Source of the DNA: Pseudaquabacterium pictum | Lineage (GTDB): Bacteria; Pseudomonadota; Gammaproteobacteria; Burkholderiales; Burkholderiaceae_C | Direction of reading: 5' to 3' | Length of the DNA: 64,000 nucleotides | NCBI RefSeq assembly: GCF_005403045.1 | Contig: NZ_BJCL01000003.1 | Location: 62,001-126,000 of the forward strand | Part shown: positions 1 to 64,000 of the stretch, piece after piece | How the letters are laid out: every line of letters starts with the position of its first letter | How positions within the stretch are numbered: the stretch's first letter is position 1 | Notes under the pieces: generated by a model | The model's input: the letters and a program-made list of their open reading frames with translations, nothing else | The model's database searches: none | What the model was told of the DNA's origin: nothing | Translations under genes and position numbers: made by a program

Positions 1-2
1 GC

Positions 3-2219
3 CGGCTGGAGGCCGAAACCGGCCTCGCCACCGGCTGGAAGCAGTGCGGCAGCCTCAACGTGGCTCACACGCCCGAGCGCATGCAGCTGCTGCACAAGCA
101 GGCGGCGCTGGCGCGCAGCTTCGGCGTGGAGGTGCATGTGATCAGCCCGGCCGAGGCGGGCGACAGGTGGCCGCTGATGCGCACCGACGACCTGCAGGGC
201 GCGCTGTGGATCCCGGGTGACGGCAAGGCCAACCCGACCGACCTGACGATGTCGCTGGCCAAGGGCGCCCGCAACCGGGGCGCGAAGCTGGTGGAAGGCG
301 TGCAGGTCACCGGCGTGCTGGTCGAGGACGGCCCGTCCGGTCCGCGGGTGGCCGGCGTGCACACGCTGCAGGACGGCGTTCCCGGCGTGGTGCGCTGCGA
401 GACGCTGATCAACTGCGCCGGCCAGTGGGCGCGGCAGTTCGGCGCGCTGGCCGGCGTCAACGTGCCGCTGTACTCGGCCGAGCACTTCTACCTCGTCACC
501 GACCGCATCCCCGGCGTGCACCCGATGCTGCCGGTGATGCGCGATCCCGACGGCCTGATCTACTACAAGGAAGAGGTCGGCGGCCTGGTGATGGGCGGCT
601 TCGAGCTGGCGGCCAAGCCCTGGTCGATCGATCCGATTCCCGCCGACTTCCAGTTCCAGCTGCTCGGCGAAGACTGGGACCAGTTCGAGCCGCTGATGAC
701 CAACGCCATCCACCGCACGCCTTGCCTGGAGACCGCGCCGATCAAGATGCTGCTCAACGGGCCGGAGAGCTTCACGCCCGACGGCAACTTCATCCTCGGC
801 GAGGCGCCGGGGCTGCGTGGCTACTTCGTCTGCGCCGGCTTCAACTCGGCCGGCATCGCCAACAGCGGCGGCGCCGGCCAACTGATCGCCGAGTGGGTGG
901 TCGGCGGCGAAGCACCGCAGGATCTGTGGGAAGTCGACATCCGCCGCTTCGGCGCCTTCACCGGCAACCGCCGCGCGCTGGCCCAGCGCACCGCCGAGAC
1001 CCTGGGCCTGCACTACGCCATGCGCTGGCCGCGGCAGGAACTGCAGAGCGCCCGCCCGCTGCGCACCAGCCCGCTGCATGACCGCCTGGCCGCCCGCGGC
1101 GCCGAATTCGGCAGCAAGAACGGCTGGGAGCGGGCCAATGTCTTCCGCCCCGCCGGGGCGGACAGCCTGCCGCCGCACACCCTGGGCACCCCCGGCTGGC
1201 TGCCCTGGATGCAGGCCGAGCAGCAGGCCACCCGCAGCGCCGTGGCGTTGTACGACCAGACCAGCTTCGGCAAGCTGCTGCTGCAGGGCCGCGATGCGCT
1301 GGCGGTGCTGCAGCGGTTGTGCGCCAACCAGATCGACGTGGCCCCGGGCCGGCTGGTCTACACCGCCATGCTGAATGCCCGCGGCGGCTTCGAGAGCGAT
1401 TGCACCGTGCTGCGCCTGGCGGCCGACCGCTTCCTGCTGATCACCGGCTCGGCCCAGCCGCTGCGCGATGCCGACTGGATCGGCCGCCACCTCGGCGCCG
1501 ACCAGCATGCGGTGCTGACCGATGTGAGCGCGCTGTGGAGCGTGCTGTCGGTCATGGGCCCGAACGCCCGCGCCCTGCTGGCCCGCCTGAGCCCCGACGA
1601 CCTGTCGCCCGCCGCGCTGCCGTGGGGCCACAGCCAGGAGATCGACCTGGGCCTCGCCCGGGTGCGCGCCGCCCGCATGGCCTATGTGGGCGGGCCGGGC
1701 TACGAGCTGTACGTGCCGGTGGAGATGGCCCGCCATGTCGACATCGCGCTGCAGGCCGCCGGCGCCGACCTGGGCCTGCGCGATGCCGGCTACTGGGCGC
1801 TGGATGCCCTGCGCATCGAGGCCGGCCGCCGCGCCTGGGGTGCCGAGATGGGGCCCGATGAGACACCATTCGAGGTCGGGCTGGGCGCCTTCGTCGCGTT
1901 CGACAAGGGTTGTGACTTCATCGGCCGCGATGCGCTGCTGGCGGCCCGCGGGCAGCCGCTTCGCAAGAAGCTGGTCACGGTGGTGCTGGACGATCCGCAG
2001 GCCTTTGCCTGGGGCGGCGAAGCGCTGACGCTGGCTGGCCAGGCCGTGGGTGAGCTCAGCTCCGCCGGCTGGAGCCCGCGGGCTGGCGCCTGCATCGGCC
2101 TGGGCTTCGTGCGCGGTGAGGCGGCGCAGCAGCCGCATGCCGGCACGTCGCTGACGGTGGACCTGTGGGGCCGGCCGGTGGCAGCCCGTGCCTGGGACCG
2201 CTGGCCGCCCACCGCCTGA
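3..2219 (+). CDS. FAD-dependent oxidoreductase with GcvT-type C-terminus (dimethylglycine/sarcosine dehydrogenase-like), 5' truncated
   Basis: The frame is open to the window edge, so the start and the N-terminal Rossmann FAD motif lie upstream; 738 residues are visible. They begin with ETGLATGWKQCGSL, typical of the FAD-domain of dimethylglycine/sarcosine dehydrogenases. A central linker follows, then a folate-binding GcvT/aminomethyltransferase region from about residue 390 with YDQTSFGK, LNARGGFESD and ALRIEAGRRAWG. Family members oxidatively demethylate N-methylated glycines and pass the one-carbon unit to tetrahydrofolate. The exact substrate cannot be read from the sequence. The gene converges with a dimethylformamidase-like gene only 9 bp away. 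Domain call is firm; substrate is inferred. Confidence 0.85.
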   Translation, partial: RLEAETGLATGWKQCGSLNVAHTPERMQLLHKQAALARSFGVEVHVISPAEAGDRWPLMRTDDLQGALWIPGDGKANPTDLTMSLAKGARNRGAKLVEGVQVTGVLVEDGPSGPRVAGVHTLQDGVPGVVRCETLINCAGQWARQFGALAGVNVPLYSAEHFYLVTDRIPGVHPMLPVMRDPDGLIYYKEEVGGLVMGGFELAAKPWSIDPIPADFQFQLLGEDWDQFEPLMTNAIHRTPCLETAPIKMLLNGPESFTPDGNFILGEAPGLRGYFVCAGFNSAGIANSGGAGQLIAEWVVGGEAPQDLWEVDIRRFGAFTGNRRALAQRTAETLGLHYAMRWPRQELQSARPLRTSPLHDRLAARGAEFGSKNGWERANVFRPAGADSLPPHTLGTPGWLPWMQAEQQATRSAVALYDQTSFGKLLLQGRDALAVLQRLCANQIDVAPGRLVYTAMLNARGGFESDCTVLRLAADRFLLITGSAQPLRDADWIGRHLGADQHAVLTDVSALWSVLSVMGPNARALLARLSPDDLSPAALPWGHSQEIDLGLARVRAARMAYVGGPGYELYVPVEMARHVDIALQAAGADLGLRDAGYWALDALRIEAGRRAWGAEMGPDETPFEVGLGAFVAFDKGCDFIGRDALLAARGQPLRKKLVTVVLDDPQAFAWGGEALTLAGQAVGELSSAGWSPRAGACIGLGFVRGEAAQQPHAGTSLTVDLWGRPVAARAWDRWPPTA

Positions 2220-2228
2220 AGGACAGCC

Positions 2229-4445
2229 TCAGCGGCTGAAGCGCCGCACCACGTTGTCGAGGATGCGCGAGATGTCGTTGTCGCCGCCGTTGACCGGCAG
2301 CGCACCGCAGAAGGTGATCGAGCCGACGGCGAACACCTCGCCGCCGCCGGGGCAGTCGAACCAGGTCATGTCGGCGCGGATCAGCGCCTTGTGCGGCTGG
2401 CCGGGAATGGTGGTGATGTGGGTCAGCTGCTCCTCGGGCACCAGCACCCAGGGGGCCTCCGGCGGGTGGTTCTCCGAACGGGCCACCACCACCGCGTTGG
2501 CCGGTGAGCCCAGCCGGGTGTCGACACGGTCCAGCTCGAAGCCGGCGGCACCGTGGCCGGAGAAGCCTTCGCCGCCCACCGTCTCGGCCGCCACGCCCTC
2601 CAGCAGCCAGCTGACCCGCGGGTTGCTGCGCGCCGCCGGATCGATGCGGTAGTGCGAGCCGACGAAGTTGCCCTGGGCGGTGAAGCCCACGCCCACCAGC
2701 TTCTGCGGCGGCCGCGCGTTGCGCCGCCACAGGCCGCCGTACTGGCCGTCGAACTGCTGGAAGTACTCGCCCGGCTCGGCCGCCCAGGCGCGGATGCCCC
2801 CCTCGCCGCGGCGGATCTCGATCAGGCCGTCGCGCACGGGGTCGAGCGCGATCTTCCAGTAGAAGCCGTTGCCGCCCAGGTAGGCCAGCCGGCCGCCGTT
2901 GTCGCGGAAGGCCTGCAGCGCGTCCAGCATCTGCGGCGTGTGGTATTCCGGGTGTGATCCGGTCAGCACCGCCTTGTAGGGCGCCAGCAGGGCCTGGCCC
3001 TCGCGGTGCAGCTCGTCGTCGGTGATCAGGTCGACCTCATGGCCCATCTGCGCCAGCCACAGCAGCAGGTGGCTGTCGGCCGGGTAGTGGCGCAGGCCCG
3101 AGCCGCGGATCTCGGGGTACGGGTAGGTCACATAGCCGACGCGCAGGTTCAGCATCGGCCGCCGCCAACTGACCAGGGCGATGCCCGAGCCATCGCTGTG
3201 GTAGTTGTACGTCGACAGGCCGTAGTCGCGGTGTTCACCCGGGTTGTAGGGGTAGGCGCCCCAGGCCTGGTTCTGGGCCACCAGGTCAGCGCGCCAGGCC
3301 GGGTCGATCATCCATTCCGGCCGGGCGTGGTTGCCGTAGATGGTGTAGGTGTAGGTCGACACCAGCACCGCGATCTTCGCCGTCGGCCGGCCCAGCGGCG
3401 GCACCACGAAGAACGGGATGTTCTCGGCCGCATCGCCAGCCTGCAGCAACAGGGCGTAGGCGTCGGACTTCAGGCCAGCGGGCAGATGCACCGCATGCGT
3501 GGCCGGCCAGCGGCAGTCGTCCAGATCGTCGTCGTGGAAGTGGATGGCACCGTACTCGGCCGGCGCATGGCGGAAGCAGTGCTCCTGGCCGGTCCAGCGG
3601 GCGCCGCACACCGCCCGGGTGGGGGTGTTGACCAGGCGGCCGTGGTGGGCGTGCGGGCCGGTGTCGACCACGCGCTGGCTGTGCATCTCCAGCGCAAAGT
3701 CCCAGGCGGCGATGCAGGCCGGGTCGTCGGCAGCTGGGCGGCTGACGGTGTCGCCTGTCGGCAGCGCACGCGCCAGCAGCACCGGGGCTTCCAGCCGGCC
3801 GTTGAAGCAGTCCACCGGTGCGGTGTCGCTGGCGCTGGCCAGGCTCAGGCAGCGGGTGGGTGACTGCAGCACCGGCGCTGCGGCCAGCGCCAGCTGCACG
3901 GCCTGGCTGGTGGCCGGGCCGGCCAGCGGGCGTGCGGACAGGGTCAGCATGCGGGCTGCGCTGTCCACCACCAGTGTGAGATCGGTCCAGGCGTGCAGCG
4001 GCAGGGGCTGGTCTGTCTCCAGCGTGGCCGGGCCGGTGCTGGTGCCGACGGTGGCCCGCACCGTCCGGGCCGGCGTCAGTTCCAGCTGCAGGCCGCGGCC
4101 CTGGTCGTCCAGGGTCGACAGCAGCACCTGGCGGCGGGGCAGGGCCAGGGTCGGCTGCACCAGCAGGGCCGCGGTGCAATCAGCCGCCGCGCCCAACAGG
4201 CCCGCCGGCCCCAGCACCGCGTACGAGCCCAAGGGCACCGGCTGCGGGCCCGGCGTGGCCAGCACCTCGACGGCGATGTCCACCGGTTCGGTCTGCACGC
4301 CGCCGATCGCGGGGTTCGGATCCGCACAGCGCACCCGCACCACCCGGGCCGACACCGGCGCGCCGGTGGCGTTGGCGACATGGAAGCGCAACGTCTGACC
4401 CGGGCGGGCAGACAGGCGTTCGGCGTATCCGGCGAGGGGCAGCAT
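2229..4445 (-). CDS. N,N-dimethylformamidase large (beta) subunit-like protein
   Basis: 738 residues. The N-terminal half holds a carbohydrate-binding/LamG-like beta-sandwich (about residues 120-300). The C-terminal half matches the catalytic part of dimethylformamidase large subunits: STYTYTIYGNH, YNYHSDGSG, DLITDDELHREG, LTGSHPEYHTP and YLGGNGFYW. Those enzymes hydrolyse N,N-dimethylformamide to dimethylamine and formate using an iron centre held by Tyr and Glu side chains. No separate small subunit is seen next to it, so it may act alone or on another substrate. The ATG is preceded by GGAG seven bases upstream. It lies tail to tail with the GcvT-type demethylase gene, which could suggest methylated-amine metabolism; that link is inference. 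Confidence 0.75.
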   Translation of the reverse strand: MLPLAGYAERLSARPGQTLRFHVANATGAPVSARVVRVRCADPNPAIGGVQTEPVDIAVEVLATPGPQPVPLGSYAVLGPAGLLGAAADCTAALLVQPTLALPRRQVLLSTLDDQGRGLQLELTPARTVRATVGTSTGPATLETDQPLPLHAWTDLTLVVDSAARMLTLSARPLAGPATSQAVQLALAAAPVLQSPTRCLSLASASDTAPVDCFNGRLEAPVLLARALPTGDTVSRPAADDPACIAAWDFALEMHSQRVVDTGPHAHHGRLVNTPTRAVCGARWTGQEHCFRHAPAEYGAIHFHDDDLDDCRWPATHAVHLPAGLKSDAYALLLQAGDAAENIPFFVVPPLGRPTAKIAVLVSTYTYTIYGNHARPEWMIDPAWRADLVAQNQAWGAYPYNPGEHRDYGLSTYNYHSDGSGIALVSWRRPMLNLRVGYVTYPYPEIRGSGLRHYPADSHLLLWLAQMGHEVDLITDDELHREGQALLAPYKAVLTGSHPEYHTPQMLDALQAFRDNGGRLAYLGGNGFYWKIALDPVRDGLIEIRRGEGGIRAWAAEPGEYFQQFDGQYGGLWRRNARPPQKLVGVGFTAQGNFVGSHYRIDPAARSNPRVSWLLEGVAAETVGGEGFSGHGAAGFELDRVDTRLGSPANAVVVARSENHPPEAPWVLVPEEQLTHITTIPGQPHKALIRADMTWFDCPGGGEVFAVGSITFCGALPVNGGDNDISRILDNVVRRFSR

Positions 4446-4515
4446 GCAGGGCTCCGGGTGCGGTGGTGGCGTTGTCGGTCGATCATCGCACCGCCGCCGA
4501 CCCAGAGCCCCGCGC

Positions 4516-7377
4516 TCAGCCGGTGTTGCGCAGGCCCGCCGCCACGCCGTTGATCGACAGGTGGATGCCGCGCTGCAGCCGCTCGTTCTCGGGCGCGCCC
4601 TCCTTGCGGTGGCGGTAGCGGCGCATCAGTTCCACCTGCAGGTGGTTCAGCGGGTCCAGGTAGGGGAAGCGGTGCTCGATGCTGCGCGCCAGCGCCGGGT
4701 TGCTCTGCAGCCGCTCGGCCTCGCCGGTGATCATCGACAGCGCGGCATGGGTGCGCTCCCACTCGGCCTTGATGGCGCTGAAGATGCGCTTGGCCAGCTT
4801 CTGGTCCTCCACCAGCTCGCAGTAGCGGGAGGCGATGCGCAGGTCGCTCTTGGCCAGCACCATGTCCAGGTTGGAGAGCAGCGTGCGGAAGAACGGCCAC
4901 TGCTTGTGCATCTTCTGCAGCAGCCTGAGCTTGTCGTCGCGGTCGTCACCGGTGCCCAGGAAGGCGTCGATGGCCGAGCCGAAGCCGCACCAGCCCGGCA
5001 GCGCCACCCGGCACTGGCCCCAGCTGAAGCCCCAGGGAATGGCGCGCAGGTCTTCGATCGCCCGAGTGGCCTTGCGGCTGGCCGGGCGGCTGCCGATGTT
5101 CAGCTCGGCGATCTCGCGGATCGGCGTGGCGGCGAAGAAATAGTCGGTGAACCCCGGGGTCTCGTAGACCAGTTGGCGGTAGGCGGCGTAGCTGCCCTCG
5201 CTGATGGCCGCCGCCGCTTCCAGGAAGGCCTTGGGCGCGCCCGACTTGGTGCCGCTGGTGTGCAGCAGCGTGGCCTCGAGCGTGGCGGCCACCAGCGTCT
5301 CCAGGTTGCGGCGGCCGATCTCGGGGTTGGCGTACTTGCTGCCGATCACCTCGCCCTGCTCGGTCAGCCGGATCTGGCCGTTCACCGTGCCCGGTGGCTG
5401 CGCCAGGATGGCCTGGTAGCTGGGGCCGCCGCCGCGGCCCACCGTGCCGCCCCGGCCATGGAACAGCCGCAGCGTGATGCCGTGCTGTTCGCGCAGCGGG
5501 CCGAACAGGCCCACCAGCGCCAGCTCGGCCCGGTACAGCTCCCAGTTGCTGGTGAAGAAGCCGCCGTCCTTGTTGCTGTCGGAGTAGCCCAGCATGATGT
5601 CCTGCTCGCCACCGCTGCGCACCACCAGCTCGGTGATGCCGGGCAGGGCGTAGAAGGCGCGCATGATCGGCTCGGCCTGGCGCAGGTCGCCGATGGTCTC
5701 GAACAGCGGCACCACAATCAGCGCGTTCACCGCGCCGCCGTCCAGCGTGCCACCGTTCGGGCCGGCCAGCAGGCCGCATTCCTTCTGCAGCAGCAGCACC
5801 TCCAGCAGGTCGCTCACGCTCTCGGTGTGGCTGATGATGTAGTGGCGCAGGGCCTCGCGGCCATAGCGCGCCAGCATGGTCCTGGCGGTCTCGAAGATCG
5901 CCAGCTCGCTCTGCGCCAGGTCGCTGTAGGCGGCGCCGTGCACCCGCAGCGGCCGGGCGTCGTTCAGCAGGCCCATCAGCAGGGCGCGCTTGGCGTCCTC
6001 GTCCAGCGCGCTGTAGTCGGGGTGCAGGCGGGCCTCACGCAGCAGTTCGGCCACCACGGCCTCGTGCTTGTCGCTGCTCTGGCGCAGGTCCACCGTGGCC
6101 AGGTGGAAGCCGAAGACCTGCACCGCCCGCATCAGCGGCGCCAGCCGCGGTGCCACCAGGGCCTGGGCATGGTGGCGCTTCAGGCTGTCGGCGATCACGC
6201 CCAGGTCGGCCAGGAACTGCGCCGGGCTGGTGTAGGCGTTCTGTGGCTGCACCGCATGGCGCAGCGCCTCGGTGCCGGTCAGCGCCTGCAGGGTGGCGGC
6301 CAGGCGGGCGTACATGCCCACCAGGGCGCGGCGGTAGGGCTCGTCCTCGCGGTGCGGGTTCTTGTCGGGCGAGGCCTCGGCCAGCGCGGCCATGGCGGGT
6401 GTCACGCCGGCCAGCATCTGGCTGATCGACAGCTCGGCGCCCAGCGCATGCACCTCGGTCAGGTAGAAGCGCAGCGCCACCTCGCTCTGCCGCGCCAGCG
6501 CCATCTTCAGCGTCTCTGCCGTCACGTTGGGATTGCCGTCGCGGTCGCCGCCGATCCACTGGCCCATGCGCAGGAAGCTGGGCACGGCAAAGCCGGCCAG
6601 GTGGTCCTCGATCTCGGCATACAGCTTCGGGATCTGGCGCAGGAAGGTGCTCTGGTAGTAGCTCAGCGCGTTCTCGATCTCGTCGGCCACCGTCAGCTTG
6701 GTGTAGCGCAGCATGCGCGTCTGCCACAGCTGGGTGATGCGGGCGCGCATCAGCGCCTCGTTGGCGGCGCGCTCACGCTCGGTGGGCAGGTCGTCGCGGG
6801 CGCCGATCAGCTCGGCCAGGGCCCGCTCGGCATCCAGGATGCTCTTGCGCTGCACCTCGGTGGGGTGGGCGGTCAGCACCGGGCTGATGTAGGCCTGGGT
6901 CAGCATCTGCGCCACGTCGGCCGAGCGCACATCGGCCTTGTGCAGCCGCTCGAAGCTCAGCGCCAGGCTGCCGTCCTGCTGGTGGCCCTGGCGTTCATGG
7001 TGCTGGCGGCGGCGCACATGGTGGCGGTCCTCGGCGATGTTGGCCAGGTGGCTGAAGTAGCTGAAGGCGCGGATCACGCTCACCGTCTGGTCGGCCGACA
7101 GGTTCTTCAGTAGCCGGTCGAGCACCCGGCCGGCCGAGGCGTCCTTCTTCAGCCGGTAGCCCACGCTGAGCTGGCGCACCCGCTCGATCAGCTCGAAGGC
7201 GTCCTTGCCCTCCTGTTCGCGGATCACATCGCCCAACAGCCGACCCAGTAACCGGATGTCTTCCATCAGCGCCTTGTTCTTGGCGGCGGCGTCGCCAGCA
7301 TCGGCCAGCTTCACAGCGGGGACAGACGGCGCAGCAGCGCGGATGGTGGATGTCCGGGGGGCGGTTGAACGCGGCAT
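4516..7377 (-). CDS. ppc: phosphoenolpyruvate carboxylase
   Basis: 953 residues, slightly longer than the E. coli enzyme. It carboxylates phosphoenolpyruvate to oxaloacetate, an anaplerotic cytoplasmic step. Visible signatures are [13 protein letters not shown] with the catalytic His, [10 protein letters not shown], the [14 protein letters not shown] loop, [10 protein letters not shown], and the C-terminal NTG ending that is invariant in the family. The frame stays open far upstream on this strand, but the chosen ATG at 7377 has AGGAG seven bases before it and gives the expected N-terminus; upstream translation is only the shadow of hemC. It is divergent from hemC across a 105-bp gap that holds a perfect 13-bp palindrome. 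Confidence 0.97.
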
Positions 7378-7394
7378 GGGCTGACTCCTGGGAA

Positions 7395-7407
7395 GTAACA
7401 ATGTTAC
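7395..7407. promoter_or_regulatory. 13-bp palindrome between ppc and hemC
   Basis: GTAACAATGTTAC is symmetric (GTAAC, three bases, GTTAC). It is AT-rich in a GC-rich gap and sits 17 bp upstream of the ppc start, just beyond its Shine-Dalgarno sequence. An operator or a -10-containing site is plausible. No regulator can be named from sequence. Confidence 0.4.
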
Positions 7408-7467
7408 CCAACGGCATGGCGGGCGGCCGCCGGCAGGGCGCCCGGCAGCGACCCCCAGCCGCCTAGC

Positions 7468-7473
7468 GATAAT
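7468..7473 (+). promoter_or_regulatory. -10-like hexamer for hemC
   Basis: GATAAT lies nine bases before the first hemC ATG, so the transcript would start almost at that ATG. No clear -35 is seen. This decides between a near-leaderless start at 7483 and the later ATG at 7519. Confidence 0.4.
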
Positions 7474-7482
7474 CGGGCCACC

Positions 7483-8472
7483 ATGACCCAGCCCACCCCC
7501 GGCGCCAGCGCGCACGACATGCCCGACACCCTGATCGCCACCCGCGAGAGCCGGCTGGCCCTGTGGCAGGCCGAGCATGTGCGCGACCTGCTCGGCGCCC
7601 GCTTCGGACTGCGCGTGGGCCTGTTGGGCATGACGACCAAGGGCGACCAGATCCTCGACCGGGCGCTCAGCAAGGTCGGCGGCAAGGGCCTGTTCGTCAA
7701 GGAACTGGAAGTGGCGCTGGAAGAAGGCCGTGCCCACCTGGCGGTGCATTCGCTGAAGGATGTGCCGATGGAGCTGCCCGAGGGTTTCGTGCTGGCCGCG
7801 GTGCTGGAGCGCGAGGACCCGCGAGATGCCTTCGTCTCCAACCGCTACGCCAGCGTGGCCGATCTTCCGCAAGGTGCGGTGGTGGGCACCAGCAGCCTGC
7901 GTCGGGTGGTGCAGCTGAAGAACCTGCGGCCCGACCTGCGCATCGAGCCGCTGCGCGGCAACCTCGACACCCGGCTGCGCAAGCTGGACGAAGGCGGCTA
8001 CGACGCCATCGTGCTGGCCGCCGCCGGCCTGAAGCGCCTGGGCCTGGCCGAGCGCATCCGCGCGCCGTTCGACGAGGCGGCGATGATCCCCGCCGCCGGC
8101 CAGGGCGCGCTGGGCATCGAGGTGCGGGCCGACGCCGCCACGCTGCGCGCGCAACTCGGCACGATGATCCACGCCCCCACCTGGCTGTCGGTGCATGCCG
8201 AGCGGGCCGTCTCCCGTGCCTTGGGCGGCAGCTGCAGCATGCCGCTGGCCGCGCACGCCGTCTGGCAGGGCGACCAGCTGGTGATGATCGCTGCGCTGGG
8301 CCATGCCGAGGACACCGCCCGCCCGCTGCTGCGCACCCAGGTGCAGGCCACCATCGCGCAGGACAGCGGCGCCGCCGCCACCGCCGCGGCCGATGCCCTG
8401 GGCCGCCAGGCTGCCGACCAGCTGCGCAGCCTGGGCGCCGACAGCTACCTGGCCGCCGCGCCCAAGGTCTGA
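7483..8472 (+). CDS. hemC: porphobilinogen deaminase (hydroxymethylbilane synthase)
   Basis: 329 residues. It polymerises four porphobilinogens to hydroxymethylbilane in tetrapyrrole synthesis. Family signatures are [43 protein letters not shown] and [12 protein letters not shown], whose Cys anchors the dipyrromethane cofactor. The first ATG (7483) adds a 12-residue extension; an internal ATG at 7519 would start directly at the conserved N-terminus. Neither has a good Shine-Dalgarno sequence. hemD follows 29 bp downstream and hemX and hemY continue in the same direction, forming a heme gene cluster. Confidence 0.96.
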
Positions 8473-8501
8473 CGGCCGCTGGCGCCGCCGCGCGCTCCGC
8501 C

Positions 8502-9302
8502 ATGGCCGGTCTGCCCCAACTGCTGGTGACCCGGCCGCAGCCGCAGGCCGACGACTGGGTGTCCCGGCTGCAGGCGCTGGGCGTGACGGCCAGTGCCTTC
8601 CCGCTGCTGGGCATCGACGGCCCGGCCGATCCGGCGCCGGTGCAGGCCGCCTGGCGGGCCATCGCCGATGGCCACGATGACCAGCAGCGCCCGCTGGCGA
8701 TGGTGATGTTCGTCAGCCCCAGCGCGGTGCAGCGCTTCGTTGCCAGCCAGCCGGCGGGCACCGCCTGGCCGCCCGGCCTGGTGGCCGCCGCGCCTGGACT
8801 GGGCACGCGCCTGGCGCTGCAGCAGGCCGGCGTGCCGGCGGCGGCACTGTGCAGCCCGGCCGATGACGGCGGACAGTTCGATTCGGAGGCCTTGTGGGCA
8901 GTGCTGCAGCACCGCTGCCGCTGGCCGGGCAGCGCGGCGCTGGTGGTGCGCGGTGAGTCCGGTCGCGACTGGCTGGCCGAGGTGCTGCGCCAGCAGGGCG
9001 CGCAGGTGCACTTTGTGGAGGCCTACCGCCGCACCGTGCCGGTGCCTGATGCCGCCGCGCAAGCCCTGCTCGTCCAGGCCCTGGCCCGGCCAGACGCCTT
9101 CTGCTGGTTGTTTTCCAGCAGCGAGGCGGTGGGCCACCTGCCGCAGCTGGCGCCAGGCGCCGATTGGACACAGGCCCGTGCCCTGGCCACCCACCCGCGC
9201 ATTGCCGAAGCCGCCCGCCAGCTGGGCCTGCAGCGGGTGCACACGGTGGCGCCCACGCCCGAGGCCGTGGCTGCGCTGCTGCAGGGCGGCAGCGCCGCCT
9301 GA
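8502..9302 (+). CDS. hemD: uroporphyrinogen-III synthase
   Basis: 266 residues; cyclises hydroxymethylbilane with inversion of ring D to uroporphyrinogen III. The sequence shows the loosely conserved HemD pattern: an N-terminal [13 protein letters not shown], a central [10 protein letters not shown] motif, [22 protein letters not shown] and a C-terminal FSSSEAV followed by [14 protein letters not shown]. The upstream part of this open frame is a shadow of hemC; the ATG at 8502, 29 bp after the hemC stop, gives the expected length. HemD sequences diverge widely, but position between hemC and hemX makes the call secure. Confidence 0.92.
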
Positions 9303-9341
9303 CCGGCGCTGCGCCATGGGTGGCGGCCAGGGGGCCGCCGA

Positions 9342-9347
9342 TACAAT
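9342..9347 (+). promoter_or_regulatory. -10-like hexamer upstream of hemX
   Basis: TACAAT ends ten bases before the hemX GTG. A transcript from it would have almost no leader. No convincing -35 is visible. Confidence 0.3.
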
Positions 9348-9356
9348 CGCGCCCCA

Positions 9357-10469
9357 GTGAACGAGTCCAACCCAACCGCCGCCCCCGCGTCTGCCGAGCC
9401 CGCAGCGGCGCCCGCGCCAGCCGCAGCGGCGCCGGTCATCACTGTGCCGGGCGCCTGGTGGGCCACGCTGGCCGTGCTGGGTGGCCTGGTGCTCGTGGCC
9501 ATCACCCTGGCCCTGCTGGGGCAGCAGCGCATCAAGAGCCTGGAGCAGGAGCTGGTGCGCCGCCAGCAGGACAGCCAGGGCCAGGCCATCGAAGCCCGCG
9601 CGATGGCCCAGCAGGCGCAGGAGCTGGCCCGCGCGGCGGAATCCAAGGTGGCCTTGCTGGACGGCCGCGTGGCCGAGACCGCGCTGCAGCGCACCCAGCT
9701 GGAAGAGCTGATCCAGCAGCTGTCGCGCAGCCGGGATGAGAACGTGTTGGCCGACGTCGACGCCGCGGTGCGGGTGGCCGTGCAGCAGAGCGCCATCACC
9801 GGCAGCGCCGAGCCGCTGGCCGCCGCGCTGCGCCAGAGCGAGGAGCGCCTGGCGCGCATGAACCAGCCGCGGGTGGAGCGGGTGCGGCGCGCACTGGCGC
9901 GCGATCTGGACCGGGTGCGCGCGGTGGCGGTCAGCGACATCGCCAGCCTCACCATCAAGCTCGACGAGGCCATCCGCACCGTCGACGAACTGCCGCTGCT
10001 GGCCCAGCCCGAGCGCCGTCCGGCGCCGCCGGCGCGACCGGGCGCGGCGGCGGCGTCGGCGCCGGCCGCACCGGCATCGGCCGCCGGCTGGTGGCCCTGG
10101 CTGCAGGCCCAGGGCGCCTGGGTCGGTGAGCGGGTCTGGGGCGAGGTCAAGACCCTGGTGCGGGTGACCCGCATCGAGCAGCCCGAGGCTGCGCTGATCG
10201 CGCCCGAGCAGGCCTGGTTCCTGCGCGAGAACCTGAAGCTGCGCCTGCTCAACGCCCGCCTGGCGCTGCTGTCGCGCCAGTTCGACACCGCCCAGGCCGA
10301 CCTGCGCGACGCCACCAACGCGCTCGACCGCTACTTCGACCGCAGCGCCCGGCGCGTGGTGCTGACGGCCGACCTGGTGCGCCAGGTGGCGGGCCAGGCC
10401 CGGCAGGTGAACCTGCCACGGCCCGACGAGACGCTGGCGGCCCTGTCGGCCGCGCAGGCCGGCCGCTAG
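9357..10469 (+). CDS. hemX: HemX-type membrane protein
   Basis: 370 residues with an Ala/Pro-rich cytoplasmic N-terminus, one transmembrane helix near residues 37-60 (TLAVLGGLVLVAITLALLG), then a long periplasmic coiled-coil region rich in Glu, Gln and Arg. This is the architecture of proteobacterial HemX. Databases often label the family a uroporphyrinogen-III methyltransferase, but no SAM-binding methylase motif is visible here. Its role in heme synthesis is not settled. The GTG start follows hemD by 54 bp and hemY follows 17 bp downstream. Confidence 0.85.
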   Translation: MNESNPTAAPASAEPAAAPAPAAAAPVITVPGAWWATLAVLGGLVLVAITLALLGQQRIKSLEQELVRRQQDSQGQAIEARAMAQQAQELARAAESKVALLDGRVAETALQRTQLEELIQQLSRSRDENVLADVDAAVRVAVQQSAITGSAEPLAAALRQSEERLARMNQPRVERVRRALARDLDRVRAVAVSDIASLTIKLDEAIRTVDELPLLAQPERRPAPPARPGAAAASAPAAPASAAGWWPWLQAQGAWVGERVWGEVKTLVRVTRIEQPEAALIAPEQAWFLRENLKLRLLNARLALLSRQFDTAQADLRDATNALDRYFDRSARRVVLTADLVRQVAGQARQVNLPRPDETLAALSAAQAGR

Positions 10470-10486
10470 GCACAGGGGCTGCAGCG

Positions 10487-11731
10487 GTGCGCAACGTCGT
10501 CTGGCTGGTGCTGCTGTTCGCGGTGGCGGTGGTCGCCGCGCTGACGCTGGGCGACAACGCCGGCATGGCCTCGTTCTACTGGGAAGGCTGGCGGGTCGAC
10601 CTGTCGCTCAACCTGTTCATCCTCGGCGCCCTGGCCACCGGCTTTGCGCTGATGACGGCGGTGCAGGCGGTCAATGCCCTGATCGGGCTGCCGGCCCGGG
10701 CCCGCGAATGGCGCCTGCTGCGGCTGGAGCGCGCGGCCCAGGCGGCCCTGCGCGAGGCGCTGGCCGAGTACTTCAGCGGCCGCTACGGCCGCTCGCACAA
10801 GGCCGCGCAGCGCGCCATCGCCATCCAGGACGACCGCCAGGACGCCGGCGACGACCATGAGTTCCGCACCCTGGCCCAGCTGCTGGCCGCCGGCAGCCTG
10901 CACCGCCTGCAGAACCGTGGCCGCCGCGACGAGCTGCTGCGCCGCGCGTTGCGCCCGGGCCGCCGCGGCGCCAGCCAGGCGGTGGACGACGGCGCGCGCC
11001 TGCTGGCCGCCGAATGGGCGCTGGACGACCGCGACGGCCCACGCGCCGAGGCCCTGCTGGCCGAGCTGCAGCCCGGCGTGGCCCGCCGCACCCAGGCGCT
11101 GCGGCTGAAGCTGCAGGCCGCCCGGCTGGAGCGCCGGCCGATGGATGCGCTGCACACCGCGCGCCTGCTGGCCAACCACCAGGCGTTCTCCAGCACCGCG
11201 GCCCAGGGCCTGCTGCGCTCGCTGGCCATCGAGGCGCTGGATGCCACCCATGACGCCGACCAGCTGCGCCGCGCCTGGCAGGATTTCGACGCCGCTGACC
11301 AGCGCGATCCCTTCGTCGCCGCCCGCGCTGCCCGCCGCGCCGCCCAGCTGCAGGCGGCGGAGGATGGCCGCGCCTGGCTGCGCCCGCTGTGGGACCGGCT
11401 CGACAGCCTCGGTGCCGACGGCCGTGCCGAGGTGGCCCTGGCGTTGGTCGACGTGGTGGCCGGTCTCGGGCCGGACTGGCTGGCGCGGGTGGAGACTGCC
11501 CAGCGCAGCCATCCGACCGAGGCGGCGGTGCAGGCGGCCGTGGGCGCGGTGCTGGCCGAGCGGCAGCTGTGGGGCAAGGCGCGCCGGCCGCTGGAGATCG
11601 CCGCCAAGGATGCGCAGCTGCAGCCGCGCGCCCGCCGCCAGGCCTGGCGCGCCTTGGCCCGCCTGGCCACCGAGGAGGGCGACGACGCCCGTGCGCTCGA
11701 CTGCCTGCGCCAGGCCGCGGCGCAGGACTGA
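10487..11731 (+). CDS. hemY: HemY-type TPR membrane protein
   Basis: 414 residues. Two N-terminal membrane helices (about residues 1-20 and 38-62), with the GDNAGMASFYWEGW turn between them typical of the HemY N-terminal domain, are followed by an Ala/Leu/Arg-rich helical TPR-like cytoplasmic part with repeated RRALR, ARLL and ARRAAQL patterns. In proteobacteria hemY is commonly the last gene of the hemCDXY cluster; this HemY is not the protoporphyrinogen oxidase of Gram-positives. Its biochemical role remains unclear. Start is GTG. Confidence 0.85.
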   Translation: MRNVVWLVLLFAVAVVAALTLGDNAGMASFYWEGWRVDLSLNLFILGALATGFALMTAVQAVNALIGLPARAREWRLLRLERAAQAALREALAEYFSGRYGRSHKAAQRAIAIQDDRQDAGDDHEFRTLAQLLAAGSLHRLQNRGRRDELLRRALRPGRRGASQAVDDGARLLAAEWALDDRDGPRAEALLAELQPGVARRTQALRLKLQAARLERRPMDALHTARLLANHQAFSSTAAQGLLRSLAIEALDATHDADQLRRAWQDFDAADQRDPFVAARAARRAAQLQAAEDGRAWLRPLWDRLDSLGADGRAEVALALVDVVAGLGPDWLARVETAQRSHPTEAAVQAAVGAVLAERQLWGKARRPLEIAAKDAQLQPRARRQAWRALARLATEEGDDARALDCLRQAAAQD

Positions 11732-11813
11732 TCCAGCCGCAGCAACTTTTTTTGCTGCAACAGCAGACGAGGCTGGCGCAAAGGTCGAATTTCGCTGTAG
11801 ACTGCGAGGCTTC

Positions 11814-11890
11814 GCGGCTGTAGCTCAGCTGGATAGAGTACTTGGCTACGAACCAAGGGGTCGTGGGTTCGATTCCTGCCAGCCGCACCA
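11814..11890 (+). tRNA. tRNA-Arg(ACG)
   Basis: 77 nt with encoded CCA. The acceptor stem is GCGGCTG paired with CAGCCGC, the D-arm is GCTCAGCTGGATAGAGT, the anticodon stem CTTGG/CCAAG encloses loop CTACGAA with anticodon ACG, and the T-arm contains GGTTCGATTCC. ACG reads CGN arginine codons after A34-to-I deamination by TadA, whose gene lies 1.2 kb downstream. A strong terminator follows. Confidence 0.98.
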
Positions 11891-11911
11891 GAACATTGCT
11901 GTTCTAGACCG

Positions 11912-11949
11912 ACGGGTCAGCTCCACAAGGGCTGACCCGTTTGTCTTTC
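11912..11949 (+). terminator. rho-independent terminator after tRNA-Arg
   Basis: ACGGGTCAGC and GCTGACCCGT form a perfect 10-bp stem around a 9-base loop, followed by TTTGTCTTT. It lies 21 bp past the tRNA end. Confidence 0.9.
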
Positions 11950-12063
11950 TGGCGCCGGGATGGCGCGACCGCGATGCGGCCGGCAAAGCCCTTCGCCGGC
12001 CCGGACTTTCCCGCTGCGGCGAACATAGACGGTTGAGTTCAACAACCGACCGGAGAGTCACAC

Positions 12064-13035
12064 ATGATCCAGCGCCGTCGCCTGCTCACCGCGGGCCTGC
12101 TTGCACCCATGGCCTATGCCGCCGGCAGCTTTGTGCCCGCCTGGGCCCAGAACGCGCCCAACCTGGGCACGCCCACGCTGCCCACGCCCGGCTTCCGGCG
12201 CACCAAGCTGGGCGACGTCGAGATCGTCTCGCTGATCGATGGCATCGCGCGCCGTCCGCTGGGCGAGGAATTCGTCAAGAACGCGCCCATCGCCGAGGTG
12301 CGGGCGCTGCTGGCCTCGCAAGGCCTGCCCACCGACTACATCGACATCCCCTTCACGCCGTTCCTGGTGGTGGCGGGCGGGCGCCGCATCCTGATGGACA
12401 CCGGTCTGGGTGACCACGGCGGCCCCACCACCGGCAAGCTGCTGGAGAACCTGCGCGCCGCCGGTTTCGGCCCGCAGGACATCGACACCGTGCTGATCAC
12501 CCACTACCACGGTGACCACATCAACGGCCTGCGCAACAAGGCCGGCGAGTACATCTTCCCCAAGGCCAAGGTGATGGTGCCGGCGCCCGAGCATGCGTTC
12601 TGGATGGATGACGCGAAGATGGCCGCCGCACCCGACGCGATGAAGGGCGCCTTCAACAACGTGCGCCGCACCTTCGCCCAGATGCCTGCCGACATGCTGG
12701 TGCGTTTCGAGCCCGGCAGCGAGCTGGCGCCGGGCGTGCGCTCGGTGGCCGCCTTCGGCCACACGCCGGGCCACACCCTGTTCGAGGTGAGCAGCGCCGG
12801 TCAGACCTTCAACTACGTGGGTGATCTGACCAACGTGCCGGCGCTGTTCGCCCGCAACCCCGACTGGGCCGTGACCTTCGACATGGACGCCGAGGCGGCC
12901 CGCAAGGTGCGGCGCGAGACCTTCGCGCGCATCCTGTCGGCCAACGCGATGATCGGCGGCTTCCACTTCCCGTTCCCGGCTTTCGGCCGCGTGGCGGCGG
13001 CCGGCAACGGCTACGCGTTCACGCCGCTGGCCTGA
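12064..13035 (+). CDS. exported MBL-fold metallo-hydrolase
   Basis: 323 residues. A Tat-like signal (QRRRLLTAG, then a short hydrophobic stretch ending AWAQ) suggests export of a folded, metal-loaded protein. The metallo-beta-lactamase fold is shown by LMDTGLGD, the zinc motif THYHGDH, the later GHTPGHT, the bridging Asp in VGDLTN, and GFHFPFP with the last His. The layout resembles quorum-quenching lactonase and related periplasmic hydrolases, but the substrate is unknown. The ATG has GGAGAG about eight bases upstream. It is preceded by the tRNA terminator and followed by tadA with an inverted repeat between them. Confidence 0.85.
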   Translation: MIQRRRLLTAGLLAPMAYAAGSFVPAWAQNAPNLGTPTLPTPGFRRTKLGDVEIVSLIDGIARRPLGEEFVKNAPIAEVRALLASQGLPTDYIDIPFTPFLVVAGGRRILMDTGLGDHGGPTTGKLLENLRAAGFGPQDIDTVLITHYHGDHINGLRNKAGEYIFPKAKVMVPAPEHAFWMDDAKMAAAPDAMKGAFNNVRRTFAQMPADMLVRFEPGSELAPGVRSVAAFGHTPGHTLFEVSSAGQTFNYVGDLTNVPALFARNPDWAVTFDMDAEAARKVRRETFARILSANAMIGGFHFPFPAFGRVAAAGNGYAFTPLA

Positions 13036-13058
13036 CCGCCGTCCGGCCCGGCGCCTGA

Positions 13059-14629
<1,571 letters not shown>

Positions 14630-14729
14630 GCCTGGCGCCGTCCTCCCCCTGGTTTCGCGGGGGTAGAGCGGCCACTCCAATGCCCGGTCATGGGCTGAAA
14701 CCCGGGGGGCTGGCCCCGCGGGCGCCCCC

Positions 14730-14827
14730 TAGAATGGCACATCGCCTCGCAAGGGTCGGCCACAAGCAGGCCCTGCCGAGGCGATGTCATTCATGGCTGA
14801 CCGGCGGAGGCTGACCAGGCCTCCGCC
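14730..14827 (+). promoter_or_regulatory. promoter and structured leader of the peptide importer operon
   Basis: A -10-like TAGAAT (14730-14735) is followed by two consecutive perfect stem-loops. The first pairs ACATCGCCTCG (14739-14749) with CGAGGCGATGT (14777-14787) and has further GGCC/GGCC pairing inside its loop. The second pairs GGCGGAGGC (14803-14811) with GCCTCCGCC (14819-14827). The CAGGAG Shine-Dalgarno follows at about 14840. I do not recognise a known riboswitch family. No T-run follows, so translational control or RNA stability is likelier than termination. Confidence 0.55.
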
Positions 14828-14853
14828 GTCGATTTGCTCCAGGAGCTGTCCGC

Positions 14854-17106
14854 ATGCGCGGCATCGCTGTTCTCTGCACTGTGTGGTGGCGCCGCGCCGG
14901 CCTGGCGCTGGGCCTGGCGTCGGCCCTGCTGGCGGCCGGCTGCAACAACAACCCCTACCCGCTTGGGGCCGAGCGCGAGAACACGCTGTTCTACTCGTTC
15001 GACGAGCGCTCGCCGCGCTACCTGGATCCGACCGCCTCGTACTCCAATCCCGAGACGGCGTACACCATGCAGGCGTACGACCCGCCCTACGGCTACCACT
15101 ACCTGAAGCGGCCGTACCAGCTGGTGCCCAAGTCGGCCGCCGCCGTGGCCAAGCCCCGCTACCTGGACAAGAACGGTCAGACCCTGCCCGAGGATGCGCC
15201 GGGCGAGCAGATCGCCGAGAGCGTCTACGACGTGCCGATCAAGCCCGGCATGCGCTTCCAGCCGCACCCGGCGTTTGCGGTCGATGCCCAGGGCAAGTAC
15301 CGCTACCACTCCGACACGCCGCTGACCCGCGACGCCCTGGGCCAGCGCCGCTCGCCCTGGGACTTCGAGCACCAGGGCACCCGCGAGGTGGTGGCCGAGG
15401 ACTTCGTCTACGCGCTCAAGCGCCACGCCACCACACGCATCGAGGCGCCGGTGTTCGCCGTGTTTGCCGAGTACGTGGTCGGCCTGAAGGACTATGCCGC
15501 CCTGGTCAAGCAGGAAGATGCCAAGCTGCTGTCCGGCCTGCCCGCCGACATCCGCGACAAGCCCTTCCTCGACTTCCGGCGCTGGCCGCTGGCCGGCGCC
15601 ACCGCGCCGGAGAAGCACCTGCTGCGCATCCGCCTGAAGGGCAAATACCCGCAGTGGAACTACTGGATGGCCATGGCCTTCACCGCGCCGGTGCCTTGGG
15701 AGGCCGATGCCTTCTACGCCCAGCCCGGCATGAACGAGGCCGGCCTGAGCCTGAACCAGTGGCCGGTGGGCAGCGGTGCCTACATGATGAAGGAGTTCGT
15801 GCGCGACCGCCGCCATGTGATGGTGCGCAACCCGAACTACCGCGAAGACCTCTACCCCTGCGAAGGCATGCCCGGCGACCGCGAGGCCGGCCTGCTCGAC
15901 GACTGCGGCAAGCGCATGCCGTTCATCGACACGCTGTACGTCACCATCGAGAAGGAGAAGGTGGCGCGCAAGGAGAAGTTCAAGCAGGGCTTCCTGGACG
16001 TGCCCGAGATCGAGCGGCCCGAGTGGGGCGTGGACTTCCGCAACGACGCCGATGATTCCGATGCCGTGGCGGCGCTGTTCAAGGCGCGTGGCTTCCAGTT
16101 CCCGCTGATGACCGACATCAGCAACTGGTACCTGGGCTTCAACATGCTCGACCCGGTGGTGGGTCAGGGCAGCACGCCCGAACAGGCCGAGAAGAACCGC
16201 AAGCTGCGCCAGGCCCTGGCCATCGTGATCGACTACGAGGAAGGCTACGGCCGCATCTTCAAGCACAAGGGCGGCGTGGCGGCGCACAGCCCGCTGCCAC
16301 CGGGGTTGTTCGGCTCGCGGGAAGGCGAGGGCACGTTCCACAACCCGGTGACCCACAAGCTGGTCGACGGCAAGGTGGTGCGCCGCTCGGTGGAGGAGGC
16401 CAAGGTGCTGCTGGCCGAGGCCGGCTACCCCGGCGGGCGCGATGCGGTGACCGGCAAGCCGCTGGTGCTGAACTACGACTTCCAGCGTGCGGTGACGCCC
16501 GAGTTCAAGAGCGAGAACGACTGGATGGTCAAGCAGTTCGCCAAGCTGGGCGTGCAGCTGGAGATCCGTGCCACCGACTTCAACCAGTACCAGGACAAGA
16601 CGCTCAAGGGCAAGCACCAGATCTACTGGGCCGGCTGGCTGGCCGACTACCCGGATGCCGAGAACTTCACCTTCCTGCTCTACGGCCCCAATTCCAAGAG
16701 CAAGAACAACGGCGAGAACATCAGCAACTACCAGAACGCCGAGTACGACGCCCTGCACCGCCAGGTGCAGATGCTGGACGACGGCCCGGCCAAGCAGGCC
16801 GCGCTGGACCGCATGGTGGCCATCCTGCAGCAGGACGCGCCCTGGGCCTTCGGCTACTTTCCCTGGGGCGGCCTGGCCTTCCAGCAGTGGGTGCACAACG
16901 GCAAGCCCAGCATCCTGATCCGCGACATGGCCAAGTACTACCGGGTCGATCCGGCCCTGCGCGCCGCCAAGCAGGCTGCGTGGAATGCCCCGGTGCGCTG
17001 GCCGCTGGTGATCGTGGCCATCGGCGTGCTGGCGCTGCTCTGGGCCGCGCGGCGCAGCGTGCGCCAGCGCGAGACGGCCACCGCCCGCCGCCGCGCGCCG
17101 GCCTGA
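14854..17106 (+). CDS. ABC transporter substrate-binding lipoprotein (family 5, oligopeptide type)
   Basis: 750 residues, longer than usual OppA/DppA proteins (about 530-600). A signal peptide ends in the lipobox LAAGC (Cys30). The family-5 solute-binding core is seen from LRIRLKGKYPQWNYWMA through WYLGFNML, KLRQALAIVIDYEEGY and YWAGWLADYPDAENF. An unusual hydrophobic helix (WPLVIVAIGVLALLWAA, about 713-730) followed by an Arg-rich tail closes the protein, so it may be anchored twice. CAGGAG lies eight bases before the ATG. Two permeases and a fused ATPase follow closely in the same direction. Substrate is presumed to be peptides; specificity is unknown. Confidence 0.88.
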   Translation: MRGIAVLCTVWWRRAGLALGLASALLAAGCNNNPYPLGAERENTLFYSFDERSPRYLDPTASYSNPETAYTMQAYDPPYGYHYLKRPYQLVPKSAAAVAKPRYLDKNGQTLPEDAPGEQIAESVYDVPIKPGMRFQPHPAFAVDAQGKYRYHSDTPLTRDALGQRRSPWDFEHQGTREVVAEDFVYALKRHATTRIEAPVFAVFAEYVVGLKDYAALVKQEDAKLLSGLPADIRDKPFLDFRRWPLAGATAPEKHLLRIRLKGKYPQWNYWMAMAFTAPVPWEADAFYAQPGMNEAGLSLNQWPVGSGAYMMKEFVRDRRHVMVRNPNYREDLYPCEGMPGDREAGLLDDCGKRMPFIDTLYVTIEKEKVARKEKFKQGFLDVPEIERPEWGVDFRNDADDSDAVAALFKARGFQFPLMTDISNWYLGFNMLDPVVGQGSTPEQAEKNRKLRQALAIVIDYEEGYGRIFKHKGGVAAHSPLPPGLFGSREGEGTFHNPVTHKLVDGKVVRRSVEEAKVLLAEAGYPGGRDAVTGKPLVLNYDFQRAVTPEFKSENDWMVKQFAKLGVQLEIRATDFNQYQDKTLKGKHQIYWAGWLADYPDAENFTFLLYGPNSKSKNNGENISNYQNAEYDALHRQVQMLDDGPAKQAALDRMVAILQQDAPWAFGYFPWGGLAFQQWVHNGKPSILIRDMAKYYRVDPALRAAKQAAWNAPVRWPLVIVAIGVLALLWAARRSVRQRETATARRRAPA

Positions 17107-17131
17107 CCGGCACTGCACCGAGACCGAGACG

Positions 17132-18115
17132 ATGTTCCGCTACATCCTGCGCCGCATGGGCTACGGCCTGCTGATCCTGATCGGCGTCAACCTGCTCACC
17201 TTCTTCCTGTTCTTCACCGTCAACACGCCCGACGACATGGCGCGGCTGAACATCGGCGGCAAGCGCATCACCCAGGAGCAGATCGACAAGTGGAAGGCCG
17301 AGCGCGGCTACGACAGGCCGTTGTACTTCAACGCCGAGGCGCAGGGCACCGACAAGATCACCCGCACCGTGCTGTGGGAGCGCAGCGTGTCACTGATGCT
17401 GCTGGACTTCGGCCGCAGTGACTCGGCCCGGTCCACCGACATCGGCCACGAGGTGGCCACCCGCATGGGCGTGAGCCTGCAGCTGGCGCTGCCGCTGTTC
17501 ATCCTGCAGCTGATCGTCAGCGTCAGCTTCTCGCTGATGCTGGTGTACTTCCGCCACAGCCGCATCGATTTCTGGGGCGTGGTGCTGTGCGTGCTGATGC
17601 TGTCGATCAGCAGCCTGTTCTACATCATCGTCGGCCAGTACTTCTTCTCGCGGGTGCTGCGGCTGGTGCCGATCTCGGGCTTCGCCGGCGGGCTGGATGC
17701 GGTGCGCTTCCTGGCGCTGCCGATCTTCCTGAGCCTGCTGGCCCGGCTGGGCGGCGAGGCCCGGCTGTACCGGGCGATGTTCCTGGAGGAGATCGGCCGC
17801 GACTACGTGCGCACCGCCCGCGCCAAGGGCCTGTCCGAGCAGGTGGTGCTGTTCCGCCATGTGCTGAAGAACGCGCTGATCCCGATCATCACCAGCGCCG
17901 GTGCCTACCTGCCCTATGTGTTCATGGGCAGCCTGGTGTTCGAGAGCTTCTTCGGCATCCCCGGCCTGGGCGCCTTCGTCATCGAGGCGATCTCGGGCCA
18001 GGACTTCGCCATCGTGCGCACCATGGTGTTCCTGGGGGCGGCGCTGTACATCGCCAGCAATGTGCTGATCGACATCGCCTACACGTGGGTGGACCCGCGG
18101 GTGAGGTTGTCATGA
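17132..18115 (+). CDS. ABC transporter permease (OppB/DppB type)
   Basis: 327 residues with about six membrane helices. The first follows FRYILRRMGYGLLILIGVNLLTFF and the large periplasmic segment after it is typical of this permease class. The cytoplasmic coupling (EAA) loop is seen as DYVRTARAKGLSEQVVLFRHVLKNALIP, and the end carries SLVFESFFGIPGLGAF. It forms half of the inner-membrane pore of the peptide importer. It lies 25 bp after the binding protein, and its stop overlaps the next permease start by four bases. Confidence 0.92.
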   Translation: MFRYILRRMGYGLLILIGVNLLTFFLFFTVNTPDDMARLNIGGKRITQEQIDKWKAERGYDRPLYFNAEAQGTDKITRTVLWERSVSLMLLDFGRSDSARSTDIGHEVATRMGVSLQLALPLFILQLIVSVSFSLMLVYFRHSRIDFWGVVLCVLMLSISSLFYIIVGQYFFSRVLRLVPISGFAGGLDAVRFLALPIFLSLLARLGGEARLYRAMFLEEIGRDYVRTARAKGLSEQVVLFRHVLKNALIPIITSAGAYLPYVFMGSLVFESFFGIPGLGAFVIEAISGQDFAIVRTMVFLGAALYIASNVLIDIAYTWVDPRVRLS

Positions 18116-19566
18116 TGGGATTCAAGTTCGTCATCCTCTGGACCGACGTGGCGCTGTGGACCTTGTTCGCAGCCATCGCCGGCTACGGCATCCGCGTGGC
18201 GCGGCACGACACCCTGCGTGCCACCTGGCGCCGCGTGCTGCGGGATGCGCCGGCCATGTGCTCGGCCCTGGTGCTGGGGCTGTTCGTCATCGTCACCCTG
18301 CTCGACAGCGTGCACTTCCGCCGCGCCCTGCCGTCCACCGAGGCGCAGGCCGCCGGCAAGGTGTTCTACGACACCCGCACCGAGAGCCTGCTCGACCTGG
18401 TGCTGGCCCGGCCGATCAGCATGCGCGAGACCACCTACTCGGCGCCGCTGGCCTACCTGGCGATCACCAAGCAGACCGTCACCCGCGATGGCCAGACGGT
18501 GCGCGCGCTGCCGCGGCTGATCCACGGCGGCGCCCACCTGACCGACCCCGCCAGCCAGTGGGAGGCCGACCTGTGGCGGCGCGGCGGCACCGGCGCCATC
18601 GCCGGCCTGGGCATCGCGCTGCTGGCCAGCCTGGGCGCGGCAGCGCTGCTGCGCCGCGCCCATGGCGGCACCGGTGCGGCCTGGCGCGCCATCGCCGCCG
18701 ACCGCACCACCTACCCTGTGCGTGCGCTGCTGCTGACCTGTACCGTGGTGTGCGTGGCCGGCGGCGCGGTGGTGGCGCTGGCCGGCCACTACCATGTGTT
18801 CGGCACCGACCGCACCGGCAACGACGTGCTGGTGCAGACGCTCAAGAGCATCCGCACCGCCTTCGTCATCGGCATGCTCAGCACCCTGGCCACGCTGCCG
18901 ATCGCGGTGGTGCTGGGCATCCTGGCCGGCTGGTACCGCGGCTGGGTGGACGAGGTGGTGCAGTACCTCTACACCACGCTGTCGAGCGTTCCCAACGTGC
19001 TGCTGATCGCCGCCTGCGTGCTGATGGTGCAGGTGGCGCTGGACAAGCACCCCGAGTGGTTCGAGACCGGCGCCGAGCGGGCTGACCTGAAGGTCTTCCT
19101 GCTGTGCGTGATCCTGGGCGTGACCGGCTGGGCCACGCTGTGCCGCCTGGTGCGGGCCGAGACGCTGAAGCTGCGCGAGCTGGAATTCGTGCAGGCCGCC
19201 ACCGCCTTCGGCGTGCCGCCGGCCAGGATCATGGGCCGCCACATCCTGCCCAACGTGATGCACCTGGTGCTGATCACCACGGTGCTGAACTTCAGCGACC
19301 TGATCCTCTACGAGGCCGTGCTCACCTACGTGGGCGTGGGTGTCGACCCCAGCACCAGCAGCTTCGGCGGCATGATCAACCTGGCCCGCAGCGAGATGAG
19401 CCGCGACCCGGTGGTGTGGTGGAGCTTCGCCGCGGCCTTCGGCTTCATGGTGGCCCTGGTGCTGGCGGCCAACCTGTTTGCCGACGGTGTGCGCGATGCC
19501 TTCGACCCGCGGTCACGCGCCATGCGGCCGCGCATCCTGGGCCGCAAGCCGGCTGCCAAGGCCTGA
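18112..19566 (+). CDS. ABC transporter permease (OppC/DppC type) with enlarged N-terminal half
   Basis: 484 residues against roughly 300-340 for ordinary OppC/YejE proteins. The C-terminal 250 residues are the standard permease core: YHVFGTDRTGNDVL, the helices after it, the EAA loop EFVQAATAFGVPPARIMGRHILPNVM and TYVGVGVDPSTSSFGGMI. The extra N-terminal part contains additional membrane helices near residues 8-24, 45-65, 160-183 and 205-225 and a soluble loop between about 75 and 155. Start is the ATG at 18112 (a second ATG follows directly), overlapping the previous stop. The enlargement looks genuine, because the frame and codon use continue smoothly. Confidence 0.88.
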   Translation: MMGFKFVILWTDVALWTLFAAIAGYGIRVARHDTLRATWRRVLRDAPAMCSALVLGLFVIVTLLDSVHFRRALPSTEAQAAGKVFYDTRTESLLDLVLARPISMRETTYSAPLAYLAITKQTVTRDGQTVRALPRLIHGGAHLTDPASQWEADLWRRGGTGAIAGLGIALLASLGAAALLRRAHGGTGAAWRAIAADRTTYPVRALLLTCTVVCVAGGAVVALAGHYHVFGTDRTGNDVLVQTLKSIRTAFVIGMLSTLATLPIAVVLGILAGWYRGWVDEVVQYLYTTLSSVPNVLLIAACVLMVQVALDKHPEWFETGAERADLKVFLLCVILGVTGWATLCRLVRAETLKLRELEFVQAATAFGVPPARIMGRHILPNVMHLVLITTVLNFSDLILYEAVLTYVGVGVDPSTSSFGGMINLARSEMSRDPVVWWSFAAAFGFMVALVLAANLFADGVRDAFDPRSRAMRPRILGRKPAAKA

Positions 19567-19571
19567 ACGCC

Positions 19572-21398
19572 ATGCTCGCCATCGATCAATTGCAAGTGGA
19601 ACTGGATGCCGAGGCCGGCATCGTGCGCGCCATCGACGGCCTGGCCCTGGCCATCCGCCGGGGCGAGACCTTCGCCCTGGTGGGCGAATCGGGCTGCGGC
19701 AAGAGCATGACGGCGCTGGCCCTGATGCGCCTGCTGCCCGACAGCGGCGCGGTCACCGGCGGCGACATCACGCTCGACGGCGACGACCTGCTGGGCATGC
19801 CCGAATCGGCCATGCGCAGCGTGCGCGGCGGCCGCATCGGCATGATCTTCCAGGAGCCCGGCACCAGCCTGAACCCGGTGCTGACGGTCGGCCAGCAGAT
19901 GCGCGAGACCATCGAGACGCACACCGCCCTGCGCGGCGATGCGGCCCGCGCCAAGGCCATCGACTGGTTGCGCCGCGTCGGCATCCCCGAGCCCGAGCGC
20001 CGTTTCGACGACTACCCCTTCCGCATGAGCGGTGGCCAGAAACAGCGCGTGATGATCGCGATGACGCTGGCGGCCGAGCCCGACTACCTGGTGGCCGACG
20101 AGCCCACCACCGCGCTCGACGTCACCATCCAGAAGCAGATCCTCGATCTGTTGCGCGACCTGCAGCGCGAGCAGGGCATGGGCCTGCTGCTGATCACCCA
20201 TGACCTGGCGGTGGTGGCCGGCATGGCCCACCATGTGGCGCTGATGTATGCCGGCCAGATCATCGAGGTGGCGCCCGCGGCGCAGTTCTTCGCCAGCCCG
20301 CGCCACCCGTATGCCCAGGCCCTGCTGCGGGCGCTGCCCGACAGCGGCCGCCGTGGCCAGGCGCTGGCCGCCATTGCCGGCACCGTGCCGCCGCTGACGC
20401 AGGCCTTCACCGGCTGCCGCTTCGCGCCGCGCTGCGGCTTTGCCCAGCCGGCCTGCCACAGCCAGCAGCCGGCACTGGCGGGGCCGGCGGGTGACCAGGT
20501 GCGCTGCCTGCTGCTGCAGCCCGGCGGACCGGGGCTGGTGGCGCCGGCTGCGGCGCCGTTGTCCACGGCCGCGCCGGCGGCCGTTGCCGCCGGGGCAGGC
20601 ACCACACCGCTGCTGCAGGTCACCGGTCTGAGTGTCAGCTTCCAGCTGCGCAAGGGCTTCCTGCAGAAGCAGCCGCCGCGCTTCGATGCGGTCAAGGGCG
20701 TGTCGTTCCAGGTGGCCGCCGGGCAGACGCTGGCGCTGGTGGGCGAATCGGGCTGCGGCAAGACCACCACCGGCAAGGCCATCGTGCAGCTGCTGCGTGG
20801 CCAGGCCCAGATCAACGGCCAGGCACTTCTGAACGGTCAGAACCTGTTCGACCTGGAAGGCGCGGCGCTGCGCGAAGCCCGCCGCACGGTGCAGATCATC
20901 TTCCAGGATCCGTTCGCCAGCCTGAACCCGCGCATGCGGGTGGCCGAGATCCTCGACGAAGGCCTGGCCGCGCTGCAGCCCGGCACCACGCCGGCCGACC
21001 GGCGCCAGCGCATCGAGGCGATCGCCGAGCAGGTGGGCCTGCGCCGCGAGGCGCTGCAGCGCTGGCCGCATGAGTTCTCCGGCGGCCAGCGCCAACGCAT
21101 CGCCATCGCCCGCGCACTGGCGGTCAACCCGAAGCTGATCGTCTGCGACGAGCCCACCTCGGCGCTGGACGTCAGCGTGCAGGCCCAGATCCTGAACCTG
21201 CTGCGCGAGCTGCAGCGCGAACTGGGTGTCAGCTACCTGTTCATCACCCACAACATCGCGGTGGTGGAGTACATCGCCGACACCGTGGCGGTGATGCGCG
21301 CCGGCCGCATCGTCGAACAGGGCGCCTGCGCCGATGTGCTGGAGCGGCCGGTGGACGACTACACCCGCACGCTGCTGGCGGCCGTACCTCGGCTGTAA
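19572..21398 (+). CDS. fused double ABC ATPase of the peptide importer (OppD-OppF/YejF type)
   Basis: 608 residues carrying two complete nucleotide-binding domains in one chain. The first has Walker A GESGCGKS, signature MSGGQKQRV, Walker [13 protein letters not shown] and switch LLITHDLAV, followed by the iron-sulfur-like Cys cluster region [14 protein letters not shown] common after OppD domains. An Ala-rich linker at about 320-345 joins the second: [29 protein letters not shown] and FITHNIAV. It energises the two permeases encoded upstream. The ATG lies five bases after the permease stop. Reading the frame further upstream only shadows that permease. Confidence 0.95.
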
Positions 21399-21815
21399 CC
21401 CGGGCCCGGTTGGTGCAGTGGAACCGGACAACCCGCTTGCGGTGGTGGGCTGCAGACACCGTCCGGCAGCTGTCGTGTTGCGACGTACCAACGCTGTTGG
21501 GCCCTGGGAACTAGGGGCGAACCTCTAGAGCGGTTTCGGCCAGGTGCCGGCGATCTGCGGGTGGTGCGGTGCAAGTGCCTGTCAGATCAGGATTTTTTGG
21601 TGCTTGCAGGTGCATGGCTGCACCAAGTTGCTGCGCGACTTGCGCGACGCCGGGATTCACGAGGGTTTCCCTAGAACAGGGGGCTCGTGGGCAGCAGAGA
21701 GAATCCTTTCACATTCCGCTCACCGTCCAGCATGGTTGGTTCACACAACCAGCCCTGCCGGGCAGGTGGCATGTCGATCCACGGATCCAACGCTCTCTCA
21801 TCCAGGAGCCTTTCC
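21399..21815. other. 417-bp gap before the TonB-dependent receptor gene
   Basis: No gene is seen. The gap is less GC-rich than its surroundings. Close to the receptor start it holds two small perfect inverted repeats: TGGTTG/CAACCA at 21733-21751 with a 7-base loop, and CCTGCC/GGCAGG at 21754-21766. CAGGAG at 21803-21808 is the receptor's ribosome-binding site. Promoter elements probably lie here but none is convincing. Confidence 0.5.
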
Positions 21816-24341
21816 ATGTTCAAACGCAGCAAAGTCAGCATGGGCGTGATGCTCGCCCTCAGCACTGTTGTCGGTGGCGCCGCCTACGCGCAAAGCCAGA
21901 CGGTCGAGATCACCGGCTCGCGCATCAAGCGCGCCGACATCGAGGGCTCGCAGCCGGTCACCACCTACACGCGTGCCGACCTGGAGGCCAGCGGCTCGGT
22001 CACCGTGGCCGAGTTCATCCGCAACACCACCTTCACCTCGTCGGGCAGCTTCCGTCCGCAGTCGGGCAGCACGGCGCAGTCGTTCTCGGGCGTCAGCCTG
22101 CGTGGCCTGGGCAGCGAGCGGACCCTGGTGCTGGTGGACGGCCGCCGCGTCGCCAAGGCGCCGAACGTCGGCGACTCGGCCGACATGAACTCGATCCCGA
22201 TGGCAGCGGTCGAGAAGATCGAAATCCTGACCGACGGCGCATCGGCCATCTACGGCTCGGACGCCATCGGTGGCGTGGTGAACGTCATCCTGCGCAAGGA
22301 CTTCGAAGGCCTGGTGCTGAACTACGGCGAGACCAAGCCCTCGATCACCGGCGGTGACCGCACCGAGGCGTCTGTCATCGGCGGCATGGCCAGCGACAAG
22401 GGCCGCATCGTCTTCGGCGCGTCCAAGACCTCGCGCGACATCATCTTCGTGCGCGACTACCCCTGGGGTGCTGCCGTCGGTGCCTCGTCGTTCTCCAACG
22501 GCTTCTACAAGGGCGTGGCCGATGGCAAGGGTGGCTACGCCTTCTCGCCGAGCAACGGCACCTCGTTGGGCGCGGCAGGGACCTGCGACTTCCCCGACAA
22601 GGGCTTCTACATCGGCGCGGGCAGCCGCTGCCGCTATGACTTCAACCTGGTGGCGGCCGACGAAGCGGCGCTGGCCACCAAGTCGGTGTTCGCACGTGGC
22701 GAGATCAAGGTGGGCCGCGACTGGTCGGCCTATGCCAACGTGTCGAGCACCAACAACACCAGCTTCGGCCGCTATGCGCCGGTGCCTGATTCGATCGTGA
22801 TCGACAAGGCCGGCGCCGGCAACCTGCTGGGCTTTGCCGGTCCCGAGACGCTGTACCTGGCCCACCGCTTCGCGGCGGCCGGTAACCGGGACACCTCCAC
22901 CGACGCCACCCTGGTCGACCTGACGGTTGGCGCCCAGGGCTCGGTGCTTGGCTTCGACGTCGACTTCGGCGCCCGCCGCACCACCAGCAAGTTCGTCGAG
23001 ACCGGCCGCGGCTTCATCGTCAAGGGCCTCGCCACGGCCGCGATCAACAACGGCACCTACAACATCGCCGACCCCTTCGCCAACAGCGACACAGTGCTGA
23101 AGTCGATCACCACCACCACCGGCCGCGACGGCCTGTGGGCGCAGACCGACTTCTATGCCAATGCCCAGACCAGCCTGTTCAAGCTGGGCGGCGGCGATGC
23201 CCGCCTGTACGTGGGCCTGGAGACCAGCAAGCAGACCTACAAGGACATCTACGACTCGCTGAGCGAGGCCGGTGAGGTACTGGGCAGCTCCGGCAGCTCG
23301 GCGTCCGGCAGCCGCTCGGTCGATGCGTTGACGGCCGAGATGTTCATGCCGATCACCCGCAACCTCGAGGCGACGGTGGCCGCGCGCTACGAGAAGTACT
23401 CCGACTACGGCAGCGATTTCTCGCCCAAGGCGTCGATGAAGTGGAAGGTGATGCCCAACCTGTCGCTGCGCGCCAGCGCCGGCCGCGGCTTCCGGGCACC
23501 CAGCCTGCCCAGCCTCTACACCAAGCCGTCGTTCAGCGCCGACACCATCGTCGATCCGCGCCACTGCGCTGCCGACGGTGGCTTCACCGTCGCCGAGTGC
23601 CTGAGCGAGGAGTTCCAGATCAACGGCCTGCGGATCTCGAACCCCAACCTGAAGTCGGAGAAGTCCAAGCAGTTCTCGCTGGGCGCGATCTGGGACGTGA
23701 CGCCGGCGTTCAGCGTGAAGGTGGACTACTGGTCGACCACGATCACCAACACGCTGTCGTTCGTGGATGCCCAGGAAATCGTCGACCGCGACAACGGCGA
23801 CAGCCCGCTGCCCATCCCGGCTGCCCTGTCGATCACCCGCGATCCGGCCACCGGCGCCATCGTGCAGATCGTCAGCGGTCTGTCCAACGAAGGCACGCTG
23901 AAGGCGGCCGGTGTCGACCTGAGCGTGCTGTTCCGCCACTCGGTGGGCGGCTGGGGCAAGTTCGAGCATGAGCTGACCTGGTCCGAGCGCACCAAGTGGA
24001 CCGAGAACGGCATCAACCAGAACGGTGAGTTCGGTGAGCCCAAGTCGCGCGCGACGCTGACCAACGGCTGGTCCATGGGTGCCCTTTCGGCGAACTGGAA
24101 CCTCAACTACATCGGCCGCAACGAAGACGTGCGCGGATCGGCCGGCGGCTATGTCACCCATGACGTGCAGCTGGCCTGGGCGACCCCGGTCAAGGGTCTG
24201 AAGCTGACCGTTGGTGCCGTCAACATCACCGGCAAGCTGCCGCAGCTGGTGGGTTCGCCCTACGACCAGAAGCCGTTCAACTACTACCTGTACGACGCCT
24301 ACGGCAAGCAGTACTACCTGAAGGGTGAGATGAAGTTCTGA
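21816..24341 (+). CDS. TonB-dependent outer-membrane receptor
   Basis: 841 residues. A signal peptide (FKRSKVSMGVMLALSTVVGGAAYAQ) precedes a plug domain with TGSRIKRADIEG, LRGLGSERTLVLVDGRR, IPMAAVEKIEILTDGASAIYG and GVVNVILRK. The remainder is the 22-strand barrel, ending in the aromatic YYLKGEMKF expected of outer-membrane barrel proteins. The frame extends upstream, but the ATG at 21816 has CAGGAG seven bases before it and starts the signal peptide. The ligand is unknown; the oar/CirA-like plug is shared by many peptide and carbohydrate receptors. ExbB/ExbD genes elsewhere in the window could energise it. A terminator follows. Confidence 0.93.
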   Translation: MFKRSKVSMGVMLALSTVVGGAAYAQSQTVEITGSRIKRADIEGSQPVTTYTRADLEASGSVTVAEFIRNTTFTSSGSFRPQSGSTAQSFSGVSLRGLGSERTLVLVDGRRVAKAPNVGDSADMNSIPMAAVEKIEILTDGASAIYGSDAIGGVVNVILRKDFEGLVLNYGETKPSITGGDRTEASVIGGMASDKGRIVFGASKTSRDIIFVRDYPWGAAVGASSFSNGFYKGVADGKGGYAFSPSNGTSLGAAGTCDFPDKGFYIGAGSRCRYDFNLVAADEAALATKSVFARGEIKVGRDWSAYANVSSTNNTSFGRYAPVPDSIVIDKAGAGNLLGFAGPETLYLAHRFAAAGNRDTSTDATLVDLTVGAQGSVLGFDVDFGARRTTSKFVETGRGFIVKGLATAAINNGTYNIADPFANSDTVLKSITTTTGRDGLWAQTDFYANAQTSLFKLGGGDARLYVGLETSKQTYKDIYDSLSEAGEVLGSSGSSASGSRSVDALTAEMFMPITRNLEATVAARYEKYSDYGSDFSPKASMKWKVMPNLSLRASAGRGFRAPSLPSLYTKPSFSADTIVDPRHCAADGGFTVAECLSEEFQINGLRISNPNLKSEKSKQFSLGAIWDVTPAFSVKVDYWSTTITNTLSFVDAQEIVDRDNGDSPLPIPAALSITRDPATGAIVQIVSGLSNEGTLKAAGVDLSVLFRHSVGGWGKFEHELTWSERTKWTENGINQNGEFGEPKSRATLTNGWSMGALSANWNLNYIGRNEDVRGSAGGYVTHDVQLAWATPVKGLKLTVGAVNITGKLPQLVGSPYDQKPFNYYLYDAYGKQYYLKGEMKF

Positions 24342-24388
24342 TCACCGGCTGGCACGGGGCTCCTGGGGGCCCCAGCACGCGACAACAA

Positions 24389-24410
24389 GGGGCTCTTCGG
24401 AGCCCCTTTT
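24389..24410 (+). terminator. rho-independent terminator of the TonB receptor gene
   Basis: GGGGCTC and GAGCCCC form a perfect 7-bp stem with the stable TTCG tetraloop, followed by TTTT. It lies 47 bp after the receptor stop and separates it from the convergent methyltransferase gene. Confidence 0.92.
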
Positions 24411-24450
24411 CATTGCGTGCGCCGGACCACATCCGGCACTTGTCTCCCGT

Positions 24451-25473
24451 TCAAGCTGGCGGCACGGAATGCAGGCACCAGCCCATCAGGAAATCGCGTT
24501 CATGCAACGGGCTGCTGACCAGCCCCGGCCGGGCCGCCTGCAGTTGCGCTGCCAGCGCCGCCAGCTGCGCCGGAGACAGTGCGCGTGCGCGCAGGTCAGC
24601 CAGTCGCCAGCGCGCATCGGCCAACTGTTGCCGCAGCACGGTCCAGGCTTGCTGCGCCGGTTCGCTGCCCTGGTCCAGCGCCAGCTGAACCAGGCGGGCA
24701 ATGCCATCCTGCGCCTCGAACAGCACGTCTGCGCCGTCGGCAGCCGTGGCGCGTGCGCTCAGCTGGTCCTGGGCGGCATTGAACCGCACCCGCGCCAGCT
24801 CTGCAGCCGCATCGCAGGCCAGCGAGGCGCGGCCTGCGGCCGTGGTGGAACGCGCCAGTGGCTCCAGCATCGCGAACGCGGTGGTCACCAGGCCGTCTGC
24901 CGACAGCAGCCAGTCGATGTGGTCGATCTCGATGGCCGCCAGCTGCACCGGCCGGGCGTCGGCGTGGTGCACCACCAGGGCCAGATTGCCCTCGGGTGCC
25001 AGCACCCGCAGAAGTTCGGGGATGCTGCTGTCCAGGTCGCTGTATTCGATGCCGAACTGGCTGACCACCAGCGCAAACCGGGCATCTTCGAAGGGCAGTG
25101 CTTCCGCAGCCACGCCCGTGTGGAAGCACAGTGGCGCGTCCGGGGCGGACGCATCGGCCCAGCGTGGCGCCAGGCTGGCCTGGTCGATTGCATCGCAATG
25201 CCAGTCACCCGCGGGCCGCGCCTGCAGCAGCAGACGGGGCAGCGCACCGTTCCCGGTGGCGATGTCCAGCACCCGCGAGCCGGGCGCCATGGCCGAGAAC
25301 ACGCGGTGCCAGAAGGCCGCGATGTTGCCCGCATAGTCGGCCCCGAAACTGGTGCTGCAGGAATGGTGCACGCCGCTGTGCCAATGCCGCGACCAGTTCT
25401 GGATGCGCTGGTCGCGCGCGTCGTCTGGCGACCCGGTGCCGGGGGTGGGCTGGAGATCGGAGGTCGGGGTCAT
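24451..25473 (-). CDS. class I SAM-dependent methyltransferase
   Basis: 340 residues, cytoplasmic. The SAM-binding motif I is VLDIATGNGALPRLLL (about residues 69-84), followed by an acidic motif II (CDAIDQ) and motif IV-like VVSQFGIEYSD and LLRVLAPEGNLALVVHH. The C-terminal half is helical and Ala-rich. The substrate is unknown. It lies 39 bp downstream of the beta-hydroxylase gene on the same strand and converges on the TonB receptor. Co-location with a hydroxylase and a receptor suggests a shared uptake or modification task; this is inference. Confidence 0.8.
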   Translation of the reverse strand: MTPTSDLQPTPGTGSPDDARDQRIQNWSRHWHSGVHHSCSTSFGADYAGNIAAFWHRVFSAMAPGSRVLDIATGNGALPRLLLQARPAGDWHCDAIDQASLAPRWADASAPDAPLCFHTGVAAEALPFEDARFALVVSQFGIEYSDLDSSIPELLRVLAPEGNLALVVHHADARPVQLAAIEIDHIDWLLSADGLVTTAFAMLEPLARSTTAAGRASLACDAAAELARVRFNAAQDQLSARATAADGADVLFEAQDGIARLVQLALDQGSEPAQQAWTVLRQQLADARWRLADLRARALSPAQLAALAAQLQAARPGLVSSPLHERDFLMGWCLHSVPPA

Positions 25474-25512
25474 GGTGCAGCGGTCACTGCCATTCCAAGG
25501 GCGGGCAGCGGG

Positions 25513-26838
25513 TCAGTTCTCGACCGCGTCGATGGCTTCAACCAGACGTTGCACCGCCTGCTGTTCAGGCGGCGTCAGGTGCGGGTTCCAGCAGTCCATC
25601 AGGACGATCAGGCGTGGGCTGTCCGACCGGTTCCAGGCTTCATGTTCGTAGGTGTCGTCGAACATCATCAGCTCGCCTTCGCGCCAGTGGTGTTCGCCCA
25701 GGCCGATGACGTTCAGTGCGCAACCCGGCGGCACGATCAGTGGCAGATGCATCACCAGACGGGTGTTGGTGACGCCATGGTGGGGCATGATGGTCGACTG
25801 CGGCCGCAGCACGGAGAAGCACACCTCCGGAGCCTGCCGGGCCACCCGGCAGAGGGTGAGGCCCTCCAGCACCGCACTGGTGGCGGGGCAGCGCGTGTGG
25901 TTGCTGTCGAACCGCTGCCCGTGGCGGTAGAAGAAGAAGGCGTCCCAGGCCGCGGCCGGGTTGCTGCCGCCCACGTATTGCGGCGCCCGCTGCCCCTGTG
26001 CCAGCCCCAGGAAGCTTTCGAAGTCTCGGTCCTCGGCCAGCAACTGCATGGCCTCCGCGCGGATGGCCGGCCAGGCGTCACGCAACTGCGGCGCCCAGGG
26101 CTGCAGCATGGGGTCGTGGTAGGGCCCGTCAGGCAGACCGGGGAAGTACAGGAACTTGGGCCGCTGCTGCGGGTGCGGTGGGCGCAGGTCGATCTCGCCC
26201 AGGTAGGCGGCCAGCGCGGTCTCCACCCGGGTCACGGCCGCACCACCAAAGGCCTGGCGCACGGGCTCGATGGCCTGCTGCAGCCAATGACGACGGTCTT
26301 CGCGCAGGCGCCCGATGTGGCCCATCACGGCCTGCATCAAGTGCGGCTCGGTGGTGTCGCGGCCGAGCCAGCGACCTGTCCGTTGAGCCCGATCGATGGC
26401 CTGCCACCGTGCCCGCAGCGCGCCGAAGCCGTCACCGGCGGCGTCGCGCAGTTCGGCCAGCATCAGCCAGGCCAGATGGTGGCCCGGGTCGTCTTTCAGC
26501 ACGGCCTCGACGGCGGCCTGGCTCTCTGCCAACTGGCCTGCCTGGGCCTGCGCCCGCGCGAGATCGAACCGCAGCGCGAGGTCGGTCGGCGCCACCTGCG
26601 CGGCGTTGCGCAGCACGGCCAGCGCCCCGTCGAGGTCGCCGCGGTCCAGGGACAACTCGGCGACGGTGCGGGCGGCTGGCACGCAGCCAGGATGCTCACG
26701 CAGCACGGCGCGGAACAGCAGTTCGGCCTGCAGCACCTCCCGGCGCTGCAGCAGCTCACCAGCCCGAGCGAGCCGGGGGTCGACCGACCAGTCGGCGCCG
26801 GCACTCATGTTGAACTTGCGTTGCCCATCGGCCGCCAT
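25513..26838 (-). CDS. TPR protein with aspartyl/asparaginyl beta-hydroxylase domain
   Basis: 441 residues. The N-terminal part (about 15-150) is a TPR-like helical array (LLQRREVLQAELLFRAVLREHPG, AVLRNAAQVAPTDLALRFDLARAQ). The C-terminal 170 residues match the Fe(II)/2-oxoglutarate-dependent Asp/Asn beta-hydroxylase fold: MPHHGVTNTRLVMHLPLIVP with an iron His and substrate Arg, GEHHWREGELMMFDDTYEHEAWN with the second His, and RLIVLMDCWNPHL. Such enzymes hydroxylate Asp or Asn side chains or lipid/peptide substrates. An alternative ATG ten codons in also fits. The gene probably shares a transcript with the methyltransferase. Confidence 0.87.
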   Translation of the reverse strand: MAADGQRKFNMSAGADWSVDPRLARAGELLQRREVLQAELLFRAVLREHPGCVPAARTVAELSLDRGDLDGALAVLRNAAQVAPTDLALRFDLARAQAQAGQLAESQAAVEAVLKDDPGHHLAWLMLAELRDAAGDGFGALRARWQAIDRAQRTGRWLGRDTTEPHLMQAVMGHIGRLREDRRHWLQQAIEPVRQAFGGAAVTRVETALAAYLGEIDLRPPHPQQRPKFLYFPGLPDGPYHDPMLQPWAPQLRDAWPAIRAEAMQLLAEDRDFESFLGLAQGQRAPQYVGGSNPAAAWDAFFFYRHGQRFDSNHTRCPATSAVLEGLTLCRVARQAPEVCFSVLRPQSTIMPHHGVTNTRLVMHLPLIVPPGCALNVIGLGEHHWREGELMMFDDTYEHEAWNRSDSPRLIVLMDCWNPHLTPPEQQAVQRLVEAIDAVEN

Positions 26839-26914
26839 TGTGCGCTGTCCCTGCCTCGCCGGCGGCGGGCTGGCCCACCGCCCTGACGCGGATTCGAACC
26901 CGGACGTCGCACGC

Positions 26915-27673
26915 TCATTTCGGCGCCAGCCGGATCGCCCCGTCCAGGCGGATCACCTCGCCGTTGAGCATGTCGTTCTCGATGATGTGCTTCACCAGCT
27001 TGGCGTAGTCGGCCGGGGTGCCCAGGCGCGACGGGAACGGCACGCCGGCGGCCAGGGCGTCCTGCACCGCCTGCGGCATGGTGAACAGCATCGGCGTGCC
27101 GAAGATGCCCGGGGCGATGGTCATGTTGCGGATGCCGTTGCGCGCCAGGTCGCGGGCGATGGGCAGCGTCATGCCGACCACGCCGCCCTTGCTGGCCGCG
27201 TACGCCGCCTGGCCGATCTGGCCGTCGTAGGCGGCCACGCTGGCGGTGCTGATCAGCACGCCGCGCTCACCGGTGGCTTCGGGCGTGTTGTCCACCATCG
27301 CGGCAGCGGCCAGGCGGATCATGTTGAAGCTGCCGACCAGGTTGACCATTATGGTCTTCGTGTAGGTGGCCAGCGGGTGGGCGCCATCCTTGCCCACGGT
27401 CTTCACCGCCGGGGCGATGCCGGCGCAGTTGACCAGGCCGAACAGCCGGCCCAGCGCCAGCGCGGCAGCCACGGCGGCCTGGCCGTCGGCTTCCTGGCTC
27501 ACATCGCAGCGCACGAAGGCGCCGCCGATCTCGGCCGCCAGGGCTTCGCCCTTCTCGACCTGCAGGTCGGCGATGACGACCTTGGCGCCTTCGGCGGCCA
27601 GCATGCGGGCCGTGCCTTCGCCCAGTCCCGACGCGCCGCCGGTGACGATGAAGACCTTGTTGCGGATGTCCAT
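26915..27673 (-). CDS. SDR-family NAD(P)-dependent dehydrogenase (3-hydroxyacyl-CoA dehydrogenase type-2-like)
   Basis: 252 residues. The Rossmann fold begins [16 protein letters not shown], with the adenine-contact Asp in VVIADLQ, NCAG at about residue 90, the catalytic Ser in [11 protein letters not shown] and the catalytic [14 protein letters not shown] and the C-terminal [11 protein letters not shown] resemble HSD10-like 3-hydroxyacyl-CoA dehydrogenases that act in fatty-acid or branched-chain oxidation. AGGAG lies eight bases before the ATG. It sits downstream of adk on the same strand, but a hairpin terminator separates them, so it probably has its own promoter. Confidence 0.88.
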
Positions 27674-27705
27674 GGATGTGCTCCTGTGTCGTGGTGTGTG
27701 AAAGG

Positions 27706-27734
27706 ACAACGGCCACGCAATGCGTGGCCGTTGG
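27706..27734 (-). terminator. terminator hairpin after adk
   Basis: AACGGCCACGC and GCGTGGCCGTT form an 11-bp perfect stem with a 3-base loop, extendable by one C-G pair. On the minus strand it follows the adk stop by about 26 bases and is followed by GTCCTTTC, a weak T-tract. Confidence 0.75.
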
Positions 27735-27759
27735 CAGGGGGAGCCGGTCAGCCGGCGTG

Positions 27760-30646
<2,887 letters not shown>

Positions 30647-30650
30647 CCGC

Positions 30651-31094
30651 TCAGCGTGCGGCCGCGTCGGCCGGCAGCTGGGTGGCGAAGGTCAGGCGCG
30701 GCAGGTTGGCGCGGCGGGCAGCGTCCATCACGTTGACCACCGACTGGTGCGCCGCCAGCGCATCGGCCGAGACGATGACCACTGGCGATGCCGCCGGCGT
30801 GGCCGCGGCGGGCCCGGCCGCGCGGGTGAGGGCGGCGGTCAGCAGCTCGATGCTGCGGCCGTCCAGCGGCACGCGGTTGATGGCGTAGCGGCCGTCGGCG
30901 GCCACGCTCACCAGGATCTCGGCCGGCCTCTCGGCCAACTTGTCGGCATCGGCCGTGGGCAGGGTGATCTGCAGCTCGGAATAGCGGCTGTAGGTGGTCG
31001 ACAGCATCAGGAAGATCAGCACCACCAGCAGCACGTCGATGAACGGGATCAGGTTGATCTCAGGTGCTTCGCTCTGGCGGCGGCGGAAGTTCAT
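30651..31094 (-). CDS. exbD: ExbD/TolR-family biopolymer transport protein
   Basis: 147 residues. One N-terminal transmembrane helix (LIPFIDVLLVVLIFLML, about 15-33) contains the proton-path Asp, and the rest is a periplasmic domain with the LPTADADKL and ADGRYAINRVPL patterns. With ExbB it harnesses the proton gradient to drive TonB or a related system. It follows exbB by 15 bases and precedes lpxK by four. No tonB is seen in the window. Confidence 0.93.
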   Translation of the reverse strand: MNFRRRQSEAPEINLIPFIDVLLVVLIFLMLSTTYSRYSELQITLPTADADKLAERPAEILVSVAADGRYAINRVPLDGRSIELLTAALTRAAGPAAATPAASPVVIVSADALAAHQSVVNVMDAARRANLPRLTFATQLPADAAAR

Positions 31095-31109
31095 CGTGCG
31101 GCCCCGGGA

Positions 31110-31754
31110 TCAGCGCGGCGCCGTGGCCTGTGGCCGCACGGCAAAGCGCATCAGGTGCGGCACCATGCGCTCGGCCGCCAGTTCCAGGCTCATCAGGTGG
31201 TCGTCGACCCGGCCGCGGAAGTAGCGGTAGAACATCAATGCCGGGATGGCGATGATCAGGCCGAAGGCGGTGTTGTAGAGCGCGATCGAGATGCCGTGCG
31301 CCAGCGCCGCCGGGTTGGTGGCGCCGGTGGGTGCCTGCGCGCCGAAGATCTCGATCATGCCGACCACCGTGCCCAGCAGGCCCAGCAGCGGCGCCGCCGC
31401 GGCGATCGTGCCCAGGGCATTCAGGTAACGCTCCAGTTGCTGGGCCGCGGCGCGGCCGGCGGTCTCGAAGGTCTGGCGCAGCATGCGCTCGGTGGTGCGC
31501 GGCTCGATGATCATCGCCCGCAGCCCGCTGGCCAGCACGCCGCCCAGCACCGAGTTGTCGGCCAGCTTGTTCACCACGTCCATCGCCGGCAGGTTGGTGC
31601 GGCTGACCGCCATCACCTCGTCAACCAGGGTGGCGGGTGCCACGCGTCCCCGGCGCAGGCTCATCAGCCGCTCGATGACCAGGGCCAGCCCCACCACGGA
31701 GCACAGGATCAAGGGCCAGATCGGCCAACCGGCGGCTTGTATGATCGACAGCAA
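31110..31754 (-). CDS. exbB: MotA/TolQ/ExbB-family proton channel protein
   Basis: 214 residues from a TTG start chosen because AGAGG lies six bases upstream and the resulting MLSIIQAAGWPIWPL start matches relatives; no ATG gives this N-terminus. Three membrane helices are visible (about 10-28, 115-140 and 155-180), with LLGLLGTVVGMIEIFGA and ISIALYNTAFGLIIAIPALMFYRYF being the conserved TolQ/ExbB segments. It forms the inner-membrane motor with ExbD. An upstream in-frame extension exists but has no family features. Confidence 0.9.
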   Translation of the reverse strand: MLSIIQAAGWPIWPLILCSVVGLALVIERLMSLRRGRVAPATLVDEVMAVSRTNLPAMDVVNKLADNSVLGGVLASGLRAMIIEPRTTERMLRQTFETAGRAAAQQLERYLNALGTIAAAAPLLGLLGTVVGMIEIFGAQAPTGATNPAALAHGISIALYNTAFGLIIAIPALMFYRYFRGRVDDHLMSLELAAERMVPHLMRFAVRPQATAPR

Positions 31755-32127
31755 CAGGGGCCTCTCAGGCAGTGCTTGGCAGGGGCAGGGCGGCATGGGC
31801 CGCCTGCTGGCTGGGCGCGATGATAGCCCGCGGCACCGGGCACCCTGGTCACCGTCCGCGGCGGGCCGCGGTGGCGGTGGCGATCCATCCACCGCTTCTG
31901 TGGACAAGCTTGTGGGCAACTGCCCTGGCACCCGAAAAACCCCAAGGATTTCCAGGGCCTGCCTTGGATTGCTGAAAATTGAGGCAGCCTTTTTCTGATC
32001 AGAATCAAGCACTTGCGTCGTGCCGCCTGCGTGGCGTGGCGGTGTTTGTCGCCCGCGCGACGGTGGCTGCCGCCTGTGGAATTCCATGCCCGCCGGCCTG
32101 TGGCGGCACGGCGGCGGCGGGGCACTG
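31755..32127. other. 373-bp divergent gap between exbB and xseA
   Basis: No gene is recognised. The gap contains a locally AT-rich tract around 31960-32010 with a CTGATCAG palindrome, likely to hold the xseA promoter, and two DnaA-box-like 9-mers (TGTGGACAA at 31899, TGTGGGCAA at 31911), each off consensus. No firm -35/-10 pair is seen. Confidence 0.4.
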
Positions 32128-33501
32128 ATGGCCTGGCCTGAGACCCCGGTTGCCGCCGCGGCACCACGCGCCTGGAGCGTGGCCGGCCTGCTGCTGGCCG
32201 TGGCCGACGCCCTGGCGGCAAGGCTGGGCGCAGTCACCGTGCGCGGCGAGATTTCCGGCTTCACCCGGGCGGCCAGCGGCCACTGCTACTTCAGCCTGAA
32301 GGACAGCGACGGCCAGCAGGCGCTGCTGCGCTGCGCGATGTTCCGCCGCGCCGCCGGTCTGCTGGACTTCCGACCGGCCGACGGCCAGCAGGTGGAACTG
32401 CGCGGCCGCATCACGGTGTATGAATCCCGCGGCGAGCTGCAGTGCGTGGTGGAGCATCTGCAGCGCCTGGGCGAGGGCTCGCTGTACGAGCTGTTCCTGC
32501 GGCTCAAGGCCCGGCTGGCGGCGGCCGGGCTGTTCGATGCGCAGCGCAAGCGGCCGCTGCCGGCACACCCGCGCACCGTGGGCGTGGTCACCTCGCTGGG
32601 CGCGGCGGCGCTGCATGATGTGCTGACCGCCATCGCCCGGCGCGCGCCGCAGGTGCGGGTGGTCGTCTACCCCTGCCTGGTGCAGGGGCCCGAGGCGCCG
32701 GCGCAGATCGCCCGCGCCATCGACCAGGCCAATGCCCGGCAGGAGGCCGACGTGCTGATCGTCTGCCGCGGCGGCGGCTCGCTGGAAGACCTGTGGGCCT
32801 TCAACGACGAGGCGGTGGTGCGTGCGGTGGCCGGCAGCGCGCTGCCGGTGGTCTGCGGCGTCGGCCACGAGACCGACACCTGCCTGGCCGAACTGGCCGC
32901 CGACCTGCGCGCCCCCACGCCCACCGCCGCCGCCGAGCTGGCCACGCCGCTGCGCGCCGAGGCACTGGCGCGGCTGCAGGCGCTGGCCACAGCGCTGCAG
33001 CGGGCGGTGGGCCGGCGGCTGGACCAGCAGGCCCAGCGGCTGGACCGGCTGGCGCTGCAGATCGGCCGGCCGGCCCGGCTGCTGGACCAGCAGGCCGCCC
33101 GACTGGAACGTTTGCAGGCCCGCCAGCAGCAGGCCCTGGCCCAGGCCCTGGCGCAGCGCCAGCGCCGGCTGGACGATCTGGCCCAGCGCCTGCGCGGTGC
33201 ACTGCGACAGCAGGTGCACGGCCAGGGCGAGCAACTCGCCCGCCTGGCGCTTCGGCTGGCTGCGAATGATCCGCAGCAGGTGCTGTCACGCGGCTATGCG
33301 TGGCTGGCCGATGGTCAGGGCCGGCCGGTCACCCGGGCGGCCGGCCTGGCGGTGGGCAGCACGCTGGCAGCGCAATGGGCCGACGGCCGCGCCGATGTGC
33401 AGGTGCTGCGGGTGCAGGCCGATGCCGGCGCGCCGCCGGCTTCCGCCAAGCGGCCCCGCGCGGCCCGCAAGCGCGCGCCGGCCGGGCCGCCAAGCCCCTG
33501 A
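32128..33501 (+). CDS. xseA: exodeoxyribonuclease VII large subunit
   Basis: 457 residues. It degrades single-stranded DNA with XseB. The N-terminal OB-fold carries [22 protein letters not shown] and LRCAMF, the central catalytic part has [48 protein letters not shown] and [30 protein letters not shown] long Arg/Gln/Leu coiled coil (about 275-395) follows, then LSRGYAWL and a basic tail. The ATG at 32128 is chosen over earlier in-frame codons because the conserved [14 protein letters not shown] begins soon after it. No xseB lies in the window. Confidence 0.95.
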
Positions 33502-33527
33502 CACACGGCCTGCACGGGCACGCTGCC

Positions 33528-33533
33528 TACAAT
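33528..33533 (+). promoter_or_regulatory. -10-like hexamer for sodB
   Basis: TACAAT lies 72 bases before the sodB ATG, just after the xseA stop. The -35 is not clear. AAGGA about ten bases before the ATG is the ribosome-binding site. Confidence 0.4.
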
Positions 33534-33605
33534 GCGCGGCTGCACGAATCTCGCAACCCAGGCGCCATGGATGTCCCCGGCGCCGCTCCCGCAAGGATGC
33601 CTTCC

Positions 33606-34187
33606 ATGAGCTACACCCTGCCCGCCCTGCCGTACGCCACCAACGCCCTGGCACCGCACATCTCGCCGGAGACCTTCGAGTTCCACTACGGCAAGCACCA
33701 CCAGGCCTATGTCACCAACCTGAACAACCTGGTCGGCGGCACCGAGTTCGCCGGTCTGGCGCTGGAAGAGGTGGTCAAGAAGTCGTCGGGCCCGATCTTC
33801 AACAACGCCGCCCAGGTGTGGAACCACACCTTCTTCTGGAACAGCATGAAGCCCGCCGGCGGCGGTGAGCCCACCGGTGCCCTGGCCGCGGCCATCAATG
33901 CCAAGTGGGGCAGCTACGCCGCCTTCAAGGAAGCCTTCACCAAGAGCGCGGTCGGCAACTTCGGCTCGGGCTGGACCTGGCTGGTGAAGAAGGCCGACGG
34001 CAGCGTGGACATCGTCAACACCAGCAATGCCGCCACGCCGCTGACCGGCGCCGACAAGGCCCTGCTGACCATCGACGTGTGGGAACACGCCTACTACATC
34101 GACTACCGCAACGCCCGTCCGAAGTTCGTCGAGACCTTCCTGACCTCGCTGGTCAACTGGGACTTCGCGGCCGCCAACTTCGCCTGA
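33606..34187 (+). CDS. sodB: iron superoxide dismutase
   Basis: 193 residues, cytoplasmic. It dismutates superoxide. Metal ligands are visible: His in [17 protein letters not shown], His in [10 protein letters not shown], and Asp and His in [12 protein letters not shown]. The AAQVWNH Gln position and GSGWTWLV favour the iron-type over the manganese-type enzyme. It stands alone, with a promoter-like TACAAT upstream and a strong terminator downstream. Confidence 0.97.
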
Positions 34188-34210
34188 CCGCCCAGGCTGA
34201 CTGCATCTGC

Positions 34211-34246
34211 AAGGGCCGGACGGCATCGCTGTCCGGCCCTTGTTGC
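34211..34246 (+). terminator. rho-independent terminator of sodB
   Basis: AGGGCCGGAC and GTCCGGCCCT form a perfect 10-bp stem with a 9-base loop, followed by TGTTG. The T-tract is weak. The left side has few A residues, so it works mainly for sodB. Confidence 0.8.
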
Positions 34247-34259
34247 GTCTGGCGCCGCT

Positions 34260-34727
34260 TCAGGGCTTGAACGGTGGCCCACCGAGTTTGAAGCCGGCCT
34301 TGATGCCGCGCTTGGCGAACCAGCCCTGGTGCATCTCCAGCACGAAGCGCACCGGCTTGGCCGAGCAGTGCGAGGCCTCGTCGAACGGCTTCATGTCGGC
34401 CAGGTTGACGATGCTGCCGTCGTCGGCCACGAAGGCGATGGTCAGCGGCGTGGGCGTGTTCTTCATCCAGAAGCACTGTGGCGACGGCTGCTCGAAGACG
34501 AACAGCATGCCGTCGTTCTGCCCCAGGTCGCGGCGGAACATCAGGCCCTTCTGGCGCTGCTCGGGCGTCAGCGCCACCTCCGCGCGGATGTTGTGCATGC
34601 CGGCATTCAGGGTGATGGCCTGCAGGCGCTGGGGCTGCTCCGCATCGCCCTGCGACCAGGCGGGGCGGAGCGCCCCGAGGCCGACGAAAACAAGCACACT
34701 GGCGGCCACCGCCTTGACATAGATCAT
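34260..34727 (-). CDS. DUF192-family exported protein
   Basis: 155 residues. A signal peptide (KAVAASVLVFVGLGALRPAWSQ) is followed by the compact DUF192 domain: VALTPEQRQKGLMFRRDL, GMLFVFEQPSPQCFWMKNTPTPLTIAFV and LEMHQGWFAKRGIKAG. The family is widespread and small; its function is unknown. It converges with sodB and is divergent from ccoI. Its start codon overlaps a candidate Fnr box (34714-34727) that is placed to serve ccoI. Confidence 0.88.
   Translation of the reverse strand: MIYVKAVAASVLVFVGLGALRPAWSQGDAEQPQRLQAITLNAGMHNIRAEVALTPEQRQKGLMFRRDLGQNDGMLFVFEQPSPQCFWMKNTPTPLTIAFVADDGSIVNLADMKPFDEASHCSAKPVRFVLEMHQGWFAKRGIKAGFKLGGPPFKP
34714..34727 (+). promoter_or_regulatory. Fnr/Anr-type box and -10 element for ccoI
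   Basis: TTGAC-ATAG-ATCAT matches 8 of 10 conserved bases of TTGAT-N4-ATCAA. Exactly 22 bp further lies TAGATT (34750-34755), which fits a -10 element. This is the geometry of a promoter activated by Fnr at -41.5, with start near 34762. It overlaps the start codon of the divergent DUF192 gene. Confidence 0.5.
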
Positions 34728-34787
34728 GCTGAACCTTCGGGAAGACCACTAGATTAGCGCTGACCGGATCGGCCTCAGCCGGCCCGC

Positions 34788-37166
<2,379 letters not shown>

Positions 37167-37178
37167 CGGCCAACGGAC

Positions 37179-37385
37179 GTGGACATCCTCTACCTGCTGA
37201 TCCCGCTGTCGGCCGTGCTGGTGCTGCTGATCGTCGGCATCTTCGGCTGGGCCCTGCACCGGGGGCAGTTCGACGATGTCGAGCGCGAAGGTTCCCGCAT
37301 TTTGGAAGGCGATCCGCCTGCAGTTGACGGCGATCAATCGGCCGCCACCAGCCCCCCCGAACAATCCCGCACATCTGCAGTTTGA
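37179..37385 (+). CDS. ccoS: cbb3-type oxidase assembly protein CcoS
   Basis: 68 residues, GTG start. One membrane helix ([23 protein letters not shown]) is followed by the [12 protein letters not shown] segment typical of CcoS, then a Pro/Ser-rich tail of about 25 residues. CcoS is needed for insertion of heme and copper into CcoN. It sits between ccoI and ccoN. Its 3' coding end holds the Fnr-type box for ccoN. Confidence 0.93.
37324..37337 (+). promoter_or_regulatory. Fnr/Anr-type box and -10 element for ccoN
   Basis: TTGAC-GGCG-ATCAA matches 9 of 10 conserved bases of the Fnr consensus. Exactly 22 bp further lies AACAAT (37360-37365), a -10-like hexamer, giving a start near 37372 and a 46-base leader to ccoN. 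The box lies inside the 3' end of ccoS. Confidence 0.65.
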
Positions 37386-37417
37386 ATCGATCTGAATTCC
37401 CGGAAGGAGGCCTCTCC

Positions 37418-38869
37418 ATGGCAAGCAGTTCCACAACCAGTCCAACCGGCGCCGCACCGGTCTACAGCGACACCGTCATCCGCGGCTTTGCGCTGATGTC
37501 GGTGGTCTACGGCATTGTCGGCATGCTGGTCGGCGTCATCATCGCTGCCCAGCTGACCTGGCCCGAGCTGAACCTGGGCATCTCCTGGCTCACCTACGGC
37601 CGGCTGCGCCCGCTGCACACCAATGCGGTCATCTTCGCCTTCGGCGGCTGTGCGCTGTTCGCCACCAGCTACCACGTGGTGCAGCGCACCTGCCAGACGC
37701 GGCTGTTCATGCCCGGGCTGGCGATGTTCACCTTCATCGGCTGGAACCTGGTGATCCTGCTGGCGGTCATCACGCTGCCGCTGGGCATCACCTCCGGCAA
37801 GGAGTACGCCGAGCTGGAGTGGCCGATCGACATCCTCATCGCCGTGGTGTGGGTGGCTTATGCCATCGTCTTCTTCGGCACGGTGGGCATCCGCAAGATC
37901 CGCCACATCTACGTGGCCAACTGGTTCTTCGGTGCCTTCATCCTGGCCGTGGCGCTGCTGCACATCGTCAACAGCGCGGCCATTCCGGTCAGCCTGACCA
38001 AGAGCTACAGCGCCTATGCCGGCGTGCAGGACGCGATGGTGCAGTGGTGGTACGGCCACAACGCGGTGGGCTTCTTCCTGACCGCGGGCTTCCTGGGGAT
38101 GATGTACTACTACATCCCCAAGCAGGCCGGCCGGCCGGTCTACAGCTACCGGCTGTCGATCGTGCACTTCTGGGCGCTGATCTTCACCTACATGTGGGCG
38201 GGCCCGCACCACCTGCACTACACCGCGCTGCCCGACTGGGCGCAGAGCGTGGGCATGATCTTCAGCCTGGTGCTGCTGGCGCCCAGCTGGGGCGGCATGA
38301 TCAACGGGATCATGACCTTGAGCGGTGCGTGGCACAAGCTGCGTGACGACCCCATCCTGAAGTTCCTGATCGTGAGCCTGTCGTTCTACGGCATGTCCAC
38401 CTTCGAGGGCCCGATGATGTCGATCAAGACCGTCAACGCGCTCAGCCACTACACCGACTGGACCGTGGGCCATGTGCACTCCGGCGCCCTGGGCTGGGTG
38501 GGCATGATCTCGATCGGCTCGCTGTACCACCTGATCCCGCGCATGTTCGGCCGCGAGAAGATGCACAGCACCAAGGCCATCGAGCTGCACTTCTGGGTGG
38601 CCACTATCGGCATCGTGCTCTACATCGCCGCGATGTGGATCGCCGGCGTGATGCAGGGCCTGATGTGGCGCGCCGTCAACCCCGACGGCACCCTGGTCTA
38701 CAGCTTCGTCGAAAGCGTCAAGGCCACCTACCCGTTCTACGTGATCCGCCTCGGCGGCGGCGTGCTCTACCTGAGCGGCATGCTGATCATGGCCTGGAAC
38801 GTGTTCATGACCGTCAAGGGTGGCAAGGTCGTGCAGCAGCGCGTGCCGATGGTCGCCGCCCACGCCTGA
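37418..38869 (+). CDS. ccoN: cbb3-type cytochrome c oxidase subunit I
   Basis: 483 residues, about 12 membrane helices. This is the catalytic subunit with low-spin heme b and the heme b3-CuB site. The His ligands occur in [58 protein letters not shown] and [20 protein letters not shown]. Start is the ATG at 37418, with GGAAGGAGG eight bases before it, not the TTG at 37382. It opens the ccoNOQP operon of a high-affinity, low-oxygen terminal oxidase. Confidence 0.98.
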
Positions 38870-38894
38870 CGCCACGCCACAAGGAGAACATCAC

Positions 38895-39515
38895 ATGGCA
38901 TCCCATGCCCCCGTGGCCGGTCACGAGAAGATCGAGACCAACAACTTCCTGATGATCGTGCTGATCCTGCTGGCGCTGCTGTTCGGCGGCCTGGTGGAGA
39001 TCGTGCCGCTGTTCTTCCAGAAGAGCACCACGCAGCCGGTCGAAGGCCTGAAGCCCTACACCGCGCTGCAGTTGGCCGGCCGCGACGTCTACATCCGCGA
39101 GGGCTGCTACAACTGCCACTCGCAGATGATCCGGCCGTTCCGCGCCGAGACGCTGCGCTATGGCAGCTACTCGGTGGCCGGCGAATTCGTCTACGACCAT
39201 CCGTTCCAGTGGGGCAGCAAGCGCACCGGCCCCGACCTGCACCGCGTGGGTGGCAAGTACAGCGACGAGTGGCACCGCATCCACCTGATCAACCCGCGCG
39301 ACCTGGTGCCCGAGAGCAACATGCCGGCCTATCCCTGGCTGGTGGGCGCGGCGCTGAACCCCGCCGACATGGCGCCCAAGATGCGCGGCCTGCGCCTGGT
39401 GGGCGTGCCCTACACCGACGACGAGATCGCCAAGGCGGCCGACGACGTGAAGGGCAAGACCGAGATGGAAGCCCTGATCGCCTACCTGCAGGTGATGGGC
39501 ACCGCCCGCAAGTGA
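38895..39515 (+). CDS. ccoO: cbb3-type cytochrome c oxidase subunit II (monoheme)
   Basis: 206 residues. One N-terminal membrane anchor ([24 protein letters not shown]) is followed by a periplasmic cytochrome c domain with the heme motif [14 protein letters not shown] and an axial Met in [11 protein letters not shown]. The ATG at 38895 has AAGGAG ten bases before it; in-frame codons upstream only shadow the end of ccoN. It passes electrons from CcoP to CcoN. Confidence 0.97.
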
Positions 39516-39530
39516 CGCCGGGAGACTGCA

Positions 39531-39704
39531 ATGGATGTCAATGACCTGCGTGCGCTGAGCACCGTCTTCATGTTCGTGGCCTTCATCGGCATCGTCGGCT
39601 TCGCCATCTCGCGCCGCCGCCGCGCGGCCTTCGACGAGGCCGCCCAAGTTCCATTCCTGGACGACCAGCCGGTGGCTGGTGGCCCGGCAGGAGAGAAGCA
39701 ATGA
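39531..39704 (+). CDS. ccoQ: cbb3-type oxidase subunit IV (CcoQ)
   Basis: 57 residues, shorter than many gene finders report. One membrane helix (LSTVFMFVAFIGIVGFAI) is followed by SRRRRAAFDEAAQVPFLDD, the usual CcoQ pattern. CcoQ stabilises the oxidase complex. It lies 15 bp after ccoO, with GGAGA upstream of its ATG, and its stop overlaps the ccoP start by four bases. Confidence 0.93.
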   Translation: MDVNDLRALSTVFMFVAFIGIVGFAISRRRRAAFDEAAQVPFLDDQPVAGGPAGEKQ

Positions 39705-40618
39705 GTGACTTCATCAACAGCGGCTGGGCCTGGTATGTGGCCGGGCTGGTCGTGGCCTCGCTGGCCTTCTGCGTGTTCATCCTGGTGGTGGCCAGCAAGC
39801 GCAAGGTGATGGCCGCCGACAACACCACCGGCCATGTGTGGGACGAAGACCTGCGCGAGATGAACAACCCGTTGCCCCGCTGGTGGATGTGGCTGTTCGT
39901 CATCACCGTGGTGTTCGCCGCCATCTACCTGGCGCTGTACCCCGGCCTGGGCACCAACCCTGGCGCGCTGAAGTGGAGCAGCAGCGGCCAGTGGGAGGCT
40001 GAGCAGCAGAAGGCCTATGCCACGATGGCGCCGGTGTATGCCAAGTTCACCGCGATGGCGCCCGAGGCCCTGGCCAAGGACAGCCAGGCCATGGGCATCG
40101 GCGAGCGGCTGTTCGTCAACAACTGCGCCCAGTGCCACGGCTCGGACGCCCGCGGCAGCAAGGGCTTCCCCAACCTGACCGACGGTGACTGGCTGGGCGG
40201 CACCGGTGCCGAGTACATCAAGAAGACGGTGGTGGGTGGCCGCGTGGGCATGATGCCGCCGATGGCTGCAGCCGTGGGTGGTGCGGACGACGTCAAGAAC
40301 GTGGCCCACTACGTGCTTAGCCTGTCGGGCAGCCCGCACAACAGCGTGGCCGCGCAGCTGGGCAAGCCCAAGTTCGGCGTCTGCGCCGCCTGCCATGGTG
40401 CCGACGGCAAGGGCAACCAGGCCCTGGGCGCGCCCAACCTCACCGACAAGGTGTGGCTGCACGGCTGGGGCGAGGAGGCCATCGGCCACATCGTCACCAA
40501 CGGCAAGCAGAACGTGATGCCGGCCTTCGAGAAGCGCCTGTCGCCCGAGCAGATCCATGTGCTGGCCGCCTATGTGTGGAACCTGTCGCAGACCACCGCG
40601 GTGGCCGCGGCCAAGTGA
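39701..40618 (+). CDS. ccoP: cbb3-type cytochrome c oxidase subunit III (diheme)
   Basis: 305 residues. Two membrane helices lie at about 10-30 and 58-78, separated by TGHVWDEDLREMNNPLPRWW, a CcoP hallmark. Two periplasmic cytochrome c domains carry CAQCHGSDARGSKG and CAACHGADGKGNQ. It accepts electrons from soluble or membrane cytochromes. GGAGAG precedes the ATG, which overlaps the ccoQ stop. Confidence 0.98.
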   Translation: MSDFINSGWAWYVAGLVVASLAFCVFILVVASKRKVMAADNTTGHVWDEDLREMNNPLPRWWMWLFVITVVFAAIYLALYPGLGTNPGALKWSSSGQWEAEQQKAYATMAPVYAKFTAMAPEALAKDSQAMGIGERLFVNNCAQCHGSDARGSKGFPNLTDGDWLGGTGAEYIKKTVVGGRVGMMPPMAAAVGGADDVKNVAHYVLSLSGSPHNSVAAQLGKPKFGVCAACHGADGKGNQALGAPNLTDKVWLHGWGEEAIGHIVTNGKQNVMPAFEKRLSPEQIHVLAAYVWNLSQTTAVAAAK

Positions 40619-40648
40619 TCCCGGCTGCTTGACCATCTGACCAGCAAG

Positions 40649-42151
40649 ATGAGCGACACACCTGCTGCACCCGCCCGCGCCGCCGCCCTGCCTGCGCAGG
40701 GCGTGGCCGATGCCCACGGGCTGGTCGGCGACGATGCCGCCGTGGCGGTGGTCTCGCTCTACCAGAAGCAGAAGAAGATCTACGCCCGGGCGGTCAGCGG
40801 CCGGTTCGCCACCTGGCGCTGGAGCCTGGTGTGGTTCACCCAGATCCTGTACTACGGCCTGCCCTGGCTGCAGTGGAACGACCGCCAGCTGGTGCTGTTC
40901 GACCTGGGCGCGCGGCGCTTCTACATCGGGCCGCTGGTCCTCTATCCGCAGGACTTCATCTACCTCACCGGCCTGCTGATCATCTCGGCCTATGCGCTGT
41001 TCCTGTTCACCGCAGTCGCCGGCCGCCTGTGGTGCGGCTTTGCCTGCCCACAGACGGTCTACACCGAGATCTTCATGTGGATGGAGCAGAAGATCGAGGG
41101 CGACCGCATTGCCCGCATGCGGCTGGACGACGGCCCGTGGACGCTGGAGAAGGTCTGGCGCAAGAGCGCCAAGCAGGCGGTGTGGGTGGGCTTCAGCCTG
41201 TGGACCGGCTTCACCTTCGTCGGGTATTTCACCCCCATCCAGACCCTGGCCGCCTCCGCTGCCAGCCTGGGCTTCGGACCCTGGGAGTGGTTCTGGGTGC
41301 TGTTCTACAGCCTGGCCACCTACGGCAATGCCGGCTTCCTGCGCGAGCAGGTGTGCAAGTACATGTGCCCGTACGCGCGCTTCCAGAGCGTGATGTTCGA
41401 CAAGGACACCCTGATCATCAGCTACGACGCCGAGCGTGGCGAGCCGCGCGGCTCGCGCAGCCGCAAGGCCGATCCGGCCAAGCTGGGACTGGGCTCCTGC
41501 ATCGACTGCGGCCTGTGCGTGCAGGTTTGCCCCACCGGCATCGACATCCGCAACGGCCTGCAGTACGAGTGCATCGGCTGCGCGGCCTGCGTCGATGTGT
41601 GCGACGGCGTGATGGAGAAGATGAACTACGCCAAGGGCCTGGTGCGCTACGACACCCAGAACGGCCTGTCGCAGCACCTGAGCCGCGGCGAACGGCTGCG
41701 CCGCATCGTCCGGCCGCGGGTGCTGGTCTACACCGTCATCCTGGGCATCATCCTGCTGGCCTTCTTCTACAGCCTGGCCACCCGCCATCCGTTCAAGGTG
41801 GACGTGGTGCGCGACCGCGCCTCGCTGGCCCGCCTGGTCGACGACGGCCAGATCGAGAACGTGTTCCGCCTGCAGATCATGAACGCCACCGAGCAGCCGC
41901 AGCGCTACCGCGTCGGCGTGCAGGGCCTGCCGGGCATCCAGATCGAGAAGCTGCCCGAGGTGTCGCTGGCCTCGGCCGAAGCGCGCTGGGTGACGCTGAA
42001 CGTGCGGGTGCCGCCCGAGGCCGCAGCCCAGGCCGGTCCCGGCGCCCACGCCATCCACTTCCAGATCGAACTGCTCGGCACCGATGCCGGCGGCCAGCCC
42101 AGCGCCGGCGCCGCAGTGAGCGAGAAGTCCACCTTTGTGGTGCCGCGCTGA
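40649..42151 (+). CDS. ccoG: cbb3 oxidase accessory ferredoxin-like protein CcoG
   Basis: 500 residues. About five membrane helices and two cluster-binding motifs are visible: CIDCGLCVQVCPTGIDIRNG and YECIGCAACVDVCDGVMEKM. WCGFACPQTVYTEIFMWME is also a family hallmark, and an Ig-like C-terminal domain follows. CcoG reduces copper for delivery to the oxidase in characterised species. It lies 30 bp after ccoP. Confidence 0.96.
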   Translation: MSDTPAAPARAAALPAQGVADAHGLVGDDAAVAVVSLYQKQKKIYARAVSGRFATWRWSLVWFTQILYYGLPWLQWNDRQLVLFDLGARRFYIGPLVLYPQDFIYLTGLLIISAYALFLFTAVAGRLWCGFACPQTVYTEIFMWMEQKIEGDRIARMRLDDGPWTLEKVWRKSAKQAVWVGFSLWTGFTFVGYFTPIQTLAASAASLGFGPWEWFWVLFYSLATYGNAGFLREQVCKYMCPYARFQSVMFDKDTLIISYDAERGEPRGSRSRKADPAKLGLGSCIDCGLCVQVCPTGIDIRNGLQYECIGCAACVDVCDGVMEKMNYAKGLVRYDTQNGLSQHLSRGERLRRIVRPRVLVYTVILGIILLAFFYSLATRHPFKVDVVRDRASLARLVDDGQIENVFRLQIMNATEQPQRYRVGVQGLPGIQIEKLPEVSLASAEARWVTLNVRVPPEAAAQAGPGAHAIHFQIELLGTDAGGQPSAGAAVSEKSTFVVPR

Positions 42152-42171
42152 GCGCACCACCGGAGACCCCC

Positions 42172-42438
42172 ATGACCACGCCCGCCTCCAACACACCCAC
42201 CCCGCGCAACGCCGCCGACACATCACCGCCCTGGTGGCGCGTCGGCATGGTCTGGCTGGTGCTGGGCGGCCCGGCGGTGGTGGTGGTGGCGGCCATCGGC
42301 ACGGCGGTGATCGCCTACCGCGGCGCCGACCCGGTGCTGACCGAAGCGCCCACGCCGCAGCAGGTGGTGCGCCAGCTGGGTGCGCAGACACCGGCGATGC
42401 AGGCGCGCAACCACGCCGCCACGCCGGCACCGCGCTGA
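42172..42438 (+). CDS. short FixH/CcoH-like membrane protein
   Basis: 88 residues. After a Pro/Thr-rich start, SPPWWRVGMVWLVLGGPAVVVVAAIGTAVIAYRGADPVLTE gives one membrane helix with the WWR...GP...DPV.TE pattern of FixH/CcoH proteins. Typical members are about 150-170 residues and continue with a periplasmic beta-domain; here the part after the helix is a short Ala/Gln/Pro tail. Position straight after ccoG supports the call. It may be a naturally shortened form with only the helix needed for oxidase assembly. Confidence 0.65.
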   Translation: MTTPASNTPTPRNAADTSPPWWRVGMVWLVLGGPAVVVVAAIGTAVIAYRGADPVLTEAPTPQQVVRQLGAQTPAMQARNHAATPAPR

Positions 42439-42455
42439 GCCACCAGGCGCCCACC

Positions 42456-42740
42456 ATGGCCAGCCGCCGCTCCAGCCTGCGCATGCACCTGATGGCCATC
42501 CTGTGGCCGTCGTTCCTGATGGCCGGCCTGCTGGAGATGCTGGTCTTCGCCCTGGTCGACCCGGCCAGCCTGCGGTGGATGGGCGGCGAGGTGGTGCCGC
42601 TGTCGCCCAGCGCGGTCTACACGCTGGCGTTCTTCGCCTTCTGGGGCGTGATCGCCGCCTCGGGCCTGCTCACGCGGCTGCTCGAAGGCGATCCGGACCA
42701 CATCAACCGGGAAGGCGCCTCGGGCGCGTTCCGCCACTGA
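42456..42740 (+). CDS. small two-helix membrane protein of the cbb3 locus
   Basis: 94 residues. Two membrane helices are clear (about 12-34, LMAILWPSFLMAGLLEMLVFALV, and 52-72, SAVYTLAFFAFWGVIAASGLL), joined by a short loop, with a charged C-terminus. I do not recognise a named family. The ATG is 17 bases after the FixH-like gene, and the gene converges with fnr. The location suggests a role in the oxidase locus, but this is only context. Confidence 0.7.
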   Translation: MASRRSSLRMHLMAILWPSFLMAGLLEMLVFALVDPASLRWMGGEVVPLSPSAVYTLAFFAFWGVIAASGLLTRLLEGDPDHINREGASGAFRH

Positions 42741-42767
42741 CCGCGGCGCCTTGGTGGCGCCGGCGGG

Positions 42768-43511
42768 TCAGCAGTTGGTGCCGTTGACCAGGCTCTGCAG
42801 CTTGTCCTGGTCCAGGATGCGGATCTGGCGCTGCTTCACGTCCAGGATGCCGTCGTCCTGGAACTTGCTGAAGGTGCGGCTCACCGTCTCCAGCTTCAGG
42901 CCGAGGTAGCTGCCGATCTCCTCGCGCGTCATGCGTAGGATCAGCGCGCTGGCCGAGAACCCGCGCGCCTGCAGGCGCTGCGTCAGGTTCAGCAGGAAGG
43001 CCGCCAGCCGCTCCTCGGCACGCATGCTGCCCAGCAGCAGCATCACGCCATGGTCGCGCACGATCTCGCGGCTCATGATCTTGTGGAACTGGTGCTGCAG
43101 TTCGCTGAACTCGCGCGACAGGCCCTCGAGCTGCTCATACGGGATCACGCAGACCTGCGAGTCCTCCAGCGCCACCGCGTCGCAGGTGTGGTTGTCGGTG
43201 CTGATGCCGTCCAGCCCCAGCAACTCGCCGGCCATCTGGAAGCCGGTGACCTGGTCGCGGCCGTCTTCCGACGAGACGCAGGTCTTGAAGAAGCCGGTGC
43301 GCACCGCGTAGAGCGACTGGAACTCGTCGCCGGCACGGAACAGCGTGTCCCCGCGGGCCACCTGGCGGCGCGTGGCCACCAGGCTGTCGAGCCGGTCGAG
43401 GTTCTCGCGGTTCAGGCCCACGGGCAGGCACAGCTCGCGCAGGTTGCAGCTGGAGCAGGCCACCTTGAACGGCTCGAGGCGCAGCTTCGGGGTGTCGGCG
43501 GTGGTGTTCAT
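42768..43511 (-). CDS. fnr: Fnr/Anr-type oxygen-sensing transcription regulator
   Basis: 247 residues. The N-terminal VACSSCNLRELC supplies three iron-sulfur ligands (Cys19, 22, 28) with the same spacing as E. coli Fnr, and the fourth is probably the Cys in SQVCVIPYEQLEGL. A cyclic-nucleotide-binding-like barrel is followed by a dimerisation helix and the HTH TREEIGSYLGLKLETVSRTFSKFQ, whose E..SR reads TTGAT half-sites. The frame is open far upstream, but the ATG at 43511 gives the family N-terminus. It is divergent from hemN. It most likely controls the neighbouring cbb3 genes and itself. Confidence 0.96.
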   Translation of the reverse strand: MNTTADTPKLRLEPFKVACSSCNLRELCLPVGLNRENLDRLDSLVATRRQVARGDTLFRAGDEFQSLYAVRTGFFKTCVSSEDGRDQVTGFQMAGELLGLDGISTDNHTCDAVALEDSQVCVIPYEQLEGLSREFSELQHQFHKIMSREIVRDHGVMLLLGSMRAEERLAAFLLNLTQRLQARGFSASALILRMTREEIGSYLGLKLETVSRTFSKFQDDGILDVKQRQIRILDQDKLQSLVNGTNC

Positions 43512-43536
43512 GTGGTTGATTATGGGAGTTTGGCGC

Positions 43537-43550
43537 TTGTCCAAGATCAA
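43537..43550. promoter_or_regulatory. Fnr/Anr-type box close to fnr
   Basis: TTGTC-CAAG-ATCAA matches 8 of 10 conserved bases. It lies 26 bp before the fnr start, inside its predicted leader if transcription starts near 43597, so it could mediate self-repression. It could also act upstream of hemN, although no -10 is found at the standard spacing. Confidence 0.5.
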
Positions 43551-43631
43551 GTTTTGCGGCGGTGGTGCACGGCGTGCGGCACCGCACCGACAAGGGCTGC
43601 CGCATTGTTTTGGCCTGGGCTGCCGGGCGGA

Positions 43632-43645
43632 TTGAGCCAGATCAA
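43632..43645 (-). promoter_or_regulatory. Fnr/Anr-type box with -10 element for fnr, near hemN
   Basis: TTGAG-CCAG-ATCAA matches 9 of 10 conserved bases. Reading towards fnr, a -10-like AACAAT (plus-strand 43604-43609) lies exactly 22 bp away, identical to the ccoN promoter, giving an fnr start near 43597. The box also ends 34 bp before the hemN start and could affect hemN. Confidence 0.6.
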
Positions 43646-43679
43646 GTGCTGGCCTGCAGGCTTTGGCAAAGTGCCTGCC

Positions 43680-45089
43680 ATGGCCAAGATCGCTGCTGAA
43701 CCTGTCCCCGTGCTGACTGAGGCGATGCTGCGTCGCCTGGACCGGCCCGGGCCCCGCTACACCTCGTACCCCACGGCCGACCGCTTCGTCGAGGCCTTCG
43801 GGCCCGCCGAGTACGCGCAGGCCCTGGCGCAGCGCGCCAGCGGGGCCACGGTGGGCGGCAAGCCGCCGCTGTCGCTGTACATCCACATCCCGTTCTGCGA
43901 GTCGGTGTGCTACTACTGCGCCTGCAACAAGGTGATCACCAAGCACCACGACAAGGCCGCCGAGTACCTGGACGTGCTGACGCAGGAGGTGGCCCTGCAC
44001 ACCGCCGTGCTGGGCCACGGGCAGGCGGTGTCGCAGCTGCACCTGGGTGGTGGCACGCCCACCTTCCTGTCCGACGACGAGCTCACGCGCCTGATGGCGA
44101 TGCTGCGCGAGGCCTTCCGCCTGGCGCCCGGCGCCGAGATCTCGATCGAGGTCGATCCGCGCACCGCCACGCCCGAGCGCCTGCAGCACTTTGCCGCGCT
44201 GGGCTTCAACCGGCTGAGCTTCGGCGTGCAGGACTTCGACGCCGATGTGCAGAAGGCGGTGCACCGGGTGCAGCCGTTCGACTCGGTGCAGGCGCTGATG
44301 CAGTCGGCCCGCGCGCTGGGCTATGAGTCGATCAACGCCGACCTGATCTACGGCCTGCCCAGGCAGACACCGGAGTCCTTCGCCCGCACCATCGCCCAGG
44401 TGGCCGAGCTGCGGCCCGACCGCATCGCGCTGTATTCCTACGCCCACCTGCCGCAGCGCTTCAAGCCGCAGCGGCGCATCATCGTCGAGCAACTGCCGCC
44501 GCCGGAGCACCGCGTCAAGATGCTGGGCGGTGCCATCGCCGGCTTCATCGCCCAGGGCTACACCTACATCGGCATGGACCACTTCGCGCTGCCGGGCGAC
44601 GCGCTGGCCGCGGCCAAGCGCCAGGGGCGGCTGCACCGCAACTTCCAGGGCTACAGCACGCAGCCCGACTGCGACCTGATCGCGCTGGGCGTGTCGGCCA
44701 TCGGCCGCATGGGTGCTACCTACAGCCAGAACGCCAAGACCATCGACGAGTATTACGACGCGGTGCGCCAGGGCCAGTTTCCCACCGTCCGTGGCCTCGC
44801 CCTGAGCCGCGACGACCTGGTGCGCCGTGCGGTGGTGATGGCGCTGATGTGCCAGGGCCGGCTGGATTTCGAATCGATCGAGCTGGCGCACCTGATCAAG
44901 ATGCGCGACTACTTCAAGGCCGAGCTCGACGACCTGGCCGAACTGCAGAGCCTGGGCCTGTGCGAGCTGCGGGCCGATGGTGTGCAGGTGACGGCCACCG
45001 GCTGGTATTTCGTGCGGGCGGTGGCCATGGTGTTCGACCGGCACCTGCGGGCCGACCAGGTGCGCGAGCGCTTCTCGCGCATCATCTGA
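43680..45089 (+). CDS. hemN: oxygen-independent coproporphyrinogen III dehydrogenase
   Basis: 469 residues, radical SAM enzyme. It converts coproporphyrinogen III to protoporphyrinogen IX without oxygen. The iron-sulfur motif is CESVCYYCACNK, preceded by PRYTSYPTADRF and SLYIHIPF; later LHLGGGTPTF, NRLSFGVQDFD and IYGLPRQT follow the family. The ATG at 43680 starts the conserved region. It sits next to fnr and the oxidase genes, supplying heme under low oxygen. Candidate Fnr boxes lie upstream. Confidence 0.97.
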   Translation: MAKIAAEPVPVLTEAMLRRLDRPGPRYTSYPTADRFVEAFGPAEYAQALAQRASGATVGGKPPLSLYIHIPFCESVCYYCACNKVITKHHDKAAEYLDVLTQEVALHTAVLGHGQAVSQLHLGGGTPTFLSDDELTRLMAMLREAFRLAPGAEISIEVDPRTATPERLQHFAALGFNRLSFGVQDFDADVQKAVHRVQPFDSVQALMQSARALGYESINADLIYGLPRQTPESFARTIAQVAELRPDRIALYSYAHLPQRFKPQRRIIVEQLPPPEHRVKMLGGAIAGFIAQGYTYIGMDHFALPGDALAAAKRQGRLHRNFQGYSTQPDCDLIALGVSAIGRMGATYSQNAKTIDEYYDAVRQGQFPTVRGLALSRDDLVRRAVVMALMCQGRLDFESIELAHLIKMRDYFKAELDDLAELQSLGLCELRADGVQVTATGWYFVRAVAMVFDRHLRADQVRERFSRII

Positions 45090-45114
45090 GCACCGATCTG
45101 CCACACTGCCGGGC

Positions 45115-45813
45115 ATGGACCAAGCGCTGATCCTCAGCGCCGTGCTGATGGGCCTGGCCGGCACGCCGCATTGCCTGGCGATGTGCGGCGCGGCCTGCAC
45201 CGCCGCCGCCGGCGGTGGCCAGCCCGGGCGGCTGCTGGCTTTCCACCTGGGGCGGCTGCTGGCCTATGCCGCGGCAGGCGCGGTGGCGGCCGCCAGTGTG
45301 GGCAGCCTGGCGGCGCTGGGGCAGGCTGTCGGCGCATTGCGCCCGCTCTGGACCCTCGTCCACGCCGCTGCACTGGCGCTGGGTCTGTTCTTGCTGTGGC
45401 AGGGCCGCCAGCCCGCCTGGATGGAGCAACTGGGCCGGGCGCGTACCAAGGATGTTCCGCACCGTCCCGGCGAGCGCTGGCAGGCCGTGCGTGGCCCGGC
45501 GCGCAGCGCCGGTGTCGGCCTGGCCTGGGTGGCCTGGCCCTGTGGCCTGCTGCAATCGGCGCTGCTGGTGGCGGCGCTGGCCAACTCGGCGCCGGCCGGT
45601 GCGCTGGTGATGGCCAGTTTTGCCGCGGCATCGGCCGCCGGGCTGGTGCTGGGGCCGGCGCTGTGGTGGCGGCTGTCGGGGCGGCGCGGTGGTGCGGCGG
45701 CGGTGTCGCCGGCCTTGGCAGTGCGCTGGGCGGGCGCCGCGCTCGCGCTGGCCTCGGCCTGGGCGCTGGGCCATGGCCTGTGGATGCGGGTGTTGGCCTG
45801 GTGCTTCAGCTAG
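45115..45813 (+). CDS. TauE/SafE (UreH-like) membrane protein of cbb3 loci
   Basis: 232 residues with about six membrane helices. GLAGTPHCLAMCGAACTAA near the start and WVAWPCGLLQSALLVAAL in the middle are the paired motifs of the heavy-metal-associated UreH/DsbD-like transmembrane family often labelled sulfite exporter TauE/SafE. Members beside cbb3 genes are linked with copper handling in oxidase assembly. The conserved Cys and His residues would suit metal binding. It lies 25 bp after hemN. Confidence 0.82.
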   Translation: MDQALILSAVLMGLAGTPHCLAMCGAACTAAAGGGQPGRLLAFHLGRLLAYAAAGAVAAASVGSLAALGQAVGALRPLWTLVHAAALALGLFLLWQGRQPAWMEQLGRARTKDVPHRPGERWQAVRGPARSAGVGLAWVAWPCGLLQSALLVAALANSAPAGALVMASFAAASAAGLVLGPALWWRLSGRRGGAAAVSPALAVRWAGAALALASAWALGHGLWMRVLAWCFS

Positions 45814-45823
45814 GCGATCGCCA

Positions 45824-45853
45824 GAAACACAAACGCCCGGCGGAGCCGGGCGT
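45824..45853 (-). terminator. terminator of the small Ala/Lys-rich protein gene
   Basis: ACGCCCGGC and GCCGGGCGT form a perfect 9-bp stem with a 3-base loop. On the minus strand it is followed by TTGTGTTT. It lies 44 bp after that gene's stop and may also stop the convergent TauE-like gene. Confidence 0.8.
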
Positions 45854-45897
45854 CGGTGCATGAACCGGGGCCGCGAGCGGCCCGCGGCGCAAGCGAT

Positions 45898-46071
45898 TTA
45901 CTTCTTCGAAGCGGCAGCAGCGGCGGGGGCGGCGGCCTTCTTGTCGGCCTTCGCGTCAGCCTTCGAAGCGGCGGCGGCGGGAGCGGCGGGCTTCTCTTCC
46001 TTCTTCGCCTGGGCGAACGCACCGGTGGCGGCGAAAGCGGCGATGGACAGGGCAGCCAGGAGCTTGGTCAT
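45898..46071 (-). CDS. small exported Ala/Lys-rich protein
   Basis: 57 residues. A clean signal peptide (TKLLAALSIAAFAATGAFA, cleaved before QAKKEEK) leaves a 37-residue mature peptide made almost only of Ala, Lys, Pro, Asp and Ser. Such low-complexity exported peptides are common in Burkholderiales, and I know of no function. The gene has its own terminator and is divergent from icd across 147 bp. The open frame extends upstream through icd but only as a shadow. Confidence 0.75.
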   Translation of the reverse strand: MTKLLAALSIAAFAATGAFAQAKKEEKPAAPAAAASKADAKADKKAAAPAAAAASKK

Positions 46072-46168
46072 TTTCAGGGTCCTCAAGTTGGTTTGAAATG
46101 CCCGCCTTCGTCGGGCGAGCCCCGGTGAAACGTTGCCGCCCGTCAGTCGGTTGACAGCGCCGATGGCA

Positions 46169-46174
46169 TAAAAT
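46169..46174 (+). promoter_or_regulatory. -10-like hexamer for icd
   Basis: TAAAAT lies 44 bases before the icd ATG. A TTGACA at 46151-46156 is only 12 bases upstream, too close for a normal sigma-70 pair, so the -35 is uncertain. Confidence 0.35.
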
Positions 46175-46218
46175 TCGAGGGTTTTCCAACCGAAGCGCAG
46201 CGCGCGGAGCCAACGCAC

Positions 46219-47472
<1,254 letters not shown>

Positions 47473-47503
47473 GGTCGGTCCCCGGCGTCTCCTGACGCCC
47501 TGC

Positions 47504-47545
47504 AAGCCCCTGATCTTCTTCTGGAAGCCAGGGGCTTCGTCGTTT
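47504..47545 (+). terminator. rho-independent terminator of icd
   Basis: AAGCCCCTG and CAGGGGCTT form a perfect 9-bp stem with a 16-base loop, followed by CGTCGTTT. It lies 31 bp after icd. Confidence 0.75.
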
Positions 47546-47609
47546 CAAGCGGCACCCCACCCGGCGACATCGAGACCGGAGGTGGCGGAGGTCAGGCCCG
47601 GCGCGGGCG

Positions 47610-48596
47610 TCAGCTGGTGGTCTTGAATCCGACGCGGGCGATCAGGTCGCGCCAGCGATCGCGCTCGTCCGCCAGATGCTGCGTCAGGGCGCCGGTTGCG
47701 AGATCGCCCGGCGCGAGCGCGAGCGACAGCAGTTGCGCAGCCATCTGCGGTGCCCGAAGCGATGCCTGGATGGCTGCGGCCAGCTCGTCCGCCTTGGCCG
47801 CCGGTGCCTTGGCCGGCAGGAACATCGCAAAGGCCTCTGTCAGCGGCGTGCACGCGATGCCCTGTTCGAGCAGGGTCGGGACCGTGTCCAGCCCGGGCCA
47901 GCGCGCCTTGCTGGTCACGGCCAGTGCACGGATGGCACCGCTCCGCAGCAGCGGCACGGCGGCGGCCGACACCACCAGCGCCGCGGGGAGACCACCTTCC
48001 TGCAGTTCGCGCAGCAGGGGTGCCGTGCCGGGATAGGCGTCGGCCCGCAGGTTCAGGCCCGTGGCCTGGCCCAGCTGCAGCCCCAGCAGATGCGGCGCGG
48101 AACCCAGGCCTGGCAGGCCGTAGTTGTTGCGGCCCGGGTTGTCCTTGACCCACTTCACATAGCTGGCCGCATCCTGCACCTCGGGCGGCATGTGCTTGCC
48201 GACGCACAGGACGAAGGTGAATTCAGCGATCGAGGCGACAGCCTGCAAGGATGTCCGCGGGTCGGCCGGGAGCTTGCGCACCTGGGGCAGCAGCGTGGCG
48301 AGCGAGGTCGGCACGACCATGGCGACACTGCCGTCGGCCGGTGCGTCCATCAACTCGCGCAGGGCCCGGGAGCCCGACTGGCCAGGCAGGTGCGTGAGCC
48401 TGGACGGCAGGGTCGGGCGGTATCGGCCGCGCAGTTCGACAGCCAGGACGTCGTAGATGTCGTCCATCGACGTGCCGGGCGCGAAGCCGTAGAGAACGCG
48501 GGACTCGGGGGTGTCCGCGCGGGCGCTGCCCAGGCCTGTTGCCGCGCTGGCGGCCAGCGTTTGAAGCAGCTGGCGGCGGCGCATCGTGAAGCTCAT
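47610..48596 (-). CDS. Bug-type (tripartite tricarboxylate transporter family) substrate-binding protein, second copy
   Basis: 328 residues. A Tat-like signal (TMRRRQLLQTLAASAATGLGSARA) is followed by the Bug fold: VLYGFAPGTSMDDIYDVLA, LPGQSGSRALRELMDAPADG, LGSAPHLLGLQLGQATGLNL and ALAVTSKARWPGLDTVPTLLEQG. Start is the ATG at 48596, with GGGAG eight bases upstream; an earlier in-frame GTG/ATG region lacks support. Bug proteins bind small carboxylates or other ligands in the periplasm, often without linked membrane subunits. It is the last gene of the train that begins with the giant surface protein, 120 bp after the first Bug gene. Confidence 0.85.
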   Translation of the reverse strand: MSFTMRRRQLLQTLAASAATGLGSARADTPESRVLYGFAPGTSMDDIYDVLAVELRGRYRPTLPSRLTHLPGQSGSRALRELMDAPADGSVAMVVPTSLATLLPQVRKLPADPRTSLQAVASIAEFTFVLCVGKHMPPEVQDAASYVKWVKDNPGRNNYGLPGLGSAPHLLGLQLGQATGLNLRADAYPGTAPLLRELQEGGLPAALVVSAAAVPLLRSGAIRALAVTSKARWPGLDTVPTLLEQGIACTPLTEAFAMFLPAKAPAAKADELAAAIQASLRAPQMAAQLLSLALAPGDLATGALTQHLADERDRWRDLIARVGFKTTS

Positions 48597-48716
48597 GTCA
48601 AGTCTCCCATGGTTGGCTGGGTGGGGCGCCGACATCCCTCGGCTGTGGGTCGCCAGGGCTGGCGAGGTCGGATCGGCGGCGGGCAGCGGTGCAACCCAGG
48701 TTGGCCCGGCCCAGGC

Positions 48717-49703
48717 TCAGGCCGTTGTGCCGAAGCGCAGTTCCTGCGTCAGCGACTCGAAGTAGCGGCTCTCGCGACGCAGCCGTTCGATCAGCGCGTC
48801 GCCCGTGACGAGGTTGTTCACGATGTTGGCCAGCGCCGGGTTGCTGGCGGGATCCCTGCCAGGCAGGGACTTGCCCAGGCTGTCGACGAGCCGCTGCCGC
48901 ACAGCTGGCGACAGCGTGGCCGGACCGGCCCACACATACCAGCCCGTGGCTTCCAGATCCTGGAAACCGGCTTCGGAGAAGGTGGGCACATCGGGAATCG
49001 TCGGCCAGCGCGCCTTGCCCACCACGGCCAGCGGCCGCAGGCGCAGGCCATCCGCCCCGCGCAAGCTGTCCACCGGCATGATGGCCGCCGCGAGCATGGC
49101 GGACGCGAGGTCGCGGCGAATGGCGTCGGAGCTGGCGTAGCTGACGGGCCGGATGTTGGCGCCCGCCAGCCGCGCCAGCATCGTGCCCACCAGGTGCGGG
49201 ATCGAGCCGAACTGGGTGGAGCCGTAGTTGCGGCTGTCGGGGTTGTCGGCCACCCAGGCCAGGTACTCCTTGACCGTGGTGACCTGGGCGTCGACATGCG
49301 GCGCCACGGCCAGCACCCAGGTGAAGTCGGCCAGTGCCGCCACCGGCGTCAGGTCGCTCAGCGGGGCGTAGCGGCCTCTGCTGGCCGCCAGCTGCGGCGT
49401 CAGCGTCAGCAGGCTGTTCTGCGTGTGCATCAGCAGCGAGCCATCCGGCGGCGCCTTGCGGATGGTGTCGACGAAGCGCAGCGGCCCACCCACGGTCTGG
49501 CTTTCGGCCGCCAGTGGCGGGGTGTAGTGCGGTCCCTTCAGGCCGGTGACCTCGCGCGCGAAGCGGCCCATCACCGAATCGGTGGGCAGGTTGAACAGCA
49601 GGCGGCCCTTGTCTGCGGCGGTCTGCGCACGGGCCCAGTCAAGCGGCAGCGCCGCGGCGCCCAGGCTGGCGCACTGGCGGAGGAATTGTCGACGGTGCTT
49701 CAT
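48717..49703 (-). CDS. Bug-type substrate-binding protein, first copy
   Basis: 328 residues. A Tat-like signal (KHRRQFLRQCASLGAAALPL, ending WARAQ) precedes a Bug-type core: VGGPLRFVDTIRKAPPDGSLL, VAPHVDAQVTTVKEYLAWV, FGSIPHLVGTMLARLAG and PLAVVGKARWPTIPDVPTFSEAGF. AGGAAG lies six bases before the ATG. It is only 22 bp after the M50-HlyD gene, so cotranscription with that export cluster is likely. The second Bug protein is related in the same motifs but clearly diverged. Ligand unknown; no TctA/TctB subunits are nearby. Confidence 0.87.
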   Translation of the reverse strand: MKHRRQFLRQCASLGAAALPLDWARAQTAADKGRLLFNLPTDSVMGRFAREVTGLKGPHYTPPLAAESQTVGGPLRFVDTIRKAPPDGSLLMHTQNSLLTLTPQLAASRGRYAPLSDLTPVAALADFTWVLAVAPHVDAQVTTVKEYLAWVADNPDSRNYGSTQFGSIPHLVGTMLARLAGANIRPVSYASSDAIRRDLASAMLAAAIMPVDSLRGADGLRLRPLAVVGKARWPTIPDVPTFSEAGFQDLEATGWYVWAGPATLSPAVRQRLVDSLGKSLPGRDPASNPALANIVNNLVTGDALIERLRRESRYFESLTQELRFGTTA

Positions 49704-49725
49704 GGTGGCTTCCTGTGGGCGGCCT

Positions 49726-51804
49726 TCAGGTCCGCAGTTCGGCGATCAGCAGTCGCCAGACCTGGCGCCATGCCAGCGCGCCAAGGCTTTCAGGGGCGGC
49801 ATCGACCAGCACCAGCCCGCGTTGCAACATGGCCAGGCGGTCGCTGCCGACCGGGCCTTCGATCTCAAAGCGCACGCTGAACTGCCCGTGCACCGGCACC
49901 AGCCGCCCCTTGGCATCCACTTGCGCCGCGATGCGGCCGCCCTGGGTGGAGGCCAGCATGCCGGGCGTCAACTGCTCCGCCGCCACGTCGTCGATCTCGA
50001 CCAGGCGCACGGGCACGGTCGGCATCGACGGGTCGTCGGGCACGAAGCGGCCGTGCGTGCCCGTCTGCACACGGCGCAGCTCGCGTTCGGCGAGGTAGCC
50101 GCGGACGTCCTGGCGGTCGCCGTGCAACACGCGCAGCAGCGTCTGTCCGGGGCGCACCCACATGCCGGCGCGCAGGGCCGGCGCCAGGTCGGCCGTGGCG
50201 CCCTCACTGGCGGCGCGCACGGCCATCAGCGCCTGCCGGGCTTGCGCGCCCTCGCGGTCGCTCCTGGCCGTCACCACCTGCGCAGCCAGGACGCGGCTGG
50301 CCTGCTGGTCGCGCGCGCTCGCCGGCGCGCGGTCCAGCCGCACGTGGGCCAGGGCCTCGTCCACCGCAGCCGCCTCGCCGCGGCGCTCCAGCTCCGGCGA
50401 GACCAGCTGCAGCAGCGGCTGTCCGGCGCGCACGCGCTGGCCGTCCACGACCCACAGCGCTTGCACCAGGGCGGGCTCGGGCGCCTCGACCACGGTCTGT
50501 TGGGTCCAGCCCAGCACCGCGGGCACGGCCACGCTGCGGTCCAGCGGCCATGCCAGCAGCAGCGCCAGCCCGGCCAATGTCGCGGCCATCCGCAGGCGCG
50601 TCAGTGTCTGGCTGAACAGGCCCAGCTGCCGCCCGTGCTGCAGCCGGCGCCAGATCGGCAGCAGCAGCAGCACCCAGACCGCCACGGCCGCCACCGGCAG
50701 CACCAGGGTCGTGCCGACGAAGCGGTAGACCAGCCAGGTGACGGCCGCGTACAGCACCAGCCGGTAGAGCCAGACCGCGTGGCCAAACAGCGCCAGGCCC
50801 ACGGCCAGGCGCCGCGGCGGCATTTCCGGTGGCGGCTCGGCCGGCCCGAAGAGCAGCCGTGACCAGCACCAGCCGGCGTAGGCCAGCGAGCGCGGCTGCA
50901 GGTTCTCGATGCCCAGCGCATCGCTGAGCATGTGGTAGCCGTCAAACCGCCCCAGCGGATTCAGGTTGACGGCCAGGCTGGTGGCCAGGCTGGTGGTGGC
51001 CAGCATGGCGGCGGTGGTGCGCGCCGCACCGTCGGGCAGGATGGACCAGGCCAGCACGGCCCAACCGGCCACCCAGGTTTCCGCCAGCATGCCGGCCGCG
51101 CCCACCAGCACGCGGCCACGGCGGCTGGGCAAGGCGTGGGTGCCGCTGGTCTCGGTGTAGACCATGGGCAGGCCCATGGACACCGCCAGGCCCATGTGGG
51201 GGACACGCACGCCCTGCGCCACGCAGGCCCAGGCATGGCCCAGCTCGTGCACCACCTTCATCGCGACGAGGGCAAGCAGGAAGCCCAGGGCGCCCCAGGG
51301 GGTCAGCAGGGCTTGCACGCCGTCGCGGAACGCGTCCCACTGCCGGCTGGCCATGGCCAGGCCCAGGCCGGTGGCGGCCAACCAGATGAGCAACCAGGCC
51401 GGCGACACCAGCGTGCGCACCAGTGGCAGCGTGCGCTCCAGCAGGCCCTGGGGCCGCAACACGACGAAGCGCCACTGCAGCGCGGCAAACACCCGCTGCA
51501 GCGCGGTGGGCGGCCGGGGTGGCTCGGCGTCCAGCACCAGGTGGTGCAGCCGCAGGAACGCCAGCAGCGCCTGCAGGCGCTGGGTGTCCAGCCGGCGGCC
51601 TTGCCGTTCCAGTGCCTGGCCCAGGCGTGTGCTGTCGCCCTGGTCCCAGTGCGCCAGCAATTGCCGGTCATCGTCGCTGATGACGAAGTGCTGGTCGCGC
51701 AGCGGATCGACCAGCAGCCACACGGGCACGCCGTCAGCGCCTGGCGGCCGGGACTTCAGGCGCAGGTCCTGGCGCAAGGGCGGCAGGGTCAGGGGCTTGT
51801 GCAT
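49726..51804 (-). CDS. M50 metalloprotease fused to a HlyD-type adaptor domain
   Basis: 692 residues from the ATG at 51804; an earlier in-frame start at 51852 would overlap the preceding gene. Residues about 15-95 form a PqqD-like winged-helix region. A membrane metalloprotease core follows with the zinc motif HELGH (186-190) and NPLGRFDGY (282-290) supplying the third ligand, among about eight membrane helices. After the helix at 406-420 a periplasmic lipoyl/HlyD part appears: VVEAPEPALVQALWVVDGQRVRAGQPLLQL and a short coiled coil. Known M50 enzymes cut proteins within membranes. The fusion suggests processing coupled to export of a neighbouring product, perhaps the giant surface protein; this is inference. 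Confidence 0.85.
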   Translation of the reverse strand: MHKPLTLPPLRQDLRLKSRPPGADGVPVWLLVDPLRDQHFVISDDDRQLLAHWDQGDSTRLGQALERQGRRLDTQRLQALLAFLRLHHLVLDAEPPRPPTALQRVFAALQWRFVVLRPQGLLERTLPLVRTLVSPAWLLIWLAATGLGLAMASRQWDAFRDGVQALLTPWGALGFLLALVAMKVVHELGHAWACVAQGVRVPHMGLAVSMGLPMVYTETSGTHALPSRRGRVLVGAAGMLAETWVAGWAVLAWSILPDGAARTTAAMLATTSLATSLAVNLNPLGRFDGYHMLSDALGIENLQPRSLAYAGWCWSRLLFGPAEPPPEMPPRRLAVGLALFGHAVWLYRLVLYAAVTWLVYRFVGTTLVLPVAAVAVWVLLLLPIWRRLQHGRQLGLFSQTLTRLRMAATLAGLALLLAWPLDRSVAVPAVLGWTQQTVVEAPEPALVQALWVVDGQRVRAGQPLLQLVSPELERRGEAAAVDEALAHVRLDRAPASARDQQASRVLAAQVVTARSDREGAQARQALMAVRAASEGATADLAPALRAGMWVRPGQTLLRVLHGDRQDVRGYLAERELRRVQTGTHGRFVPDDPSMPTVPVRLVEIDDVAAEQLTPGMLASTQGGRIAAQVDAKGRLVPVHGQFSVRFEIEGPVGSDRLAMLQRGLVLVDAAPESLGALAWRQVWRLLIAELRT

Positions 51805-51818
51805 GGCCGGCGGCGCCC

Positions 51819-53378
51819 TCAGTAGCCCAGCGACTGGCGCAGCGCCGCCCACGGGCGGTGGAGCAGCTGCAAGGCCAGGGGCACGTCATCGCCATAGAGG
51901 CGTGCGGTGCCGCGTCCACCGATGCGCGGCACATGGCCGTCGGTGGGCTCGGCCCAGACGGTGTAGCTGCTCTCGGTCGCACCCGGCCGCTGCCGGGGCG
52001 TGTACGCCACGCTGGCCACCCGCGCTGCATGGCCGCCCAGCGGGGCGTTGTCCATGTAGACAGCGACCTTGGCGCCGGGCTTGAGCGCCAGCACGTCGTT
52101 GACGTTCATCTCGACGCGGTAGCGCACATCGCGGGGCTCGGCCACCTGCACCAGTTCTTCGCCCACCTGCACCGCCCGGCCTTCCCAGTCGCGGCGGTCG
52201 GTGTAGAGGGCGACGCCGTCCGCCGGCGAGCGCACCACGCTGCGGGCGAGCAGGTCGTTGGCGTAGCCCAGGTTCAGCCGGGCCAGCTTGAGCTCGGCAT
52301 AGGCCGTGGCCAGTTCCTCGCGGGCACTGGGGTCGGTGAAGGCCTGGACGCCCAGGGTGGCGTGCCGCGCCTGGGCGACCGCCACGCGCTGCTGCGCCAG
52401 CACAGCGTCGTTGCGGGCCTGCACATCCTCAAACTGCACCAGCGGCTGGCCGGCCTTCACCGCCTGGTTCGGTGCCACCAGCATGCTGCGCACCGCGCCG
52501 TTCAGCGGCGCGGTGATCAGCACCGGGGCACGCGGCGCCACCTCCAGTGGCGCCATCACGTTGCGCTGCACCGGCACCAGGCCGGCTGCCACCACGGCCA
52601 GCAGCGCTGCAAGGCCCAGGCGCAGCGCGCGGGCCGGCGGCAGGCGCAGCCGCGGATGCCGCTGCAGCGCGTGCCAGGCGTGGCCGTAGGTCTCGCCCAG
52701 GCGCTGCAGCAACACGGCCTCGGCCGGGCTGTGGGCCTGACTGCGCAGGCACAGCATGCCGGCACCGATCTCGCCGTCACGGTCCGGCATCGGCACCCAG
52801 TAGGCATGTGGCGTGCTGCAGTCCGCCAACGCATGCCGGGTGGCACGGTCGGTGTCCTGCAGCGGGTCGTGCAACTGGTGCGCGGCCGACCTGGCCAGGT
52901 CGCCGCGGCCGTGCAGCGTGCGCAGCTGGCCTTCGAGCGCCCGCACCAAGGCGGCTTCACGGTCCACGTCGGGCACCGCACTGTGGGCCACGCAGGCCCA
53001 CTGGTGGCTGCGGTGGCGGCGGCGGAACACCAGCACCAGGTCGCTGCGCACCAGGGGCTGGGTGGCGTTGCACAGGTGGTGCAGCAGAGCGGCCTCGGTG
53101 TCGAGGCCGCGCACCTCCCGCTCATGCTGCAGCAGGCGTAGCGCAGGGCTGTGGGTGGTGGTCGCGGGCGCGGGCGCAGGGCCCGGTGTCGGTGCGGGTT
53201 GTTCCGGTCCCACCTGGGGGATCTGCATGGCCGACCGCAGCGCGCGGCGCAGCACGTCGTCTGCGCGCAGGGCCGATGCGGCAGGGGCAGGCGCCGCCGC
53301 CGCCGTGGCGGTGGTCGGGTCCGGCGCGGACGCGGGCGCTGCCGCCGGCTCAGTGTGTTCGACCAGGGAAGCTTGCAT
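51819..53378 (-). CDS. HlyD-type adaptor with GAF-like cytoplasmic region
   Basis: 519 residues. An Ala/Pro-rich start (1-80) precedes a GAF-like region (about 80-240; LLHHLCNATQPLVRSDLVLVFRR, YWVPMPDRDGEIGAGMLCLRSQ). One membrane helix (252-270) and a periplasmic adaptor follow: APLNGAVRSMLVAPNQAVKAGQPLVQFED as lipoyl half, a short hairpin, and RSPADGVALYTDRRDWEGRAVQVGEELVQVAEP. The GAF assignment is tentative and based on pattern. It overlaps the preceding HlyD gene by 29 bp and is 14 bp before the M50 gene. A sensor-adaptor joining cytoplasmic state to export is possible. Confidence 0.78.
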   Translation of the reverse strand: MQASLVEHTEPAAAPASAPDPTTATAAAAPAPAASALRADDVLRRALRSAMQIPQVGPEQPAPTPGPAPAPATTTHSPALRLLQHEREVRGLDTEAALLHHLCNATQPLVRSDLVLVFRRRHRSHQWACVAHSAVPDVDREAALVRALEGQLRTLHGRGDLARSAAHQLHDPLQDTDRATRHALADCSTPHAYWVPMPDRDGEIGAGMLCLRSQAHSPAEAVLLQRLGETYGHAWHALQRHPRLRLPPARALRLGLAALLAVVAAGLVPVQRNVMAPLEVAPRAPVLITAPLNGAVRSMLVAPNQAVKAGQPLVQFEDVQARNDAVLAQQRVAVAQARHATLGVQAFTDPSAREELATAYAELKLARLNLGYANDLLARSVVRSPADGVALYTDRRDWEGRAVQVGEELVQVAEPRDVRYRVEMNVNDVLALKPGAKVAVYMDNAPLGGHAARVASVAYTPRQRPGATESSYTVWAEPTDGHVPRIGGRGTARLYGDDVPLALQLLHRPWAALRQSLGY

Positions 53379-54159
53379 AACCGCTCATGCCGGGCAGTGG
53401 AAGGGGCGTGCTGGCGTTGGGCTGCTGCAGCTTGCCGACGATGCGTGCAGTGCGGCTCACCGGGTCGATGCTGGGCGTGACCCGCTCGATCTGTCCCTTC
53501 CAGCGGCCGCCGGTCTCGTCGACGGTCAGCACCAGCGGTGCGCCAGGCTTCAGACGCACCAGCCAGGTCGAAGGCACCAGGATGTCCACCTCGAGGTCGT
53601 CGGGATCGACGATCTTCAGCAGCGGCTGGCTCGGCGACACCGCTTCGTGCGCGCGGGCCAGGTGCTGCACGACGCGGCCCTGGAAGGGCGCAACGATCCT
53701 GCAGTCCTTCACCGTGGCGTTCAGCGCCTCGGCCTCGGCCGTCACCTTGTCGAGTTGCGCGATGGACACCAGCAGGTCGTTCTTGCCGATGGACTCGAAG
53801 CGGTCGAGCTCGCGGTTGGTGTCCACCATCTTGCTCTGCACCTGCACTGCAGCGGCCGCCGCTCTGGCCTCGGCCAGCTGGCGTTCGCAGTCGAAGGCCA
53901 CCAGCAGCGTGCCTTCGTTGAAGGCCTGGCCCTCCCGCACCGGCATCTGCGTGATGCGCGCCGCCAGCCGCGAGGACAGCGTGGCCTCACGCACGGCGCG
54001 GACGATGGCCCTGGCCTGGCCGCTGCCACCGGTGGCGGTGTCCACCGCCAGCCTGGACGCGGGCGTCGGCACGGCGCCAGCGCTGGCTGTCTGCGCATGG
54101 GCGGCACCGCCGGCCATCGCGGCCGCCAGCAGCAGTGCAAGAAGCGGTGGATGCATCAT
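53350..54159 (-). CDS. periplasmic adaptor protein (HlyD/RND membrane-fusion type)
   Basis: 269 residues. A signal peptide (HPPLLALLLAAAMAGGAAHAQ) leads to a soluble periplasmic protein with the biotinyl-lipoyl halves VREATLSSRLAARITQMPVREGQAFNEGTLLVAFD and CRIVAPFQGRVVQHLARAHEAVSPSQPLLKIVD around a helical hairpin, then a beta-barrel domain. Such adaptors bridge an inner-membrane exporter and a TolC channel. Its start overlaps the TolC-family gene by four bases, so it is translationally coupled to it. No matching RND or ABC pump lies beside it. Confidence 0.88.
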   Translation of the reverse strand: MMHPPLLALLLAAAMAGGAAHAQTASAGAVPTPASRLAVDTATGGSGQARAIVRAVREATLSSRLAARITQMPVREGQAFNEGTLLVAFDCERQLAEARAAAAAVQVQSKMVDTNRELDRFESIGKNDLLVSIAQLDKVTAEAEALNATVKDCRIVAPFQGRVVQHLARAHEAVSPSQPLLKIVDPDDLEVDILVPSTWLVRLKPGAPLVLTVDETGGRWKGQIERVTPSIDPVSRTARIVGKLQQPNASTPLPLPGMSGYASFPGRTH

Positions 54160-55685
54160 GAAGCCTTGGGCAAGGGGGGGAGCGACAGCGCACGGTCGGT
54201 CCAGTGCTCCTCCAGCTTGTCGGTCATCTCCGACAGTGGCTCGGAGCTGTCCAGCTTGAGATCGAAGTTGTCCAGACCCATGGACGCGTACAAATTGGCA
54301 TAGGCGTTCTGCAGGTCGGCGTAGGCGTTGTCGTAGCGCACCTCGGCCAGCACGGCGTTCATTTCCTCACGGACCAGGTTCTGCTGGCTGATGGCCCGGG
54401 CCTTGAAGGCGCCGCGCGATGTCTCGGTCAGCCGGGCCTGCACGCCGTTGGACTGGCGCACCACGGTCAGTTCCTGGGCCAGGCGCACGAAGCGCACGCG
54501 GGCGACATGCACCTGGGTCATCACCGCCATGGTCAGCGCCAGGTCGCGCTGGTCCTGCACATCCAGTTCGGCCAGCAGCACCGCCTTCTCGCGTGGCCGG
54601 CGGAACACCGACATCACGCTCCAGCTGACGCGGGCACTGAAGTCCAGCCAGTCCTTGTTGTACAGGAACTGGTTGCTGTCGTGGTTCAGCCCCAGCACCG
54701 CCTTCACCGAGGGCAGGCTGCGCAGCAGGGAGGCGCGGTCTTCCAGCTCGGTGATCTGACGCCGGTGGCCGGCTTCGTGCATCTCGGGCCGGAAGCGCAG
54801 CGCGGTGAGCACCATCTCGTTGGCCGAGCCGGGCAGCTCAGGCACGACGTCGGTGCGGTCGGGCAGCACCAGCTGGTAGCTGGTTTCCGGCGTCAGGTTC
54901 ATCAGCGCCGCGAGCTGGTTCTTGGCCAGCGTCAACTCGCGCTGCAGCTTCTGCACCTCGGCTTGCACGCCCAGCAGGTCGCGCTGGAAGGCCAGCACCG
55001 CCAGCGGCGACGCCACGCGCCGGCTCTCCAGCGCTTCGGCCTGGGCGAGTGCCTTCAAGGCCAGGCCTTCGACCTGGGACAGCCGCTTGAAGGTGCGGTC
55101 GGCACTGACGGCACGCCAGTAGGCGGTGCGCACGTCCTCGACGATCCGCGTCATGACCTTGCGGCGGCGCTCTGCCGCGATGCGTGCCTCGCTGGACTGC
55201 TGGAGGCTGCGCACGTAGGCCATGCCGAAGTCCAGCACGTCCCAGCTGGCCCGGATCTCGCCGTTGGTGCTGCGGCGTTCGCTGGAGGTGGAGGGCTCCA
55301 GCGACTGCTTGCCGCTGAGCAGCGAACGGCTGCGCGCGCCGGCGTCGTTGTCGCGGCCTGCAAAGCCGCTCTGCGCCACCAGGTCCGGCAGCATGTCCAG
55401 GCGCCGCAGGTCCAGCTGCTTGAGCTTCAGCGCCTCGTCCATGGCCTCGATGCGGGCGTCGAGGTTGTACTTGATGGCCCGCGCCATGGCCTCGTACAGC
55501 GAGATCGGACCATTGACCGGTTCTTCCCGGGTGATGGTGTCGCGCAGGCGCTGGAAGGTGTTCACGGCGCGCTGGTCGTGGTTCACGGGGGCCGGCATGG
55601 TGCTGCAACCTGCCAGCCCGAGCAGGGCTGCCGTGCCGCTGGCAGTGAGCAGTCGGCGGCGGGCGAGGATCGGCGGGAGGTTCAT
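54156..55685 (-). CDS. TolC-family outer-membrane lipoprotein
   Basis: 509 residues. A lipobox (LLGLAGC, Cys27) after an Arg-rich start indicates a lipid-anchored outer-membrane channel. Two TolC-type repeats of long helices and short strands follow: ISLYEAMARAIKYNLDARIEAMDEALKLKQL, LRRLDMLPDLVAQSGF, and in the second half LRFRPEMHEAGHRRQITELEDRASLLRSLPSVKAVLGLNHD and QNAYANLYASMGLD. It lies 34 bp after the giant protein gene and overlaps the periplasmic adaptor gene by four bases. It is the likely exit duct for the cluster. Confidence 0.88.
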   Translation of the reverse strand: MNLPPILARRRLLTASGTAALLGLAGCSTMPAPVNHDQRAVNTFQRLRDTITREEPVNGPISLYEAMARAIKYNLDARIEAMDEALKLKQLDLRRLDMLPDLVAQSGFAGRDNDAGARSRSLLSGKQSLEPSTSSERRSTNGEIRASWDVLDFGMAYVRSLQQSSEARIAAERRRKVMTRIVEDVRTAYWRAVSADRTFKRLSQVEGLALKALAQAEALESRRVASPLAVLAFQRDLLGVQAEVQKLQRELTLAKNQLAALMNLTPETSYQLVLPDRTDVVPELPGSANEMVLTALRFRPEMHEAGHRRQITELEDRASLLRSLPSVKAVLGLNHDSNQFLYNKDWLDFSARVSWSVMSVFRRPREKAVLLAELDVQDQRDLALTMAVMTQVHVARVRFVRLAQELTVVRQSNGVQARLTETSRGAFKARAISQQNLVREEMNAVLAEVRYDNAYADLQNAYANLYASMGLDNFDLKLDSSEPLSEMTDKLEEHWTDRALSLPPLPKAS

Positions 55686-55719
55686 CGGAGGCTTTCAGCG
55701 GGGGCACCAGGCTGGACGG

Positions 55720-64000
<8,281 letters not shown>

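What the first reader, a model, noticed from the sequence alone, without database searches (positions are those of the whole stretch)
49726..64000. Gene train for a giant surface protein with a non-canonical export apparatus
Order on the minus strand is giant repeat protein, TolC-family lipoprotein, periplasmic HlyD adaptor, GAF-like/TM/HlyD adaptor, M50-protease/HlyD fusion, with gaps or overlaps of 34, -4, -29 and 14 bp. Textbook type I secretion needs an ABC exporter, one adaptor and TolC; here there are three adaptor-type proteins, a membrane protease, and no ABC, RND or MFS motor. The tight spacing implies a single functional unit. I cannot name an established system with this composition, although databases may hold similar unannotated clusters.
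Basis: partly seen in the sequence, partly recalled or inferred. Interest (0 to 1): 0.78.

Follow-up and report, generated by a model that had tools for sequence, protein, structure and literature searches.

The report
Leader-tagged giant proteins' export module
A five-gene bacterial cluster pairs a giant surface-type protein, tagged at its front end by a short conserved motif, with its own tunnel proteins and a membrane protease but no usual pump, which suggests a protein-export route that has gone undescribed.

Summary
In detail: five minus-strand genes, spacings and domains as described. The giant gene ends just past the window (3287 aa), with no ABC exporter upstream.

The module is conserved: 112 of 115 wide loci with a clade-1 M50-HlyD protein also hold the GAF-HlyD adaptor, in Proteobacteria, Nitrospira and Desulfobulbaceae. 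No full ABC exporter was found in them.

The cargo has two constant ends: an N-terminal LEPRxMFDG motif and a C-terminal SFxxQL-like tail. In 300 genomes of the order, a DNA pattern for the leader is in 28 of 31 module genomes and 9 of 269 others. Leader type tracks M50 clade. Giants with the same head domain (DUF4347, predicted caspase-like) but no leader lack the module.

Best reading: a dedicated, leader-guided tripartite export module with an M50 protease where the pump would be. The energy source is unknown. The window's own genome has two T1SS-type ABC exporters elsewhere; three other module genomes score well below cut-off for any. Secretion itself could not be tested.

The parts
55720..64000 (-). 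Giant repeat protein, 3' part (2759 codons in the window; the whole gene is 3287 aa and starts at about window-equivalent 65583). The leader LESRVMFDA (about 65447-65472) and the DUF4347 domain (about 64837-65289) lie just outside the window.
54156..55685 (-). TolC-family outer-membrane factor, lipoprotein-type N-terminus (LAGC by eye)
   Evidence: OEP 3.3e-25
53350..54159 (-). Periplasmic HlyD/RND-type adaptor, no transmembrane segment found
51819..53378 (-). GAF-like domain, one transmembrane segment (residues 252-270), HlyD adaptor
49726..51804 (-). M50 (site-2 type) membrane protease fused to a full HlyD adaptor; N-terminal PqqD/RRE-like domain (an in-frame GTG at 51852 is an alternative start)
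51235..51249 (-). HELGH zinc-binding motif of the M50 domain; H, E and H invariant in 32 of 32 aligned sequences
50938..50967 (-). NLNPLGRFDG, second M50 active-site motif (NxxPxxxxDG)
51535..51777 (-). N-terminal domain with predicted beta-beta-beta-alpha-alpha-alpha order, PqqD/RRE-like; proposed leader-binding part

Best explanation
The cluster is a dedicated export and surface-display module for giant repeat proteins that carry a constant N-terminal leader (LEPRxMFDG) and a constant C-terminal tail (SFxxQL-like). Proposed working: the leader is held at the cytoplasmic side by the PqqD/RRE-like domain of the M50-HlyD protein, which acts as the inner-membrane receptor and gate. Its M50 site probably cleaves or clears the leader in the membrane. 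The two membrane-anchored HlyD adaptors and the soluble HlyD form the periplasmic duct to the TolC lipoprotein, and the chain leaves unfolded. The caspase-like DUF4347 domain behind the leader then trims or releases the protein outside. Shown by sequence: the composition, the conservation, both cargo ends, the link between leader and module, intact M50 motifs, and no full ABC exporter in the loci. Inferred: secretion itself, leader binding, leader cleavage, DUF4347 activity and the order of steps. Unknown: the energy source; the proton-motive force, outside folding as a ratchet, or an ABC exporter in trans are all open.
For: Module conserved: GAF-HlyD in 112 of 115 clade-1 loci, adjacent in 109. 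M50 motifs HExxH and NxxPxxxxDG both present in 113 of 115. A strict leader regex is found in exactly 40 of 3157 ORFs of 250 aa or more, one per locus, all within the first 152 residues of ORFs of 594-3403 aa, including seven with no hit to my DUF4347 profile. Genome-wide, the leader DNA pattern is in 28 of 31 module genomes and 9 of 269 others, Fisher 2.5e-28; the reversed pattern is in 7 of 300. DUF4347 ORFs with their 5' end in view, 50: 28 with leader and module, 1 (own) whose module is in the window, 3 with module and a leader variant, 18 with neither by the strict regex. Leader ending covaries with M50 clade: FD(G/A/S) in 37 of 37 leaders seen in clade-1 loci, (S/A)AD in 5 of 5 in clade-2 loci. 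C-terminal motif in 72 of 79 adjacent large ORFs versus 5.9% of internal 60-mers. PqqD hits in 6 of 8 clade-2 proteins scanned; hhalign 94.8% between the two N-terminal domains. Module plus leader-bearing giant in G128, G332 and G155, where three T1SS ABC models stay well below cut-off. DUF4347 model resembles CHAT and caspase-type proteases, with conserved His75 and Cys119.
Against: No experiment shows secretion. Own genome has two LssB-type T1SS ABC exporters over cut-off, and 20 of 31 module genomes have a T1SS ABC over at least one cut-off, so help in trans is possible there. ABC-ATPase ORFs (ATPase part only) occur in 11 of 115 clade-1 loci, median 3.8 kb downstream of the M50 gene. Pfam does not detect PqqD in any of 32 clade-1 M50-HlyD proteins. 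The leader regex and the C-terminal motif were shaped on part of the same loci. 9 of 269 non-module genomes carry the pattern (one, G139, looks like a true leader by eye), and 3 of 31 module genomes lack it. Genome searches scored only the top 3-5 candidates per genome, so absences are soft. TolC was not seen in 38 of 115 clade-1 loci. A leader was seen in only 37 of 115: in 56 the adjacent large ORF is cut at its 5' end by the locus edge and in 36 no adjacent large ORF was found; of 23 with the 5' end inside, 18 have a leader and 5 do not (by eye other genes or wrong or broken frames).
Confidence: 0.6

Rival explanations
1. It is a type I secretion system whose ABC motor is encoded elsewhere. 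A LapB/LssB-type exporter acts in trans and this cluster supplies only adaptors, TolC and a processing protease.
For: Own genome holds two LssB-type exporters over cut-off at C8:271904 and C22:44830. 20 of 31 module genomes have a T1SS ABC over at least one cut-off. The giants have a conserved C-terminal tail, where T1SS signals usually lie.
Against: In 151 wide loci and the window there are 16 ABC hits, all to the ATPase part only. Both own ABCs already sit beside an adaptor-like ORF of their own (25-37 bits to my adaptor profiles). G128 (one contig, 100% complete), G332 and G155 have module and leader but best scores of 351/437/266, 316/362/232 and 358/425/260 against cut-offs of 693/726/510 (LssB/HlyB/PrtD). 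DUF4347 genomes without M50-HlyD carry a PrtD-type ABC in 9 of 10, against 9 of 31 module genomes (p 0.001), as if the two routes were alternatives.
Confidence: 0.25
2. The giant crosses the inner membrane by Sec or another general route, and the module only carries it over the outer membrane and removes the leader.
For: The most hydrophobic 15 residues of the giant's first 150 overlap the leader (VMFDAAALALAADLS). M50 proteases usually act on substrates already in the membrane (general knowledge).
Against: The leader has charged residues (E, R, D) in and around that stretch, whose mean hydropathy is only 1.55, and shows no normal signal-peptide core by eye. Two adaptors anchored in the inner membrane would be odd for a purely outer-membrane step.
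Confidence: 0.12
3. The M50-HlyD/GAF-HlyD part is an envelope-stress or signalling device that happens to sit next to a giant adhesin, not an exporter.
For: M50 proteases such as RseP signal (the profile hits RseP 7w6x at 2.4e-4). GAF domains often sense ligands. A PAS-like (by eye) neighbour family occurs in 19 of 115 loci.
Against: Leader presence, leader type and C-terminal tail track the module. A full adaptor fold with hairpin, and the TolC partner, point to a conduit.
Confidence: 0.05

Closest known systems
Type I secretion of giant adhesins (LapA/LapBCE, SiiE/SPI-4 type)
   Same: HlyD adaptor, TolC-type outer-membrane factor and giant Ig/cadherin-repeat cargo; very few cysteines; conserved C-terminal tail.
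   Different: No full ABC exporter in the locus; three adaptor-type proteins; M50 protease fused to an adaptor; constant N-terminal leader.
M50 / site-2 proteases (RseP, MJ0392) and the daptide intramembrane protease (NF041824)
   Same: HExxH and NxxPxxxxDG motifs; the profile matches RseP and MJ0392; NF041824 scores 132 bits against a cut-off of 300.
   Different: Fused to a complete HlyD adaptor and encoded with TolC and giant proteins.
PqqD / RiPP recognition element
   Same: beta-beta-beta-alpha-alpha-alpha order in the model; Pfam PqqD found in 6 of 8 clade-2 relatives scanned.
   Different: Part of a membrane protease-adaptor; proposed cargo is a giant protein, not a peptide; 0 of 32 clade-1 members hit Pfam PqqD.
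LEPR-XLL N-terminal motif proteins (name recalled from NCBI annotation)
   Same: LExR followed by hydrophobic residues at the N-terminus of giant proteins; clade-2 leaders (such as LEPRVLLSAD) fit the recalled motif closely.
   Different: Clade-1 leaders end in FD(G/A/S). No LEPR-XLL model was among the matches of P0007. Two papers hold the term; only the listing was seen.
Clan CD cysteine peptidases (caspase, CHAT, legumain, toxin CPD); T6SS effector Tce1
   Different: Sits between an export leader and thousands of residues of repeats. No activity is known.

Membership tests
Type I secretion system | ABC exporter in the inner membrane encoded with the adaptor | tested here: not met
   No ABC exporter beside the window's module; in 151 wide loci plus the window 16 ABC hits, all ATPase part only
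Type I secretion system | HlyD-type periplasmic adaptor and TolC-type outer-membrane factor | tested here: met
Type I secretion system | T1SS-type ABC exporter anywhere in the genome | tested here: inconclusive
   Over cut-off in 20 of 31 module genomes, own genome among them; clearly below cut-off in all three models in G128, G332 and G155
Type I secretion system | C-terminal secretion signal on the substrate | tested here: inconclusive
   A conserved C-terminal SFxxQL-like tail exists (72 of 79); whether it is a signal is not testable here
M50 / site-2 protease | HExxH and N-P-DG active-site motifs in membrane segments | tested here: met
PqqD / RRE domain | PqqD-type winged-helix domain | tested here: inconclusive
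   0 of 32 clade-1 proteins hit Pfam PqqD, 6 of 8 clade-2 proteins scanned do; the two N-terminal domains align by hhalign (94.8%, E 5e-8); element order fits
Clan CD cysteine peptidase (DUF4347) | Caspase-like fold with His-Gly and Cys catalytic pair | tested here: met
Clan CD cysteine peptidase (DUF4347) | Proteolytic activity | not testable with these tools
   needs an assay
LEPR-XLL domain protein | Match to the NCBI LEPR-XLL model | tested here: inconclusive
   No such model among the 6 NCBIfam matches of P0007 at E 0.01; whether the library holds it was not checked

The most novel reading that the evidence does not exclude
A protein secretion system of its own kind. A short N-terminal leader on giant proteins is read by the PqqD-like domain of a membrane protease that has replaced the ABC motor. 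The protease-adaptor fusion is both receptor and gate into a TolC conduit, and a caspase-like domain in the cargo finishes the job outside. Two sister versions with matching leader types exist.
Probability: 0.35. Interest if true: 0.93.

Novelty: new variant of a known kind. Interest (0 to 1): 0.8.

Why it matters
Giant adhesins shape biofilms and attachment, and the textbook route for them uses an ABC exporter. Here many proteobacteria and Nitrospira carry a conserved alternative cluster with an intramembrane protease in the pump's place, and its cargo can be recognised from a nine-residue motif. That gives a way to predict the cargo and makes the open question of how such a large chain could be moved without an obvious motor directly testable. 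It also offers a role for DUF4347 as a caspase-like domain in surface giants.

Tried and rejected
First ABC screen: searches used ABC query ORFs taken in wrong frames (found, where they hardly detected each other). They are withdrawn and were replaced by correct ORFs that detect each other at 118 bits or more. L003 gave no usable query there, so seven of eight were used.

DUF4347 as the key to the module: rejected. DUF4347 giants without leader have no M50-HlyD in their locus, and giants with the leader but no DUF4347 hit do (L050, L160, L171, L174, L183, L195).

PsmE of Pseudomonas as a published instance: rejected after reading passages of PMC7716237 and PMC10850567. Its cargo is an RTX epimerase followed by a three-gene putative type I system; in PMC7716237 HlyD occurs 0 times, and the one M50 match shown is part of a DOI. 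PMC13274458 (methanotroph S-layer) is an ordinary PrtD-type T1SS (passages). PMC8939145 (graspetides) has no such fusion in the passages seen. PMC8277102 (review) names ABC, RND and MFS as the motors and shows no case like this in the 12 passages seen; only its first 300,000 characters are held.

PF03412 as a T1SS test: too insensitive, since it misses own LssB exporters. It found C39-like frames over cut-off in G097, G155 (276 aa), G254 and G273, and none over cut-off in G128, G332, G306, G194 or G000.

Fold search with the full M50-HlyD model lists only the adaptor part; the N-terminal and M50 parts were barely tested by fold.

Unlinked giants as evidence for action in trans: not used. Several cases sit at contig ends.

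One search was a script error and was rerun.

Full report
WHAT IS THERE. The window is bases 62001-126000 of contig C3 of a 6.14 Mb genome in 64 contigs. Pfam finds OEP in the TolC protein, HlyD_3 and HlyD_D23 in three proteins, and Peptidase_M50 in the last. GAF is not found in the window's own protein but is found in 4 of 33 aligned members, with GAF_2 in 2 of 33. One transmembrane segment separates it from the adaptor part. Reading past the window, the giant gene is complete at 3287 aa. It holds one DUF4347 domain (3.6e-41) and long runs of Big_9, cadherin-like and He_PIG repeats. Upstream there is no ABC exporter: a divergent periplasmic binding protein, then enolase, a DAHP-synthase-family protein and CTP synthase. 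Two TctC-type binding proteins follow the M50 gene after 22 bases.

HOW CONSERVED. I took 151 wide loci: 51 and 100, of which 80 come and 20 from DUF4347 hits. Short hit loci were left out. With profiles built from the first set, 115 loci hold a clade-1 M50-HlyD over 500 bits, 113 distinct at 95% identity. Of the 115, 112 hold GAF-HlyD (adjacent in 109), 89 hold HlyD and 77 hold TolC. Many without TolC or HlyD are cut by a contig end; not every one was checked. The window's order is the common one (TolC-HlyD adjacent in 70, HlyD-GAF in 81), but in 13 loci the leader-bearing giant lies downstream of the M50 gene. Named carriers, some of them MAGs, include Chromobacterium, Duganella, Paraburkholderia, Variovorax, Phytobacter, many Pseudomonas, Methylomonas, Azospirillum, Magnetospirillum, Magnetococcales, Nitrospira and Desulfobulbaceae.

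NO MOTOR IN THE LOCUS. With seven own-genome ABC exporters that detect each other at 118 bits or more, a profile found 16 ABC ORFs in the 151 loci and the window. All match only the ATPase half (profile positions from 370 on, of 631). Those in clade-1 loci fall in 11 of 115 loci, as a family at a median 3.8 kb downstream of the M50 gene. The one in the window, at 19086-21395, is a double oligopeptide-type ATPase 28 kb away. A blind search for any other conserved neighbour gave at most 19 of 115 loci, for a PAS-like family by eye. RND and MFS models were not run. My first ABC screen used wrong reading frames and is withdrawn.

THE CARGO HAS TWO CONSTANT ENDS. A motif that I noticed in the first giants, LE.R.(M/L)FD(G/A), was turned into a strict regex and run over 3157 ORFs of at least 250 aa. 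It hit exactly 40, one per locus, all within the first 152 residues of ORFs of 594-3403 aa. Seven of those have no hit to my DUF4347 profile; one of the seven (L225) shows the domain by eye, and three (L160, L171, L183) carry another domain with an E-E-x-GH-like motif (by eye). The regex was shaped partly on these loci, so I made a check on whole genomes with a DNA pattern. It is in 37 of 300 genomes of the order, the same pattern read backwards in 7. Of the 31 genomes with a strong GAF-HlyD (best E 1.3e-30 or better; the next genome is at 1e-15), 28 carry it; of the other 269, 9 do (Fisher 2.5e-28). By eye one of the nine (G139) looks like a true leader and the others look like background. 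Three module genomes (G133, G194, G222) lack it. For large ORFs next to the module, found in 79 of 115 loci, the last 60 residues hold a SFxxQL-like motif in 72 of 79, against 5.9% of random internal 60-mers of the same ORFs; a stricter form is in 37 of 79 against 0.7%. This motif too was chosen by eye beforehand. A few of the 79 rows are wrong frames or other genes (L040, L093, L178, L188 by eye) and were kept in the count. Of the 79 ORFs, 56 are cut at the 5' end by the locus edge; of the 23 that are not, 18 carry a leader. The other five (L093, L099, L106, L178, L188) look like other genes, wrong or broken frames by eye, and L099 and L188 hold a leader-bearing giant elsewhere in the locus.

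LEADER, NOT DUF4347, GOES WITH THE MODULE. DUF4347 is in 48 of 300 genomes, in 28 of the 31 module genomes and 20 of the other 269. Ten of those 20 have the sister M50-HlyD clade and in ten no full M50-HlyD was found. Of those ten, I fetched DUF4347 loci of eight; G073 (a weak hit) and G105 were not looked at. Among 50 DUF4347 ORFs whose 5' end is in view, 28 have leader and module. One is the window's own, whose module lies in the window. Three (L051, L220, L221) have a module and a leader variant ending in (S/A)AD. Eighteen have neither by the strict regex. One of the eighteen, L224, has a variant leader and a sister-clade M50-HlyD elsewhere in its genome. Several giants without leader start almost directly with DUF4347, and their C-termini differ. 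Of the ten DUF4347 genomes without M50-HlyD, nine carry a PrtD-type exporter over cut-off, against 9 of 31 module genomes (p 0.001). So two export routes for the same head domain seem to exist.

LEADER TYPE TRACKS M50 CLADE. A sister clade of M50-HlyD occurs in at least 31 of the 300 genomes (30 at 260-370 bits and G188 in two pieces; a lower bound, as only three candidates per genome were scored). With a looser regex that allows both endings, leaders in sister-clade loci end in (S/A)AD, 5 of 5, and leaders in clade-1 loci end in FD(G/A/S), 37 of 37. Three further leaders lie in loci without an M50-HlyD: L009 (own, FD), L224 and L225 (SAD, sister clade elsewhere in both genomes). This pairing is what one expects if the M50-HlyD protein reads the leader.

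IS AN ABC EXPORTER USED IN TRANS? Own genome has two LssB-type exporters over cut-off, each next to an adaptor-like ORF of its own. Of 31 module genomes, 20 have a T1SS-type ABC over at least one of three cut-offs and 11 have none. Five of those 11 (G047, G095, G215, G216, G277) have LssB-like proteins at 620-640 bits, close to the cut-off of 693, and should not be counted as lacking one. G097 has an HlyB-like protein at 580 bits (cut-off 726) and another ABC-sized frame with a C39 domain. G306 has a cut PrtD-like piece and G194 is fragmented. G128 (one contig), G332 and G155 are clearly below in all three. I then looked at the giants of G128 and G332, and both carry the leader; G155 does too. 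This is the best evidence that the module can work without a T1SS motor. It rests on three genomes and on profile scores.

LITERATURE. Ten searches of an open-access full-text library gave no description of the module, of the leader as an export signal, or of an M50-HlyD fusion in export, as far as the listings show. I read passages, not whole texts, of seven papers. For one search, two papers hold LEPR-XLL; I saw only the listing. Subscription papers and preprints are not covered.

VERDICT. The finding grows beyond the window: a widespread, leader-linked export module with an active-looking intramembrane protease in place of the usual motor. What powers it, and that it secretes, are untested.

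Noticed in passing
window 47610-49703: Two TctC-type (Bug-like) binding proteins follow the M50 gene after 22 bp; in the same-genus locus L040 three such ORFs match. They match in few other loci, so look like a genus-level addition.
   Followed up: partly
L160, L171, L183 (giant N-termini): Giants with the leader but another head domain in place of DUF4347, with a GAxGAF...E-x-GH-like motif that resembles a metalloprotease by eye.
   Followed up: no
L206-L219: DUF4347 giants without leader or module, mostly in genomes with a PrtD-type ABC exporter; several share a C-terminal end (WDF...) different from that of the leader-bearing giants.
   Followed up: partly
L047-L059 and one search matches of 260-370 bits: A sister module: M50-HlyD with a PqqD domain in most members scanned, often a separate HlyD of about 640 aa, and giants with (S/A)AD-type leaders; several copies in some genomes.
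   Followed up: partly
19 of 115 clade-1 loci, e.g. L141:19087-20967: A PAS-type (by eye) protein is the commonest extra neighbour, and EAL-like ends (by eye) sit next to the module in L093 and L188, which hints at c-di-GMP control.
   Followed up: no
13 loci, e.g. L131:13129-13785: A small protein that looks like a phage-tail-collar (MdpB-like, by eye) family near the module.
   Followed up: no
12 loci, e.g. L188:12079-12627: A GNAT-like (by eye) acetyltransferase ORF at a median 47 bp downstream of the M50 ORF.
   Followed up: no
window 19086-21395 (+): Double-ATPase oligopeptide ABC protein, unrelated to the module.
   Followed up: yes
own genome C9:71664-71689: A second match to the leader DNA pattern (reads LEVRVLFDA), probably background.
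   Followed up: no
G139 C112:10846: A leader-like match (LEQRFMFDG) in a fragmented genome without a detected module.
   Followed up: no
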